The position numbers and the translations under genes are program-made. From assembly GCF_030503895.2 (NCBI RefSeq), contig NZ_CP129970.2:1-64000 (forward strand): a DNA stretch of 64,000 bases, given 5' to 3'. Each line of letters begins with the position of its first letter. Within the stretch, counting starts at the first letter, position 1. Below the pieces are notes generated by a model. That model ran no database searches. It had not been told where the DNA came from and saw only the letters and a list, made by a program, of their open reading frames with translations. Below are positions 1 through 64,000 of the stretch, piece by piece. The stretch comes from Marivirga arenosa. GTDB lineage: Bacteria > Bacteroidota > Bacteroidia > Cytophagales > Cyclobacteriaceae.

Positions 1-2250
1 CTGTGAAACTCAAACATTAGATCTTACAGCTACCATTGGCGGTGGTGCATCAAGTGGTAGCTGGACTATTACTGGAGGTGGTTCAATAGGTACAATAAGT
101 CCAACTACAAATAATGCAGGAAACTGGACTACTACATTTACCCCTTCTGGTACTGCTTATGGTACAGTTACTGCCCAGTTTGAAGCTGCTACAATAAATA
201 GTTGTGCTTCAAATTTTAAAACTTATACCTTTGATGTATTTGAAAACCCAACTGCGGTAATTCCTGCAAACTTTAGTACTTGTGGAGATGCTAACTTCGA
301 TCTTGATGCTACCCTTGGTGGTTCTGCTATTGACGGACAATGGGATGTAATCACGAATGGTAATGCAGCTAATCTGTCTGCTTCCAATACTACTGCTGGG
401 GTGACTACGGCTACTTATACTCCGGATGCCGCAGATTTCAATACCATCATCACTTTCCAATTCACTGCCACTGATCCTAACACTGCTGGACCTTGTGGAG
501 ATAATACCTATACAGTAGATGTTTCAATTGATGAACCTGCAGGTGTAAGTATTTCAACTGCTCCTGTAAATATATGTCAAAACTCAACGATTACGGTTTC
601 TGGTGACTTCTCTGGTTCTGCTACTGGAGCTTCTTGGTCTGAAAATGGTAATGGGTCTTTAACCAATATTTCTACTACGGGTAGTACGGTTACAGCTGAT
701 TATAACCCTACAGTTGCAGATATCGGGAATACTGTAACTTTTACTTTAACTACAAATAACCCTGCTAATACTTGTGGAAGTGTAAGTCAAACAGTAGATT
801 TTATAATTGATGCTCCTGCTACCGCTACTATTACAAATGCTATAGGAACTGAAATATGTGAAACTCAAACATTAGATCTTATTGCAAATATTGGAGGTGG
901 GGCTACTAGTGGAGACTGGACTATTACAGGCGGTGCTACTATTGGAAGTATTGGGGCCACTACTAATAATGCTGGCGATTGGACTACTACTTTCACTCCA
1001 TCTACTACTGCCTATGGTACAGTTACTGCCGAATTTGAGGCATTTACTTCTAATACTTGTTCATCAACTATAGAAGTATTTACTTTTGATGTATTTGAAA
1101 ACCCAACTGCGGTAATTCCTGCAAACTTTAATACTTGTGGAGATGCTAACTTCGATCTTGATGCTACCCTTGGTGGTTCTGCTATTGACGGACAATGGGA
1201 TGTAATCACGAATGGTAATGCAGCTAACCTGTCTGCTTCCAATACTACTGCTGGGGTGACTACGGCTACTTATACTCCGGATGCCGCAGATTTCAATACC
1301 ATCATCACTTTCCAATTCACTGCCACTGATCCTAACACTGGTGGACCTTGTGGAGATAATACCTATACAGTAGATGTTTCAATTGATGAACCTGCAGGTG
1401 TAAGTATTTCAACTGCTTCTGTAAATATATGTCAAAACTCAACGATTACGGTTTCTGGTGACTTCTCTGGTTCTGCTACTGGAGCTTCTTGGTCTGAAAA
1501 TGGTAATGGGTCTTTAACCAATATTTCTACTACAGGTAGTACGGTTACAGCTGATTATAACCCTACAGTTGCAGATATCGGGAATACTGTAACTTTTACT
1601 TTAACTACAAATAACCCTGCTAATACTTGTGGAAGTGTAAGTCAAACAGTAGATTTTATAATTGATGCTCCTGCTACCGCTACTATTACAAATGCTATAG
1701 GAACTGAAATATGTGAAACTCAAACATTAGATCTTATTGCAAATATTGGAGGTGGGGCTACTAGTGGAGACTGGACTATTACAGGCGGTGCTACTATTGG
1801 AAGTATTGGGGCCACTACTAATAATGCTGGCGATTGGACTACTACTTTCACTCCATCTACTACTGCCTATGGTACAGTTACTGCCGAATTTGAGGCATTT
1901 ACTTCTAATACTTGTTCATCAACTATAGAAGTATTTACTTTTGATGTATTTGAAAACCCAACTGCGGTAATTCCTGCAAACTTTAGTACTTGTGGAGATG
2001 CTAACTTCGATCTTGATGCTACCCTTGGTGGTTCTGCTACTGACGGACAATGGGATGTAATCACGAATGGTAATGCAGCTAATCTGTCTGCTTCCACTAC
2101 TACTGCTGGGGTGACTACAGCTACTTATACTCCGGATGCCGCAGATTTCAATACTATTATCACTTTCCAATTCACTGCTACTGATCCTAACACTGGTGGA
2201 CCTTGTGGAGATAATACCTATATAGTAGATGTTTCAATTGATGAACCTGC
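1..2250 (+). repeat. 855-bp in-frame tandem repeat inside the giant adhesin gene
   Basis: Bases 541-1395 and 1396-2250 are two full copies differing at only a handful of positions. A partial preceding copy covers 1-540. The unit is 285 codons, so gain or loss of a copy keeps the frame. Each unit encodes three Ig-like modules beginning PAGVSIS, PATATIT and PTAVIPA. The partial copy is nearly identical to the others from about base 230 onward but clearly diverged in 1-200. That is the expected edge of a homogenised (converted or unequally recombined) tract. The repeat ends near 2250, where the next module begins QASLAPTG. Confidence 0.95.
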
Positions 2251-5200
2251 TCAAGCCTCTTTAGCTCCTACAGGAAATGCAGTTTGTGAAACTGAACCGA
2301 TCGTTTTAGGAGGAACTATCAATAGTGGAGCCTCAACAGGTCAATGGATTATACAATCAGGACAACCTGACCCGAATGCAGAAACTTCCGGCAGCCTTTC
2401 AGCAACCACTAATAATGCAGGAGTATATGAAGCAACATTTACACCAAATGGTACTTATCAGGGAGATGTGATTTTTGAATTTATTGCAATTTCAACTAGT
2501 AGCTGCAGTAATGATACCATTACAAAAACAATAAATGTTAGAGGTTTACCTATTGTTACAAATACTTCAGACGCATTCTGTGAAACTACTGCTGGTGGTG
2601 GAAGTGTAATAGTAGATTTAACCTCTTATAACAATTTTGTAACTAGCGAAACAGGTGTTACAATTGAGTGGTATTCTAATAGTAGTTTAGGAACCCTTGT
2701 TCCTGATGAAACAGCAGTATCAGTGGTAAACAATTCAATTTACTATGCGAAAGTAATCTTACCTACTACCAATTGCTTTGATGTCGCACAAGTTGATTTT
2801 ACGGTTGATCCACAAATCGTTTTAGATGCTGGTGGTGGTGTTTCAAGCAGTGTTGAAATATGTGATGGAGACGTATTAGATTTAGCAAGTATTGCTACTC
2901 CTCCTAGCCAGTCGAGTGCTGATGATTTAATATGGACAACAGATGGAGCTGGTTCATTTGATGATGATACTGCATTAAGACCGATTTATGATCCAGGATC
3001 AGATGATTATACTAGCGGTCCAATAACCTTGAGATTAACTGGGTCAAATGCTGGTTTATGTAGTGATGTATTTGATGAAATAACATTGACAATTAAGCAA
3101 ACTCCAGTAATATCAGCAGCTAACAGTATTAGTCTTTGTTCGGAAGAATTCGCATCAATACCTTTCACTGTAGATGTTACAAATCCTATATTAAATGTAA
3201 ATATTGATGATCCAACCTTAGTACAAGGCGGTATAAGCATTATCGATGGGAAAATAGAATTTACTAGTTCAATAAATACAAGTGGTACTGATAAAATTGG
3301 GGTTATTACATTATCTGCTACTCAGAATGGATGTACTACAATTAAAAGTATTAATCTGACATTAAAAGATAGACCAGTAGTTAATTCTGAAGCAGATGAG
3401 CCAATATTATGTTTCCCTTCAGCAGTAAGCCCAAGAACCTTTACTCATAGTTCAGGTACTGGAACCTTTAATTGGGAAATTACAAATCCTGCATTAATTG
3501 GAGATGCTACACCTACTACGGGAACTGGAAACTTCCCTGGTTTTGATTTAGCAGACAATCAAACTGGTGCTCCTATTGAAGGGTATGTAAAATATTACTC
3601 AGTAAGAAATGGATGCTTAAGCATAGCTGATTCTTTCAAAATCACTTCTAACCCTAGACCCGTTATTCAGAATACTGATGTTACATTCTGTGATGGTGAA
3701 AATGTAAATATTGATTTTATTGATAATGTCGGAGGAACCACTACCTTCGATTGGTCAATAGATAATACTACTATTGGAATTGCATTTCCTTCTGGATCTA
3801 CAAATCAATCTATAACTCCATCAGGCTTTACTGCAAATAACCCATCTAATTCTTCAGATAATGTTGCCATTATTACAGTAATTCCTACTCAAGATGGTGC
3901 AAATGGATGCACAGGGCCAACAAAAACAATCACGGTAACTGTACTACCTAACCCTGTAATGACAAATTCTAATTTTGATTACACTGTTTGTTCAAATGAA
4001 ACATTTGATTTTGTACCTACTGCAAGTATTCCTACCGCTGATTTTGAATGGAATTTAATTTCAGGAAACACTTCCGTTGTGAACGGATTGACCCCGTCAG
4101 GAACTGGTAATATATCTCTTGATTTAGTCAATACTTCAGGTGTTAATCAAGAAGTTGTTTATGAAATCACCCCTAAAAATAGCAGTTGCTTAGCAACTGC
4201 CAACAGTGAGGAATTAACTATAATTGTTAGACCAGAAATTAAATTCGATAATATTAGAGACGAATATTATGTATGTAGTGGTCAGGACTTTGATTTGCCA
4301 ATTAATTTTGTAAATAATCTTACCAATGTTGAATTTGTATGGACAGTATCACCAAATTCATCCGGAGCAACAGATGGAGTAGGTACAACGGTTTCAGGAA
4401 ACTTATCCAATACAATCTCTGGAGAAAGTGATGTAATTCAATACACATTAAACACTAGGTTCTTAGACGGAACGTGCACCGGAGATTCGAAGGTCATAGA
4501 TGTAATTGTTAATCCAAATGCAATTATCGACATCATTCCAATAGCTGATATATGTGAAGGAGATAATGCAATAGTAGAAGCCCAATTACTTAATGGTGCT
4601 TCAAGTGGTGTATGGAGTGGTGGTGAAGGAACATTTACATCTACCTCATCCCCTACTACAACTTATATTCCTGATCCAAACGAATATGGTTTAGATGTAA
4701 CTTTAAGATTTACTGCAAATGATCCTGACGGATCGGGTGTTGCGGGACCTTGTGGAACTGCATTTGATGAAATAACATTTGCAGTTAATACATTACCTAA
4801 TGTCGCAATTACAGAAAATCTATTCCCTAACGATTTATATTGTATCAGAAATGGATTACAAGAACTTACAGCTACGCCTTCAGGAGGAGTATTTAGTGGA
4901 AGAGGAGTAGTTAACAATGGTGATGGAACCTTTGATTTCGATCCAACTATTGCAACTGTTGGTGGCCCATATACATTAACATATACTTACACTAATCCAA
5001 ATGGTTGTGTAAACACAGATGAAGTTATAGTAGAAGTTACAAACGGACCGAATTCTAATTTTGATATGGAAACGGATGATAGTAATGGGTTCTTTTGTTC
5101 AAATGCATTCATTGAATTAGATCCAGATCAAACTGGGGGTACATTCACTGGCCCTGGTATAGAAATCTTAGGAGGGATATCATATTTCAATGCAGCTTCA

Positions 5201-7396
5201 TCAGAAGTTCTGAATCAAGATACTGTTGATATTACGTATACAGTGTTTGAGGATGCTACAAGTTGTTTAGCTGAAACAACCAAAACATTATATAGAATCC
5301 CTGAACCACAAATTACAATTGATTATCAAAACTTATGCGAAATTGATAATGCAGTTCAAATTTTCATAAATCCTGGTTATGATAGTGCTCAAGATTCATT
5401 AATCTCATTCCAATTAGAATATGAAAATTCGCCTAACAGAATTTATGAAGAGGGTCAAATTGAACAGTTTAATTCAGCAGGAGTAAAAAATATTACTATA
5501 ATAGGAACAACCGCATTGGGTTGTACATTTGAAACTACTACTTCTATCAATGTAGGAAATATTCAAAATGTAGATTTCTCATTTACAAATACTAAAACTA
5601 GTAATCCAGGTGAAACCCCTACCGAATTTAGGAATCAATCTGTATTAGATGGTGCTGATTCAATAATTTCATACAGCTGGGATTTTGGTATTCCAGGAAT
5701 TGATACGGATATATCTTCATTAGAAAACCCGAGTTTTAATTATCAAACTGCAGGATCATATCAAGTTGAATTAACTATTGAAACCTTATTAGGATGTACT
5801 GAAACCATTTCCAAAACAGTGGCTATTGTACCCGCAATCAACACCTATCCATATTATGAAACTTTTGATAATAATGCTGGAGGATGGACAACAAATAATA
5901 CAGTAAATGACAGCTTAAGTTCATGGACGTATGGATCAGCAAATGGTGCCTTTATAGGTAATAATGACAATATTAATCCAGGTAACTTCTGGAAAACTGC
6001 TGCTAACGGAAACTTTGGATATTATGAAAATGAAGACTCATATTTAGAAGGTCCTTCATTCGACTTAACTTCTCTTGAAAAGCCAATGATTGCATTTGAT
6101 ATGTGGTTAGATGTAGATGATAGCTTTAGAGCAGGAGCTACAGTTGAATATTCAATTGATGGAGGTTCTACTTGGAATATTTTAGGAGCAGTTGAAGATG
6201 AATTAAATTGGTATAATACTACAAACATATCTGCCATTGGTGGACAAAATGCAAACCCATTAAACTATGCTTGGTATTTTATCGGTGAAGAAAGAAATTG
6301 GGTAAGAGTAGCTCATACCATAGATGAAGATGAAATTACAAATCTTGCAAGCGTTAAATTTAGAATTAACTTTAAAGGTACTTTATTAAATAGTGATCCT
6401 ACTGGTATGGCTATTGACAACTTCTATGTTGGAGAAAGACAAAAATTGGTATTAATAGAGAACTTCACTAATCTAAATGCAACAAATTATACCTCAAACA
6501 GAGCAAATGTTCAAAATCTTAATAGTACTGGTATAGCTAATGACATATTACCAATCAACTTCCACATATCAATTCCGGATCCTGATTCGGTGAATTTGAG
6601 AAATTCAGTTCAAATGGATGCTAGAGCAAGTATATACAGTATTGAGGAAAGCCCTAAAATCGTTATTGATGGAGAAAGATTTAATACCTCAATATTTAAT
6701 TCAGAGGGATTAACGGAAGAATTCTCGAGAAAAATAACTAGAAGGTCATTATTGGAACCAACTAATTTAGTTGACATCATCATTAATGAAGAAGTTGGTG
6801 AAAGCACTATTAGTTTTGATGCTACTTTAAGACCAAATACTGATACTACCAGAAATATGGTATCTTATTTCTTTGTAATTGAAAAATCCACTACTTCGAA
6901 TGGGCTTAATAACATTGTCAGACAAATACTACCAAATATAAACGGAGTTGAATTAGATGATTTAAATGAAACCGTAGTAAGTACTTATGAATGGTTGGTT
7001 GAGCCACTCTATACTAATACAGACTTAGCTATAATAACTGTGGTTCAGGACAGATTATCGAATAGTGTTTTCGAAATTGACATTACCAACATAAATCAAT
7101 TTAAACAATCTTCAAAAATTACTAGTAATTCTAATGCTTTAGAGAATATCAATCTTAACCTTTATCCTAACCCAAGTTCAGGAATTGTAAATCTAAACTT
7201 TAATCAAAGTTTAAAATCAGAGCTAGAAATATTTGTAGTAGACATGAATGGTAAAGTGATTTTAAATACGAAAGCATTGAGAGGAACGAATCATAAAGAA
7301 CTGAATTTAAATGGGGTTTCTTCTGGTGTGTACCATATAATTACAAAAACTTTATCAGGAAATCTCACAAGAAAGAAAGTAGTAATACTAGATTAA
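2..7396 (+). CDS. Giant T9SS-sorted adhesin-like repeat protein (5' end outside window)
   Basis: The frame is open from base 2, so the N-terminus lies upstream; 2464 residues are visible. From the left: Ig/PKD-like modules of about 95 residues, many with a conserved Cys pair. Three of these form a 285-residue super-repeat that is nearly identical between 541-1395 and 1396-2250. More diverged PKD-like modules follow, then a canonical PKD domain near base 5680 (motif SYSWDFG). A carbohydrate-binding/MAM-like segment occupies about 5860-6430, and an Omp28-like segment starts near 6440. The C-terminus (about 7144-7393, with LNLYPNPSSG and ending KKVVILD) is a type A T9SS sorting domain. Family knowledge says such domains direct export across the outer membrane and surface attachment. 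A role in adhesion or gliding is inferred. No enzymatic motif is seen. Confidence 0.9.
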   Translation, partial: CETQTLDLTATIGGGASSGSWTITGGGSIGTISPTTNNAGNWTTTFTPSGTAYGTVTAQFEAATINSCASNFKTYTFDVFENPTAVIPANFSTCGDANFDLDATLGGSAIDGQWDVITNGNAANLSASNTTAGVTTATYTPDAADFNTIITFQFTATDPNTAGPCGDNTYTVDVSIDEPAGVSISTAPVNICQNSTITVSGDFSGSATGASWSENGNGSLTNISTTGSTVTADYNPTVADIGNTVTFTLTTNNPANTCGSVSQTVDFIIDAPATATITNAIGTEICETQTLDLIANIGGGATSGDWTITGGATIGSIGATTNNAGDWTTTFTPSTTAYGTVTAEFEAFTSNTCSSTIEVFTFDVFENPTAVIPANFNTCGDANFDLDATLGGSAIDGQWDVITNGNAANLSASNTTAGVTTATYTPDAADFNTIITFQFTATDPNTGGPCGDNTYTVDVSIDEPAGVSISTASVNICQNSTITVSGDFSGSATGASWSENGNGSLTNISTTGSTVTADYNPTVADIGNTVTFTLTTNNPANTCGSVSQTVDFIIDAPATATITNAIGTEICETQTLDLIANIGGGATSGDWTITGGATIGSIGATTNNAGDWTTTFTPSTTAYGTVTAEFEAFTSNTCSSTIEVFTFDVFENPTAVIPANFSTCGDANFDLDATLGGSATDGQWDVITNGNAANLSASTTTAGVTTATYTPDAADFNTIITFQFTATDPNTGGPCGDNTYIVDVSIDEPAQASLAPTGNAVCETEPIVLGGTINSGASTGQWIIQSGQPDPNAETSGSLSATTNNAGVYEATFTPNGTYQGDVIFEFIAISTSSCSNDTITKTINVRGLPIVTNTSDAFCETTAGGGSVIVDLTSYNNFVTSETGVTIEWYSNSSLGTLVPDETAVSVVNNSIYYAKVILPTTNCFDVAQVDFTVDPQIVLDAGGGVSSSVEICDGDVLDLASIATPPSQSSADDLIWTTDGAGSFDDDTALRPIYDPGSDDYTSGPITLRLTGSNAGLCSDVFDEITLTIKQTPVISAANSISLCSEEFASIPFTVDVTNPILNVNIDDPTLVQGGISIIDGKIEFTSSINTSGTDKIGVITLSATQNGCTTIKSINLTLKDRPVVNSEADEPILCFPSAVSPRTFTHSSGTGTFNWEITNPALIGDATPTTGTGNFPGFDLADNQTGAPIEGYVKYYSVRNGCLSIADSFKITSNPRPVIQNTDVTFCDGENVNIDFIDNVGGTTTFDWSIDNTTIGIAFPSGSTNQSITPSGFTANNPSNSSDNVAIITVIPTQDGANGCTGPTKTITVTVLPNPVMTNSNFDYTVCSNETFDFVPTASIPTADFEWNLISGNTSVVNGLTPSGTGNISLDLVNTSGVNQEVVYEITPKNSSCLATANSEELTIIVRPEIKFDNIRDEYYVCSGQDFDLPINFVNNLTNVEFVWTVSPNSSGATDGVGTTVSGNLSNTISGESDVIQYTLNTRFLDGTCTGDSKVIDVIVNPNAIIDIIPIADICEGDNAIVEAQLLNGASSGVWSGGEGTFTSTSSPTTTYIPDPNEYGLDVTLRFTANDPDGSGVAGPCGTAFDEITFAVNTLPNVAITENLFPNDLYCIRNGLQELTATPSGGVFSGRGVVNNGDGTFDFDPTIATVGGPYTLTYTYTNPNGCVNTDEVIVEVTNGPNSNFDMETDDSNGFFCSNAFIELDPDQTGGTFTGPGIEILGGISYFNAASSEVLNQDTVDITYTVFEDATSCLAETTKTLYRIPEPQITIDYQNLCEIDNAVQIFINPGYDSAQDSLISFQLEYENSPNRIYEEGQIEQFNSAGVKNITIIGTTALGCTFETTTSINVGNIQNVDFSFTNTKTSNPGETPTEFRNQSVLDGADSIISYSWDFGIPGIDTDISSLENPSFNYQTAGSYQVELTIETLLGCTETISKTVAIVPAINTYPYYETFDNNAGGWTTNNTVNDSLSSWTYGSANGAFIGNNDNINPGNFWKTAANGNFGYYENEDSYLEGPSFDLTSLEKPMIAFDMWLDVDDSFRAGATVEYSIDGGSTWNILGAVEDELNWYNTTNISAIGGQNANPLNYAWYFIGEERNWVRVAHTIDEDEITNLASVKFRINFKGTLLNSDPTGMAIDNFYVGERQKLVLIENFTNLNATNYTSNRANVQNLNSTGIANDILPINFHISIPDPDSVNLRNSVQMDARASIYSIEESPKIVIDGERFNTSIFNSEGLTEEFSRKITRRSLLEPTNLVDIIINEEVGESTISFDATLRPNTDTTRNMVSYFFVIEKSTTSNGLNNIVRQILPNINGVELDDLNETVVSTYEWLVEPLYTNTDLAIITVVQDRLSNSVFEIDITNINQFKQSSKITSNSNALENINLNLYPNPSSGIVNLNFNQSLKSELEIFVVDMNGKVILNTKALRGTNHKELNLNGVSSGVYHIITKTLSGNLTRKKVVILD

Positions 7397-7400
7397 TTAT

Positions 7401-7459
7401 ACGCCTTTATTCTTTTGAAAAACTCTAGATTTTTCAAAACCATATTAGGCTAAAGGCGT
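7401..7459. terminator. Nested inverted repeat after the adhesin gene
   Basis: An outer stem pairs ACGCCTTTA (7401-7409) with TAAAGGCGT (7451-7459). An inner stem pairs TTTTGAAAAA (7413-7422) with TTTTTCAAAA (7430-7439). It starts a few bases past the adhesin stop. There is no long U-tract after the outer stem, so it is only a probable terminator or 3' stabilising hairpin. Confidence 0.45.
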
Positions 7460-7586
7460 TATTTCAAGAAATAATTTAATGTCGGCTAACAACTGTTAGC
7501 ACTCTAAGTTTTATAAAATTATTTTTTTAATTAATTTCGTGAATAAATAATTCATTGTTTCAACATTTAATATAATTAGAATATAC

Positions 7587-8873
7587 ATGTCAGATCACGC
7601 AAAATTATCATACGCAGGAAAAGATTACGACTTACCCATTGTTGAAGGCTCAGAAAATGAGATAGCAATAGATATTAGTAAATTAAGAGCGGGAAGTGGT
7701 TTAATTACTATTGACCCTGGTTTTAAAAATACTGGATCTACAAAAAGTGCTATTACTTTTTTAAATGGTGAGGAAGGTAAACTTAGATACAGAGGATATT
7801 CAATTGAAGAACTTGCTGAAAAATCATCATTTTTAGAAGTTTCTTATTTGTTGATTTACGGTGAATTACCATCTAAAACTCAATTAGAAAATTTCCAGAA
7901 AGATATCACTACACATACTTTAGTTCATGAAGATATTAAAAAGATATTAGATGGATTCCCTTCTAATGCACACCCAATGGGTGTTTTATCTTCATTAGTT
8001 TGTTCTCAAACTGCTTTCTACCCTGAGTCATTAGATCCTAATAGATCTGCTGATGAAGTGGACTTAAGTATTATCAGAATTATTTCAAAGATGCCAACTT
8101 TTGCTGCTTGGGCGTATAAAAATCAAGTTGGGCATCCTGTAAATTATCCAGATAATAATCTAGATTATTGTTCAAATTTCTTAAAAATGATGTTTGGATT
8201 ACCTGCAGAGAAATATGAGGTGAATCCTGTTGTAGCGAAAGCACTAGACACATTATTAATTTTACATGCAGATCATGAGCAAAACTGTTCTACTTCTACA
8301 GTAAGAGTTGTAGGTAGTTCTCAAGCTAGTTTATATGCATCTATATCTGCAGGAATTAATGCTCTTTGGGGACCATTACATGGTGGAGCAAACCAAGCTG
8401 TATTGGAAATGTTAGAGCAAATTCAAAAGGCTGGTGGTGATACTGCTAAATTCATTGCAAAAGCTAAAGATAAAAATGATCCATTTAGATTAATGGGATT
8501 CGGACATAGAGTTTACAAAAACTTTGACCCTAGAGCAAAAATCATCAAAAAAGCAGCTGATGATGTATTAGAGCAATTAGGAGTAAACGATCCGTTATTA
8601 AATATTGCAAAGGAATTAGAAGAAATTGCTCTGAAAGATGAATATTTTGTTGAAAAGAAATTATACCCTAATGTAGATTTCTATTCAGGTATAATTTATC
8701 GTGCAATGGGCATTCCTACAGAAATGTTTACAGTTATGTTTGCATTAGGTAGATTACCAGGTTGGATCGCTCAGTGGAAAGAAATGAGAGAAAATAATGA
8801 ACCAATTGGAAGACCAAGACAGGTTTATACAGGTCATAACTTAAGACCTTATGTTGATATCAGCAATAGATAA
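7587..8873 (+). CDS. gltA: Citrate synthase
   Basis: The 428-residue protein catalyses oxaloacetate + acetyl-CoA to citrate, the first step of the TCA cycle, in the cytoplasm. Length and motifs fit the bacterial citrate synthase family. LHGGANQ carries one catalytic His, GFGHRVYKNFDPRA carries the second His and substrate-binding Arg residues, and the Asp in NVDFYSG matches the catalytic Asp. The ATG at 7587 gives the usual N-terminal beta domain. It is followed by its own terminator, so it is probably monocistronic. A TAATTTCG element at 7532-7539 resembles the Bacteroidota -7 box but lacks a clear -33 TTG. Identification is secure. Confidence 0.97.
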   Translation: MSDHAKLSYAGKDYDLPIVEGSENEIAIDISKLRAGSGLITIDPGFKNTGSTKSAITFLNGEEGKLRYRGYSIEELAEKSSFLEVSYLLIYGELPSKTQLENFQKDITTHTLVHEDIKKILDGFPSNAHPMGVLSSLVCSQTAFYPESLDPNRSADEVDLSIIRIISKMPTFAAWAYKNQVGHPVNYPDNNLDYCSNFLKMMFGLPAEKYEVNPVVAKALDTLLILHADHEQNCSTSTVRVVGSSQASLYASISAGINALWGPLHGGANQAVLEMLEQIQKAGGDTAKFIAKAKDKNDPFRLMGFGHRVYKNFDPRAKIIKKAADDVLEQLGVNDPLLNIAKELEEIALKDEYFVEKKLYPNVDFYSGIIYRAMGIPTEMFTVMFALGRLPGWIAQWKEMRENNEPIGRPRQVYTGHNLRPYVDISNR

Positions 8874-8897
8874 TAGAATAATATAAAATTATATCTG

Positions 8898-8929
8898 AAG
8901 TCAATCTATGAAAATAGGTTGACTTTTTT
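8898..8929 (+). terminator. Rho-independent terminator after citrate synthase
   Basis: The stem pairs AAGTCAATCTA (8898-8908) with TAGGTTGACTT (8915-8925), with one G-U pair, and a T run follows directly. Confidence 0.85.
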
Positions 8930-8958
8930 AATTTTACGCGAATTTTAAAATATATACA

Positions 8959-9219
8959 ATGAGTTTACAAGATGATTTCAAAAAGGCCGCTGAAAGGTCA
9001 AAAACAGATATTAAAGAAAGACCTTCAAATGAAGAGTTACTAAAATTATATGCCTTTTATAAACAGGGTGACGAAGGTGATGTAAGTGGAGAAAGACCAG
9101 GCGGCTTCGATTTTAAAGCCATTGCAAAATACGATGCTTGGGCTGAACTAAAAGGAATGTCATCAGAAGACGCTATGAAAGCCTATATTGAATTAGTTGA
9201 TACGTTAGCTTCTGCTTAA
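8959..9219 (+). CDS. Acyl-CoA-binding protein
   Basis: This 86-residue protein matches the small four-helix acyl-CoA-binding protein family in length and motifs: LYAFYKQ, GDVSGERPG, FDFKAIAKYDAWAELKG and a C-terminal YIELVD. The family binds long-chain acyl-CoA esters in the cytoplasm and buffers or delivers them. The ATG at 8959 places the first helix correctly. The downstream aminotransferase starts ten bases after its stop, so the two are probably cotranscribed. Their biochemical link is not obvious from sequence. Confidence 0.93.
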   Translation: MSLQDDFKKAAERSKTDIKERPSNEELLKLYAFYKQGDEGDVSGERPGGFDFKAIAKYDAWAELKGMSSEDAMKAYIELVDTLASA

Positions 9220-9229
9220 TAATTAGAAA

Positions 9230-10420
9230 TTGCAACAGACCGAACAACAAATATTTCTAAATCATATTGCACAAACTTCGCCCTTTCCATTTCTAATTGA
9301 AATTGAAAAAGCAAAAGGAGTTTATCTATATGATAAAAACGGAAAATCCTATATGGATTTAATCTCAGGAGTTGCAGTTAGTAATTTAGGACATCAACAT
9401 CCTAAAGTAATAGAAGCTATAAAATCGCAAGTAGATAAACACCTACATACTATGGTTTACGGAGAGTATGTGCAATCCTCCGTAAACCAATTAGCAAAGA
9501 CTTTAACTTCACACCTTCCCTCCCATCTAAATAGTGTTTATTTCTGCAATAGTGGGGCTGAATCAATTGAGGGAGCACTAAAACTAGCAAAAAGAATAAC
9601 CGGGAGGACAGAATTATTATCATTTAAAGGAGCTTACCATGGCAGTACTCATGGTGCGTTAAGCATTTCATCTAATGAAAATAAGAAATATAGATTTAGA
9701 CCCCTGCTTCCCGATGTAGGATTTCTAAAACTTAATGATTTTGAAGGTTTAGACAGAATTACAACTAAAACAGCTTGTGTAATTATAGAAACAATACAAG
9801 GTGACGCAGGAGTTAGAATTCCACAACAGAATTTTCTAAAAGCACTGAGAAAAAAATGCAATGAAACCGGTACGATACTAATCATGGATGAAATTCAATC
9901 TGGAATTGGAAGGACTGGGAAATTATTCGCATTTGAACATTTTGATGTAGAACCAGATATATTGTGTACTGCAAAAGCATTAGGAGGTGGTTTACCATTA
10001 GGTGCTTTCATAGCCAAAAAGGAGTATATGGATCTATTTACCAAGAATCCTATGCTTGGCCATATTAATACTTTTGGAGGTAATCCAGTTAGTTGTGCTG
10101 CTTCAGCTGCTACATTAGAGGTGATACTAGAGGATGGATTTCTTGAGGATGTGGAAAGAAAAGGGAAAATATTTGAGGATTCAATACGTCATCCCGCTAT
10201 AAAAGAGATTAGAAGAATAGGGATGATGTTTGCAATCGAATTTGACTCAGCTGAAATTGTATCAAAAATAGTTCAGGAATGCTTGAAAAATGGGGTCATT
10301 TGTTTTTGGTTTTTATCTTGTCCAGATAGCTTCCGAATAGCTCCTCCCCTAACCATTAATGATGATGAAATAAATACTGCTTGTGAAGTGATCAATAATG
10401 CGATTAAGAAATCAATATAA
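9230..10420 (+). CDS. Class III PLP aminotransferase (acetylornithine/4-aminobutyrate type)
   Basis: The 396-residue protein is a fold-type I class III aminotransferase. Visible signatures are GVAVSNLGHQHP, FCNSGAESIEGALKLA, DEIQSGIGRTG and the PLP lysine in CTAKALGGGLP (about K249). It begins with TTG at 9230, ten bases after the acyl-CoA-binding protein stop; no in-frame ATG lies near the start, and the family N-terminus (FLNHIAQTS) requires this start. The family includes ArgD, GabT and LysN-like enzymes, and sequence alone does not settle the substrate. No arginine biosynthesis genes are adjacent, so argD is not assigned. Confidence 0.9.
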   Translation: MQQTEQQIFLNHIAQTSPFPFLIEIEKAKGVYLYDKNGKSYMDLISGVAVSNLGHQHPKVIEAIKSQVDKHLHTMVYGEYVQSSVNQLAKTLTSHLPSHLNSVYFCNSGAESIEGALKLAKRITGRTELLSFKGAYHGSTHGALSISSNENKKYRFRPLLPDVGFLKLNDFEGLDRITTKTACVIIETIQGDAGVRIPQQNFLKALRKKCNETGTILIMDEIQSGIGRTGKLFAFEHFDVEPDILCTAKALGGGLPLGAFIAKKEYMDLFTKNPMLGHINTFGGNPVSCAASAATLEVILEDGFLEDVERKGKIFEDSIRHPAIKEIRRIGMMFAIEFDSAEIVSKIVQECLKNGVICFWFLSCPDSFRIAPPLTINDDEINTACEVINNAIKKSI

Positions 10421-10455
10421 CCAAATTATCTTCATTGATATGGTAATGTAACCGA

Positions 10456-11124
10456 ATGCAGGAATTAAGCACTTCATATTTTTTAGACGAGAATCAACTA
10501 GAAACTTTAATCAAAAGAATAGTTGAAAACTATAATATTGAATCCTTCCTGAAAAATAAAAATTTAATCCAATTAGCTAATACCGATATTAAAATCAGGT
10601 TTCCATTTTCGTTTAATATCGATAATAACGTTCTAAAAGAATCGGCTTTTATAATCATTCTTGTACATGCCGGTGAAGCTTCTCTAGCAGTATCAGAATC
10701 CGACCAAATAATTGAGCATAAATCCTTTAAAGCTTATATGGTCCGACAAAAACAAGGTAAAAGCCAAATTAAACACCTTAAAACTAAAGGGAAATCAAAA
10801 GCAGGCTCAAGGGTAAGGCTGGCAAGCACAGATCATTTCTTTAATGAAATAAATGATAAATTGAATGAATGGTTGGAGTATTATAACATTGATAGAATTG
10901 CACTAAGTTGTAATAAAACTTTATTCCCCTTTCTATTTAATAGAGAAAATGCCGCTATTGAAAAGGAAGATGAAAGAATTTACAAAATCCCTAAACATAT
11001 TCCTGAGGCTAATTTTGATAATTTATTGCAAATTCATAAATATCTAATTTCAGTGGAAATATTTTATGAAAGCACGTATAATAAAGAAGTAACAGATTTA
11101 TTAATGAATATAGATGACGAATAA
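10456..11124 (+). CDS. Putative VLRF1 (Vms1-like) peptidyl-tRNA hydrolase/release factor
   Basis: The 222-residue protein has no signal peptide. Its core contains VRQKQGKSQ (residues 96-104), followed by KTKGKSKAGSRVRLAST. This pattern of GxxQ plus a basic KGK..AGSRxR stretch resembles the catalytic loop of VLRF1 domains of Vms1/ANKZF1, which are eRF1-related and cleave peptidyl-tRNA on stalled ribosomes. A Bacteroidota-specific bVLRF1 family is known. The next stretch (NDKLNEWLEYYNIDRIALSC) fits the following helix and strand. Activity is inferred from the motif alone; Vms1's ankyrin and VIM regions are absent. It overlaps the next gene by 11 bases, suggesting coupled translation. It could be a degenerate homologue with another role. 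Confidence 0.6.
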   Translation: MQELSTSYFLDENQLETLIKRIVENYNIESFLKNKNLIQLANTDIKIRFPFSFNIDNNVLKESAFIIILVHAGEASLAVSESDQIIEHKSFKAYMVRQKQGKSQIKHLKTKGKSKAGSRVRLASTDHFFNEINDKLNEWLEYYNIDRIALSCNKTLFPFLFNRENAAIEKEDERIYKIPKHIPEANFDNLLQIHKYLISVEIFYESTYNKEVTDLLMNIDDE

Positions 11125-11692
11125 AAAGTTTAATTGGAAAAAGGAATTAATTAGCTGGGCTGTAATGATTGCAGTTTTTGGAACCTTATACTTAACAGGC
11201 CTTCATACACCTGTTATTGGTAAAATTCAATCCTTACTATTATCCACACATTTGATTACACCAGATTTAGACCAGAAAGAGGCTGTAACTTTTAACTTTA
11301 ACGGTATATTAAAATCTTCAGATGGGACGGTAATAAATAGTGAAGAGCTATCCGATAAAACCATATTTATCAACTATTGGGCAACTTGGTGTCCACCTTG
11401 CTTGGGTGAATTACCTCATATAAATAAACTCTATCAACAAGTTAAGTCAGATCCAAATGTAGTTTTTCTTTTGATTTCTAAAGATCAAGATTTTAATAAA
11501 GCAATTCGCTTCATGGATAAAAAGGAATATGACCTGCCTATTTACACTGAAGTTAAGGGCTTTGACAAGCTTAGCTCAAGAGTACTACCTAGTTCTTATG
11601 TTATTAAAAATGGAGAGATTGTGTTTGAAACTGAAGGGATGAGTAATTTCAATACACAAGAATTTAAAGATTTCTTAATCTCCAGATATTGA
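11114..11692 (+). CDS. TlpA/ResA-like membrane-anchored thioredoxin
   Basis: The 192-residue protein has one N-terminal membrane segment (about residues 12-28) and a periplasmic thioredoxin-fold domain. The active site is WATWCPPC (C93, C96) and the cis-Pro loop is RVLPSSYVI. The family reduces or oxidises periplasmic cysteines, commonly for cytochrome c maturation or copper-centre assembly. The ATG at 11114 lies inside the end of the preceding VLRF1-like gene. The partner protein cannot be told from the neighbours. Family assignment is secure; substrate is unknown. Confidence 0.9.
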   Translation: MTNKKFNWKKELISWAVMIAVFGTLYLTGLHTPVIGKIQSLLLSTHLITPDLDQKEAVTFNFNGILKSSDGTVINSEELSDKTIFINYWATWCPPCLGELPHINKLYQQVKSDPNVVFLLISKDQDFNKAIRFMDKKEYDLPIYTEVKGFDKLSSRVLPSSYVIKNGEIVFETEGMSNFNTQEFKDFLISRY

Positions 11693-11769
11693 GATTTAAA
11701 ATTCATTAAGCATTCTACTAATTGTTTAATTAATTCATTTATACTATTTTAGATAGAAAATATCTCAAA

Positions 11770-12849
11770 ATGAATTGGTTAAGAAAAATTGGCTTTTTTA
11801 GTGCATTTATTATCCCATCCTTCACGATTGCAGGGTTTTACATCGGGGGTATTGCAAACCTAGCTACCTTAATTTTTGTATATGCATTTTTACCAGTTTT
11901 GGATGCTGCAATAGGTAAAGATTATAAGAATATACCTAAAAATGCAGTGAGCAAAGTTGCCAGTGATTTCTATTATCGATTCATTACCTATTGTTGGACT
12001 TATTTCCAACTTGCCTTTTTAATTTGGGCTATGTGGTCAGTTACAACTCATACCTTAAGCATATTTGAAATGATCACCTTTACTATAGCAGTTTCATTAT
12101 CAACTGGAGGTATTGGCATTACTGTGGCTCATGAGCTAGGCCACAAAAAATCAAAATTAGAGCGATTTTATAGTAAGGTACTCCTTATGACTGTAAGTTA
12201 CATGCATTTTTATATTGAGCATAATAAAGGGCATCATGTAAGAGTATCAACACCCGAAGACCCTGCAACAAGCAGAGAAAATGAAAACTTTTACGCCTTT
12301 TGGTGGAGATCCATTTCTCAAGGCTACTTGAGTGCATGGAAAATTGAAAACAAAAGATTAGATAGAAAGAACATTTCTCGATTCTCCATTCATAATCAAA
12401 TGATTTGGTTCACTATCTTACCTTTTATTTTTGCAGCTTTCATTACAACCCTTATAAGCGCATTCATTGGTTACTTTACTATCATACCCTTTGTATTCTT
12501 TTTTGCTCAAAGCATTTTAGCCTTTTCTCTACTTGAAGCAGTAAATTATGTTGAGCATTATGGTTTAAGAAGAAAAAAAATTGATGAAGACAGATATGAA
12601 AGAGTGGCACCTCACCATTCATGGAATGCAAATCACCTTATGAGTAACTTCTTTCTATTTCAATTACAGAGACATTCAGATCATCATTATAATGCAATAA
12701 AAAGATATCAAGTATTAGATAATTATGAAAATGCACCTCAGCTACCCGCTGGTTATCCTAGTATGATTTTATTAGCTCATTTTCCTCCTTTATGGTTCAA
12801 AATTATGAATCCAAGACTTCAAAAATGGAATAATTTAAAAGCTGTATGA
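11770..12849 (+). CDS. alkB: AlkB-type alkane 1-monooxygenase (integral-membrane diiron hydroxylase)
   Basis: The 359-residue membrane protein belongs to the fatty-acid-desaturase/hydroxylase superfamily. The AlkB histidine boxes are all present: HELGHK (121-126), EHNKGHH (150-156) and LQRHSDHH (299-306), plus the AlkB-typical NYVEHYGLRR. Several hydrophobic segments surround them, as expected for six transmembrane helices in the inner membrane. The family hydroxylates terminal carbons of medium to long alkanes or related aliphatics with electrons from rubredoxin. No rubredoxin gene is adjacent, so the true substrate is uncertain; biogenic marine hydrocarbons are a reasonable guess. It converges with the MFS gene downstream. 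Confidence 0.9.
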   Translation: MNWLRKIGFFSAFIIPSFTIAGFYIGGIANLATLIFVYAFLPVLDAAIGKDYKNIPKNAVSKVASDFYYRFITYCWTYFQLAFLIWAMWSVTTHTLSIFEMITFTIAVSLSTGGIGITVAHELGHKKSKLERFYSKVLLMTVSYMHFYIEHNKGHHVRVSTPEDPATSRENENFYAFWWRSISQGYLSAWKIENKRLDRKNISRFSIHNQMIWFTILPFIFAAFITTLISAFIGYFTIIPFVFFFAQSILAFSLLEAVNYVEHYGLRRKKIDEDRYERVAPHHSWNANHLMSNFFLFQLQRHSDHHYNAIKRYQVLDNYENAPQLPAGYPSMILLAHFPPLWFKIMNPRLQKWNNLKAV

Positions 12850-12879
12850 TGTAATCTCAATTTTGAGAGCTTTTAATTT
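12832..12879. terminator. Bidirectional hairpin between convergent alkB and MFS genes
   Basis: AATTTAAAAGCT (12832-12843) pairs with AGCTTTTAATTT (12868-12879) with one mismatch, and an inner CTCAATTTTGAG hairpin sits in the loop region. It overlaps the 3' ends of both converging genes and has T-rich flanks on both strands. Confidence 0.45.
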
Positions 12880-14011
12880 GAGTAGCTAGTAAAGCTACTG
12901 ATAGTGCCATTAAGGCAATAAATGAAAATGATGCTCTAAGGTTTAACCATGAAGCTAAATATCCTATTAGAGGTGGGCCAATCAAGAAGCCGAAAAAGCC
13001 CATAGTAGAAACTGCAGCTAATGCCACTCCTGAATTCATTTTTTTTGTTTTCCCTGCTAAACTAAAGGATAAAGGAATAACAGAGGACACACCCGCACCA
13101 ACAATAAAAAAAGCTACTAATGAAATGATTTTTCCTGGGATTAAAACTAATAATAACATACCGGAAAAATTTAATATACCGCTAATAAAAATGACTTTTT
13201 TAACTCCGACTTTACTAGTGAAGTAATCCGCAATAAACCGAACCCCCGCCATACTTACCATAAAAAAAGTATAGGCTAGCCCTAAAATTTCATTAGGAGC
13301 TTTCACTATATCCTTATAATATATGCCACTCCAATCAAACATTGTCCCTTCACACATCATAGAGGAAAATGCGATAAACCCTAGCAATAAAAGTGACTTA
13401 TCCGGAATAGCAAAGATGGGTTTGTCGGTATCTTGGTCTGCATCTGCGTTTAGTAAGTACTTAAAACTTATAATAGCCGCAATTACACTAGTTGAAAAAA
13501 TAATTATGTAATGATATTGTAACAAAATATCAGCACCTATCATGTAAGCTCCTATGATTGCACCAAAAAAACCAGCCAAGCTCCACATTCCATGAAAGCT
13601 TGCCATGATATTTCTGTTATACTCTTTTTCTAGATTTACTGCTTGAGTATTGATCGCTATATTTACCATATTGCCCATTCCTCCAAAAAAGAATAGTAAT
13701 ATCCCTAACATATAAATATTATCGATAAACGAGATAATAACTAAGGAAAGGAGATAAAGAATAATGGCAAAACGAGTGACTATAAAACTATTCCATTTGG
13801 CAACTAAAGCTCCCGCAATAGGTAATGAAATAAAAGAACCAATAGGTAACATTAATAATAAAGTACCTAATTGAGCTTCAGAAAGATTAAAGTTTTCTTG
13901 AATTGTTGGGATTCGAGCCGCCCAACTTGCAAAGGTTAAGCCATAACAGAAAAAAATAGTACTAATAGCTAATCTTGACCTCAACAAAAAATGCTTAAAA
14001 AAATGAACCAT
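12857..14011 (-). CDS. MFS transporter (YbjJ-like)
   Basis: The protein is hydrophobic throughout with about 12 predicted membrane helices. The N-terminal pattern SWAARIPTIQENFNLSEAQLG, with LPIGS shortly after, is typical of the YbjJ-like MFS group, whose substrates are mostly unknown. An upstream TTG at 14029 would add six residues, but the ATG at 14011 is preferred, giving 384 residues. It lies directly downstream of the PspC-domain gene on the minus strand and is probably cotranscribed with it. Substrate cannot be predicted. Confidence 0.85.
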   Translation of the reverse strand: MVHFFKHFLLRSRLAISTIFFCYGLTFASWAARIPTIQENFNLSEAQLGTLLLMLPIGSFISLPIAGALVAKWNSFIVTRFAIILYLLSLVIISFIDNIYMLGILLFFFGGMGNMVNIAINTQAVNLEKEYNRNIMASFHGMWSLAGFFGAIIGAYMIGADILLQYHYIIIFSTSVIAAIISFKYLLNADADQDTDKPIFAIPDKSLLLLGFIAFSSMMCEGTMFDWSGIYYKDIVKAPNEILGLAYTFFMVSMAGVRFIADYFTSKVGVKKVIFISGILNFSGMLLLVLIPGKIISLVAFFIVGAGVSSVIPLSFSLAGKTKKMNSGVALAAVSTMGFFGFLIGPPLIGYLASWLNLRASFSFIALMALSVALLATQIKSSQN

Positions 14012-14039
14012 TAAGAACCTGTAGTTCAATTAATTAAAA

Positions 14040-14255
14040 TTAATAATACCATTTAGATCGTCCTCTTCTTAACATTTTTCTCACATCACGTATAAATGCT
14101 AAAGCTAAATAAAGTAAAATGGGAGACCCAAATGTTAAAAAAGAAGAATAAATAAAAAATATCCTTATGTGAGAACTAGGGAGATCCATCATTTCACCCA
14201 ATCTTGTGCATACACCAAAGGCCTGATTTTCGATGAATTTTTGAACTTTTTTCAT
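14040..14255 (-). CDS. PspC-domain small membrane protein
   Basis: The 71-residue protein has the PspC layout: a short amphipathic N-terminus with GVCTRLGEMMDLPSSHIRIFFI, then one hydrophobic helix (about residues 32-51) and a basic tail. PspC domains take part in envelope-stress sensing in many bacteria. Standalone short PspC proteins are common in Bacteroidota and poorly characterised. It is divergent from the OmpA/TPR lipoprotein gene and shares the 145-base spacer with it. No pspA-like gene is adjacent. Confidence 0.85.
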   Translation of the reverse strand: MKKVQKFIENQAFGVCTRLGEMMDLPSSHIRIFFIYSSFLTFGSPILLYLALAFIRDVRKMLRRGRSKWYY

Positions 14256-14344
14256 AATATCCCTTTAAACTAAACAATTACAGCAAATGCTACGTTAATA
14301 TTTCGATAAAATTAAAAATCTTTTCTTAAATTTACTAAATACAT

Positions 14345-14374
14345 TGGAATAGTTCTAATATAAGTATAATTTCG
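14345..14374 (+). promoter_or_regulatory. Bacteroidota-type promoter of the OmpA/TPR lipoprotein gene
   Basis: TTG at 14345-14347 is separated by 19 bases from TAATTTCG at 14367-14374. This matches the known Bacteroidota housekeeping pattern (TTG, N17-23, TAnnTTTG) except for one base. The start codon lies 27 bases further on. Confidence 0.6.
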
Positions 14375-14400
14375 CATTAACTTCCAAACTTAATCAAATA

Positions 14401-16206
14401 ATGAATCAAATGAGACAATTATTTTACGCAGCTGTTCTTTTAGGAACATTAACTTTTTCTGGTTGTGCATTGAATAAGATGATGCAAGCCGCTGAAGAAC
14501 AAGCTATCGATGTAACTCCAAATCCTCTTGAACTTCACGGTGACGAGGTAGCATTTACGGTTGATTTCCAATTACCGTCTAAAATGCTTAAAGATGGAAT
14601 TACTTATACTGTAAATCCTTACTATGTATATGGCGATAAAGAAATTGCGTTAGACGCAGTTGATTTCGTCAAAGCTGATTTCCCTAATAGTGATACTGAG
14701 CCTGTTAGAACTAGCAAAGAATTTGCATTCGACTATGAAGAAGGTATGAATGTAAATGGTGAACTAGTTATGCAAGGTACAGCTACTATTGAAAAAAATG
14801 GAAAATCCGCTTCTACTGATAGAAAACCATATGCAACTGGATTAATCAGAACTTCTCAATTAGTTATGCCGTCTTATCATGCTGCTTATGCTGATCACGG
14901 ATATAATAACAAAGAGGAATTAATCCCTACTAATGTTAATTTCTATTTTGACCAAGGAAGATCAGTTCTAAAATCATCTGAATTAAGAAGTGATAGAGGT
15001 AAAAAATTCAATGCTTTCATTGCTGACAAAAACGTTACAAGAACTGTAACTATTACAGGTACTCACTCTCCTGAAGGTCCAGAAAGAATCAACAGTAACT
15101 TATCTGAAGATAGAGCAAAAGCAATTGAAGATTACTATAGAAGACAAATGAGACGTTATGACTACAAAGGAATGGCGGATTCAATTGAATTTATATTAAA
15201 GCCAGTTGTTGAAGATTGGACTGATTTCAAAAAAGCTTTAGCAGAATATGATGGAATTTCTGATGCTCAAAAAAGCGAGTATACTCAAATTGTAAACGGT
15301 TCTGGTAGCTTTGAAGAAAAAGAAGATAGATTACAAAAATTATCTACTTACAAACAAGTATTCAAAGATATCTATCCTGATTTAAGAGCTGCAAAAACTG
15401 AAGTTCTAACAGTAAAAGAGAAAAAGACTGATGCTGAGATTTCTGTTTTAGCTAAGCAAATTGCTGCTGAGGAAGTTTCTGCTGATACTCTTTCATTAGA
15501 AGAATTAATGTATGCTGCTAGCATGACTCCTTCATTAGAAGAAAAAGCTGCTATTTTCAAAGCTGCTACCAAGAAAAATGACAATAGCTCAGTTGCTCAT
15601 AACAATTACGGTGCTGTTCACTTAGAATTAGCTATGGAAGCAGATGGTAATGAAATGACTACATTAGTAGAGCAAGCAGTTACTCAATTTGAAATTTCTA
15701 ATAAGAAGAAAGAAAATGCTGAAGCTTATGCAAACTTAGCTACTGCATACGCTATGCAAGGAAACTATGAGAAAGCATATGATGCAGCTACTAAAGCTAA
15801 CGAAATGACATTAAGCAGCGAAAATGAAAGAGGTTTAATGGGCGTTAAAGGTGCTTTAGAAATCATGATGGGTGACTACAGCGAAGCTTCTACTTCACTT
15901 AAAAATACTGCTGACTCAGAAGTTAACATGTTCAACAAAGGTTTAGCATTAGTTCTTCAAGGTAATTATGAGAATGCAGTAAGCACTTTAGAAGAAGTTG
16001 CAGGTAAAACTTCTGGTGAAGGTGTTCACGCTCATGCTCATTATTTAGCAGCTGTTGCTAGCGCAAGATTAGGTAAAGAAGGTGATGTAATCAGCCACTT
16101 AAAAGATGCAGTTGCTGCTGATGCTGATTTAAAATCAAAAGCACTTTCTGATCTTGAATTTGCTAACTTTGCAGCAAATGAAACTTTCAGAAATGCATTA
16201 AAATAA
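14401..16206 (+). CDS. OmpA-like/TPR outer-membrane lipoprotein
   Basis: The 601-residue protein starts with a lipoprotein signal peptide; the lipobox TFSGC places the lipidated Cys at residue 22. Residues about 178-246 resemble an OmpA-type peptidoglycan-associated region (NFYFDQGRSVL, then ITGTHSPEGPERINSNLSEDRAKAI). TPR-like helical repeats fill about residues 370-590 (for example NAEAYANLATAYAMQGNYEKAYDAA). Regular codon choice, a good promoter and a strong terminator suggest high, monocistronic expression. The domain mix suggests an envelope scaffold linking outer membrane and peptidoglycan, but the exact role is unknown. Confidence 0.8.
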   Translation: MNQMRQLFYAAVLLGTLTFSGCALNKMMQAAEEQAIDVTPNPLELHGDEVAFTVDFQLPSKMLKDGITYTVNPYYVYGDKEIALDAVDFVKADFPNSDTEPVRTSKEFAFDYEEGMNVNGELVMQGTATIEKNGKSASTDRKPYATGLIRTSQLVMPSYHAAYADHGYNNKEELIPTNVNFYFDQGRSVLKSSELRSDRGKKFNAFIADKNVTRTVTITGTHSPEGPERINSNLSEDRAKAIEDYYRRQMRRYDYKGMADSIEFILKPVVEDWTDFKKALAEYDGISDAQKSEYTQIVNGSGSFEEKEDRLQKLSTYKQVFKDIYPDLRAAKTEVLTVKEKKTDAEISVLAKQIAAEEVSADTLSLEELMYAASMTPSLEEKAAIFKAATKKNDNSSVAHNNYGAVHLELAMEADGNEMTTLVEQAVTQFEISNKKKENAEAYANLATAYAMQGNYEKAYDAATKANEMTLSSENERGLMGVKGALEIMMGDYSEASTSLKNTADSEVNMFNKGLALVLQGNYENAVSTLEEVAGKTSGEGVHAHAHYLAAVASARLGKEGDVISHLKDAVAADADLKSKALSDLEFANFAANETFRNALK

Positions 16207-16228
16207 TTATTACTAATAAATAATTTTG

Positions 16229-16263
16229 AAAGCATTCGCTAAATAGCGAGTGCTTTTTTTTTT
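16229..16263 (+). terminator. Rho-independent terminator after the OmpA/TPR gene
   Basis: AAGCATTCGCT (16230-16240) pairs with AGCGAGTGCTT (16245-16255), with one G-U pair. A run of nine or more T follows. Confidence 0.92.
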
Positions 16264-16418
16264 GCACATAATTTTAGATTTACCAGAAATTTCAGCTTCT
16301 AATTAACTTTTAAATTATTCTAAACTTTATATAGAAAAGAAAAGTTAATGAACACTAAGGATTGAGTTGGTAATTGAAAGTTGAATAACTATTTTTACCC
16401 TGTAAAATTTCAAGATAG

Positions 16419-17399
16419 ATGAGAGAAATTCAGTTTAGAGAAGCACTTAATGAGGCAATGTCTGAAGAAATGAGACGTGATGAAAACGTTTTCATTATGG
16501 GAGAAGAGGTTGCTGAATATAATGGTGCCTATAAAGTAACACAAGGAATGTTAGATGAATTCGGCACTAAAAGAGTAATAGATACTCCTATTACTGAGTT
16601 AGGTTTTGCCGGTATTGGTGTTGGTGCAGCTATGAATGGCACTAGACCTATAATTGAATTCATGACTTTTAACTTTTCATTGGTTGCAATAGATCAGGTA
16701 ATAAATTCAGCAGCAAAAATGCTAAATATGTCTGGTGGACAGTTTAATGTTCCAATGGTATTTAGAGGTCCGACAGGTAATGCGGGTCAATTAGCATCAC
16801 AACATTCGCAAAACTTTGAAAACTGGTATGCAAATACTCCAGGTTTAAAAGTAGTAATTCCTTCAAATCCATACGATGCTAAAGGACTTTTAAAATCTGC
16901 TATTAGAGATGATGATCCCGTTATCTTTATGGAATCAGAATTAATGTATGGTGATAAAGGAGAAGTTCCTGAATCAGAATATTTAGAAGAAATTGGAAAA
17001 GCTAAAATCACTAAAGAAGGAAGTGATGCTACGTTAATTTCTTTTGGTAAAATGATGAAAGTAGCTCATGCTGCAGCTGAAGAGATGGAAAAAGAGGGGC
17101 ATTCTATTGAAGTCATTGATTTGAGAACAGTGAGGCCTATTGATTATGCTACCATCTTTGAATCAGTTAAAAAAACAAATAGGTGTGTAGTGGTAGAAGA
17201 AGCATGGCCATTAGCTTCTATATCAGGAGATTTAGCATTCAACATTCAAAAAACTGTATTTGATTATTTGGACGCCCCAATTTTACGTGTTAATAGTTTA
17301 GATGTCCCAGTTTCTTATGCTCCTACCTTATTGGAAGCTGTTATTCCTAATAAAGAAAGAACGATCAAAGCATTAAGGAAAGTAATGTACCTAGACTAA
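16419..17399 (+). CDS. pdhB: Pyruvate dehydrogenase E1 component, beta subunit
   Basis: The 326-residue protein is the beta subunit of a two-subunit alpha-ketoacid dehydrogenase E1. Signatures are MREIQFREALNEAM, FIMGEEVAEYNGAYKVTQGM, DTPITELGFAGIGVGAA, EFMTFNF and the C-terminal VIDLRTVRPID. With the alpha subunit it forms the thiamine-diphosphate site that decarboxylates pyruvate to acetyl-CoA in the cytoplasm. The alpha subunit and E2 are not in the window, which is common in Bacteroidota. A branched-chain 2-oxoacid dehydrogenase beta subunit is the main alternative, but the motifs fit PDH better. It is a single gene with its own terminator. Confidence 0.92.
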   Translation: MREIQFREALNEAMSEEMRRDENVFIMGEEVAEYNGAYKVTQGMLDEFGTKRVIDTPITELGFAGIGVGAAMNGTRPIIEFMTFNFSLVAIDQVINSAAKMLNMSGGQFNVPMVFRGPTGNAGQLASQHSQNFENWYANTPGLKVVIPSNPYDAKGLLKSAIRDDDPVIFMESELMYGDKGEVPESEYLEEIGKAKITKEGSDATLISFGKMMKVAHAAAEEMEKEGHSIEVIDLRTVRPIDYATIFESVKKTNRCVVVEEAWPLASISGDLAFNIQKTVFDYLDAPILRVNSLDVPVSYAPTLLEAVIPNKERTIKALRKVMYLD

Positions 17400-17426
17400 T
17401 ACTATAAGTTATTCCAATAGATTTTG

Positions 17427-17459
17427 AAGGCAAGTCCATATGGACTTGCCTTTTTTTTT
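17427..17459 (+). terminator. Rho-independent terminator after pdhB
   Basis: GGCAAGTCCA (17429-17438) pairs perfectly with TGGACTTGCC (17441-17450), with a two-base loop and nine T following. Flanking AA/TT extend the stem. Confidence 0.95.
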
Positions 17460-17525
17460 GAAAAAAAATTATTTTCCGTGCAACTACTTATATTTAATTA
17501 AGTCATTAGGGCAGAATTAAAAGAA

Positions 17526-18095
17526 TTGGAGAATATAGATATTAATATCCATAAAGAATTAATTGAAAAGTGTAAGCATGGTAGTCATGCTGCTTTCAAA
17601 GATTTATATATGCTTTATGCTAAATCAATGTATAATGTAGCATTTAGGATTTTACGGGATAGTAATATCACCGAAGACATTTTACAAGAAGCATTTATCA
17701 AAGCATTTTATAAAATTAATCAATTTGATTACCAAGCCACTTTTGGAGCTTGGTTAAAAAGAATAGTAGTTAACCAGTCACTTGACTATTTAAGAAAAGA
17801 AAGCAAATGGTTAATGGATGATGTAGAAAACAAAAGTATTGTTGAAGAGGAAGATATTGATTGGGAGGATATTGATTTAAGAGTGGACATGGTAAAAGAA
17901 GCTATTTTAAACCTTCCATCAGGTTTTAGAACAGTGGCCAGCCTTTATTTATTTGAAGGATATGAGCATAAAGAAATTGCTGAAATATTAGATATATCTG
18001 AAAACACATCTAAGTCACAATTTCACAGAGCGAAAAAGAAAATTAAAACTTTCATACAAGATTATGAAAAAGGACAAGTTAGAGCAATTTATTAA
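17526..18095 (+). CDS. ECF-type sigma-70 family RNA polymerase sigma factor
   Basis: The 189-residue protein has only regions 2 and 4, as in ECF sigma factors. Region 2 includes YNVAFRILRDSNITEDILQEAFIKAF and WLKRIVVNQSLDYLRK; region 4 ends LYLFEGYEHKEIAEILDISENTSKSQFHRAKKKI. The predicted start is TTG at 17526; the next in-frame ATG would delete part of region 2. The downstream gene starts inside its 3' end (32-base overlap) and encodes a single-pass membrane protein, so the pair looks like sigma/anti-sigma. The signal sensed and target promoters are unknown. Confidence 0.93.
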   Translation: MENIDINIHKELIEKCKHGSHAAFKDLYMLYAKSMYNVAFRILRDSNITEDILQEAFIKAFYKINQFDYQATFGAWLKRIVVNQSLDYLRKESKWLMDDVENKSIVEEEDIDWEDIDLRVDMVKEAILNLPSGFRTVASLYLFEGYEHKEIAEILDISENTSKSQFHRAKKKIKTFIQDYEKGQVRAIY

Positions 18096-18606
18096 TCATA
18101 ATAGAAATCAATTTGAAGCAGATTTTGATCTAGATAAGAATTGGGATCAATTAGAAGCAAAAATTAATAAAAAGAAAGATAGACATCCTGGATGGATGGT
18201 GGCAGCTAGTATTGCAATGCTACTTGTTATAGGATGGTTAATTTATGATCGTGCAATTCTAACAGATAAAATAAATCAATTAGAGCAAATAACTTATAAC
18301 AATAAGCCATATGCTGAAATTGAAAATTATTATCAAATAAATATTACTGAAAAAAAAGCAAAGATAAATGAATTATCAAAGCAAAATAATCTATCAGTTA
18401 AAACGGATTTAGCAGCATTAAATAAGAAATACAAGGATTTAAAAAGTCAAGTTAAAAATCAAGGTGCTCATCCTCAGTTGGTGAATGCCATGATTCAAAA
18501 CTTGCAAACACAGATTGAAATCCTTGAACAGAAACTGAACATCTTGCAAGAGTTACAGGAATATAGTAAAAACGAAAAACAAGAAAACAATGAAATATCG
18601 ATTTAA
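18064..18606 (+). CDS. Putative membrane anti-sigma factor
   Basis: The 180-residue protein has a cytoplasmic N-terminus of about 40 residues (FDLDKNWDQLEAKI), one membrane helix (about residues 43-62, GWMVAASIAMLLVIGWLIYD) and a periplasmic, coiled-coil-rich C-terminus. No ZAS-type HxxxCxxC zinc motif is seen. Position is the main argument: it overlaps the ECF sigma gene by 32 bases and the next gene by 17, so all three are translationally coupled. The topology is right for a transmembrane anti-sigma factor. The specific role is inferred. Confidence 0.65.
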   Translation: MKKDKLEQFINHNRNQFEADFDLDKNWDQLEAKINKKKDRHPGWMVAASIAMLLVIGWLIYDRAILTDKINQLEQITYNNKPYAEIENYYQINITEKKAKINELSKQNNLSVKTDLAALNKKYKDLKSQVKNQGAHPQLVNAMIQNLQTQIEILEQKLNILQELQEYSKNEKQENNEISI

Positions 18607-19651
18607 AATTATGGCAATTGCACTTTTATTGTGCAATACAATTTCCTTTGCTCAAAGTCAGCAAAATGAGATTTTGAAAAATTCATATACGCCTGCAAGC
18701 AAAAGCACTAAAGTAGAGATTAGTAATAATTTTGGAAATATTAACTTGGTAACATGGGATAACAACTCAATAGATGTATCAATAAAGCTTGAATCCGAAG
18801 GATTCTCCGACAAGGAAATTAGTGATATACTGGATAAAATAGATTTAAAAACAAATGAATCTGCAGCTGTAATATCAATCAAAACTGATTTAAAATCATA
18901 TAATTTCACATCTAGAAAAAATAAGAGTTTTAAAATTAATTATGAGATTAAAATGCCTGATAACCATCCTTTATCTTTAAAAAATGAATTCGGCAATATT
19001 TTCATGACCGATTATAAAGGGAAAGCAGATATTAATCTTGAATATGGTGATTTAACGGCTGGTTCTATGCAAGAATTGCATTTAAGAAATGAATTCGGGA
19101 AAGTTAATATAGAATCAATTACTTCAGGTGATTTTGATTTAGAATATATTAATGAATTCAGCTTACAAAGTGCTGATCGATTAATTTTAAAATCAGAGTT
19201 CTCAAAGCTTGAAATAAGTAAAGTATCAACAATTGAATTTGATGTTGAGTATGGGAAATTAGAAATTGGTGAAGTAAATGATTATGATGGAAATGCTGAA
19301 TTCTGTAGTATCTCTATTGACACAATCTTTGATAATTTCAATTTAGATGCGGAATATGCCAATGGAACAATAGAAATAAATCAAGTAAGTAAAGATATTA
19401 AATCCTTTAATCTTGATACTTCCTTCTCAAAATCAGAACTGACTCTAGAAAAAGGATCTAACTTTAAATTTGACACTGATCACTCATTTGGAAAATTGAA
19501 CCTGAAAAGTCAAGACGTAAACTTCACCATGAAGGAAAAAGATATGAATGAGGAATCATATCAAGGAACTATAGGAAAAACGCCTAATCAAGCAAATACA
19601 ACAATGCGAATCAAAACTTCTTATGGTGGATGTACGATAATCGGAGAGTAA
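18590..19651 (+). CDS. Secreted DUF4097-like beta-repeat protein
   Basis: The 353-residue protein starts with a signal peptide (MKYRFKIMAIALLLCNTISFAQS, cleavage likely near residue 21). The rest is made of short beta-strand repeats alternating charged and hydrophobic residues, such as KNEFGNIFMTDYKG, RNEFGKVNIESI and VEYGKLEIGEV. This is the DUF4097/adhesin-like beta-helix pattern. Gene order sigma / anti-sigma / DUF4097 is common in Bacteroidota and suggests that the periplasmic protein is a target or sensor of the sigma system. No catalytic motif is visible. Function is unknown. Confidence 0.7.
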   Translation: MKYRFKIMAIALLLCNTISFAQSQQNEILKNSYTPASKSTKVEISNNFGNINLVTWDNNSIDVSIKLESEGFSDKEISDILDKIDLKTNESAAVISIKTDLKSYNFTSRKNKSFKINYEIKMPDNHPLSLKNEFGNIFMTDYKGKADINLEYGDLTAGSMQELHLRNEFGKVNIESITSGDFDLEYINEFSLQSADRLILKSEFSKLEISKVSTIEFDVEYGKLEIGEVNDYDGNAEFCSISIDTIFDNFNLDAEYANGTIEINQVSKDIKSFNLDTSFSKSELTLEKGSNFKFDTDHSFGKLNLKSQDVNFTMKEKDMNEESYQGTIGKTPNQANTTMRIKTSYGGCTIIGE

Positions 19652-19687
19652 AAAAAAGGCTGTTTCTCTTGAAACAGCCTTTTTTTT
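19651..19687. terminator. Bidirectional terminator between convergent operons
   Basis: AGGCTGTTTC (19658-19667) pairs perfectly with GAAACAGCCT (19671-19680). An A run precedes it and a T run follows, so it can serve both the plus-strand sigma operon and the minus-strand DUF1573 gene. Confidence 0.93.
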
Positions 19688-19704
19688 GATATTTAAAATC
19701 TAAA

Positions 19705-20103
19705 TTAAGAGTCTTTTGGTAATACGTTGGTAGTAATCCTCACACTTCTCTCCTCACCTATATTCGAGACAATTCTAACAATTTTATTTTGTCTCCCCAT
19801 TTTTCCTCTACTGTTAAATTTAACTGTGATTTCGCCAGTTTCACCTGGTGCAATTGCTTCACCTCTAGGATAACTAGGTACAGTACAACCACAGGTTGTT
19901 TTAACATTAGATATAATCAAAGGTTGTTTACCAGTATTTTCAAACTTGAATACATGTTCTACTACATCACCTTGTGAAATATCACCAAAGTCATGACTTT
20001 TCTCTTCAAACGTAATTTCTGGACCATTTGCACTCTCAGTGCTTTGTGCAATTGCTGCACTTAAGATGAAAAATGATGCGAAAAATAATAATGCCTTTCT
20101 CAT
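19705..20103 (-). CDS. DUF1573 periplasmic protein
   Basis: The 132-residue protein has a signal peptide (about residues 1-19, ending AAIAQS) and one DUF1573 domain, an immunoglobulin-like ASH/MSP-type fold. Typical strings are FEEKSHDFGDISQGDVVEHVFKF, NTGKQPLIISNVKTTCGCTVP and GETGEITVKFNS. The family is abundant in Bacteroidota and is thought to be exported; molecular role unknown. It is monocistronic, flanked downstream by the shared bidirectional terminator. Confidence 0.9.
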   Translation of the reverse strand: MRKALLFFASFFILSAAIAQSTESANGPEITFEEKSHDFGDISQGDVVEHVFKFENTGKQPLIISNVKTTCGCTVPSYPRGEAIAPGETGEITVKFNSRGKMGRQNKIVRIVSNIGEERSVRITTNVLPKDS

Positions 20104-20207
20104 GATTTAAGTATTTAATTTATTTTGTTAAGTAAAGTTACGAAATAATCGGAAAAATGATGCCTTATTATATTCAGGAATTGGAGTAATTCAAATTTAG
20201 AATAAGC

Positions 20208-21614
20208 TTAATTATAAAATTTTGGATGAAAATTAACTAAAAACAGTTCTTCTGTTGATCTGGTGATAGCAGTGTACAACCACCTGATATATTCCTTATT
20301 AATCATTTCATCCGTTAAATAACCCTGATCTACGAAAACTGACTTCCATTGCCCCCCTTGAGATTTATGGCAAGTTAAAGCATAAGCAAATTTAATTTGG
20401 AGAGCATTTAAATACGGATCTTTCTTAATCGCTGCCTTCCTTTCTGTTTTGGAAGATAAATCCATATAATCTTCTGCTACCTGATTATACAAATTCAAAT
20501 AATCCTCATTACTTAAAGACGGACTATTTGCATGTAGTGTATCTAAAATTACTTTCACTTGTAAATTAGGATGATCTTCATAATCAGTTAGTCGTATTTC
20601 AAGGTCTGCAAATCTCAATCCGTACATCTCCTCAAAATTTATGACTTTAACGACTTCCATAAAGTCACCATTGGCTAAAAACCCACCAGGTGTATCTTCT
20701 GTTTGGTAAACATAATTATTACGCACAATCATTAAAAAATCCCCCGCTTCAAGCTCGCCTTCCATAAAATGAATTTGTCTCCTAATATACTCATTGTATT
20801 GTACTGCCATTTTATTACTCCTACATATAATAGCAGTATTCTCAATACCGTATTTATCATATGAATAACGCAAACCATCCTCAAGCCGCTCCCCTGTCAT
20901 CTTAAAAATATCTTTGAAAGCTTGAGTTCTGAATTGAATTTTAAAATCCTTTTGTGAAAGTTGAGCTCTTAATAAAGTGGCATTATATAAAATCCCAGAA
21001 CCTTCAGCCTGCCTCATCACTTCAGTCAAAATAGATTCTACTACTTCTGATCTATAGCTAGTCCGTAAGAAATTAGCATCTAATCCTGCACTATTCGATT
21101 TACCTACAGGAGGAAGTTGGGCATCATCCCCTATAAATAAAATTCTATTTCCAGGATTTTGAAAAATATAATTCACCACATCATCAAGTAAACTACTATT
21201 ACCAAAACCTTTATCATCGGAAAGCATACTCGCTTCATCGATTATGAAAAGAGTATGCTCATGGTAATTTTTTTGTAATGAAAAATTAAGATCTCCGCTC
21301 CCTATTTCATTATTCTGATGATAAATCTTTTTATGAATAGTAAAAGCCAAACGCTTCGAGTAATTACTCATTACCTTAGCCGCACGTCCTGTGGGCGCCA
21401 TCAAAACGTATTTATAGTTGAATAGCGGTAAAAATTTCACTAATGCACTGACAATAGTAGTTTTACCTGTACCAGCGTAACCTTTTAAAAGCATGATGGG
21501 CCTATCAGCATCATCAATATCAAAAAATGTATCTAACAGTTTAAAAAATTGAGACTGACTTGAGGTAGGCTCAAAAGGGAATTTCGACCTTATGATTTGT
21601 GATGCCTTAGGCAT
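20208..21614 (-). CDS. RecD-like superfamily 1 DNA helicase
   Basis: The 468-residue cytoplasmic protein carries SF1B helicase motifs. Walker A is GYAGTGKTT (about residues 45-53), motif II is FIIDEASMLSD, motif III is FIGDDAQLPPVG, and the C-terminal motif V/VI region has LTCHKSQGGQWKSV and WLYTAITRS. This matches AAA_30 plus UvrD_C_2 architecture as in RecD/RecD2 and Pif1-like enzymes. No RecB or RecC is adjacent and the long RecD2 N-terminal domain is absent, so it is a standalone short RecD-like helicase with a probable DNA repair role. Its start overlaps the thioesterase stop by eight bases, implying an operon. Confidence 0.9.
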   Translation of the reverse strand: MPKASQIIRSKFPFEPTSSQSQFFKLLDTFFDIDDADRPIMLLKGYAGTGKTTIVSALVKFLPLFNYKYVLMAPTGRAAKVMSNYSKRLAFTIHKKIYHQNNEIGSGDLNFSLQKNYHEHTLFIIDEASMLSDDKGFGNSSLLDDVVNYIFQNPGNRILFIGDDAQLPPVGKSNSAGLDANFLRTSYRSEVVESILTEVMRQAEGSGILYNATLLRAQLSQKDFKIQFRTQAFKDIFKMTGERLEDGLRYSYDKYGIENTAIICRSNKMAVQYNEYIRRQIHFMEGELEAGDFLMIVRNNYVYQTEDTPGGFLANGDFMEVVKVINFEEMYGLRFADLEIRLTDYEDHPNLQVKVILDTLHANSPSLSNEDYLNLYNQVAEDYMDLSSKTERKAAIKKDPYLNALQIKFAYALTCHKSQGGQWKSVFVDQGYLTDEMINKEYIRWLYTAITRSTEELFLVNFHPKFYN

Positions 21615-22068
21615 TCATTTTATGATTGATATCTTGTGGAGTAATTACAGCCATAGTAGTAGTGGCTTTAGCAATTAAACTCTTTTTATCACCTTCTACA
21701 GCATAAATTTCTGCTTCGCAAAAATTCAATTTCCTACCTTTTTTAATCACAGTTCCGATTGCATGAAGCTTTTCCCCAGTTCCCGCTTTAAAATAAGAAA
21801 CTTTTATTTCTGCAGTAACCACATGGCAATCCATAGGAACCGTAGTATAAGCTGCAAAACCTGCTACTATATCGGCAATAGTAGCTGTAACTCCACCATG
21901 AACTAAACCTTTTTGTTGTTTATGAATTTGTTTAATATCTAGCCACCCTTCTGTTCTACCCTCTTCTATAACAGACAAATCGAAACCAATATGTTTCATG
22001 AATTCTTGTCTTTCAAGAAACTTCTCTACTCTTAACTTAAAGTCGTTTTCCACCGTATTTTCCAGCAT
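21607..22068 (-). CDS. PaaI-family hotdog thioesterase
   Basis: From the ATG at 22068 the protein has 153 residues and a single hotdog domain. The pattern KGLVHGGVTATIADIVAGFAAYT contains the HGG active-site segment of the PaaI/YbaW-like acyl-CoA thioesterase family; AEIKVSYFKAGTGEKLHAIG is the following strand region. A longer in-frame start would overlap the divergent NUDIX gene and adds a hydrophobic stretch not seen in the family, so the shorter start is preferred. The substrate is probably an aromatic or short acyl-CoA, not determinable here. The RecD-like helicase follows with an eight-base overlap. Confidence 0.87.
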   Translation of the reverse strand: MLENTVENDFKLRVEKFLERQEFMKHIGFDLSVIEEGRTEGWLDIKQIHKQQKGLVHGGVTATIADIVAGFAAYTTVPMDCHVVTAEIKVSYFKAGTGEKLHAIGTVIKKGRKLNFCEAEIYAVEGDKKSLIAKATTTMAVITPQDINHKMNA

Positions 22069-22093
22069 TTTGTTTAAATTCAAAAAATATTCA

Positions 22094-22128
22094 CAAATAT
22101 AAGCATATTGATGAGTGCAAACCCAAAG
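22094..22128 (-). promoter_or_regulatory. Candidate promoter for the thioesterase-helicase operon
   Basis: On the minus strand TATATTTG (complement of 22094-22101) matches the TAnnTTTG -7 box, and CTTTG (complement of 22124-22128) lies 22 bases upstream. The -33 part would sit inside the start of the divergent NUDIX gene. Confidence 0.4.
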
Positions 22129-22617
22129 GAAAGTATAAATCAAAAGTTTGGAGGTAAGATAAGAGTTCGTGTTGCTGGCATATTAATAGAAAATGAAAAA
22201 ATATTATTATTGAAACATGATGGTGTGGGCAAAAGAGAATTTCTATGGTCGCCACCAGGCGGAGGTTTAGAATTTGGACAAGACGCTGAAAAAAATTTAA
22301 TTAGAGAGTTTAAGGAAGAAACCGCTTTAAATATTAAAGTAATTAAGCTGCTGTTTGTGAATGAATTTATTAATGAAAGTATTCATGCAATTGAATTGTT
22401 TTATGAGGTGGAAAAGACAGGAGGAATACTTAAATTAGGAAAAGACCCTGAAATGGGAAAGCAGCAAATTTTAAGTGAATTAGCATTTTTTGATGAAAAA
22501 AAATTAAAAAACACAGAAAGAGACTATCTTCACAATATGTTTATTGGAATAAATAAACCCCAAGAAGTTTTAAATCTTAAAGGATATTTTAAATTTGTGA
22601 ATAATTCCATAAAATAG
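22111..22617 (+). CDS. NUDIX hydrolase
   Basis: The protein has 168 residues from the ATG at 22111 and a clear NUDIX box: GGGLEFGQDAEKNLIREFKEET (about residues 47-68), with the Gly, Glu, REXXEE pattern intact apart from the usual G at the end. The flanking strands (RVRVAGILIENEKILLLKHDG) fit the fold. NUDIX enzymes hydrolyse nucleoside diphosphates linked to another moiety; the substrate here is unknown. It is divergent from the thioesterase gene with only 42 bases between start codons, so their promoters must overlap. Confidence 0.9.
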   Translation: MSANPKESINQKFGGKIRVRVAGILIENEKILLLKHDGVGKREFLWSPPGGGLEFGQDAEKNLIREFKEETALNIKVIKLLFVNEFINESIHAIELFYEVEKTGGILKLGKDPEMGKQQILSELAFFDEKKLKNTERDYLHNMFIGINKPQEVLNLKGYFKFVNNSIK

Positions 22618-22656
22618 CATTTTAAAATAATTTCTAAATAGAGAAAAAATAGAAAG

Positions 22657-23229
22657 ATGAGTAAAACAAAGATTTTATCAATAGTTTTCTTCATAGCAGC
22701 AATTGTGATAGCCTACTTTTTTGTAGACAGCATAGCATATGATATTCAACAAGAAAAAAGAATAAAAAGAGAAGAAGCTCGAGTAATTGAAAAATTGAAG
22801 CAGATCCGTTCTGGTATGATCGCCTACCAAAGGGTAAATGGTGAATATACTAGCGACTGGGATAAATTAATAAACTTCATTGATTCTGGTGACTTTTACA
22901 TCACAGAAAGATCTGAAACAATTATTCCTAGAGAATATGGTGGTGACAGTGTTGTAATCAATATTGACACATTAGGTACTATGCCTGTTTTTGATTCTTT
23001 ATATGCTGATATTGAAAATTTCAAATTAGATAGATTACCATACAAACCTGGTTCTCAAGAAAAATTTGAGATTTTTGCTGATAAAATCATAAAAGGTTCA
23101 GTGAAAGTTGACGTATTTGAAGTAAAAGATCCTAGCCCTATTAATCCTAAAAGAAGAAAGGATAATAATGACAAAGCTTTAAGAGTAGGATCACGGTCAG
23201 AAGTAACAACAGCTGGTAACTGGGAATAA
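22657..23229 (+). CDS. Pseudopilin-like single-pass membrane protein
   Basis: The 190-residue protein has an N-terminal membrane helix (about residues 6-27), then a helix with IEKLKQIRSGMIAYQRVNGEYTSDWDKLINFI. This resembles the alpha1-C region of type II secretion pseudopilins or minor pilins, but there is no prepilin peptidase site. The remainder is beta-rich and ends in a basic, disordered tail. It sits four bases upstream of the DUF3822 gene, which is followed at once by coaD; this arrangement seems conserved in Bacteroidota. Function is unknown. Confidence 0.75.
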   Translation: MSKTKILSIVFFIAAIVIAYFFVDSIAYDIQQEKRIKREEARVIEKLKQIRSGMIAYQRVNGEYTSDWDKLINFIDSGDFYITERSETIIPREYGGDSVVINIDTLGTMPVFDSLYADIENFKLDRLPYKPGSQEKFEIFADKIIKGSVKVDVFEVKDPSPINPKRRKDNNDKALRVGSRSEVTTAGNWE

Positions 23230-23233
23230 TATT

Positions 23234-24121
23234 TTGGATATTACTAAAGAAAAAGTATTTAAATCACTCAAAAAGGTCAAGGACGATAAGTTTTCTATTG
23301 ACAAAATCGAACAATACTGTTTAGTATTAGAGATTGGAGATAGAGATTTACAAGTAGCCGTCATTGACATCAAATCTGACAGAGTATTAATTCTTGAAGA
23401 TTATAGTTTAACAAAAACTGAAGATGAACATCAAAAAGTGCAAGTATTAAAAGCACTTTTTGATGAGCATCATCTCCTTATGGTGGGCTTTTGGAAAGAA
23501 GTAGTACTTTGCTTCAAGAATCCAAAATATTGCTTGGCTCCCCTATCCTATTTTTCTAAGGATAATGCGAGAGCCATTCTCAAAATGAATTGTGAAGTTC
23601 AATCTTCTGACTCAGTTGGATATTACAAAGTAAACAGTAACGATTCTGTAAACATCTTTACCTACCAAAAGGAAGTTTTAAAATTTATTAGATCAATTTA
23701 CGTAAACAGCAAAATTAGAGTTACTCACCAAAGTGGCATGCTGGTGAATGCTGTTTTATCGAACCCTCCTTTTGCCAATGAAAATGAACTATCATTGTAT
23801 ATTGATAGATTCTATCTTCATGCAGCAGTAACTAATAATGGTAAATTGGTTTACTTTAATTCATTTAAAATCCAAAAATTCGAGGAGTATATTAAGTATA
23901 TCAACCTCATCTGCCATGAATTTAAAATCCTTAAAAAAGAAGGTATCATAAAAGTGTGGGGTTATATCAAGAAAGATTCCTCACATTTTGAAGCCTTAAA
24001 AAAGAATTTTCCTGTTATAGAAGTAGGCAATAGAACTTCTAAATTAAACTTTGGATTTAAATTTGACGAAATACCTGAACATCAATATTTTGATGTTTTT
24101 GGAAACTATTTCAACCTATAA
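23234..24121 (+). CDS. DUF3822 family protein
   Basis: The 295-residue protein has no signal peptide or membrane segment. Sequence features match DUF3822, a Bacteroidota family usually encoded immediately upstream of coaD and resembling ASKHA/pilus-assembly ATPase-type folds: early strand CLVLEIGDRDLQVAVID and a second half with ELSLYIDRFYLHAAVTNNGKLVYFNSF. It starts with TTG at 23234, four bases after the previous stop, and ends two bases before coaD. Coupling to a pseudopilin-like protein makes a PilM-like role possible. That is inference; no function is established. Confidence 0.8.
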   Translation: MDITKEKVFKSLKKVKDDKFSIDKIEQYCLVLEIGDRDLQVAVIDIKSDRVLILEDYSLTKTEDEHQKVQVLKALFDEHHLLMVGFWKEVVLCFKNPKYCLAPLSYFSKDNARAILKMNCEVQSSDSVGYYKVNSNDSVNIFTYQKEVLKFIRSIYVNSKIRVTHQSGMLVNAVLSNPPFANENELSLYIDRFYLHAAVTNNGKLVYFNSFKIQKFEEYIKYINLICHEFKILKKEGIIKVWGYIKKDSSHFEALKKNFPVIEVGNRTSKLNFGFKFDEIPEHQYFDVFGNYFNL

Positions 24122-24123
24122 GC

Positions 24124-24585
24124 ATGTCTAAAAGAATAGCAATTTTCCCAGGATCATTTGATCCTTTTACTAAAGGTCATCATGACATTGTACAAAGGGG
24201 CTTAAAGATATTTGATGAGATAATAATTGCTATTGGCTACAATTCAAAAAAACAAAATCGATACTTCGATATCGATTTGATGATTGATAAACTTGAAGAA
24301 ACTTTCAAATCAGAGCCAAGAGTTAAGGTTATCGTTTACAATAAACTTACTTCTTCCCTAGCTAAAGAACTTAATGCAGGTTTTTTATTAAGAGGTTTGA
24401 GAAATACAACTGATTTTGAATATGAAAATAGTATATCCCAAGTTAACAAATATCTAAACGAGAGTTTAGAGTCTGTATTTTTAATTACATCTCCTGAATA
24501 TGCAGCTATAAGCTCAACTATTATTAGGGAAGTACATAAATTCAAAGGCGAAGTAAATGAATTTTTGCCCTATAAATTAGAGTAA
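24124..24585 (+). CDS. coaD: Pantetheine-phosphate adenylyltransferase
   Basis: The 153-residue protein catalyses the penultimate step of CoA synthesis, 4'-phosphopantetheine + ATP to dephospho-CoA, in the cytoplasm. The nucleotidyltransferase signature is FPGSFDPFTKGHHDIVQRG (HxGH variant KGHHD), LLRGLRNTTDFEYE is the substrate loop, and the ISSTIIRE motif lies near the C-terminus. Length equals the family norm (about 155-165). It starts two bases after the DUF3822 stop, completing a three-gene unit. Confidence 0.97.
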   Translation: MSKRIAIFPGSFDPFTKGHHDIVQRGLKIFDEIIIAIGYNSKKQNRYFDIDLMIDKLEETFKSEPRVKVIVYNKLTSSLAKELNAGFLLRGLRNTTDFEYENSISQVNKYLNESLESVFLITSPEYAAISSTIIREVHKFKGEVNEFLPYKLE

Positions 24586-24691
24586 GATTAGCTCTTCATA
24601 TTTCTCTAATAAATATTAAAAAAAACTTCTCAAAAAATATACAAGCTATTTTAAAATACGTTACATTTCGTCATATAAATGCAACTTAAAA

Positions 24692-24922
24692 ATGGCACTT
24701 AATGAAGTATCGGATTTCGCAGAATTTGACGAATACGATGACAATGACTATGATGATCTCTCAGATGATTATTTTGATGATGGTGATACCGATGACATCA
24801 AATTATCAGATGATGAGGAGGATGACGACAATTGGCGATTTAAAATCGATGATGGCTACGATCAAGAAGACAGTGACTATGAATTCGAAGATGATCTTGA
24901 CGTAGATTTAGAAGATTTTTAA
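24692..24922 (+). CDS. Highly acidic small protein
   Basis: The 76-residue protein contains 38 Asp/Glu and only three Lys/Arg, with no signal peptide or membrane segment. It begins MALNEVSDFAEFDEYD and is followed directly by a good terminator, which supports a real transcribed gene. Such acidic, probably disordered proteins can mimic nucleic acid or act as chaperone-like tails, but no family is recognised. It is possible that it binds a basic partner; nothing in the context names one. Codon use looks like that of neighbouring genes. Confidence 0.65.
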   Translation: MALNEVSDFAEFDEYDDNDYDDLSDDYFDDGDTDDIKLSDDEEDDDNWRFKIDDGYDQEDSDYEFEDDLDVDLEDF

Positions 24923-24925
24923 ATT

Positions 24926-24958
24926 AAATGGGTGGTATTTTTTACACACCCATTTTTT
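24926..24958 (+). terminator. Rho-independent terminator after the acidic protein gene
   Basis: AAATGGGTG (24926-24934) pairs perfectly with CACCCATTT (24947-24955), followed by more T. The convergent HMG-CoA lyase gene ends right beyond, so it may serve both. Confidence 0.85.
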
Positions 24959-24959
24959 C

Positions 24960-25829
24960 TTACGAAGGAAATACCTCAAGAGCTAACTCTTGTGCTTTCG
25001 CAAAAGCCTCTTGATCTAATCCTAATTCAATATTGTTCTTATTAAAGTAGGCTACCATATCTTCCGTCACCATATTCCCCACTAATTCATCCTTAGCCAT
25101 AGGGCATCCTCCAAATCCTTTTATTGCACCATCAAACCTGCGACAGCCCGAAGTATAAGCTGCTTCGACCTTTTCCCATATTGTAGCTGGATTACTATGC
25201 AAATGAGCTCCGAATTCTATGTGAGGATATTTAGGAATTAGTTGATTAAAGATCCAGGAAATGTTTTCTGGATTAGAAACCCCTATTGTGTCAGATAAAG
25301 AAATCACTTTAACGTTCATCTTATCCAGCTTTTCCACAAAATCTTGTACAAAGCTAGCATCATAAGGATCGCCATAAGGATTACCGAAACCCATTGACAA
25401 GTAAACAACGAGTGTTTTAGAGTGAGCAATTGAGAGCTCCTGAATTTGGGCTAAATCTTCTAATGCTGTTGCAATTGACCTTTTAGTATTTCTTTGTTGA
25501 AATGTTTCAGAAAGAGATAATGGATAACCTAAGTATGAAATATGATCAAACTTCACTGCATCAGATGCTCCTCTTTGATTGGCAATAATAGCCAATAATT
25601 TAGATTGAGAATCTTGCCAATTTATTGAATCAAATACCTCAGCACTGTCACGCATTTGAGGAATGGCTTTAGGAGACACAAAACTTCCGGCATCAATGGT
25701 ATCAAAACCTACTTTTAGTAATTGATTTAAATAATTTATTTTTTTATCCGTAGGAATAAAGTCATGCAGGCCTTGCATAGCATCTCTAGGACATTCTATA
25801 AGTTTAATATTTTGATTTTTCGTTTCCAT
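24960..25829 (-). CDS. Hydroxymethylglutaryl-CoA lyase
   Basis: The 289-residue TIM-barrel enzyme of the HMGL-like family cleaves HMG-CoA to acetyl-CoA and acetoacetate in leucine degradation. Seen motifs are IECPRDAMQG (Arg-Asp catalytic pair; the usual EVGPRDGLQ is altered), SDTIGVSNPENI, GAHLHSNP (metal-binding His pair) and the signature GFGGCPMAKDELVGN carrying the catalytic Cys. Length fits bacterial HMGL (about 285-300). A related aldolase of the family cannot be wholly excluded, but the Cys signature argues for HMGL. It is a single gene, with TAGTTTTG on the minus strand (25834-25841) just before the start codon. Confidence 0.9.
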   Translation of the reverse strand: METKNQNIKLIECPRDAMQGLHDFIPTDKKINYLNQLLKVGFDTIDAGSFVSPKAIPQMRDSAEVFDSINWQDSQSKLLAIIANQRGASDAVKFDHISYLGYPLSLSETFQQRNTKRSIATALEDLAQIQELSIAHSKTLVVYLSMGFGNPYGDPYDASFVQDFVEKLDKMNVKVISLSDTIGVSNPENISWIFNQLIPKYPHIEFGAHLHSNPATIWEKVEAAYTSGCRRFDGAIKGFGGCPMAKDELVGNMVTEDMVAYFNKNNIELGLDQEAFAKAQELALEVFPS

Positions 25830-25973
25830 ATGCCAAAACTAATCAATGTAAAATTCAGCTAAAAGATTTATTTATACCTATTCAATTTCAATAAAAGATA
25901 AATGCTCAGTATAATAGCATTTTATTACAATCAACTTCCTAAATTTCAGTTTGGTTTAAATAAGATATAAAGA

Positions 25974-27458
25974 GTGGGAATAGTCATTAAGCAAAGTGCG
26001 TACGCCTCCGTCATCAATTATATAGGAGTTGCCATTGGGGCATTCACCACAATGATCGTGTTTCCGAAATTTCTTACTCAAGAAGAATTCGGATTATTTA
26101 GAGTCGTAATATCAATGGCGATTATTTTATCTCCATTTGCTCAGTTAGGGTTACCACGTAGTACTTTAAGGTATTTTCCTCGATTTAATACTAGTCCGAA
26201 AGCAGCAGGTAGGTTTTTTACTTTTGTACTAATATTAGGATTTTTCACTATTCTGTTATTTATCCTATTATTTCAATTGGTGGATGATTGGGTTTTTAGT
26301 TTTTTTCAAAAAAACGCTTCCGATTTAGTACATCAATATTGGTTGATTATTAGTTTAGCGGTTATTCTGGTTTATATATCTATAATAGAAGCCTATTATA
26401 AAGCCCAGTTAAATGTGATTATCCCCACTTTCATGAGAGAGATCTTTTTAAAAGCCTCTAGTGGTATTTTAGCTTTGCTTTACTTCTTCGACATAATTTC
26501 ATTTGAATGGTTCCTCAAATATATTGTGATTTCTTATGCTGTAAGTCTAGTAGTTTTAGTTGTTATTTTGTTGTTAAAAAAACAATTGCATTTCAATTTT
26601 TCGATTTTTCAGCTTAAAAAACCTTTTGTAAAAGAAATGCTGAAATACATGGTTTTTATAATGGCTGGGGCTGTTGGATCAGTCATTGTATTTCAAATAG
26701 ATCAACTCATGGTTACTGGTTTCATGGGGACTAGTTACAATGCAATTTATGTAATAGCTTTTTTCATGGGTACAGTAATTGAAATCCCGAGAAGAAGTAT
26801 ATCTCAAATGTCAGATGCTATAATTGCTAATGCTTTTGAAAATGAAAGAATCGATGAGGTGAAGAAAATTTATAAACAGAGTAGTATAAACCAGTTGATT
26901 CTCGGAGGTTTTGTATTCATACTTGTGGTAATCAATTTGGATAACATTTATGCCATCATGCCGAAAGGCGATGATTATATCGATGGGAAATTAGTTGCCG
27001 TAGTAATAGGAATTAGTAAGCTCATCTTGATGGCGTTTGGAGTAAATTCAGAAATCATTATTTCATCAAAATACTATAAAAGTAATATTTACTTTGTTCT
27101 AATTCTAGCGGCCTTAACTGTACTTTTTAATGCCATTTTAATACCTGAATTTGGTTTAATAGGTGCAGCATTAGCCACACTTTTTTCAATATTTTTATAT
27201 AACCTGATGAAAATGATTTTTATCTATCATAAATTACATTTTCAGCCATTCTCAATTCATACAGTCAGTGCAATAGCGATAACTGTTATTAGTTTTGTAA
27301 TCTTGAATTATATCCCTCAATTTGAGGATGGTATTCTAAATGCTATTTATTTAAGTGTAATCGCATCCATAATTTTTGGGTTATTGATGTTGATATTTAA
27401 ACCTTCAAAAGAGATAGACACAATTATAAAACCAATTAAAGATAAGTTTAAGTCTTAA
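25974..27458 (+). CDS. Wzx-like oligosaccharide flippase
   Basis: The 494-residue polytopic membrane protein has about 12-14 helices and fits the MATE/MVF-related polysaccharide transporter family. Its N-terminus (SAYASVINYIGVAIGAFTTMIVFPKFLTQEEFGLFRVV) is typical. It begins with GTG at 25974. Such proteins flip lipid-linked sugar units or move polysaccharide precursors across the inner membrane. Its 3' end overlaps by 11 bases the convergent DegT aminotransferase, which could make an amino sugar for the same glycan, though no glycosyltransferase is adjacent. Substrate is unknown. Confidence 0.88.
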   Translation: MGIVIKQSAYASVINYIGVAIGAFTTMIVFPKFLTQEEFGLFRVVISMAIILSPFAQLGLPRSTLRYFPRFNTSPKAAGRFFTFVLILGFFTILLFILLFQLVDDWVFSFFQKNASDLVHQYWLIISLAVILVYISIIEAYYKAQLNVIIPTFMREIFLKASSGILALLYFFDIISFEWFLKYIVISYAVSLVVLVVILLLKKQLHFNFSIFQLKKPFVKEMLKYMVFIMAGAVGSVIVFQIDQLMVTGFMGTSYNAIYVIAFFMGTVIEIPRRSISQMSDAIIANAFENERIDEVKKIYKQSSINQLILGGFVFILVVINLDNIYAIMPKGDDYIDGKLVAVVIGISKLILMAFGVNSEIIISSKYYKSNIYFVLILAALTVLFNAILIPEFGLIGAALATLFSIFLYNLMKMIFIYHKLHFQPFSIHTVSAIAITVISFVILNYIPQFEDGILNAIYLSVIASIIFGLLMLIFKPSKEIDTIIKPIKDKFKS

Positions 27459-28536
27459 AATAAGTTAAAATGGCATTGGCTACATATTTTATTTCTTCTT
27501 TTGTGTGGTTGGGATGAATCGGTAATGACAATACTATGTCTGCTATATTAGTTGCATTAGAACAAGATGTTGAACGGTCAAAAACATCCATATCTGAAAT
27601 TGCATTAGGATAGTGAATTTGAGTTTCTATACCTTTTTTCTTTAAGTAGCTTTTTAGACTATCTCTTTTTTCTGTTTTAATTACAAACTGATGGTAAACA
27701 TGACCTTCTGAATGAATAGGCAATGAAATTCCATTTAATTGCCTTAATATATCTTGATAGATTTTTGCAAACTCAATCCGTTTTTGATTTTCTGCATCTA
27801 AGTCTGGTAATTTTGATTGTAAAATTGCTGCTTGAAGCTCATCCATTCTACTATTTCGGCCTAACTGAATATGTTCATCACGTTTTATTTGACCATGATT
27901 GGCCCACAGATAGCAACTCTCTGCCAAATCTTGATCATTCGTTACAATAGCTCCCCCATCCCCTAACGCTCCTAAATTTTTGGTCGGATAAAAGCTGAAT
28001 GCTGCTATATCACCAAAGGCTCCAGCTTTAATTTCATTTAAACTGGCCCCATGTGCTTGAGCACAATCCTCAATTAATAGGATTCCATTTTCTTTGCAAA
28101 AAGAAGCTATTTCTTCAGTTTCAGGATGAACTTGACCGAATAAATGAGGTAAAATTATAGCTTTAGTGTTACAGTTTATCAATGATTTTAAATGATTAAA
28201 ATCCATCATAAAATGAGCTGGATTGATATCACAAAAAACCAATTGAGCGCCCACAATTTTAACAACTGAAGCATCAGAATACCAGCTAAATGCTGCAGTA
28301 ATAACTTCATCATTAGGTGAAATATTGATACTTCTCAAAATGATCTCAAGAGAATCCGTACAATTAGCGGTAAGGATTACATTTTCTACATTTAAATACC
28401 TGGCAAATGCTAGTTTAAATTTTTGATGATATTCACCATTCATAAACACACCTTTATTCACAACTTTTTGTAAAACTGACATCAAATCCTGATTTTGATT
28501 ATTCAACTTTATGAATGGAATATAATCGTAAGTCAT
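27448..28536 (-). CDS. DegT/DnrJ/EryC1/StrS family sugar aminotransferase
   Basis: The 362-residue PLP enzyme has the DegT signature: TANCTDSLEIILRS near the cofactor phosphate, EDCAQAHGA with the PLP Asp, and SFYPTKNLGALGDGGA with the Schiff-base Lys (about residue 184). NSRMDELQAAIL is the usual conserved downstream motif. The family transaminates nucleotide-activated keto sugars for surface polysaccharides. It overlaps tail-to-tail with the flippase gene, suggesting a small glycan-related pair but not an operon. The exact sugar is undetermined. Confidence 0.92.
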   Translation of the reverse strand: MTYDYIPFIKLNNQNQDLMSVLQKVVNKGVFMNGEYHQKFKLAFARYLNVENVILTANCTDSLEIILRSINISPNDEVITAAFSWYSDASVVKIVGAQLVFCDINPAHFMMDFNHLKSLINCNTKAIILPHLFGQVHPETEEIASFCKENGILLIEDCAQAHGASLNEIKAGAFGDIAAFSFYPTKNLGALGDGGAIVTNDQDLAESCYLWANHGQIKRDEHIQLGRNSRMDELQAAILQSKLPDLDAENQKRIEFAKIYQDILRQLNGISLPIHSEGHVYHQFVIKTEKRDSLKSYLKKKGIETQIHYPNAISDMDVFDRSTSCSNATNIADIVLSLPIHPNHTKEEIKYVANAILTYFKT

Positions 28537-28709
28537 CTTGTGAATTTTAAGAATAGTTTAAAGATATAGTAATTTTTATTTGCATTAAAAGACATGCTTT
28601 TCCAACTTTAAATCTGTTTTCAAATGAATGAGCGATTAATTTTACTAAATTGGTTAAATATCATTAGCAGTTCCAAATATTGGAATTATTTATTATAAAT
28701 ACGGTATAA

Positions 28710-29681
28710 ATGAAGAAAGTAGCAATAATGACCTCCGGAGGTGATGCACCAGGAATGAATGCATGTTTAAGAGCGGCAGTACGAGGGGCCATCTATCATG
28801 GGATAGAGATTTACGGCATATATAGAGGTTATGACGGCATGATTGAAGGAGATATTGTAAAGATGAATTCTCATTCAGTGAGTAACATTATTCAAAAAGG
28901 AGGAACTATTCTTAAATCAGCAAGAAGTGAAGAGTTCAAAACCAAAGAAGGCCGTAAAAAAGCATATGATCAATTGACTAAATTAGGTATAGAAGGACTA
29001 ATTACAATTGGTGGAGATGGCACCTTTACAGGAGCTAAAATTTTCTATGATGAATATCAAATTCCAACCGTAGGCGCTCCCGGAACTATAGATAATGATC
29101 TCTATGGTACTGATTATACTATTGGTTTCGATACAGCAGTTAATACTGCTTTAGGTGCAATTGATAAAATAAGAGATACTGCTGACTCTCATAATAGGCT
29201 ATTCTTTATCGAAGTTATGGGGCGTGATTCTGGCTATATTGCTATCAGGTCGGGAATTGGCGGAGGAGCTGAATTAGTAATGGTTCCTGAAACTTCAACT
29301 AGCATAAAAGAAGTTATAAGCACTCTTCAAGAAGGCTGGGCTAGACATAAAACCTCATCTATTGTTGTAGTAGCAGAAGGAGATGAAGAAGGAAATGCCA
29401 TGGAAATAGCTGAGAAGGTTAAAAAGAAAATTGCTCAGAAAGATATAAAAGTTTCAATTTTAGGCCATATACAAAGAGGTGGCTCTCCTAGTGCTCAAGA
29501 TAGGATATTGGCTAGCCGTTTAGGATTAGGTGCAATAGAAGGCTTAATGAAGGGAAAGAAAAATGTTATGGCTGGCATAATAAATGACAAGTTAGTCTAT
29601 ACTTCATTTGAAGATAGTATTACTAAAAACAAACCCCTTAATCAGGAATTAATTCATATGGTAAAAGTGTTGAGCGTCTAA
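28710..29681 (+). CDS. pfkA: ATP-dependent 6-phosphofructokinase
   Basis: The 323-residue protein catalyses fructose-6-phosphate + ATP to fructose-1,6-bisphosphate in glycolysis. Motifs are TSGGDAPGMNA, IGGDGTFTGA (Gly after GGD indicates ATP rather than pyrophosphate as donor), GTIDNDLYGTDYTIGFDTA with the catalytic Asp, EVMGRDSGYIA and LGHIQRGGSPSA. Length matches bacterial PfkA (about 320). It is followed 18 bases later by the GSCFA gene, so it may head an operon including yyaL-like and priA. Confidence 0.97.
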   Translation: MKKVAIMTSGGDAPGMNACLRAAVRGAIYHGIEIYGIYRGYDGMIEGDIVKMNSHSVSNIIQKGGTILKSARSEEFKTKEGRKKAYDQLTKLGIEGLITIGGDGTFTGAKIFYDEYQIPTVGAPGTIDNDLYGTDYTIGFDTAVNTALGAIDKIRDTADSHNRLFFIEVMGRDSGYIAIRSGIGGGAELVMVPETSTSIKEVISTLQEGWARHKTSSIVVVAEGDEEGNAMEIAEKVKKKIAQKDIKVSILGHIQRGGSPSAQDRILASRLGLGAIEGLMKGKKNVMAGIINDKLVYTSFEDSITKNKPLNQELIHMVKVLSV

Positions 29682-29699
29682 AATATTTCGAATAGGGAA

Positions 29700-30689
29700 A
29701 TGGAATTAAAAACCACAATTGAAATAAAACCAACTGAGGAAAAAATACATCCTCATGATAGAATTACTTCCATAGGAAGTTGTTTTGCAGATCATATCGG
29801 AAGTCGATTTGAGGAAATGAAAATGGATATATTAAGTAATCCATATGGAATTATTTATAATCCCATTTCTCAAATGAGACTAATCAAAGCAGCTCTAAAT
29901 GATGAGGATCTTAGAGAAGATCATATCATTGAAAACAGAGACATTTATAATCATTTAGATGCACATTCTATCTTCGGTAAGAAAAATCTTATAGAGCTCA
30001 AAGAGGGCATTAGAGAAGCTTCAGCAAAGCTTAAAGATTATTTAGAAAGTTCGAAAGTATTGATCTTAACCTTTGGAACAGCTTGGGTTTATAGATATGA
30101 GAAAACTCAGGAAATTATAGCTAACTGCCATAAGTTACCATCTCAAAATTTCAATAAGGAATTATTGGAGTTGGATGAAATTATCAGCGAAGTGAGTGCC
30201 ACGTTAAAACTCTTAAAAGAAAAAAATCCTGATTTAAGAATAATTTTAACGGTTAGCCCAGTGCGGCATATTAAAGATGGTATACCAGAAAATATGTTAA
30301 GTAAATCCATCTTAAGATTAGCTGCTCATAAAATCAAAAAATCTTTAGAAAAGACCTATTATTTTCCATCCTTTGAATTAATGTTGGATGATTTAAGGGA
30401 CTATAGGTTTTATGCTGAAGATATGATTCACCCTAACAATGTAGCTCGGAATTTTATTTGGCAACGGTTTAGAGAGACTTTCTTTTCAGAACCTTTGTTT
30501 GCGTATTGTGATAAATGGCAGTCGATAAAAAACGACTTAAACCACAGAGTGATGAACCCAGGATCAGAAGAGCATATTCAGTTTTTGGAAGCACTTCAAA
30601 AGAAATTAAATAGATTTTCAGTAATGGGAAATGTAGAAGCTGAAATTGAACATGTTGAAAAAGAATTAGAGAATGCCAAAACCCAATAA
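29700..30689 (+). CDS. GSCFA-domain protein
   Basis: The 329-residue protein is named for the motif seen near its N-terminus, [17 protein letters not shown] (about residues 25-41). The domain is related to GDSL/SGNH hydrolases: [10 protein letters not shown] is a second block, and [17 protein letters not shown] resembles the SGNH DxxHP block. No signal peptide is seen. The biochemical substrate is unknown in the family. Its last 17 bases overlap the start of the next gene, so translation is coupled with the thioredoxin-domain protein. Confidence 0.88.
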
Positions 30690-32700
30690 GCTTATTCACG
30701 AAACGAGCCCGTATCTATTACAACATGCCTACAATCCGGTTGAATGGCAGGCATGGAATGAAGAAGCTTTAAATCGAGCTAGAGCGGAAGATAAACCCAT
30801 TTTATTAAGTATTGGCTATGCTGCTTGTCACTGGTGCCACGTAATGGAGCATGAAAGTTTTGAAGATAATGAGGTAGCTAATGTGATGAATGAAAACTAT
30901 ATCTGTATTAAGCTAGATAGAGAAGAAAGGCCCGATATAGACCAGATTTACATGGATGCCATTCAAAATATGGGATTAAATGGCGGCTGGCCTCTGAATG
31001 TATTTCTAATGCCTGATCAAAAACCTTTTTATGGTGGTACTTATTTTCCTAAGCATAAATGGCTTGAGATATTAGATAAAGTAGCCATAGCCTTTCAAAA
31101 TAGTAGAAAGCAGTTAGCTGAATCGGCAGATAAATTCTCGAAAGCACTAAATGTATCTGAAGTAGAAAAGCTAAACCTCGGTATAAATAAAGATCATAAT
31201 TTTGATAATAGCGTGTTGATTCAGGCCTATCAAAAACTTAGTGAAAGCTTTGATTGGGATAATGGAGGTACCTTAGGAGCTCCTAAATTTCCAATGCCAG
31301 TTATATGGCAATTTTTAATGCAATATGCTTTTCACAGCAAAAACCCTGAAGCTAAAAAAGCATTGGAATTCACATTAGAATCAATGGCTGATGGAGGAAT
31401 CTATGATCAGATTGGTGGTGGTTTTGCTCGCTATTCTGTTGATGCGGAATGGTTTGCTCCTCATTTTGAGAAAATGTTATATGACAACGGGCAATTGATA
31501 AGTTTATATGCAGATGCTTATAGGTTCACTAAAAACCCATATTTCAAAGAAGTATTTGAAGACAGTATAAAATTCATGGTAAGAGAACTGATGGATCCTA
31601 ATTGCAGATTCTATTCCGCTCTCGATGCCGATTCTGAAGGTGTTGAAGGGAAGTTCTATACCTGGACTTATAATGAGCTTAAAAATCATATAAATGAAAA
31701 TGAAGAGCCTGTTTTAAAATTTCTCAATGTTGAAAAAGAAGGTAATTGGGAGAATGGAGTTAATATTCTTTTTCGACATACTTCCATTGAGTCTTTTTGC
31801 AAAGCTGAAAACTTGGACAGTTCTAACTTTAAAGAAACCTTCAATAGCGTTAAAGATAAATTATTAGATCAAAGAGAGGAAAGAATAAGACCAGCATTAG
31901 ATGATAAAATTCTAACTGGATGGAATGCTTTACAACTTAAAGGACTCTGTGATGCCTATAAAGCTCACAAGGACGAAAAGTACAAAGCAATTGCACTCGA
32001 CAACTTTGTTTTCTTAAGTGAATTCGTATGGGATGGAACTGTGCTTTATAGAAGCTTTAAAAATGATCAAGCGAAAATTAAAGCGTATTTAGAAGACTAT
32101 GCCCTAACTATACAGGCTCTAATTTCTTTATTTGAAATCACATCGGATTTAAAGGTTCTCAATTTTGCTGAAATGCTGGCAAACTATACGATTGAAAATT
32201 TTTATGATGAAAAGGAAAAATTATTCTTCTACACAGATAAAAATAGTGAGACTTTAATAGCCAGAAAAAAAGAGATTTTTGATAATGTAATTCCATCTTC
32301 TAATTCAATCATGATTCAAAATCTGCATTGGTTAGGGATTCTGAAAGGAAATTCTGCATTTACAGACATTTCGAATGAGATGTTAAAACAAACTCAACAT
32401 CTTATAGCCCGAGAACCAAAATTCTTGTCAAATTGGGCTTCTGCTTTTATTTTAAAATCATACCCAAGTTATGATGTAGTGATTGTGGGTAAAGATGCTA
32501 AAAAAATTCAAAGGGAATTGTGGCAACACTATTTACCTAATGCATTTTGCATGGCTATAGAGGAAGAAAATAATGATGAGTTGGTTTGGAAAGGTAAAGA
32601 AATTATTAATACTAAAACAAGTATATATGTTTGCGAAAATAATGCTTGTCAATATCCCGTTTTTACTGCCGAAGATGCTATAGCTTTACTAAGTAAATGA
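30673..32700 (+). CDS. YyaL/SSP411-like thioredoxin-domain protein (DUF255)
   Basis: The 675-residue protein has an N-terminal DUF255 thioredoxin-like domain with [20 protein letters not shown] (CHWC active site near residues 53-56), then [14 protein letters not shown] and [12 protein letters not shown]. The rest is an (alpha/alpha)6-barrel region like N-acylglucosamine epimerases ([24 protein letters not shown]). Length equals the family norm (about 670-700). Bacterial YyaL and human SPATA20 belong here; reaction unknown. It overlaps the GSCFA gene by 17 bases and priA by four. Confidence 0.92.
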
Positions 32701-35219
32701 GTCAACTTAGCTTGAATACGGTTAAGGAAGATAATTTAGAAAAAACTTTCTTTGTACAAGTATTATTACCAATACCTGTACCAAAAACTTTTACATATAG
32801 AGTAGCGAGAAATAGCGAAAATCAGATTCAAGTTGGAGTTAGAGTAATTGTCCCTTTTGGAAAAAAGAAAATCATAAGTGGAATTATTACTGATGTTCAT
32901 CATAATGCCCCTGAGGATTATGAGGCAAAATATGTTTTAGAAGTACTCGATGATTACCCTATCATCAGCAATCAACAATTAAAGCTATTTGGATGGATTG
33001 CTCAATATTATATGGCAACTGATGGAGAAGTTTTAAATGTAGGCTTGCCATCAGGGCTAAAATTAAGTAGTGAATCAAAAATCCAATTAAACCCTGCTTT
33101 TAACAAAGAAGACTCCCCCCATATTTTTAGTGAAATAGAGAGTGTGGTAATCAATGTATTGGAAAAAGAAGGCCTACTCTCCTATCAGCAATTACTCGAA
33201 ATAACAAATACAAAGCAAATCAGCTATTTAATTAAAGAATTGCTTAATAAACAGGTCATCATTTTAATAGAGCAAGTACAAGAACGTTACAAACCCAAAA
33301 CTGAAAAGAGACTAAGGTTAAAAAAAGAATGGCTAGAAGAAGCCAAACTTAATTCTCTCATGCAGGAATTGGATAAAAAACCTAAGCAATTAGATGTTCT
33401 TTTAAAATACCTTCAATCTGTCCCTATTTTCAATGAAATAGATAAAAATGAAGAAGGCATTCCAAAAAGCCTTTTAAAAGAAGAAAGCTTTTCAATTTCT
33501 TCCATCAATACATTAATAAAAAATAAAATATTTGAAGAATTTGAAATCATCGTCTCAAGATTAGATTACCTAAATAGACAAGAATTTATTGATCATGAGA
33601 TTACGTTAAGTGAAGCACAAGAAAAATGTAGATCAGAGATCAATGAAATATTTACAAAAAAGGATGTAGCGCTTCTTCATGGTATTACAGGCAGTGGTAA
33701 AACTGAAATCTATCTTTCCCTTATTAAAGAAGTAATTGAAAGTGGTTCGCAAGCTTTATTTTTATTGCCTGAAATAGCTATCACCACCCAAATGATCCAA
33801 CGGGTGAGAAAAATTTTTGGTGATCAAGTGGGTATTTATCATTCTAAATTCTCTGATGCAGAGCGCGTGGAAGTATGGAAAGGTGTAGCAGAAGGAAAGA
33901 TTAATTTTGTAATTGGTGTTCGCTCATCCATTTTACTTCCATTCAACAATCTATCACTGCTTGTAGTAGATGAGGAGCATGAAAGCAGTTATAAGCAGTT
34001 TGATCCTGCCCCACGGTATCATGCACGTGATACCGCTGTAGTTTTAGCTAAAATTCATCAGGCTAAACTTATTTTAGGTTCTGCAACACCTTCCTATGAA
34101 AGCTATTATAATGCTTTAAATGGCAAATATGGCTTAACGCAGTTAACTGAAAGATTTGGTGAGGGAAAAATGCCGGAAATTCAGGTAATTGATATGAAAA
34201 AACAAAAGGCTAAAAAGTTGGTGAAAGATGACTTTAGCCATGTATTTTTAACTGCTCTTGAGGAAGAAATTAGTAAAGGTAATCAAGCCATTATATTTCA
34301 AAACAGAAGAGGTTATGCACCCTATTTACAATGCGAAACCTGTGGATGGATAGCAGAGTGTCAAAATTGCTCGGTGAGTCTAACCTATCATATGCATCAA
34401 CATGAGCTTAAATGCCATTATTGTGGTTATAAACAAAAAAGCCCCAATGCTTGCTTAAACTGTGAATCTAGTGCATTGGTTATGAAAGGCTTTGGTACTG
34501 AAAAAATAGAAGATGATCTAAAACTGCAACTATCTGATGTTAAAATCCAAAGAATGGATAGAGATACTACCAAAAAGAAATATTCCTATAATCAAATCAT
34601 AGAAGCCTTTGAAAGTGGTGAAACTCAAATTTTGATAGGTACGCAAATGGTCACAAAAGGGCTGGATTTTGAAAAGGTGAGTTTGGTTGGAATTGTAGAT
34701 GCAGATAGAATGATGTATTATCCTGATTTTAGAGCCCATGAACGTGCATTTCAGATGATGCTTCAAGTTAGTGGAAGAGCTGGAAGAACTAATAAAGATG
34801 GAAAAGTTTTAATTCAAAGCTTTCAACCTAAACATCCTCTTTTTGATTATCTATTAAAATATGATTATGAGGGTTTTTATCAACTACAGTTAAATGAAAG
34901 ACAAGCTTTCTTCTACCCACCTTTCTGTAGATTAATTAAAATCATTTTAAAGGGATCGGAATCTCAGAATGTTTATCAATCTGCTACAATGCTCTATGAA
35001 TCCTTGGTAATTCAGCTAGGAAATCAAAGAGTGTTAGCTCCACACGAACCACTTATTTCTAAAATTAGAAATATTTATCATATGGAAATATGGATCAAAT
35101 TAGAAAAAGGATATCCCTTAGAATCAACAAAAGAGGGGATAAAATCTATTGTTGAAAAACTTAATGAAAATGCACATTTCAGAAAGATTAGAGTTATTTA
35201 TGATGTAGATCCTCAGTAA
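32697..35219 (+). CDS. priA: Primosomal protein N' (replication restart helicase)
   Basis: The 840-residue protein restarts stalled replication forks. The N-terminal DNA-binding domain is followed by SF2 helicase motifs: Walker [10 protein letters not shown] (about 330-338), DEEH box [21 protein letters not shown] (motif III) and the C-terminal [12 protein letters not shown] (motif VI). The zinc-binding region (about 547-600) has paired cysteines: [24 protein letters not shown]. The start overlaps the preceding stop as ATGA. Length is a little above E. coli PriA (732), as usual for Bacteroidota. Confidence 0.96.
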
Positions 35220-35245
35220 AAAAGGTCTGTTTATGAACAGACCTT
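35215..35245 (-). terminator. Rho-independent terminator for the minus-strand small-protein/T9SS operon
   Basis: AAGGTCTGTT (35222-35231) pairs perfectly with AACAGACCTT (35236-35245). Read on the minus strand the hairpin is followed by a run of T (the A run at about 35217-35223), so it mainly ends the minus-strand operon and may also stop priA transcripts. Confidence 0.8.
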
Positions 35246-35264
35246 GTAATTAAAGTTTTAAAGA

Positions 35265-35456
35265 TTATTTTTTCTTTTTATCGTATAGTTTTTTAGCGCC
35301 AAATGCAGCACCAGCAGCAATTAAGTATTCTATACCTGTAATGGGTACAGGATTACTATCTGGTGGTGGCGGTGGTGGGCCAGGCTGTGCAATTGCAGCA
35401 TAAATCCCAACAAATAAAACCATGAAAACGATTGATAATACTATTTTATAATTCAT
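35265..35456 (-). CDS. Small Pro-rich exported protein with PID-CTERM-like tail
   Basis: The 63-residue protein has an N-terminal signal segment (about residues 4-23, ending AIAQ), a run of six Pro, then PVPITGIEYLIAAGAAFGAKKLYDKKKK. The ending (Pro-Ile motif, short hydrophobic helix with AAGAAFGAKK, basic tail) resembles the PID-CTERM/VPEID-CTERM type of putative C-terminal sorting signals in Bacteroidota, though Thr replaces the Asp. It is the second gene after the large T9SS protein, 29 bases downstream, and the operon ends in a terminator. Resemblance to the sorting signal is inference; function unknown. Confidence 0.7.
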   Translation of the reverse strand: MNYKIVLSIVFMVLFVGIYAAIAQPGPPPPPPDSNPVPITGIEYLIAAGAAFGAKKLYDKKKK

Positions 35457-35485
35457 TTGTATTCCCTATTCAAATGCAGTTATTC

Positions 35486-38400
35486 TTACTGCTTAATTAT
35501 TCTTTTCGTGATACTCCCTTTATCGGATTCAAACTGCATTAAATAAGTACCATTTGAATATTTAGTCATATCCAATTCAGTTTGAGATTTTTCTAATTTA
35601 AAGCTATCAATAAACTTACCTTCAAGAGTGAAAATAGTAATATTTACTGAATTAATAGTATTTAAATCAATAAACATTTTTTCACTTACTGGATTCGGGT
35701 ATAAATTGATTGAATTTTCTAACAATTCATTAGCTTTTAAAATCTCTTGATCGAAAGAAAATACTTCACTAGTTGCTGAACAATTACCTTGAGTAACTAC
35801 TAATTCATAATCACCTTTTTGCGTAACTACTATTAGCTTATTAGTTTCATCTTCTAATAATTCACCGTTTAAGTACCATTGATAAGAGTCACCTTCAATC
35901 GAACTTTCTAATACATTATTAGAAACTAAAATACCGGGCTGAGATATATCTGTAACACTTACTGTGAAATTGATTGAATTGACTTCGCAGCTATTAGTTG
36001 CAGAACCCGTTAAGGTATAAGTAGTTGTTTCCTCTGGAGATATAGATATTCTAGCTTCATTTGTTTCAGCTAATAATTCATCACCTAAAAATAATTGATA
36101 ATTATCCATGTCCACATTAGCCGACAAATCAATGGTTAAGGTTTCATTTAAACATATGCTGTAATCATCAACTTGATCAATAACAGCAGATTCAACATAA
36201 TTTACCGAAGCTACCTGATTTGCATTTAAGGATGTACAATTTTGTCCTTCAATTAAAATATCGAATTGATTCAAGCCTGTAGTTAAACTTGTGACAGGTA
36301 CCTCAATGATCAATTTACCATCTTGGGAAGCTTGCTTTGAAACAATGGCTTCTTCTCCTGATACAAAGTTATAGGTTTTACCGTTCTGTGCGTTATTAAT
36401 TATGACAGATGCCACTCCACTACCACAGCTATTCGCATTGGTGATATCTAGATCTGGAACAATTTCTTCCTCAACATTAATGATTACTTTATCACTAAAT
36501 TCGAACTCTGAACAGCTACCATAGGAAGCTTTCATTGTAAATTCATTCGATCCTGAAGTCAATTCTGTTTTATCAATTACTATAGATTGATTGGTACCAT
36601 CTCCATCAATACTGCTTATTAATGTTCCATCTTGATACACACTATAAGTAACACCTGATTGACCTGTGAAATCTATGGAAGCAGAATTATCAATACAAAT
36701 ATCATTTGATTCAAAAGCAATATTCTCATCAATTACTAAATCTTGATATTTAATTTCTAATGTTGATTGTAAAGTACCGCTTTGACAAGCATCCTTTTCA
36801 GCAGCTATCGTAAATTCATTAAGACCTGAGTTAAGATCTTTAACTGAAATAAAACCATCGTAAATACTTCCTGTCCCATTTACTGATTGTATTGTATCTT
36901 GCCCATCAAGAATATAATAATTAGCTCCTAATTGAGTATTAATACTGAAAGAAGCTTGATTATCAGCACTACAAATTGAAGAACCACTTACTTCTTGATT
37001 TAAAATCAATTCATCATAAACTTGAACTTGAGCGTTTCCAACATTGGTAGTATCACAACCACTTACAAAGGCTTGAATTGTAAAATCATTAATTGAACTT
37101 GCTAATAATTCAGTTGATATGTCAACATTTGCATCAGCACCATTTCCTTCAACAGAAGCTACAACTTCATCCCCTTTTGAAATCAAATAGTTTACAAAGG
37201 TTTCAGTATTTTGTAGTACAATTGTAGCATTTTGTTGAGGACAAACATCATCACTAACAGTTGATATTTGTGAAGGTTGATTAGAATTTAATATAATTTC
37301 AAATCTATCAGAACCTTTTGAGGCTAGCTCATCCGTTACCTGAAAGTTATAGACTAAATTATCAGTAATCTGATTTTCTGTATTCAAGAAATTATCTTTC
37401 AATATTAATTCTTGAGTACTTACTGTACTAATTCCAGAGAAATCTAATGCATAGTCATCTCCTACTACCATTTGTTCCAAGTTCAATTTTATTGATCTGC
37501 TACAATTTGAAGAATTGGTTACCGGAGCTAATCTATTTACTTTAACCATTTCATTATCTTCTGTTAAAGTAGAAATTGTCTCATATGTATTTAATAACCT
37601 AACTGCATCGTATTTCGGTTCGTAATTGTCTGTCGCATTCTGATTAAATGAAACAATAGTTATATCATCATAATCAGGTGTCTTTAAGATAATCTCAAAT
37701 CTTTCTTGAGGTAAAGTTCTATAGTAAGTAGGTGTTGTACCCGTTACTTTTGTAGCCTCAGTTGCACTTAGAACTGCACCATTTGTTGTAGCTCTTACAA
37801 ATATACCTTGACCTTGAGGAATTAATTGTTGGACTGCTCCATCAAGAGGCTCATATGCTTGGGATGATGGATTATACAAATAAGCTGTACCTGCATCAAT
37901 ACCTGAACGATCCCATTGTGACCAATCTGTTGGAGCTGGATAAGGATTAGAAACCATATGCCAACCTGAACCATCAGATGATCCTGTTCTGGATAATACA
38001 ATATTAAAATCACCAGAAAAAACTGTTCCATTCCCCTCTATTATACCACTTGCTGGTTCTCCAGCATAGTTGAAAATATAATAACCTTCACCATGAGTGA
38101 ATGACTCACCATTACCAGAGGAAGGGAAACCTGTATAACCATTATCAAAAATACCATTACCGGCAGCTACTTCATCAAATGCGTATATAGAATAAGTACA
38201 TCCTGCAGTAGGGCATGCACTAGCTCCGGTAAAAGGCCCAGTAACTGATAATTCGTCCTGAATTTCTGAAACGCTTAATCCAGAAACTGGGAAACCTACT
38301 ATATGGTACCCCCTATTATCACCTCCAACAGTATAAATAGCACGCTGAACATTCATGGTTCCATCCAAGGTTGCAGTGCCAATGTTATCAATAGCCGCAT

Positions 38401-40096
38401 CTCTTGTTTCTGAGGATAGAAGAGTAAATACTCCTGATCCAGTGCCATCTAAATCCACGGTAGGACTGCCAGCAAATGACATCACATTTTCTAAATCAAC
38501 ATTACCATTAATATTTATTGTACCACCCTCTGCTGATAAATTCCAGAAAGAAGTGGTTGATGACCCTGATATTGATTTTATTGGGATATCAGTAAAAGCC
38601 ACAGTTCCCCCACCATTATCAAAGACACCTTCATTAGTCCAATTTCTATGCACCGTTAAAATACCTGGAGGTGCATTTACTGACCCTGAAGCATCAATCG
38701 TAAAATCATAGAAAGCTCTAGAGCCAGAACCTAAAAATTCAGTAGTTCCATCAAAGATAAAACCTCCCGGGTTTGTTCCCGCAATTAAGTCACCATCAAT
38801 TCTCATATTACCAGAAACAGTGACTACCTGATCTGTTGGGTCAAAGGAGCATGAAGGATCAATATCTAATTCTCCATTTATATCAATCCCAATATTATTC
38901 AATGTCAATCCAGAAGTGTTACTAACTCTTAAACCTCCAGCAAATGTAATTTGATTAGCACCGTTAATGGATTCAGGAGTAGTTCCTGAAAAAATTACCA
39001 GTTGGGTTGGGGCCCAGTTTCCTAAATTTTGAACATTCCCCTCAATATTTATAGGGTTCGGATTAGGCGAAGTATCAAAAGTCACATTTGCCGAATTCAA
39101 TCTTAATAGGCCCTGAACTAATAAATTTCCTGTTGATTGTAATGATTTGACAGATGCACTAGATGGTGATCTTAATCTTAAATTTCCATATTCTTGGGCT
39201 CCCACTACTTGATCTGCAGAGGCATTGTAAATTACAGTTGATGCTGGATCTAATGAGAAGGTACCTGTAGGACCAGCTGATTGGTACCACCAACCCTCTG
39301 TTTGATTAGCTCCATTAAAATTAATAGTGAACGTACTTGAAGCACCTAATGTGAAATTATCTGCATTAATGTAGCCTGATGTACCTGTTGTCAGATTTCC
39401 TTGAATATCAACTGAATTAAATCTATTAGAATTAGAGTTACCATAAATGGCTCCATTTACTGTTAATGTAGTAGATGCAATAGTTATTAAATTTGAATCG
39501 AAATCACTGTCTGAAATTGAAATGCCTGAAGAAATAGATAAATTACCACCTAATAAACTTAAATTTCCACCAGATATTTCGATGTTAGACGAAATTGTTG
39601 AAGTACCTGTTGTGTTAACTTCCATATTAGCAATTGGTGCAAGTTCGCCCCATGATTGAAAGATTTGACCATTCCTTGTAAACTCTAAAGTCAAATTAAA
39701 ATCATCAATAATTACATTCGTGTTTGGTTCTCTATCTACCGGGGCAAAAACACCTGAACCTGGTGGTAAAAAAGGCACTTCTTGAAGGTCATATGATCTT
39801 AATACACCATTGATTGTCAATTTTCTTACTTCACCAAAAATTGTAATTTGATTGGCAACGTCATATAAAACATTAACGTTATTTACAACTGCATCAGCTC
39901 CAAAAATAAACATTTGGTTACCTTCTAAAAAAACATTGTCATTCGGACCAGGAACACCCGCACCACCAGCTCCTCCCCTACTTGAAGCCCAACTATTGGC
40001 ATTACTCCAAAGCCCACCCACGGCATAAAAATCTGCTGATAATAAATGGTTAGAAACCCCAACCAAAAACAATATAGAAAGTAAAAATTTCTTCAT
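35486..40096 (-). CDS. Large T9SS-sorted secreted protein (beta-helix + Ig-like)
   Basis: From the ATG at 40096 the protein has 1536 residues; the TTG six bases upstream is less likely. A signal peptide (MKKFLLSILFLVGVSNHLLS) leads into FYAVGGLWSNANSWASSRGG, the typical start of Bacteroidota parallel beta-helix surface proteins. About 500 residues of short beta repeats follow, then a region with W/G-rich strands (about 600-800) and a series of Ig/PKD-like modules each with a Cys pair. The C-terminus (SINLYPNPVSEK ... ITKRIIKQ) is a T9SS type A sorting domain. No enzyme motif is seen. Probably a surface or matrix protein; the small PID-CTERM-like gene is cotranscribed. Confidence 0.9.
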   Translation of the reverse strand: MKKFLLSILFLVGVSNHLLSADFYAVGGLWSNANSWASSRGGAGGAGVPGPNDNVFLEGNQMFIFGADAVVNNVNVLYDVANQITIFGEVRKLTINGVLRSYDLQEVPFLPPGSGVFAPVDREPNTNVIIDDFNLTLEFTRNGQIFQSWGELAPIANMEVNTTGTSTISSNIEISGGNLSLLGGNLSISSGISISDSDFDSNLITIASTTLTVNGAIYGNSNSNRFNSVDIQGNLTTGTSGYINADNFTLGASSTFTINFNGANQTEGWWYQSAGPTGTFSLDPASTVIYNASADQVVGAQEYGNLRLRSPSSASVKSLQSTGNLLVQGLLRLNSANVTFDTSPNPNPINIEGNVQNLGNWAPTQLVIFSGTTPESINGANQITFAGGLRVSNTSGLTLNNIGIDINGELDIDPSCSFDPTDQVVTVSGNMRIDGDLIAGTNPGGFIFDGTTEFLGSGSRAFYDFTIDASGSVNAPPGILTVHRNWTNEGVFDNGGGTVAFTDIPIKSISGSSTTSFWNLSAEGGTININGNVDLENVMSFAGSPTVDLDGTGSGVFTLLSSETRDAAIDNIGTATLDGTMNVQRAIYTVGGDNRGYHIVGFPVSGLSVSEIQDELSVTGPFTGASACPTAGCTYSIYAFDEVAAGNGIFDNGYTGFPSSGNGESFTHGEGYYIFNYAGEPASGIIEGNGTVFSGDFNIVLSRTGSSDGSGWHMVSNPYPAPTDWSQWDRSGIDAGTAYLYNPSSQAYEPLDGAVQQLIPQGQGIFVRATTNGAVLSATEATKVTGTTPTYYRTLPQERFEIILKTPDYDDITIVSFNQNATDNYEPKYDAVRLLNTYETISTLTEDNEMVKVNRLAPVTNSSNCSRSIKLNLEQMVVGDDYALDFSGISTVSTQELILKDNFLNTENQITDNLVYNFQVTDELASKGSDRFEIILNSNQPSQISTVSDDVCPQQNATIVLQNTETFVNYLISKGDEVVASVEGNGADANVDISTELLASSINDFTIQAFVSGCDTTNVGNAQVQVYDELILNQEVSGSSICSADNQASFSINTQLGANYYILDGQDTIQSVNGTGSIYDGFISVKDLNSGLNEFTIAAEKDACQSGTLQSTLEIKYQDLVIDENIAFESNDICIDNSASIDFTGQSGVTYSVYQDGTLISSIDGDGTNQSIVIDKTELTSGSNEFTMKASYGSCSEFEFSDKVIINVEEEIVPDLDITNANSCGSGVASVIINNAQNGKTYNFVSGEEAIVSKQASQDGKLIIEVPVTSLTTGLNQFDILIEGQNCTSLNANQVASVNYVESAVIDQVDDYSICLNETLTIDLSANVDMDNYQLFLGDELLAETNEARISISPEETTTYTLTGSATNSCEVNSINFTVSVTDISQPGILVSNNVLESSIEGDSYQWYLNGELLEDETNKLIVVTQKGDYELVVTQGNCSATSEVFSFDQEILKANELLENSINLYPNPVSEKMFIDLNTINSVNITIFTLEGKFIDSFKLEKSQTELDMTKYSNGTYLMQFESDKGSITKRIIKQ

Positions 40097-40102
40097 AATC
40101 AA

Positions 40103-40705
40103 TGCTTTAAATTCCGCTAATCTAAAATAACCCTAATCAATTAGCTTCATTTATTCTAATTAACAAAAATAAGAACTTAATTATACAATAGGTAAGGAAC
40201 AGTCCTCTAAATATTACATTTGATCGAAAAATATTCAAAAACAGCATATTCCCCTTTCCTATACCTGTTTAGACATACGAATTTGTAGAATGGTTGGATT
40301 AAAATAATTATGAATTAAGAATTAATAATTAGTAACTAATTGCATTAAATACGCTACTTCTCAACACCAAACATCATACTTACCACTTCACTACCCTCTT
40401 CTATATTTTAACTAGCTCTCCTTTCCCCTTTGCTCAAATTATATTTTCAATAGATTGGATGCTTCAATAGGTCAGACGAAAGTCAGACCGGATTTGCCAA
40501 ATAGCTACTATACAAATATTAGAATGACTGGACGAATAATTCAAATGGTACTTTTTAAGCACTAATATTCAAGAGTTGGTAATTGAAATCGCAAACTAAC
40601 TTCAATCTCCCAGCTGCTAACTAACTACTCCTCTCCTTTCCCCTTTGCTCAAATTTTCAGATATTAGCATTTCAAAATTTCTGACTACAAAAACGACTTT
40701 TTAAT
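40103..40705. other. 602-bp non-coding gap with short repeats
   Basis: No convincing coding region or RNA gene is seen on either strand. It contains a 25-base direct repeat (separate entry), AT-rich near-repeats of AATTAAGAATTAATAATTAG type around 40305-40340, and TATTTTTG on the minus strand (40164-40171), a possible -7 element for the T9SS gene. The stretch looks like decayed intergenic sequence. Confidence 0.6.
40416..40655 (+). repeat. 25-base direct repeat pair
   Basis: The same 25 bases (beginning CTCTCCTTTCCCCTTTGCTC and ending AAATT) occur at 40416-40440 and 40631-40655, 215 bases apart. No other copy was noticed in the window. Confidence 0.9.
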
Positions 40706-41980
40706 ATGACGTATAAAGCGAATAATCCAGCTTTAAAAAGCTGGGTGGAAGTACCAAAAGACTCAGATTTCCCTATTCAAAACCTACCTTATGGTATATT
40801 TTCTACTGCTGAAAAATCAGCGCGCGCAGGTGTAGCAATAGGAAATCATATTTTGGACTTAACTGAAATTCAATCCGCGCAATTATTCAATGATCTGAAT
40901 TTACCAGACAGAATTTTTGACAAAGCAGTGTTGAATGATTTTATGGATTTAGGAAAAAAAGTCACCATTCCTGTAAGAGAAAGAATTTCAGAGCTTCTTC
41001 AAGTTGATAATCAAGAACTTCAATCGAATGACCAACTAAAAGCTAAGGCCTTAATTCCAATGGAAAAAGCCACTATGCATTTACCTATTCAGGTTGGCGA
41101 TTATACAGATTTTTATTCATCAGAATCACATGCGACTAATGTAGGTACTATGTTTCGTGATCCTGATAATGCATTATTACCGAACTGGAAACACATCCCG
41201 GTAGGTTATCATGGCAGAGCCTCTTCTATTGTGATTTCAGGTACTCCTTTACACAGACCAAAAGGTCAAACGATTGCTCAAGATGCAGAAAAACCAGATT
41301 TTGGGCCGGCTAAATTAGTTGATTTCGAATTAGAAATGGCATTTATCACATGTGGTAAAAATGAATTAGGAGATTCAATTTCTACAGATGAGGCAGAAGA
41401 GCATATATTTGGGTTTACCTTATTTAATGATTGGTCTGCAAGAGATATACAGAAATGGGAATATGTTCCATTAGGTCCGTTTTTAGCTAAAAATTTTGGT
41501 TCTTCTATGTCACCTTGGATTGTTACGATGGAAGCATTAGAACCCTTTAGAATAGCAGGTCCAAAACAAGAACCTGAAGTTCTACCCTACTTAAAATTTA
41601 CAGGAGATTACCATTTTGACATTGACCTTCAAGTAGGAATCAAACCGAAAGATTCAGAAGAAAAAGTAGTAACAAATTCCAACTTTAAATACATGTACTG
41701 GAATGTAGTACAACAATTAGCCCATCAAACGGTGAATGGTTGTAATATCAATACTGGTGATGTTTACGCTTCAGGTACTATTAGCGGAAATGATCCTTCC
41801 TCTTATGGTTCTATGCTTGAAATTAGTTGGAGAGGAACAAAGCCAGTAGCAATGCCGGATGGATCTGAAAGAAAATTCATCCAAGACCATGATACGGTTA
41901 TTATGAGAGGTCATGGAGAAAAAGATGGAGTCCGAATTGGTTTTGGTGAAGTTAGAACTGAATTACTTCCTGCGAAGTAA
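40706..41980 (+). CDS. fahA: Fumarylacetoacetase
   Basis: The 424-residue enzyme hydrolyses fumarylacetoacetate to fumarate and acetoacetate, the last step of tyrosine catabolism. Family motifs are FYSSESHATNVGTMFRDP (catalytic and metal residues), YHGRASSIVISG, DFELEMAFITC, FNDWSARDIQKWEYVPLGPFLAKNF, SPWIVTMEAL and NTGDVYASGTISG. Length equals the eukaryotic-type FAH (about 420). The start is the ATG at 40706. It appears monocistronic, ending in a hairpin. Tyrosine-pathway partners (hmgA, hpd) are not in the window. Confidence 0.96.
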   Translation: MTYKANNPALKSWVEVPKDSDFPIQNLPYGIFSTAEKSARAGVAIGNHILDLTEIQSAQLFNDLNLPDRIFDKAVLNDFMDLGKKVTIPVRERISELLQVDNQELQSNDQLKAKALIPMEKATMHLPIQVGDYTDFYSSESHATNVGTMFRDPDNALLPNWKHIPVGYHGRASSIVISGTPLHRPKGQTIAQDAEKPDFGPAKLVDFELEMAFITCGKNELGDSISTDEAEEHIFGFTLFNDWSARDIQKWEYVPLGPFLAKNFGSSMSPWIVTMEALEPFRIAGPKQEPEVLPYLKFTGDYHFDIDLQVGIKPKDSEEKVVTNSNFKYMYWNVVQQLAHQTVNGCNINTGDVYASGTISGNDPSSYGSMLEISWRGTKPVAMPDGSERKFIQDHDTVIMRGHGEKDGVRIGFGEVRTELLPAK

Positions 41981-41983
41981 TTT

Positions 41984-42080
41984 TTACACCCCTATAATCC
42001 CCTCAAGGGGATAGAAATCCAGTTCAAAACAATGTCATTTTAACAACCCTGCCCCCTTGAGGGGGCTGTGGGGGTGTTAC
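41984..42080. repeat. Palindromic intergenic element (REP/MITE-like)
   Basis: The left arm (about 41985-42012, with ACACCCCTATAATCCCCTC then AAGGGG) and the right arm (about 42051-42080, with CCCCCTTGAGGGGG then CTGTGGGGGTGTTA) are imperfect inverted repeats around a 38-base centre. Each arm also holds its own CCCCTCAAGGGG-type palindrome. This C/G-rich type of element recurs between genes in many Bacteroidota genomes; only one copy is in this window. Confidence 0.75.
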
Positions 42081-42089
42081 TATCATTAC

Positions 42090-42121
42090 AAAAAGCTTTT
42101 ATGATTGGAAAAGCTTTTTTA
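42090..42121 (+). terminator. Rho-independent terminator after fahA
   Basis: AAAAAGCTTTT (42090-42100) pairs with AAAAGCTTTTTT (42109-42120), an eight-base loop, then T-rich sequence. It follows the palindromic element. Confidence 0.7.
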
Positions 42122-42155
42122 TTCATTATCCCTCAATAAAAATTATTGAATTGCT

Positions 42156-42163
42156 TAATTTTG
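42156..42163 (+). promoter_or_regulatory. Candidate -7 element for valS
   Basis: TAATTTTG matches TAnnTTTG exactly, 42 bases before the valS start. No TTG lies at the expected -33 distance, so confidence is low. Confidence 0.35.
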
Positions 42164-42205
42164 CGATTCATTTTATATAAAAAATTAGAATAAAATAATT
42201 CATAT

Positions 42206-44833
42206 ATGTCACTGGCAACAAAATACAACCCTTCTGATATAGAAGACAAATGGTATAAACACTGGATGGACCAAAAATTCTTTGCTTCAAAACCAGATCC
42301 GAAAAAAGAGCCTTACACCATTGTTATTCCACCGCCAAATGTCACTGGTGTATTACATATGGGGCATATGATGAATAACACGATTCAGGATGTTTTGATT
42401 CGAAGAGCCAGGATGCAAGGAAAAGAAGCATGTTGGGTGCCGGGTATGGACCATGCTTCTATTGCCACCGAAGCTAAAGTAGTAAAGATGTTGAAAGAGA
42501 AGGGCATCAATAAAAATGAAATCACAAGAGATGAATTCATGAAGCATGCCTGGGAATGGAAAGAAAAATATGGTGGTATTATCCTACAACAGCTCAAAAA
42601 GCTAGGTGCCTCTTGTGACTGGGATCGTGAGCGATTCACCATGGAAGAAGATATGTCAGCGGCTGTAATTGAGGTTTTTGTTGATCTTTACAAAAAGGGA
42701 TACATCTACAGAGGAACCAGAATGGTAAACTGGGATCCTGAAGGAAAAACTGCCTTAGCCGATGATGAAGTAAACTTTAAAGAGGTAAATGGTAAGCTTT
42801 ACCATATCCGGTATCAAATTGAAGGTAGTGATGATTATTTGGTTATCGCTACTACTCGACCAGAAACAATTATGGCGGATGCTGCCATCTGTATCAACCC
42901 TAATGATGATAGATTCCATCATCTGAAAGGTAAAAAAGCAATCATTCCATTAATTAATAAAGCCATTCCAATTGTGGAAGATGATTATGTTGATATGGAA
43001 TTTGGAACAGGTTGCTTAAAAGTTACTCCTGCTCATGATATTAATGATCACGAAATTGGTTTACGCCATAATTTAGAAGTAATTGACATTATTAATGATA
43101 ATGGTAAGCTAAATGAAAAAGCTCAAATCCTAGTTGGCGAAGATCGTTTTGTAGCCAGAAAGAAAATTGCCAAGCTTTTAAAAGAAGTTGATCAATTAGA
43201 GAAAGAAGAAGATTATACCAATAATGTTGGTCATTCTGAAAGAACAGATGCAGTTATTGAGCCGAAACTCTCTACACAATGGTTTGTGAAAATGGAGGAA
43301 TTGGTAAAGCCTGCCTATGAGAATGTGATGAATGATAATATCAAACTAATTCCACCTAAGTTTAAAAACACCTACAAACATTGGATGGAAAATGTAAGAG
43401 ATTGGTGTATCTCACGTCAGTTATGGTGGGGACAAAGAATACCAGCTTATTTTCTTCCGGATGGTGATTTTGTAGTGGCAGAAAATGCTGATAAAGCTTT
43501 ACAATTAGCGAAAGAGAAATCAGGCAATCAAGACTTAAAAATCGAAGATTTAAAACAAGATGAGGATGTTTTAGATACTTGGTTTAGCTCTTGGCTGTGG
43601 CCAATCTCTGTTTTTGATGGTTTCAAAGATCCCGAAAATGAAGATTTCAACTACTACTACCCTACTAATGATTTGGTAACAGGACCAGATATCTTATTCT
43701 TCTGGGTAGCCCGTATGATCATAGCCGGCTATGAATTTAAGGGAGAACTACCTTTCAAAAATGTGTACCTGACTGGAATTGTTAGAGATGAAAAAGGCAG
43801 AAAAATGTCTAAGCAATTAGGCAATTCTCCTGATGCCTTAGCCTTGATTGATAAGCATGGTGCTGATGGCGTTAGAGTTGGGTTATTGCTTTCTGCGGCT
43901 GCCGGAAATGATTTATTATTTGAAGAAAAGCTTTGCGAACAAGGATGGAATTTCGGTAATAAAATATGGAATGCCTATAGATTAATTGAAGGATTAGAAG
44001 TTACCGAAAAGGATACTCCAATTGAAGCCATGAAAGCAATCGATTGGTTTGAAGCTCGATTCCAGGATGCTTTAAGAGAAATCAATGATCATTTTAGCAA
44101 ATTCAGAATTTCTGATGCTTTAATGACTACCTATAAATTGATCTGGGATGATTTCTGTTCTTACTATCTAGAAATCGTAAAACCACCATATGGAGAAGCT
44201 ATAGATAAAAATTCTTATGAGGCTACGATCAAATTCTTCGAAGATATCTTAACTATACTTCATCCATTTATGCCTTTCCTTACGGAGGAGATTTGGCATC
44301 AAATTACAGAAAGAGATGCTAAGGATTGTGTAATTGTGAATCACTGGCCAATAGAAAAGGATTATGACAAGTCTATATTAGGAGATTTGAAATTAACATT
44401 TGAATTAGTTTCACAGATTAGAAATATAAGAGCTTCGAAAGGTATTTCTCCAAAAGATGCCTTAAAGTTATTTGTGAAGACTAATGACCAAATGATTTAT
44501 CAAGAGTATATCTCTGTTATTAACAAACTAGCAAATATTGAATCACTAGAGTTCACCAATACTAAAATTGATCAAGCTGTTAGTTTCTTTATTGGATCAG
44601 ATGAGTGTTTCGTTCCTATGGAAGGTGCCATTGATGTTGAAAAAGAGAAGGAAGAAATTCAAAAAGAGCTTGATTACACTAAAGGTTTCCTTAAAAGTGT
44701 ACAAAAGAAGCTTGAAAATGAAAGATTTGTGAGTAATGCCCCAGAAAAAGTGGTTGAAATGGAGAAGAAAAAACAAGCAGATGCTGAAGCCAGAATAAAA
44801 ACCCTTGAGGAAAGCCTTGCCAATTTAGGTTGA
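42206..44833 (+). CDS. valS: Valyl-tRNA synthetase
   Basis: The 875-residue class I synthetase charges tRNA-Val. Seen are PPPNVTGVLHMGHMMNNTIQD (HIGH motif as HMGH, about residues 50-53), GTDHAS-type VPGMDHASIATE, the editing (CP1) domain with ATTRPETIMADAAICINP, DWCISRQLWWGQRIPAY, and KMSKQLGNSPD (KMSKS motif, about 533-537). The C-terminal coiled-coil arm (MEGAIDVEKEKEEIQKEL and beyond) is characteristic of ValRS. Length equals the usual 870-950. A terminator follows, so it is monocistronic. Confidence 0.98.
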   Translation: MSLATKYNPSDIEDKWYKHWMDQKFFASKPDPKKEPYTIVIPPPNVTGVLHMGHMMNNTIQDVLIRRARMQGKEACWVPGMDHASIATEAKVVKMLKEKGINKNEITRDEFMKHAWEWKEKYGGIILQQLKKLGASCDWDRERFTMEEDMSAAVIEVFVDLYKKGYIYRGTRMVNWDPEGKTALADDEVNFKEVNGKLYHIRYQIEGSDDYLVIATTRPETIMADAAICINPNDDRFHHLKGKKAIIPLINKAIPIVEDDYVDMEFGTGCLKVTPAHDINDHEIGLRHNLEVIDIINDNGKLNEKAQILVGEDRFVARKKIAKLLKEVDQLEKEEDYTNNVGHSERTDAVIEPKLSTQWFVKMEELVKPAYENVMNDNIKLIPPKFKNTYKHWMENVRDWCISRQLWWGQRIPAYFLPDGDFVVAENADKALQLAKEKSGNQDLKIEDLKQDEDVLDTWFSSWLWPISVFDGFKDPENEDFNYYYPTNDLVTGPDILFFWVARMIIAGYEFKGELPFKNVYLTGIVRDEKGRKMSKQLGNSPDALALIDKHGADGVRVGLLLSAAAGNDLLFEEKLCEQGWNFGNKIWNAYRLIEGLEVTEKDTPIEAMKAIDWFEARFQDALREINDHFSKFRISDALMTTYKLIWDDFCSYYLEIVKPPYGEAIDKNSYEATIKFFEDILTILHPFMPFLTEEIWHQITERDAKDCVIVNHWPIEKDYDKSILGDLKLTFELVSQIRNIRASKGISPKDALKLFVKTNDQMIYQEYISVINKLANIESLEFTNTKIDQAVSFFIGSDECFVPMEGAIDVEKEKEEIQKELDYTKGFLKSVQKKLENERFVSNAPEKVVEMEKKKQADAEARIKTLEESLANLG

Positions 44834-44853
44834 TAAAATATCTATCTCACTTT

Positions 44854-44887
44854 AAAGCATCCGTATTTAAGCGGATGCTTTTATTTT
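44854..44887 (+). terminator. Rho-independent terminator after valS
   Basis: AAAGCATCCG (44854-44863) pairs perfectly with CGGATGCTTT (44872-44881), followed by T-rich sequence. Confidence 0.88.
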
Positions 44888-44954
44888 TATCTCTTTCAAA
44901 ATTATCAGATTATTAAAACTATACTTTAAATAGTAACGTATCATTATAAAGTTT

Positions 44955-44962
44955 TACATTTG
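44955..44962 (+). promoter_or_regulatory. Candidate -7 element for the metal-efflux operon
   Basis: TACATTTG matches TAnnTTTG exactly and lies five bases before the ATG at 44968. If used, the transcript would be nearly leaderless. No -33 TTG at the right distance. Confidence 0.3.
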
Positions 44963-44967
44963 TATCA

Positions 44968-45372
44968 ATGAGGAGAATTTTAGGCATATTTTTAATTACT
45001 GTATCGGTAAATATTTTACTGCTACACAGCTTTGTGCCTCATCATCATAGTGAAAATGGCTTTAATCTTAATGAGATTCTCAGAAATGAACCTGTAAAAT
45101 CTCCAATCGATTTACTCAAAATTGGCTTTCACCTTAATTTAGGAGCTAATCACCTTGACAATTATCAAAATAACAATTCGGCACTAGCCAAACATGCGAG
45201 CCAACAAAGTCTGTCAAGTAATGATTTATTTTTATTAGTTCCTACAATCATTGATTTCGATTTTTCACAAATTGAAAATGATAATTCAATACAACTTCTG
45301 ATTGAAGATAAAATTATTCAATCTATATTCAAAAGTAGTTTCTCTTATAGAGGCCCCCCTTCCCTTATTTAA
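44968..45372 (+). CDS. Small exported His-containing protein of the metal-efflux cluster
   Basis: The 134-residue protein has an N-terminal hydrophobic signal or anchor (about residues 4-21) followed by SFVPHHHSENG, a possible metal-binding stretch, and ends SYRGPPSLI. Small proteins of this form are often found upstream of CzcA-type pumps in Bacteroidota. It begins an apparent operon with the RND pump 47 bases downstream and the adaptor. A metal-binding chaperone or sensor role is plausible but inferred. Confidence 0.72.
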   Translation: MRRILGIFLITVSVNILLLHSFVPHHHSENGFNLNEILRNEPVKSPIDLLKIGFHLNLGANHLDNYQNNNSALAKHASQQSLSSNDLFLLVPTIIDFDFSQIENDNSIQLLIEDKIIQSIFKSSFSYRGPPSLI

Positions 45373-45419
45373 GAATTCGTTCACATTTATTTATTTCTTA
45401 AATAATCAAATAACATTTC

Positions 45420-48400
45420 ATGTTTCAAAAAATTATTTCTTTCTCCATAAAGAACAAATTGATCGTGTTCTTTGGAGTAATCGCTTTAATTGGTGGCGGT
45501 ATATATTCAATGAATCAGCTTTCTGTAAATGCAGTCCCTGATATTACCAATAATCAAGTGCAAGTAGTCACGGTAAGTCCTTCACTATCAGCACAAGAAG
45601 TAGAACAATTCATTACCTATCCCATTGAAATTTCAATGGCCAATATTCCGATGATTGAAGAAATCCGATCGATCTCGAAATATGGATTATCGGTAGTGAC
45701 CATCGTATTTGAAGAGCATGTACCTTTACTGGATACAAGACAATATGTTCAGGAACAAATCAATATTGTAAGTGGTGAAATCCCTTCAAAATTGGGAGCT
45801 CCTGAATTAATGCCCATCACAACTGGTTTGGGTGAAATCTACCAATATACATTAGAGGTGGATGATGAACATAAAGGGCAGTACTCTCCTATGGAGCTCC
45901 GGACAATCCAAGACTGGATTGTGAAAAGACAACTATCCGGAATTAAGGGAATTGTAGAAGTAAGTTCTTTTGGTGGATTTCTTAAGCAATATGAAGTTGC
46001 AATTAATCCTTCATTAATGGCGCAACAAGGGGTTACTTTTCAAGAAGTAACGTCTGCCCTTCAACTTAACAATGAGAATTCTGGAGGAAGTTATATAGAA
46101 AAAAATCAAAACGCCTATTACGTAAGAACAGAGGGCATGATGGTAGACCTGGATGATATCCGTAATACCTTGGTTAAAGATGACCCGAAATCACCAGTTC
46201 TTATAAAAGATATTGGAACTGTTCAGTTCGGAAATGCAAAACGTTTTGGTGCCATGACTAAAGATGGAGAAGGAGAAGCGGTTGGAGGCATCACCTTAAT
46301 GCTGAAGGGTGCAAATTCATCAAAAACATTAGAAGCAGTAAATGCTAGAGTGGCTGAAGTCCAAAAATCGTTACCAGAAGGGGTGAAAATCAGGCCTTAT
46401 CTTGACAGATCAGATTTAGTTGGAAGAGCTATTAACACTGTTAAAACCAATTTATTGGAAGGTGGTATAATCGTAATATTTGTTTTGATATTGTTGCTAG
46501 GTAATTTCAGAGCAGGTCTGATTGTAGCCTCCATTATACCACTCTCATTACTATTTGCTTTCATTATGATGAACATCTTTGATGTTTCAGCTAACCTCAT
46601 GTCATTAGGAGCTATAGATTTTGGTATAGTAGTAGATGGTGCCGTTATCATTGTTGAAAGTATTCTTCACATTCTCTTCACCGTCCATATTGGCAAGCAA
46701 TTAAGTCAATCTGAAATGGATGAAGTAGTAATTAATGCATCGCAGAAAATTTACAAATCTGCTGCTTTTGGGGTACTGATTATTTTAGTAGTCTTCCTAC
46801 CTATTTTAAGTTTAACAGGAATTGAAGGTAAAACTTTCAGACCTATGGCACAAACGGTGAGCTTTGCCATTATTGGTGCGATGATTTTGTCCATGACCTA
46901 TGTACCTATGATGACTGCCTTATTCTTGAAAAAGAAAATCAAAGAGCAAGTCACCTTTGCAGATAAGATCATATTAAAACTAAAAGCAGCTTATAAACCT
47001 GTACTAAACACTTCATTAAAAAACCCAAAAATGACTGTTGCTTTATCTGCAATATTATTAGGAGGTTCCATTTTCATCTTCACCAAAATGGGTTCGGAAT
47101 TTATCCCCCAATTAGGAGAGGGTGATTTAGCCATGCAAATGACTTTACCACCAGGGAGTTCACTTGAGCAGAGTATTGCCACCAGTACAAAAGCTGAACA
47201 AATCCTATTAGATAATTTTCCGGAAGTAGAGTCTGTGGTCTCAAAAATTGGTACGGCTGAAGTCCCGACTGACCCGATGTCAATCGAATTAGCAGATATT
47301 ATGATCATTTTGAAGCCAAAGGATGAATGGGTCAATGGTGAAGATCGTTTTGATTTGATCGAAAAGATGGAAGAGAAACTCGCAGTAATACCTACTGCTG
47401 TATTCGAATTCACGCAACCTATTCAACTTCGCTTTAATGAATTAATTACAGGAGCAAAATCAGATATTGCTATCAAAATATATGGCGAAGACTTACAGAA
47501 ATTGGCAGATTATGGTGCACAAGCTTCCGCTATCATAAAAGAAGTACCGGGTGCAGCTGATGTGAAAGTAGAGCAAACTGAAGGTTTAGCACAATGGGTT
47601 ATCTCATACAATAGAAGGAAAGCCGCTCAATATGGCGTTTCTATTGAAGAATTAAACAGTATTGTAAGAGCCTCATATGCTGGTGAAAATGCAGGATTTG
47701 TTTTTGAAGGAGAAAGAAAGTTTGAATTAGTAGTGAGATTGAGTGAATCTTTCAGAAATTCCATAAACCTAGATCAGCTTACTATTAAAAGCAAAGATGG
47801 CACAATTATTCCTTTATCAGAGGTGGCTTCATGGGAATATCAAGAAGGTCCACTACAGATCTCCAGAGATGATACTCGCAGAAGAGTAGTAGTAGGTGTG
47901 AATGTTAGAGACCGTGATATTGCGGGACTTGTAGCAGATATTGAGAGTAAATTAGATGAAAATCTCAAAATGGATCCGGGCTATTCTATTAAGTATGGAG
48001 GTCAGTTTGAAACTCTAGAAAAGGCAAGTAAACGTTTATCTATAGCAGTTCCGGTAGCTTTAGCTCTGATTTTCATACTCTTATACTTTGCTTTTGGTAA
48101 AATTAAATATGCGCTTTTAATCTATGTTGCCGTACCCCTATCAGCCATTGGCGGAGTCTTAGCTTTATGGTTACGCGACATGCCATTTAGTATTTCTGCC
48201 GGAGTAGGTTTCATCGCTCTTTTCGGTGTAGCCGTATTAAACGGAATTGTATTAATCAGTCATTTGAATGACTTAAAAGCAGAAGAAAAAGAAATGGACT
48301 TGATCAAACTCATTAAAAAAGGAAGTGCTGATCGTTTAAGACCTGTTGTCATGACTGCACTAGTAGCTTCTTTAGGTTTCTTACCTATGGCTGTTTCAAC

Positions 48401-49733
48401 TTCAAGCGGAGCAGAGGTTCAAAAACCATTGGCTACAGTAGTAATTGGAGGATTAATTACAGCTACTTTTTTAACGCTAGTCGTGCTGCCTGCTTTATAT
48501 TATTTAATCAATAAAGTAAAAATGAGTGGTAAGATTATACCTATCATAATCCTATTCTTGCTGAGTATTTCAGGACTGAATTATGAGTTACAAGCACAGG
48601 ATAAAAATGATCCTCAAGTTTTAGAAAGTATGATCACTAATGCTATGGAAAAAAATCCTCATGTGATCAATGCACAACTAAAAATAGAACAGGCTAAAAG
48701 TTTTAAAACCCAAGCTTTTCAAATTCCTTCCACCAATATAAATTATCAAAGAGGTCAGTTAGACGGTCCTTTAATTGATAATAGTTGGACGATTCAACAA
48801 TCTATTGGAAATGTACCTGCTAATTTTAGAAGATCCGAAATGGCGGATCATCAAATCGAACTAGCAAACAAAGAATATCATCTAGCTAAAAAACAAGTAG
48901 CTGCTGATATCAGAAAAGCTTGGAATAACTGGACATATAGTAAAAGACAAGTACGGTTTTTAGAGGATCAATCGGATCTTTTACAGAAAAGCATGAAACA
49001 AGCTAAAGAAATGATTGAAGAAGGTGAGAGTGGAAAGCTGGAAATCCTCAGTATATCGGGTCAATTAATGAGTATTGAAAATGAATTAATAAAAGGAAAA
49101 AAGCTTTTAAACGAAAATACTAAAAATTTGAAACAGCTTTGTTTTTGTAATGAGCTACCTGATTCCATCAGTCAATATAGCAGATATGAATGGAGTAATT
49201 CTCTTGATTCATTGACTCTTGATCCTGCCTTTACTCTCAGAAATAAACAGCAGATGAAAACGATTAGTAGTTCAATCAAAGTAAGTAAAGCACAGTATTT
49301 CCCTGAAGCCTATGTAGGATACGTGAATCAAAGTTTGAATAATATAACTGGATTTCAAAGCTTCCAGATTGGATTAAGTATACCAATCTTCTACAATAAT
49401 GTGAAAGGAAACATTCAAGAATTAAAAATTGAAAAAGAAATACAAAAATCGACAATCGATTGGCAGAATTATGAGAGAAGTCAACGATTGATTATTGCAA
49501 AAAAAGATTATCAGAATTATGAACGACTCTTGTCTAAAAGTTCTGCTATGATTGATCAATTAGAAAATCTTGAATCATCCTCATCTGAGGCTTTAAGAAT
49601 TGGAGAGTTAAACTTTTACGAATTCGTACAAAATTTAAATGCTCTTTACAACATTCAAAAAACCAATTTAGAACTCAAAAAAGAGATCGCCAACATTTCA
49701 ATTGAATTACAATATTTAACAGAAACAAAATGA
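45420..49733 (+). CDS. CzcA/CusA-family heavy-metal RND pump fused to a TolC-like domain
   Basis: The 1437-residue protein has two parts. Residues 1 to about 1030 are a complete HME-type RND pump: 12 membrane helices, two periplasmic loops and the proton-relay motif DFGIVVDGAVIIVES (D400, D406, E413), the form typical of divalent-cation exporters such as CzcA rather than Cu/Ag CusA. From about 1035 a second hydrophobic segment (SGKIIPIIILFLLSISGLNY ending LQAQDK) leads into a TolC-like domain of about 375 residues rich in coiled coil. This fusion is known in Bacteroidota. Substrate prediction of Zn/Co/Cd is by motif only. The adaptor gene overlaps its stop as ATGA. Confidence 0.93.
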   Translation: MFQKIISFSIKNKLIVFFGVIALIGGGIYSMNQLSVNAVPDITNNQVQVVTVSPSLSAQEVEQFITYPIEISMANIPMIEEIRSISKYGLSVVTIVFEEHVPLLDTRQYVQEQINIVSGEIPSKLGAPELMPITTGLGEIYQYTLEVDDEHKGQYSPMELRTIQDWIVKRQLSGIKGIVEVSSFGGFLKQYEVAINPSLMAQQGVTFQEVTSALQLNNENSGGSYIEKNQNAYYVRTEGMMVDLDDIRNTLVKDDPKSPVLIKDIGTVQFGNAKRFGAMTKDGEGEAVGGITLMLKGANSSKTLEAVNARVAEVQKSLPEGVKIRPYLDRSDLVGRAINTVKTNLLEGGIIVIFVLILLLGNFRAGLIVASIIPLSLLFAFIMMNIFDVSANLMSLGAIDFGIVVDGAVIIVESILHILFTVHIGKQLSQSEMDEVVINASQKIYKSAAFGVLIILVVFLPILSLTGIEGKTFRPMAQTVSFAIIGAMILSMTYVPMMTALFLKKKIKEQVTFADKIILKLKAAYKPVLNTSLKNPKMTVALSAILLGGSIFIFTKMGSEFIPQLGEGDLAMQMTLPPGSSLEQSIATSTKAEQILLDNFPEVESVVSKIGTAEVPTDPMSIELADIMIILKPKDEWVNGEDRFDLIEKMEEKLAVIPTAVFEFTQPIQLRFNELITGAKSDIAIKIYGEDLQKLADYGAQASAIIKEVPGAADVKVEQTEGLAQWVISYNRRKAAQYGVSIEELNSIVRASYAGENAGFVFEGERKFELVVRLSESFRNSINLDQLTIKSKDGTIIPLSEVASWEYQEGPLQISRDDTRRRVVVGVNVRDRDIAGLVADIESKLDENLKMDPGYSIKYGGQFETLEKASKRLSIAVPVALALIFILLYFAFGKIKYALLIYVAVPLSAIGGVLALWLRDMPFSISAGVGFIALFGVAVLNGIVLISHLNDLKAEEKEMDLIKLIKKGSADRLRPVVMTALVASLGFLPMAVSTSSGAEVQKPLATVVIGGLITATFLTLVVLPALYYLINKVKMSGKIIPIIILFLLSISGLNYELQAQDKNDPQVLESMITNAMEKNPHVINAQLKIEQAKSFKTQAFQIPSTNINYQRGQLDGPLIDNSWTIQQSIGNVPANFRRSEMADHQIELANKEYHLAKKQVAADIRKAWNNWTYSKRQVRFLEDQSDLLQKSMKQAKEMIEEGESGKLEILSISGQLMSIENELIKGKKLLNENTKNLKQLCFCNELPDSISQYSRYEWSNSLDSLTLDPAFTLRNKQQMKTISSSIKVSKAQYFPEAYVGYVNQSLNNITGFQSFQIGLSIPIFYNNVKGNIQELKIEKEIQKSTIDWQNYERSQRLIIAKKDYQNYERLLSKSSAMIDQLENLESSSSEALRIGELNFYEFVQNLNALYNIQKTNLELKKEIANISIELQYLTETK

Positions 49734-50827
49734 AAATCAATTATATAATATTATCGATGCTGTTAGTGATATCGGCTTGTAGCGAAGAAACACAGCTTAA
49801 TTCAGAAGAAGCCGCTCAAGAAGAAGTTGCTATCAGTTTAAGCAAAGAACAGTTAGCCAATAGCTCATTGAAAATTGCACAGTTGAAAAAAGCTCCATTG
49901 GATAAAAAACTCACTGTCTTTGGTGAGCTTGCTGTAGCACCAGAGGATATTGCTAACGTACATATTGTGCAGCGTGCATTTATTAACGGTACTAGTATTT
50001 TACCAGGTGATAAAGTGAAAAAAGGGCAATCTTTAGCCACTATCTCTCATCCAGATATATTGACACTTCAAAGTGAATATCTAGCTTCCATAAATACTTT
50101 AAAACAGTTGCAGGCTGATTTTGAAAGAAAGAAAAGCTTGGTAGAAAATAAAGCGATCTCATTAAAAAGTTATCAGCAAACTGAAGCAAAATATTATGAG
50201 ATGAAGGTGAATACTGATGCTAAGAAAAGTATGTTGCAAAAACTAGGAGTTAATATTAGCTCATTAGTAAAAGGAAACCTTCAGGAAAACTTGCACATAA
50301 GAGCTCCTTTTAGCGGTTTCGTAACAGCGGTTTATGTTAAAAGAGGAATGCTTGCTGAACCTAATATGGACTTATTTGAGATCGTTAATCTTGATGAAAT
50401 GCATCTTGAATTTTTGGTTTACCCGAAAGACATACATCTCTTAAAAGAAGAGCAAAGAGTCAGTTTTAAATTACCAGAAAGCCATAAGTCTTACGATAGC
50501 AAATTACATTTAATCAATAAAAAGTTAACAGGTAATGCCGTCTTAGCACATGCTGACATTCCAGAACAAGTAAATATCCCATTAGGCGCTCAGCTAGAAG
50601 TGACTGTACATTCTCAAACTGATAGTTTACTACTAATGCCTAAAAAAGGAATTTTAAGACAAGGAAACCATATCTATATTTTTGAAGCATTAGCTGATAA
50701 TCAATTTAATAAAGTTGAAATTCAAATGGTGGCGGAAAATGAAGAGTATATTGGAATAGATCCTAACAGCTTAAATGCAAATAAAAATTACGTTATTGAA
50801 GGAGCTTACTATTTAAGCACGGAATAA
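49730..50827 (+). CDS. RND efflux periplasmic adaptor lipoprotein
   Basis: The 365-residue membrane fusion protein starts with a lipoprotein signal (MKINYIILSMLLVISACSEE, lipid Cys at 17). Then a barrel-sandwich (lipoyl-like) segment with PGDKVKKGQSLATISHPDI, an alpha-helical hairpin (about 105-165) and the second lipoyl half (LHIRAPFSGFVTAVYVKRGMLAEP) follow. The beta-barrel and membrane-proximal parts complete the CusB/CzcB layout. It bridges the RND pump and the TolC-like part. Its start overlaps the pump stop by four bases. Confidence 0.92.
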   Translation: MKINYIILSMLLVISACSEETQLNSEEAAQEEVAISLSKEQLANSSLKIAQLKKAPLDKKLTVFGELAVAPEDIANVHIVQRAFINGTSILPGDKVKKGQSLATISHPDILTLQSEYLASINTLKQLQADFERKKSLVENKAISLKSYQQTEAKYYEMKVNTDAKKSMLQKLGVNISSLVKGNLQENLHIRAPFSGFVTAVYVKRGMLAEPNMDLFEIVNLDEMHLEFLVYPKDIHLLKEEQRVSFKLPESHKSYDSKLHLINKKLTGNAVLAHADIPEQVNIPLGAQLEVTVHSQTDSLLLMPKKGILRQGNHIYIFEALADNQFNKVEIQMVAENEEYIGIDPNSLNANKNYVIEGAYYLSTE

Positions 50828-50834
50828 AATAATT

Positions 50835-50868
50835 AAAGGATAGACCCATTAAATTAGGTCTATCCTTT
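50835..50868. terminator. Terminator hairpin between convergent efflux operon and rlmF
   Basis: AAAGGATAGACC (50835-50846) pairs perfectly with GGTCTATCCTTT (50857-50868). It lies eight bases past the adaptor stop and overlaps the rlmF stop region. T-tracts are short on both sides. Confidence 0.7.
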
Positions 50869-51792
50869 ACCTACTTTGACTGGAACCAAAAATGTCCAAG
50901 CTACAATTCTACTTTTCTTGTTGCCATGCACCATCTCAATCGTTTCCATATCCTTAGCACCCGCCTGCTTTATGGCTTCATATATTTTCTTAAGATTGAA
51001 TTCTTTGGAAACTAAAGTAGTAAACCATCGAACCGAATGAGAAAAGTATTTACTTTGTACCACCATATTGGTAATAAATTTCAATTCTCCTCCTTCATAC
51101 CAAAGTTCATTCGACTTACCTCCAAAATTTAAAATAGGTTTCTTTTCCCCTTTGTATTGCTTAAGGTTCTTCAGTTTTCTAATAGTCCCTTTTTCGGCTT
51201 CCTCCGCTGAAGCGTGAAATGGAGGATTGCAGATGCTTAAATCATAAAATTCATGTTTTTTTATAATGCCTTTGAAAATATCTTTAGATTTTTGCTGAAC
51301 TCGTAATTCAATTGCCTCCTTTAAGGATGCATTATTATTGATAATGTTTTGTGCAGAATTCAAGGCTTTGAATTCAAACTCTGATCCAACGAACTTCCAT
51401 CCAAATTCCTTATGTCCTATAATTGGATAAATGCAGCTTGCTCCTGTACCAATATCCAAGCAATTAACCATATCTCCTTTAATCTTCACACCACTCCTCT
51501 TTTTTTGTAAAAATGAATGAACATGAAATAAATAATCCGCTCTACCCGGTATAGGAGGACAAAGGTAACCATCCGGTATATCCCAATATTTTAAGTCATA
51601 ATGCTTTAATAATAGTGCTTTATTCAAAGCCTTCACTGCTTTGGGATCAGCAAAATCCAAAGTCTGATTTCCGTACTGATTAACAAATACAAAAGGCTTC
51701 AATTCCGGAAGTACTTCCGATAAATTTTCTAATTCGTATCTGGAATTGAAAGGGTTTTGGGGATGTAAGCTGGATTTTTGTGGATTAGGCAT
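50860..51792 (-). CDS. rlmF: 23S rRNA (adenine(1618)-N6)-methyltransferase
   Basis: The 310-residue SAM-dependent methyltransferase modifies A1618 of 23S rRNA. Seen are the RlmF-specific N-terminus (SSLHPQNPFNSRYELENLSE), CLDIGTGASCIYPIIG as the SAM-binding motif I, and SICNPPFHAS carrying the NPPF catalytic motif. IPDGYLCPPIPGRADYLFHV is also family-specific. Length equals E. coli RlmF (308). It is a single gene on the minus strand, with ATG at 51792. Confidence 0.95.
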   Translation of the reverse strand: MPNPQKSSLHPQNPFNSRYELENLSEVLPELKPFVFVNQYGNQTLDFADPKAVKALNKALLLKHYDLKYWDIPDGYLCPPIPGRADYLFHVHSFLQKKRSGVKIKGDMVNCLDIGTGASCIYPIIGHKEFGWKFVGSEFEFKALNSAQNIINNNASLKEAIELRVQQKSKDIFKGIIKKHEFYDLSICNPPFHASAEEAEKGTIRKLKNLKQYKGEKKPILNFGGKSNELWYEGGELKFITNMVVQSKYFSHSVRWFTTLVSKEFNLKKIYEAIKQAGAKDMETIEMVHGNKKSRIVAWTFLVPVKVGKG

Positions 51793-52102
51793 TTATGTAT
51801 TTTAGGTATTGATCGACAAAGGTAATTTATATATAATAGAAAATTATTGCAGTATGAATTAAAACTTCAAAGCCTTAATAATTGAATAACAATTACGTTG
51901 ATTTAATCTATTTTAAGTACATGCATGTGAATCCGTAAATATCGATTTTTATTGTATCTAATTTTGTATTTTTTTAATAATGGCACTTAAAATAGGCTTA
52001 TAACCTATATTTGAACCTCGATTCAGTGAAATATTATATTATTTTTCTTGCTTTTATCGTCTTTTATTACTTAATTATTTGATAAACCAAAACCTTAAAG
52101 TT
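51793..52102. other. 310-bp spacer before the lipase cluster, with candidate promoters
   Basis: No gene is seen. On the plus strand TAATTTTG (51959-51966) and TATATTTG (52006-52013) both match the TAnnTTTG -7 element; neither has an ideal -33 TTG. Either could drive the lipoprotein-lipase cluster. The region is very AT-rich, in contrast to the first two genes of the cluster. Confidence 0.4.
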
Positions 52103-53014
52103 ATGAGAATAAAAATTGAAAGTCCCATCTCTAAAAAATGCATAATTATGCTATTTCCAATTGCTTTGTTGGGTAGCGCTTGTACTAATGATCTGATTTT
52201 TTCAGATGAACTAATGAATATGTACAATGGTGACGAACTGCTCAAAATATCTTACCAAGTTGAGCGAACGGAATATCGAGAATATCATCACGATTCAAGT
52301 CCTATGGCAATAAGTAGATCTGTTCCTACTATCCATAAGGAGCGTTTTGACCTAAAACTTAATCAAGCTGGAGAAGTAGAAACATTCTTAGAAATATTAA
52401 CACCCTCCCAAAGTTTCGAAATTAATGAAAGTCTGCCATCCACTTCCAAAACAGTAAAATTTATACAATATAAAAATGGCAAATTGAAAAACTTTGATAA
52501 TAACAGAAGCTTGATTGGAGAAGCAGAAGTCCCAGCCTTGCAGGAAGGCTATGCCAGGCTCTTTAGCTCACTTTCGGAAAGAAGCAGCCACGGAGAAGCA
52601 CTTCAAGCACAGCTTAGTGGCGGCATGTTGTGGGGTGATCACGGGGAAGGTGCCGCTTCAAGGCCACCGCAGGGCCAGACGAATGGACGTGTAAACATAA
52701 GCAGCTTACAAAACCCTTACGATGAACGTGACGACTTTGAAGTAATCAGAAACAGCTATACTGCTGATGACGGAAAGCCTTATACAACTGAATTGATTAT
52801 TCATAAGACAAGTAATACTGTCAGGTTTATGAGTGATTATGATTTCAATCAAAAAGCTGTTTCACGGGTGTTCTTCACTTATGAAAGTGTGGACGGAAAA
52901 CCACAACTGAAAGCTACTCATGAAGAGCACCTCATCCAAGATGAATATTCGGGTTCAGCAAAGCAAATAATCATTTCGAATTATGACTTCTATCATATAA
53001 ACCTTAACCTCTAA
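52103..53014 (+). CDS. Lipoprotein of unknown function upstream of the lipase
   Basis: From the ATG at 52103 the protein has 303 residues; a TTG 24 bases upstream is possible but unnecessary. The signal peptide has the lipobox LLGSAC, so it is a lipoprotein. The mature part is mostly polar with no recognised family; it contains GGMLWGDHGEGAASRPPQG (about residues 170-188) and a beta-rich end. It lies 12 bases before the lipase gene, so the two are almost surely cotranscribed. Base composition is richer in G/C than that of the flanking rlmF, suggesting a different origin. A partner of the lipase is an inference from position only. Confidence 0.75.
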   Translation: MRIKIESPISKKCIIMLFPIALLGSACTNDLIFSDELMNMYNGDELLKISYQVERTEYREYHHDSSPMAISRSVPTIHKERFDLKLNQAGEVETFLEILTPSQSFEINESLPSTSKTVKFIQYKNGKLKNFDNNRSLIGEAEVPALQEGYARLFSSLSERSSHGEALQAQLSGGMLWGDHGEGAASRPPQGQTNGRVNISSLQNPYDERDDFEVIRNSYTADDGKPYTTELIIHKTSNTVRFMSDYDFNQKAVSRVFFTYESVDGKPQLKATHEEHLIQDEYSGSAKQIIISNYDFYHINLNL

Positions 53015-53026
53015 ACAAGCACTGTC

Positions 53027-54424
53027 ATGAGATATTTAGTAATTGTAATACTTATAAGCTTAAATTGCCTACAGCTTAGGGCGCAAGGTGATGTGTACTG
53101 GATGCACGGTTTTCAGGGTGAGGAACCTGGTCGATGGGAATTGTACGAGAACAGATTTCAACAAGAACGTAATCTTCGGTCATTAACTCCCGATTTTGGA
53201 AGAAGACAAGCTGATATGAATAATGGCATTGCAAATGCTGCCGCTGTTGTAGAAAATCAGGTAATCAATAACAATAACAGCGTCTTAATTGGGCATAGCA
53301 TGGGAGGCTTGGTAGCTAGGGAAATGGACCGAAGGAATAATAGGAATTTTGGTGGGATCATCACCGTTGGCACCCCAAACCACGGAGCAAGAGTAGCGAA
53401 CTCCCTTAGAGCCAACACGGTTATCCCTGCACTGGAAATCGGCTTACAAGAGTTGACGAGGGGCCCAGCCAATACCATTATTGCTAATGCCGTTTCAGGT
53501 TTTTCAACTGGCTTAAAGGCCACTGATTTAATTGATCAATTATGGGTAAACTTTGGGCGGAATTTAGTGATTAACCAATTACCTGATGCAAATTCGCCAA
53601 CCATAGAGGATCTATCTGCTGGAAGTATTTTTCTTAATAGATTGAACAACACCGCACCACGTGTCCCGGTTCTCAATATCATTCTTGAAGAAAATGATAA
53701 ACAGGCACTCAGAATGGCGGCTGCGGCACAAAATGCTCCAGAAGAACAAGCTTTACACAGCTTCGATGATGGAGCAATCATCAGCACCGTATCCACTATG
53801 ACTTCTGTCTATAAAGCCATGAAGATTTACCACCTCGGAATGCGCTTCACCGCTCCAGTCTTATGGGGTATGCACCAAAGAAAAGCCAACAACTGGCAGG
53901 CAGGGGAAACCTATTTAAAAAGCACTTTTTTTTCAGACTATGATGAAATAATCGGAGCACAACGCTTTGAATGGAGAACCCTCACCCGACAGGTATTGCA
54001 ATGCTCTCAACCTATTGGCGGAGGAGGCTCTGGGGGAGGAACAGGTGGAGGCACTGGCGGTGATGGTACCGGAGGCGGCACCGGTGGTGGTGGCCCAATC
54101 CCTATTGACCCTGGCTTCCACGGCTTGGAACTGATGGCTTTGCCTATACCCTCTGAACCTTGTTTAATAGGTGCTAACGGAGATGATTGCTTTAATGATG
54201 AGAATTGTCAATGGGTAACAGAAACCTACCGTGCAAGAGTACGCATTAGCGAAGGCAGCGATGGGTTGATACCATTAAGTAGCCAACGCATGGATAATAT
54301 GCCTAATATAAATGTTTATGATGCCAATGGCGTTAACCATTTGGAAGTAGGCAATCATCCAAGAATGACTGAAATATTAAATCAGATTTTTGATAGAAGA
54401 AATGAAGTTTTTTTTAGAGAATAA
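53027..54424 (+). CDS. Exported alpha/beta-hydrolase lipase with Gly-rich insert
   Basis: The 465-residue protein has a Sec signal peptide (about residues 1-19, ending LRAQ). The oxyanion region is YWMHGFQG (24-31), the nucleophile elbow is IGHSMGGLV (Ser91), then ITVGTPNHGARVANS, as in PGAP1-like/triacylglycerol lipases. A Gly-rich linker (about 330-357) and a Cys-containing stretch (PCLIGANGDDCFNDENCQW) follow. The triad ends with Asp412 in SDGLIPLSSQ and His438 in GVNHLEVGNH. The signal peptide means it works outside the cytoplasm; no T9SS sorting domain is seen. Its 3' part is duplicated in front of the later lipoprotein genes. Substrate unknown. Composition is G/C-rich relative to neighbours. 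Confidence 0.85.
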   Translation: MRYLVIVILISLNCLQLRAQGDVYWMHGFQGEEPGRWELYENRFQQERNLRSLTPDFGRRQADMNNGIANAAAVVENQVINNNNSVLIGHSMGGLVAREMDRRNNRNFGGIITVGTPNHGARVANSLRANTVIPALEIGLQELTRGPANTIIANAVSGFSTGLKATDLIDQLWVNFGRNLVINQLPDANSPTIEDLSAGSIFLNRLNNTAPRVPVLNIILEENDKQALRMAAAAQNAPEEQALHSFDDGAIISTVSTMTSVYKAMKIYHLGMRFTAPVLWGMHQRKANNWQAGETYLKSTFFSDYDEIIGAQRFEWRTLTRQVLQCSQPIGGGGSGGGTGGGTGGDGTGGGTGGGGPIPIDPGFHGLELMALPIPSEPCLIGANGDDCFNDENCQWVTETYRARVRISEGSDGLIPLSSQRMDNMPNINVYDANGVNHLEVGNHPRMTEILNQIFDRRNEVFFRE

Positions 54425-55604
54425 TAGTATATCAATTACAATAGCATTTGTTTACATGAGCTTAATAAGCTCATGTAACTTGTTTCAAAAGCCCGAGAAC
54501 AAATTGTCATACCCTCCAGTTTGGAAGTACAACTTCAGTGTTGGCTATTTTTCTTCGATAAATCCGATATTATACGAGGATAAAGTGATTTATTCAGGCT
54601 TAGATGAGAAAAAAAATGACTTCTCAGCCAATAGTACTTTGGAAGCGTTTGATAAAAAAAACGGAAGATTAATATGGAAATGGGCTGACAATATTCCAGA
54701 ATCCTTTGATAAATTCAAACATACAGATACATGGCATATTCATGCAGACTTACTCTATATTTCTTCAGGTTGGGAATATGCAATCAATATAATGAATGGA
54801 ACTACACGCTTTAGTCATAATTCTCAATTCTTTGGAGGAAAAAGTATTGTAGGTTACGAAGAAGTAATATTTACTAGATTTACATTTGAAGATTATTCGC
54901 GAGAAACAGTATATTTTTCGAAATCTGATTTTAATTGGAACGAATTAATTGCCTTTAATAACAATGATTCGATAAGATACTACATAGACCATTTGATAAT
55001 TGATGGAGTTGACTTATTGATTCCTGTATTAAGAGGAAGACAAAATTTTGAACCAGGAGAACTTATATTTTTAAAGTACAATATTTTTAAAAAACAATTC
55101 ACAGCACAAGACACAATAATTTTGGATAAAGAGCGAAATAGATTCATTGATGCTCCTCCAGTCCTGACCGAAAATTCTCTTTATCTATCCTTGAATGGAA
55201 CTGTTGTGTGTGTTAATAAAAATAATTTCACTATAATTTGGCAACGCGAAACAAATGGTAACAGCAGTAGATCGGGCATTATGTATGCAGACAATAAGCT
55301 CTATGTCAATACAGAATTTCAGCTCTATGCACTGGATGCGGAAACAGGTAATATCTTATGGCAGATAGATAGTAGTGCCGGTAGTAGAATGCAAGAGCAT
55401 AAAGGAGTGGTGTATTATACTGATGGCATTTCACTGCGTGGAGTTGATGCCGTTTCGGGAGAAGTTCTCTTAGAGGTGGAAGCACCTTCCAGAGCTACTG
55501 ATGATGGCGCTTTCTTTCAACCAGTACTGACCATAGACCATGAAAATGACAGGATTTATACCGCTAGTTATACACATGCCTATTGCTATCCAACTTTGAG
55601 ATGA
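54402..55604 (+). CDS. PQQ-like beta-propeller lipoprotein, copy 1
   Basis: From the ATG at 54402 the protein has 400 residues and overlaps the lipase by 23 bases. The signal peptide ends in the lipobox YMSLISSC, so it is predicted to be lipid-anchored. The mature part has PQQ/BamB-like propeller blades: STLEAFDKKNGRLIWKWAD, TFTIIWQRE and YALDAETGNILWQIDS. The middle region is shared almost exactly with copy 4. The last 115 or so residues are constant in all four copies. The tight overlap with the lipase suggests coupled synthesis. Role as inhibitor, immunity or folding partner of the lipase is inferred, not shown. Confidence 0.85.
   Translation: MKFFLENNSISITIAFVYMSLISSCNLFQKPENKLSYPPVWKYNFSVGYFSSINPILYEDKVIYSGLDEKKNDFSANSTLEAFDKKNGRLIWKWADNIPESFDKFKHTDTWHIHADLLYISSGWEYAINIMNGTTRFSHNSQFFGGKSIVGYEEVIFTRFTFEDYSRETVYFSKSDFNWNELIAFNNNDSIRYYIDHLIIDGVDLLIPVLRGRQNFEPGELIFLKYNIFKKQFTAQDTIILDKERNRFIDAPPVLTENSLYLSLNGTVVCVNKNNFTIIWQRETNGNSSRSGIMYADNKLYVNTEFQLYALDAETGNILWQIDSSAGSRMQEHKGVVYYTDGISLRGVDAVSGEVLLEVEAPSRATDDGAFFQPVLTIDHENDRIYTASYTHAYCYPTLR
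54453..54479 (+). other. Perfect hairpin in the copy 1 signal-peptide region
   Basis: TTACATGAGCTTA (54453-54465) and TAAGCTCATGTAA (54467-54479) form a perfect 13-base inverted repeat around a single A. It lies within the codons of the lipoprotein signal peptide just before the lipobox Cys. Equivalent hairpins are present in copies 3 and 4. Confidence 0.85.
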
Positions 55605-55620
55605 AAAGCAGAGAGTAGAA

Positions 55621-55776
55621 AATAGTCAAATGATCAATAACATGAGAAATATTGATGTTTATAATGCCAATGGCGTTAACCATTTGGAAGTAGGCAATCA
55701 TCCAAGAATGACGGAAATATTAAATCAGATTTTTGATAGAACAGAACCTGCATTTCGAAGAGACACAAGATTTTAA
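55621..55776 (+). pseudogene. Lipase C-terminal fragment 1 (duplicated tail)
   Basis: Homology to the lipase starts at its SSQRMDNM position and runs to a stop at 55774-55776. From the ATG at 55630 it reads 48 residues: MINNMRNIDVYNANGVNHL, then EVGNHPRMTEILNQIFDR and a distinct tail TEPAFRRDTRF. It retains the catalytic-His segment but no nucleophile, so it cannot be an active lipase alone. It ends three bases before the next lipoprotein start. It may be untranslated duplication debris or a recombination cassette. Confidence 0.75.
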
Positions 55777-55779
55777 AGG

Positions 55780-56958
55780 ATGAAAAATAAACTTTTATTA
55801 GGCTGCCTCTGCTTATTTGCTGCATGCAGCTTATTTCAGAAAACCGAAATTGACTTAAAATATCCTCCCATTTGGGAGCATAATTTCAACGTAGGCTATT
55901 TCTCAACAATTGAACCGATTCTTCATGAAAATAAAGTCATTTATTCAGGACTGGATGAGAAAAAAAATGATTTCTCCGCCAATAGTACCTTAGAAGCCTT
56001 TGACAAGAAGAATGATAAATTAATATGGAAATGGGAGGATAATGTAATGTCAAATTCTGAGCAATTTGTTTTAGCAAGTAACTATTTCTTTAGAGATCAC
56101 ATTCTGTATATTTCCACTAGATGGGATTACGCTATTAATTTAAACAATGGCAAAACAGAGTTCAGCAATAACCAAGACAAGCTTAATGGTGTTGATTTCT
56201 TTGGAAATAATAAAAAGCTGTTTACGAGCTATGTGAAGCAAGATGGCTCCTCCACAACAGTAGAATACACTAATTTTCAAAGCTTTGACTGGGATATTCT
56301 ATTTCAAAAAGAGAATTCAGACACCTCAATTCACTATTTTAGGTACTTTTTATTTGATGAGACAAGACCTTCCTATTTATACGTACCTTATTCAAAATGG
56401 AATGGAACAGCCAGTAGACCCAATTTGCTAATATACGACCTGAATGAAAACAAGATAATATTTGACAATGAGCTAGATGTAGTCTCTGGATCAAGATTTA
56501 TTGACTACAAACCCATCATGCAAGTAGATAAGATTTATTTATCCTTGAATGGTCATATAGCTTGTATAGATAAAGAGACTTCGGCAGTTTTATGGCAACG
56601 CGAAACAGTTGGTAACAGCAGTAGATCAGGTATTATGTATGCAGACAATAAAATCTTTGTCAATACAGAATTTCAGCTCTATGCGCTGGATGCGGAAACA
56701 GGTAATATCTTATGGCAAATAGATAGTAGTGCCGGTAGTAGAATGCAAGAGCATAAAGGAGTGGTGTATTATACAGATGGCATTTCACTGCGTGGAGTTG
56801 ATGCTGTTTCCGGAGAAGTACTCTTAGAGGTGGAAGCACCTTCCAGAGCTACTGATGATGGCGCTTTCTTTCAACCAGTACTGACCATAGACCATGAAAA
56901 TGACAGGATTTATACCGCCAGTTATACACATGCCTATTGCTATCCAACTTTGAGATGA
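55780..56958 (+). CDS. PQQ-like beta-propeller lipoprotein, copy 2
   Basis: The 392-residue paralogue has the lipobox LFAACSLF. The N-terminal region (IDLKYPPIWEHNFNVGYFS and after) and the middle (about residues 90-275) are different from copies 1 and 4, while STLEAFDKKNDKLIWKWED and the C-terminal third from about SSRSGIMYADNK on are shared. Blade motifs are the same as in copy 1. It begins three bases after the duplicated lipase tail stop. As a divergent copy with intact reading frame it is presumably functional. Function is unknown. Confidence 0.85.
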   Translation: MKNKLLLGCLCLFAACSLFQKTEIDLKYPPIWEHNFNVGYFSTIEPILHENKVIYSGLDEKKNDFSANSTLEAFDKKNDKLIWKWEDNVMSNSEQFVLASNYFFRDHILYISTRWDYAINLNNGKTEFSNNQDKLNGVDFFGNNKKLFTSYVKQDGSSTTVEYTNFQSFDWDILFQKENSDTSIHYFRYFLFDETRPSYLYVPYSKWNGTASRPNLLIYDLNENKIIFDNELDVVSGSRFIDYKPIMQVDKIYLSLNGHIACIDKETSAVLWQRETVGNSSRSGIMYADNKIFVNTEFQLYALDAETGNILWQIDSSAGSRMQEHKGVVYYTDGISLRGVDAVSGEVLLEVEAPSRATDDGAFFQPVLTIDHENDRIYTASYTHAYCYPTLR

Positions 56959-56974
56959 AAAGCAGAGAGTAGAA

Positions 56975-57136
56975 AATAGTCAAATGATCAATAACATGAG
57001 AAATATTGATGTTTATAATGCCAATGGCGTTAACCATTTGGAAGTAGGCAATCATCCAAGAATGACTGAAATATTAAATCAGATTTTTGATAGACCGGAA
57101 GGATCAGTTTTTTTTAGAGAAGAAAGAAGAAGATGA
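56975..57136 (+). pseudogene. Lipase C-terminal fragment 2 (duplicated tail)
   Basis: The second duplicated tail: from the ATG at 56984 it encodes 50 residues, identical to fragment 1 through NQIFDR but with a different end (PEGSVFFREERRR). The stop overlaps the start of lipoprotein copy 3 as ATGA, the usual sign of translational coupling. The open frame and the coupling argue that it might be translated. Confidence 0.72.
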
Positions 57137-58311
57137 AGTTTTATTTAATTCTATTTTACACGAGCTTTTTATGCTCGTGTAATTTTTTTGAAAGCGCAAA
57201 TCCTGAAGTTAATTACCCTCCAATTTGGGAGTATGATTTTAATATTGGGTATTTTTCTAGCATTGACCCTATTTTATATGTAGATAAAGTTATTTATTCA
57301 GGACTTGATGAAAAAAGAAAAGATTTTCTTGCCAATAGTACCTTATTGGCGTTTGACAAAGAAAACGGGATTATTAAATGGGATTGGAGTGATACGATTG
57401 ACCCTCCCGATGATAAATTTCATTATGAAAGTCAATATGTAGTAAATAATAATCAACTATTCATTTCGACTGGTGCGAATTACAGCATTGATTTACAAAC
57501 AGGTAAAACTCTATTTTCGGACGAAAACAGAGATGAACCAAGCGGAGGTTTAATGTTTTATAACCACAAGAATATGTTATACAGTTCTTTTCGAAATGAG
57601 CTCAATACTTTAATAAAATATACAGACTTTGATAGTTTTACTTGGACTACACTTTTTCAAGTTGAACGAAATGATAGTGTTGCTTATACATTTTACAATA
57701 TACTACCAGATACTTATCAGGAACAAGTGCTTCACTTTCCAATAACAAAATACGAGAACGACAAATTACTTCCCGGAATCATTAAGTACGATTTAAATTC
57801 AAACAGTATAATAAAAGAAAAAATTATTGAAGTTTCAGAGTCTGGACGTTTTATTGACAACTTTAGTACTATTATCGATAATAAAATTTTTCTTCCGTGT
57901 AATGGTATTGTCATTTGTGTTAGGTCAAGTGACGGAGAATTAATATGGGAAACCCCAGTAAATGGAAATACTAGCCGCTCTGGCATCATGTATGCAGACA
58001 ATAAAATCTTTGTCAATACAGAATTTCAGCTCTATGCGCTGGATGCGGAAACAGGTAATATCTTATGGCAGATAGATAGTAGTGCCGGTAGTAGAATGCA
58101 AGAGCATAAAGGAGTGGTGTATTATACTGATGGCATTTCACTGCGTGGAGTTGATGCTGTTTCCGGAGAAGTACTCTTAGAGATGGAAGCACCTTCCAGA
58201 GCTACTGATGATGGCGCTTTCTTTCAACCAGTACTGACCATTGACCATGAAAATGATAGAATTTATACCGCCAGTTATACACATGCCTATTGTTATCCAA
58301 CTTTGAGATGA
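57133..58311 (+). CDS. PQQ-like beta-propeller lipoprotein, copy 3
   Basis: The 392-residue paralogue has the lipobox FLCSCNFF. Its N-terminal blade (YPPIWEYDFNIGYFSSIDP) is shared almost base for base with copy 4, but its middle region (about residues 75-275, for example GANYSIDLQTGKTLFSDENR) is unlike the other three. The constant C-terminal third begins around SRSGIMYADNK. A hairpin in the signal-peptide codons is followed by seven T, so transcription may be attenuated there. Function is unknown. Confidence 0.85.
   Translation: MKFYLILFYTSFLCSCNFFESANPEVNYPPIWEYDFNIGYFSSIDPILYVDKVIYSGLDEKRKDFLANSTLLAFDKENGIIKWDWSDTIDPPDDKFHYESQYVVNNNQLFISTGANYSIDLQTGKTLFSDENRDEPSGGLMFYNHKNMLYSSFRNELNTLIKYTDFDSFTWTTLFQVERNDSVAYTFYNILPDTYQEQVLHFPITKYENDKLLPGIIKYDLNSNSIIKEKIIEVSESGRFIDNFSTIIDNKIFLPCNGIVICVRSSDGELIWETPVNGNTSRSGIMYADNKIFVNTEFQLYALDAETGNILWQIDSSAGSRMQEHKGVVYYTDGISLRGVDAVSGEVLLEMEAPSRATDDGAFFQPVLTIDHENDRIYTASYTHAYCYPTLR
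57156..57189 (+). promoter_or_regulatory. Hairpin plus T run at the start of copy 3 (possible attenuator)
   Basis: TTACACGAGC (57156-57165) pairs perfectly with GCTCGTGTAA (57173-57182), loop of seven, followed by TTTTTTT (57183-57189). The form is that of an intrinsic terminator, but it lies inside the signal-peptide codons. Relative to copy 1, one T-A pair is changed to C-G on both arms. Confidence 0.5.
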
Positions 58312-58327
58312 AAAACTGGGGGAAGAA

Positions 58328-58483
58328 AATAGTCAAATGATCAATAACATGAGAAATATGGATGTTTATGATGCCAATGGCGTCAACCATTTGGAAGTAG
58401 GCAATCATCCAAGAATAACTGAAATATTAAATCAGATTTTTGTTTTAGGAGAAAACACTCCTTTTCATAGACCTATTAGATGA
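58328..58483 (+). pseudogene. Lipase C-terminal fragment 3 (duplicated tail)
   Basis: The third duplicated tail: from the ATG at 58337 it encodes 48 residues, MINNMRNMDVYDANGVNHL, then EVGNHPRITEILNQIF and a distinct end VLGENTPFHRPIR. It is closer to the real lipase at YDANG than fragments 1 and 2. The stop lies four bases before copy 4. Same interpretation as the other fragments. Confidence 0.72.
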
Positions 58484-58487
58484 TTTT

Positions 58488-59666
58488 ATGTGGAAAATGA
58501 TATTAATATTTAGCTGCATGAGCTTAATTAGCTCATGTCACTTGTTTCAAAAGCCAGAGAACAAATTGTTATACCCTCCAATTTGGGAGTATGATTTTAA
58601 TATTGGGTATTTTTCTAGCATTGACCCTATTTTATATGTAGATAAAGTTATTTATTCAGGGCTGGATGAGAAGAAAAATGACTTCTCAGCCAATAGTACT
58701 TTGGAAGCGTTTGATAAAAAAAACGGAAGATTAATATGGAAATGGGCTGACAATATTCCAGAATCCTTTGATAAATTCAAACATACAGATACATGGCATA
58801 TTCATGCAGGCTTCCTCTATATTTCTTCGGGTTGGGAATATGCAATCAATATAATGAATGGAACTACACGCTTTAGTCATAATTCTCAATTCTTTGGAGG
58901 AAAAAGTATTGTCGGTTACGAAGAAGTAATATTTACTAGATTTACATTTGAAGATTATTCGCGAGAAACAGTATATTTTTCGAAATCTGATTTTAATTGG
59001 AACGAATTAATTGCCTTTAATAACAATGATTCGATAAGATACTACATAGACCATTTGATAATTGATGGAGTTGACTTATTGATTCCTGTATTAAGAGGAA
59101 GACAAAATTTTGAACCAGGAGAACTTATATTTTTAAAGTACAATATTTTTAAAAAACAATTCACAGCACAAGACACAATAATTTTGGATAAAGAGCGAAA
59201 TAGATTCATTGATGCTCCTCCAGTCCTGACCGAAAATTCTCTTTATCTATCCTTGAATGGAACTGTTGTGTGTGTTAATAAAAATAATTTCACTATAATT
59301 TGGCAACGCGAAACAAATGGTAACAGCAGTAGATCGGGCATTATGTATGCAGACAATAAGCTCTATGTCAATACAGAATTTCAGCTCTATGCACTGGATG
59401 CGGAAACAGGTAATATCTTATGGCAGATAGATAGTAGTGCCGGTAGTAGAATGCAAGAGCATAAAGGAGTGGTGTATTATACTGATGGCATTTCACTGCG
59501 TGGAGTTGATGCTGTTTCCGGAGAAGTACTCTTAGAGGTGGAAGCACCTTCCAGAGCTACTGATGATGGCGCTTTCTTTCAACCAGTACTGACCATAGAC
59601 CATGAAAATGATAGAATTTATACCGCTAGTTATACACATGCCTATTGTTATCCAACTTTGAGATGA
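58488..59666 (+). CDS. PQQ-like beta-propeller lipoprotein, copy 4 (mosaic)
   Basis: The 392-residue paralogue has the lipobox CMSLISSC. Its sequence is a mosaic. Signal-peptide codons resemble copy 1; about 58571-58660 (YPPIWEYDFNIGYFSSIDP and after) is essentially copy 3; from KKNDFSANST on it is nearly identical to copy 1 (visible difference: AGFL for ADLL). The frame is intact and all blade motifs are kept. The stop is followed immediately (no gap) by the beta-barrel gene. Confidence 0.87.
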   Translation: MWKMILIFSCMSLISSCHLFQKPENKLLYPPIWEYDFNIGYFSSIDPILYVDKVIYSGLDEKKNDFSANSTLEAFDKKNGRLIWKWADNIPESFDKFKHTDTWHIHAGFLYISSGWEYAINIMNGTTRFSHNSQFFGGKSIVGYEEVIFTRFTFEDYSRETVYFSKSDFNWNELIAFNNNDSIRYYIDHLIIDGVDLLIPVLRGRQNFEPGELIFLKYNIFKKQFTAQDTIILDKERNRFIDAPPVLTENSLYLSLNGTVVCVNKNNFTIIWQRETNGNSSRSGIMYADNKLYVNTEFQLYALDAETGNILWQIDSSAGSRMQEHKGVVYYTDGISLRGVDAVSGEVLLEVEAPSRATDDGAFFQPVLTIDHENDRIYTASYTHAYCYPTLR

Positions 59667-60203
59667 ATGAAAAAAACTATATCCTGTATATTATTAATTT
59701 TAAACTGTTCCTTCGCTTCTGCCCAAAGTGAGACAAGTAATCTTTTAAGACCAAAAGCCTCTATCCAAATAGGTTCAGGGTTTCCAGGGATTTTACTCAT
59801 AGACGAATTAACTACTGATAAGCGTTTTGATAGAATTGCCATACCTCTCATTTCGCTCTCATTTAATTACAAACTAAACTCAAGGCTTTCATCAGGCATC
59901 TACTTTGGCATCGAACATGAAAAGCAGTCAGGAACTATTATAAATTTTGAAGGACCTACTATTTCCACAGTCAGTGGTATCTACTTAAATTATCATTTAA
60001 AAAGAAAAAGGAATTTAAGTTTATTTGATCCTTATGTAGGTCTTTCAGTTTTTTATTACTCCTTGGAGAAAGTAATATCATCACCTATCATTCCCTCTCT
60101 TAGAATAGGATTTAACTTTTTCGGTAAAAATAAGATTTTTGGAAACCTTAATATCGGTACCGGGGTTGCACTTGGAGAATTTAGTATAGGTTATCATCTA
60201 TAA
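59667..60203 (+). CDS. Small outer-membrane beta-barrel protein
   Basis: The 178-residue protein has a signal peptide (about residues 1-19, ending ASAQS) and alternating amphipathic strands (PLISLSFNYKLNSRLSSGIYFGIE, IYLNYHLKRKRNLSLF) ending GEFSIGYHL with the hydrophobic penultimate pattern of outer-membrane barrels. It resembles the general porin/OmpW-size barrels of Bacteroidota; no specific family is certain. It starts on the base after the stop of copy 4, so it belongs to the same transcript, and is followed by a terminator. Confidence 0.75.
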   Translation: MKKTISCILLILNCSFASAQSETSNLLRPKASIQIGSGFPGILLIDELTTDKRFDRIAIPLISLSFNYKLNSRLSSGIYFGIEHEKQSGTIINFEGPTISTVSGIYLNYHLKRKRNLSLFDPYVGLSVFYYSLEKVISSPIIPSLRIGFNFFGKNKIFGNLNIGTGVALGEFSIGYHL

Positions 60204-60267
60204 TTTATTTTTTTTCAACTAGTTAAACGACATAAGCAATTTTATAAATTATTATTTGTGTCAAACC

Positions 60268-60300
60268 AAAAAAGCACGGCTTCCACCGTGCTTTTCTTTT
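60268..60300. terminator. Bidirectional terminator after the lipase-lipoprotein cluster
   Basis: AAAAGCACGG (60270-60279) pairs perfectly with CCGTGCTTTT (60286-60295), loop of six, with A-rich sequence before and T-rich sequence after. It separates the cluster from the convergent icmF gene. Confidence 0.9.
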
Positions 60301-60343
60301 ATTTATAATCTAGGTTCTAGGTTCTAAACTCTAGAATCTAAAC

Positions 60344-63300
60344 CTACATATTTCTACGGTATTGGCCACCAACCTCGAACATTGCGTTCGTAATCTGACC
60401 TAACGAACAGAATTTGGTAGCCTCCATTAATTCAGAGAATAAATTTTTATTCTTTATGGCAGCATCCTGCAATTTATTTAGACTTTCTTGAGCTTCTTTC
60501 TCAAATCTATCATTCAATAAACGAAGTGTTTCAATTTGATATTCTTTTTCTTCTTTTGTGGCTCTAATTACTTCACCAGGAGTTACAGTTGGTGATCCTT
60601 TTGAATTTAAGAAGGTATTGACTCCTATGATCGGATATTCACCCGTATGCTTTAAAGTTTCGTAATACAAGCTCTCTTCCTGAATCTTTCCACGCTGATA
60701 CATAGTTTCCATTGCACCAAGCACCCCTCCCCTTTCAGTTATTCTATCAAATTCTGTCAATACCGCTTCTTCAACTAAATCAGTTAATTCTTCAATGATG
60801 AATGACCCCTGAATCGGATTCTCATTCTTAGCCAATCCTAATTCTTTATTAATAATCAGCTGAATTGCCATAGCTCTACGAACTGAGTTCTCTGTAGGCG
60901 TTGTAATCGCTTCATCATAAGCATTGGTATGCAATGAATTACAGTTGTCATATATGGCATATAAAGCCTGGAGAGTCGTTCTTATATCATTAAAATCAAT
61001 TTCCTGAGCGTGTAAGGATCTACCAGAAGTTTGGATGTGATATTTCAACATCTGCGCTCTAGCATTTGCTCCGTACTTTTGTTTTAAAGCTTTAGACCAA
61101 ATTCTTCTCGCAACCCGACCGATAACAGCATATTCAGGATCAATACCATTAGAAAAGAAGAATGATAGGTTTGGACCAAATTTATTAATGTCCATTCCTC
61201 TACTTAAATAATATTCTACATAGGTGAATCCATTCGCTAAGGTGAAAGCTAATTGTGTAATTGGATTTGCACCAGCCTCCGCAATATGGTATCCTGAAAT
61301 AGAAACAGAGTAGAAATTACGTACCTGATTTTCAATGAAATATTCCTGAACATCCCCCATTAAACGTAGAGCAAATTCAGTAGAAAAAATACAGGTATTT
61401 TGTGCCTGATCTTCTTTTAAGATATCTGCCTGAACAGTACCACGAACAACCGCCATTGTTTCTGCTTTTATCTTCTCGTAAGTATCTTTAGGTAAAACTT
61501 GATCACCTGTAACACCTAAAAGCATTAAGCCTAATCCATTATGGCCTTCTGGTAATTCACCTCTATATTGTGGACGATCTGCTCCTTTTTCTTTGAAGAT
61601 TTTGTCAATTTTTTTATTGACTTCATCTTCCATTCCATTTTCCTTAATATACTTTTCACATTGCTGATCAATGGCAGCATTCATGAAGAAGCCCAATAAC
61701 ATTGGTGCAGGACCGTTGATGGTCATGGATACTGATGTCATAGCATGTGCCAAATCAAAGCCTGAGTAAAGCTTTTTAGCATCATCCAAACAGCAGATGC
61801 TTACCCCTGAATTACCAATTTTACCGTAAATATCAGGTCTGTAATCCGGATCATTACCGTATAGCGTTACTGAATCAAAGGCAGTAGAAAGACGTTTAGC
61901 CGGCATATCCATACTTACATAATGAAAACGCTTATTAGTTCTTTCAGGCCCACCTTCACCTGCAAACATACGCGTTGGGTCCTCTCCTTCTCTTTTAAAA
62001 GGATAAATTCCTGCCGTGTATGGAAATTCACCGGGTACATTTTCTTGTAAATTCCAACGTAAAAGATCACCCCAACTCTTATACTTTGGAAGTGATACTT
62101 TCGGAATCTGCGAATGAGATAATGATTCGGTATGCGTTTGAATCTTAATCTCTTTATCCCTTACCTTAAATGAATAAATTGGGTCTTTATACTTTTGAAC
62201 CTTATCGCCCCATTCTTCAATTAATAATTTGTTCTTAGGGTCGAAATTAAGCTCTTCTTTAGCATAGGCTTCTTCCAGACCTTTAATCAATCGATCTTTA
62301 TCCTCAAGATCTGATTCTTTTAAAGTATCAATAGACTTTCTATAACCGTATAATTTATCGGCTACAGCAGCCTGATCTTCCACCCATTGATCGTAACCTC
62401 TGTTATTTTCAGAAATCTCAGACAAATAACGAGTTCTATTTGGTGGAATGATGAATACCTTTTCAGACATCTCATCTGTAATTTCAAAAGTAGATTTCAA
62501 ATCAGCACCTGATTTTTCTACTACCTTATCCATTAAGGTTTTGTATAAGGAATTAGTCCCTGGATCGTTAAACTGAGAAGCAATTGTACCATAAACTGGC
62601 ATATCATCTACTTTTGCATCCCATAGCCCATGGTTTCTTTGGTATTGTTTCTTTACATCCCTCAAAGCATCTAAAGCCCCACGCTTATCGAATTTGTTTA
62701 AAGCGATGATGTCCGCGAAATCCAGCATATCAATTTTTTCCAATTGAGTTGCTGCTCCATACTCTGGTGTCATCACATACAAAGAGGCATCAGAATGATC
62801 TAATATTTGAGTATCAGACTGACCAATCCCAGAAGTCTCCAAAATAATTAAATCAAATTGAGCGGCTTTTAATATAGACACCGCATCTTTCACGTATTTG
62901 GAAATAGAAAGATTACTCTGACGAGTCGCTAATGAACGCATGTACACTCTTTCGTGATTAATCGCATTCATTCTAATTCTATCTCCTAATAAAGCACCAC
63001 CTGTCTTACGCTTTGAAGGATCAACTGAGATGATCCCTATATTTTTATCTTTAAAATCAATTAAAAACCTTCTTACCAATTCATCTACCAATGAGGATTT
63101 ACCGGCTCCACCAGTACCCGTTATTCCTAAAACTGGTACAGAAAGGTCCTTCGCTTTTTCTCGTATTTTTTCTAGTTCAGCATTGGAAGCATCCGGAAAG
63201 TTTTCAGCAGCAGATATTAATCTGGCAATTGCCTTCACATCCTTTTTATCGATTCTTCCTACTTCACCATTTAAATTCTCCCCTGTTGGGTAATCACTTT

Positions 63301-63733
63301 GTTTTACTAAATCATTGATCATCCCTTGCAATCCCATCTCACGACCGTCATCAGGAGAATAAATTCTGGCAATTCCATAATCATGAAGCTCTTTAATCTC
63401 TTCAGGAAGGATAACTCCTCCTCCACCTCCAAAGATTTTTATATGGCTTGCTCCCTTTTCCTTTAATAAGTCATACATGTATTTGAAATACTCAGTATGT
63501 CCACCTTGGTATGATGTCATTGCGATAGCTTGAGCATCTTCCTGTATAGCCGTGTTCACAACTTCTTCTACCGATCGGTCATGACCTAAATGAATTACTT
63601 CACAGCCAGTAGATTGTATGATTCTACGCATCACGTTGATGGCAGCATCGTGACCATCAAAAAGTGAGGCAGCCGTTACAATACGGACATTATTTTTAGG
63701 TTTATAAGGAGCTTCAGTTTTATATGCAGACAT
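60344..63733 (-). CDS. icmF: Fused isobutyryl-CoA mutase (B12-binding + G-protein chaperone + mutase)
   Basis: The 1129-residue protein has the IcmF order of domains. An N-terminal cobalamin-binding domain has [15 protein letters not shown] (axial His28). A MeaB/ArgK-like GTPase has Walker [14 protein letters not shown] (about 203-215), [10 protein letters not shown] and LNKFDKRGA (NKxD). The C-terminal catalytic barrel has [21 protein letters not shown] and [10 protein letters not shown]. IcmF interconverts isobutyryl-CoA and n-butyryl-CoA, some with isovaleryl/pivalyl-CoA, using adenosylcobalamin. Length is near the usual 1090-1100. It is monocistronic here. Methylmalonyl-CoA mutase is excluded by the internal GTPase. 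Confidence 0.95.
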
Positions 63734-63794
63734 ATTTTTAGTCGTTTATTTCCAAGTACGAAATTACAATAATTAAGCTAAAGATTAAAGCTAT

Positions 63795-63814
63795 TACCGA
63801 ACATTCGTTAGGTA
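63795..63814. promoter_or_regulatory. Inverted repeat upstream of icmF (possible TetR-type operator)
   Basis: TACCGAACATTCGTTAGGTA is an imperfect palindrome (arms TACCGAAC and GTTAGGTA, one mismatch), about 62 bases before the icmF start and upstream of a TAATTTCG element on the minus strand (complement of 63759-63766). The form resembles TetR-family operators that control acyl-CoA genes. The regulator is not in the window. Confidence 0.35.
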
Positions 63815-64000
63815 TGAATAATCCAAAAATTATATTTTAAACTACCTATAAAAGGCTTAGTTAATGATAGGTAAATTATAAGCTTACCAAGCTTTTATTT
63901 GCTATAAAAATCATAACACAGCCCTCTATTAACAAATGATAATATCTGTGAATCAGAATATTGCTTAATTTTATAAGCTATAAAATCAAATTATAAACAT

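Follow-up and report, generated by a model that had tools for sequence, protein, structure and literature searches.

The locus and its genes

The window analyzed here is a stretch of 64,000 nucleotides from Marivirga arenosa (contig NZ_CP129970.2, positions 1 to 64,000 of the forward strand). The gene under study, bVLRF1, is an ORF with an ATG start and a TAA stop whose 222 codons specify 222 aa plus the stop, and it sits in the order citrate synthase, acyl-CoA-binding protein, class-III aminotransferase, bVLRF1, TlpA-like protein, desaturase. The features that matter for what follows are these:

9230..10420, plus strand: class-III aminotransferase (ArgD-like), a neighbor only (PF00202; TIGR00707 at 381.2 bits, below its cut-off of 410.05)
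10456..11124, plus strand: bVLRF1 gene, a Vms1-like release-factor homologue (ORF; PF18826; Vms1 profile match; AF2 model)
10456..10635, plus strand: N-terminal extension, about residues 1-60 (no Pfam match; Vms1 chain superposition)
10744..10767, plus strand: putative catalytic-loop motif RQKQGKSQ (GxSQ), residues 97-104 (conservation, Vms1 alignment)
10786..10818, plus strand: basic stretch KGKSKAGSRVR, residues 111-121, a predicted rRNA contact after the loop (conservation, Vms1 alignment)
11114..11692, plus strand: TlpA/ResA-like thioredoxin-fold gene (Redoxin, AhpC-TSA and Thioredoxin_8 matches)

Elsewhere in the window, 55780-59666 (plus strand) holds three consecutive 392-aa ORFs with a mutual identity of 55-58%, a tandem triplication of which the one member scanned (55780-56958) matches a PQQ/BamB-type beta-propeller. 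At 1-7396 (plus strand) there is a very large surface-protein ORF, with a GTG at 401 (2331 aa) and open to the left edge of the window, that carries PKD-like modules and a secretion-system C-terminal sorting domain.

Family assignment and catalytic loop

The earlier note had read this gene as a bacterial Vms1/VLRF1-like protein, and the family profile, a residue-level alignment with Vms1 and the predicted fold all agree with that identity. In the Pfam scan the 222-aa protein scores 117.8 bits for PF18826 (bVLRF1; cut-off 27, E 4.8e-34), over residues 66-202 and model positions 2-142 of 145, and the same family is matched by 43/43 homologues scanned; no NCBIfam model matches the protein at E<=1. 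When the PDB was searched with the homologue profile, the matches at E<=1 were three distinct sequences, all of them Vms1 (E 2.1e-9 to 5e-9), and the single window protein already found Vms1 at E 9.1e-7 to 2e-6. The gene has a single match in its own genome (3.94 Mb), namely itself, and a genome-contig scan with the single protein as query confirmed 0 relatives. Identity to relatives in both homologue alignments is 29-57%. Judged by its sequence, the window protein is an ordinary member of the named family bVLRF1, and its closest solved relative, by sequence and predicted fold, is yeast Vms1.

Both motifs lie where the earlier note had placed them, and the glutamine that it proposed to mutate is Q104. 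In the alignment with Vms1, whose residue numbers were assigned by counting back from Q295, R288, G292, S294 and Q295 of Vms1 fall on R97, G101, S103 and Q104 of the window protein, and Y285 and H279 fall on Y94 and H88. Conservation was counted in 61 homologues, that is, the window protein and 60 loci found in the phylum and family sample searches (alignment A1 holds 43 of these sequences; partial or contig-edge matches, e.g. G331 and G377, lie outside the set). R97, G101, Q104 and Y94 are present in 61/61, and S103 and H88 in 60/61. All six residues are invariant in a second alignment of 69 rows that partly overlaps the first set (A2, which omits 12 of 80 loci: eight whose ORFs fall outside the range of 190-280 aa, and L249, L280, L287 and L294), and 20 of the 25 invariant columns of this alignment fall within residues 88-122. 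The earlier note had regarded poor conservation of the GxxQ residues as telling against its reading; among the orthologues examined, G101 and Q104 are invariant.

The sequence GKSQ at residues 101-104 corresponds to the GxuQ loop (u, a tiny residue) that, with its conserved glutamine, was defined for bVLRF1 and from which catalysis was predicted (PMC6514570). The homologous loop of yeast Vms1 has been dissected by mutation: R288A and G292A/G293A abolished hydrolysis, Q295L, G292A and deletion of S294 strongly impaired it, Y285A caused a partial defect in cells, and H279A, H283A, R284A and T286A were wild-type-like (PMC5989216). Within the basic stretch, which aligns with the KGK..AGS.R stretch of Vms1, G112, K113, S114, G117, S118, R119 and R121 are present in 61/61 homologues and K111 and A116 in 60/61. 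An rRNA-binding role for this stretch would follow by analogy with the prediction made in PMC6514570.

Predicted fold and N-terminal extension

The AlphaFold2 model of the window protein (69 rows) has a pLDDT of 88.8 and a pTM of 0.84, and is weakest at the loop, where residues 101-110 and 111-120 average 48 and 52 and where pLDDT falls under 50 at residues 102-105 and 108-112; the last two residues score 53. In a Foldseek search the four best PDB matches are all Vms1 entries (E 1.2e-5 to 9.0e-4); eRF1, aRF1, Pelota and others come next, at E above 0.001. VIA-align superposes the model on Vms1 with Z 11.8 over 166 residues at 3.9 A, and on eRF1 chains with Z 8.3-10.8 over 108-125 residues, and identity to Vms1 over the structurally aligned residues is 14-19%. 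By this model the window protein has the RNase H-like fold of the eRF1 domain 2/Vms1 type, which is the outcome that the earlier note had anticipated from a structural comparison with Vms1, having named an unrelated fold as grounds for giving up its reading.

No Pfam family matches residues 1-64 at E<=0.1. This N-terminal extension seems from the model to be at least partly common to the window protein and Vms1, because Vms1 chains start aligning at model residue 5-8 and eRF1 chains only at about 55-64. Moreover, 157-169 Vms1 residues are aligned within model residues 5/8-205; as residues 61-205 number only 145, some of the aligned residues must fall in the extension; VIA-align gives ranges and no residue pairs, and the sharing of the extension is the weakest of the family traits found in this protein. 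The predicted structure is in line with the N-terminal extension described as shared by bVLRF1 and eukaryotic VLRF-1 (PMC6514570). Taken by sequence and model, the architecture would be one catalytic domain of the eRF1-domain-2/Vms1 type preceded by a short N-terminal extension.

Gene neighborhood

The coupling to a TlpA-like thioredoxin gene that the earlier note had remarked upon is real in the window, where the TlpA-like ORF starts at 11114, so that its first 11 nt are shared with the end of bVLRF1, stop codon included; in two further loci (L047 and L058) 8 nt are shared, and bVLRF1 and tlpA are therefore probably co-transcribed in these three. As a feature of the family the coupling did not hold. 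The TlpA cluster adjoins bVLRF1 in 3/60 neighborhoods, all of the genus Marivirga, and lies two genes off in one more (L091), and a tblastn search at E<=1e-8 placed a TlpA gene near bVLRF1 in 6/140 loci, all with the Marivirga-type gene order and two of them (L058 and L217) apparently from one genome, and did not find it near bVLRF1 in Marivirga atlantica (L219). Because it is limited to Marivirga-type loci, the arrangement looks like local history rather than function, and the TlpA-like gene is probably no functional partner; as a functional clue it was rejected.

Neighborhoods were counted for 60 of the 61 loci (L051 was omitted, its bVLRF1 ORF not having been kept by the gene caller), and neighbor clusters were named from one scanned member each. 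A HEAT-repeat protein lies immediately upstream on the opposite strand in 24/60, a 204-aa protein without family assignment directly downstream in 16/60, and an HrpB-type helicase and an X-Pro peptidase-like protein within five genes in 22/60 and 15/60, respectively. Contexts vary between genera, no RQC gene was recognized among the commonest neighbors in these 60 neighborhoods, and the idea that a conserved neighbor reveals the function of bVLRF1 was rejected, none of the commonest clusters indicating RQC.

Within Marivirga (the window against L047, L058 and L215-L219), bVLRF1 diverges faster than its neighbors, at about 54-66% identity over the aligned parts; in the same loci citrate synthase retains 88-93% and the aminotransferase 69-80% identity to the window.

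Distribution and co-occurrence with RqcH and Pth

Genomes positive for PF18826 number 5/296 in the phylum sample, 8/295 in the class, 47/194 in the order and 69/148 in the family, the four samples overlapping one another. A degenerate-DNA scan of GTDB genomes confirmed 256 relatives, and among the best 80 of these the named genera include Marivirga, Roseivirga, Fulvivirga, Echinicola, Belliella, Pontibacter and Rufibacter, which we take to be Bacteroidota; the top relatives in named genomes, again among the best 80, are mostly Marivirga.

The own genome carries an NFACT (RqcH-type) gene at C1:3049440-3050987, whose product matches NFACT_N and NFACT-R_1 above the Pfam cut-offs and stays below those of the NCBIfam models RqcH_arch (72.7 vs 400) and EfbA (136.5 vs 1025). 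A profile of 38 family NFACT proteins (alignment A3, out of 80 fetched regions) aligns over positions 7-515 with solved RqcH (7aqc, presumably that of B. subtilis) at E 2.6e-57. Its (D/E)R motif aligns with the 'DR' of solved RqcH, which we take to be D97/R98. The possibility that NFACT loses the arginine of this motif in bVLRF1 genomes was rejected, as it is kept in 40/40 proteins from genomes with bVLRF1 and 40/40 from genomes without. At the preceding position, 36 of the former have E and 4 have D, whereas 29 of the latter have E, 10 have D and one has N; the acidic position is thus mostly Glu (65/80) in this Bacteroidota family (L104-L183). NFACT bit scores also look lower in bVLRF1-positive genomes, for which shared descent could account.

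Counted at E<=0.001, and with p-values that ignore kinship, NFACT is present in 7/8 genomes with bVLRF1 versus 53/287 without in the class sample (Fisher p 7e-5; 7/8 vs 47/287 with the Pfam cut-off only), in 42/47 versus 105/147 in the order (Fisher p 0.008), in 5/5 versus 219/291 in the phylum (p 0.25), and in 66/69 versus 74/79 in the family, where 140/148 genomes carry it overall (p 0.44). A sensitive NFACT profile recovered a contig-end fragment in one more family genome (G373), which brings the bVLRF1-positive count to 67/69, and recovered none in the five bVLRF1-negative family genomes that had no Pfam NFACT match. In the class sample 235/295 genomes have no NFACT match, and one of these, G643, has bVLRF1. 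On an NFACT tree of 40 bVLRF1-positive and 40 bVLRF1-negative hand-picked genomes the presence of bVLRF1 needs at least 10 changes, so that the independent bVLRF1/NFACT events are few.

There are exceptions in nearly complete genomes. In G351 and G602 (99% complete, one genus, g195) and in G643 (100% complete, 40 contigs) bVLRF1 is present and neither Pfam nor clade-specific profiles find NFACT; congeners have kept NFACT, namely G409 (genus of G351 and G602; NFACT and bVLRF1) and G833 (genus of G643). G564, G575, G592 and G331 also have no NFACT match, but their genomes are fragmented or less complete. bVLRF1 is found mostly in RqcH-bearing genomes, and the association is suggestive, not strict, and confounded by descent. 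The RqcH-type gene of the own genome and the preponderance of RqcH-bearing genomes among carriers of bVLRF1 are the new observations here. For comparison, rqcH has been reported in 404/1,956 FCB-group genomes (PMC11633108).

Pth (PF01195) was found in 80/80 genomes tested, 40 with bVLRF1 and 40 without. Replacement of Pth by bVLRF1 was accordingly rejected; bVLRF1 adds to Pth, and nascent-chain release has a second route.

A candidate release factor and its alternatives

We regard it as fairly probable that bVLRF1 acts beside RqcH and Pth as an auxiliary release factor, its substrate being peptidyl-tRNA stuck on the 50S subunit. This account is based on the family, the predicted fold, the retention of residues essential in Vms1, and the presence of a full-length RqcH-type gene and Pth in the genome. 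Once a stalled ribosome has been split, bVLRF1 would enter the vacant A site of a 50S subunit on which peptidyl-tRNA has remained, the basic residues after the loop would hold 23S rRNA, and the flexible RxKQGxSQ loop would reach the peptidyl-transferase center, where Q104 could promote release of the nascent chain. Beside it, RqcH would extend the chain with alanine, and Pth could release chains whose ester bond has become exposed. That bVLRF1 binds ribosomes, releases chains and is functionally linked to RqcH is inferred, and the peptidyl-tRNA hydrolase activity that the earlier note proposed is a presumptive one.

Several observations weigh against this account. The literature found holds no activity, ribosome binding or genetics of a bVLRF1; the link to RqcH is confounded by descent, with no enrichment in the family or phylum samples and three near-complete genomes that have bVLRF1 and no NFACT match; the own NFACT protein scores below the RqcH_arch and EfbA cut-offs; the window protein is a single domain without the added domains of Vms1; no RQC gene was recognized among the commonest neighbors; and Pth, present in every genome tested, offers another release route.

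A narrower reading, that bVLRF1 is the dedicated termination factor of bacterial RQC, ending RqcH tailing on the 50S subunit in Cytophagales and giving bacteria an RqcH and Vms1 pair like that of eukaryotes, is held tentatively, as possible rather than probable. According to PMC11317155 no dedicated bacterial RQC termination factor is known, and termination of tailing was stated to be unknown in 2021 (PMC8012679, PMC8786322). bVLRF1 could be the dedicated release step that has been missing from an RQC-like bacterial clean-up pathway: as the bacterial sister of Vms1, found mostly in genomes that carry RqcH, it is an obvious candidate for ending bacterial RQC. The pairing with RqcH raises its interest, since the question of how bacterial RQC ends becomes directly testable, and work on yeast Vms1 already shows which loop residues to mutate (PMC5989216).

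The alternatives overlap in part with the main account, in chemistry and in dependence on RqcH, and their probabilities are not to be read as adding up to one. The first concerns chemistry, and holds that bVLRF1 is a tRNA endonuclease that frees the chain by cutting the 3' CCA end instead of hydrolyzing the ester. Vms1/ANKZF1 has been described as a tRNA endonuclease cleaving the CCA-3' end (PMC11317155), and the same loop residues would take part; PMC5989216 and PMC6514570, however, favor peptidyl-tRNA hydrolysis, with the GxuQ loop as a release-factor motif. The sequence cannot discriminate between ester hydrolysis and CCA removal, and we consider the endonuclease somewhat unlikely.

Independence from RqcH is the substance of the second alternative, by which bVLRF1 is a general single-component rescue factor for stalled or split ribosomes and a back-up to trans-translation, ArfB and Pth. 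Single-component release factors in specialized contexts have been proposed (PMC6514570), the gene context has no link to RQC genes, and G351, G602 and G643 have bVLRF1 where no NFACT was found, so that the pair G351/G602 set against G409 is a natural test case for an RqcH-independent function. That RqcH is kept in most bVLRF1 genomes of the class (7/8) and order (42/47) samples, and that the nearest characterized relative, Vms1, works on RQC 60S complexes (PMC5989216), argue the other way and make this alternative unlikely.

It is very improbable that bVLRF1 plugs the A site without catalysis, as the Balon hibernation factors do, which have the eRF1 central fold. Balon chains are among the fold matches (VIA-align Z 8.6-9.0), and the baeRF_family10 profile is sub-threshold in the window protein (19.8 bits vs a cut-off of 27.1) and matched at E<=0.01 in 6/43 homologues, but G101 and Q104 are invariant, whereas the glutamine is missing from most baeRF-1 families (PMC6514570), a single Pfam domain was found, and Vms1 is the superior match by sequence and fold. 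Least credible of all is a functional coupling to the TlpA-like thioredoxin, for instance in rescuing translation that stalls during oxidative or secretion stress; the 8-11 nt gene overlaps speak for it, and against it stands the confinement of TlpA near bVLRF1 to Marivirga-type loci.

Comparison with known systems

The auxiliary release factor that we favor sits most plainly within the bVLRF1 family, with which the window protein shares the profile match, the GxuQ loop, the conserved arginines after the loop, a Bacteroidota host and a single domain with an N-terminal extension; nothing tested distinguishes it. The earlier note had called this family known but little studied, and the literature agrees: PMC6514570 describes the clade, names it and derives eukaryotic Vms1 from it, and PMC10934728 has the name in a single place, as the Pfam label of a soybean gene. 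bVLRF1 is untreated in the available text of PMC11312545, PMC12453390 and PMC10039652, and no experimental study of bVLRF1 or paper joining it to RqcH was found in a literature scope that lay outside bioRxiv and most subscription journals. Bacterial and archaeal VLRF-1 members have been described as standalone and independent of other RQC components (PMC6514570), unlike the situation in the own genome, which has an RqcH-type gene.

Svetlov and colleagues, as cited in PMC11317155 and PMC11633108, are said to have placed Pth in the RQC of Bacillus subtilis. By analogy this Pth would do the same job, chain release from 50S complexes, and it is able to release RQC chains in that species (PMC11317155), but it belongs to another protein family (PF01195). 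The baeRF-1 families, Balon included, share the predicted fold of the eRF1 central domain; they have mostly lost the catalytic glutamine (PMC6514570), which the window protein keeps, and the window protein shows a recognizable central domain only.

With Vms1/ANKZF1 the window protein shares the aligned loop residues, the predicted eRF1-domain-2 fold and the part of the N-terminal region that can be superposed. The domains added in Vms1/ANKZF1 (Rei1 zinc finger, ankyrin repeats, VTC and VIM) have no Pfam match in the 222 aa, where PF18826 alone is above cut-off. Since PMC6514570 derives eukaryotic Vms1 from bVLRF1, the function of bVLRF1 would show what the eukaryotic pathway acquired, and a role in ending RqcH tailing would parallel that of Vms1 acting after Rqc2 on the 60S subunit.
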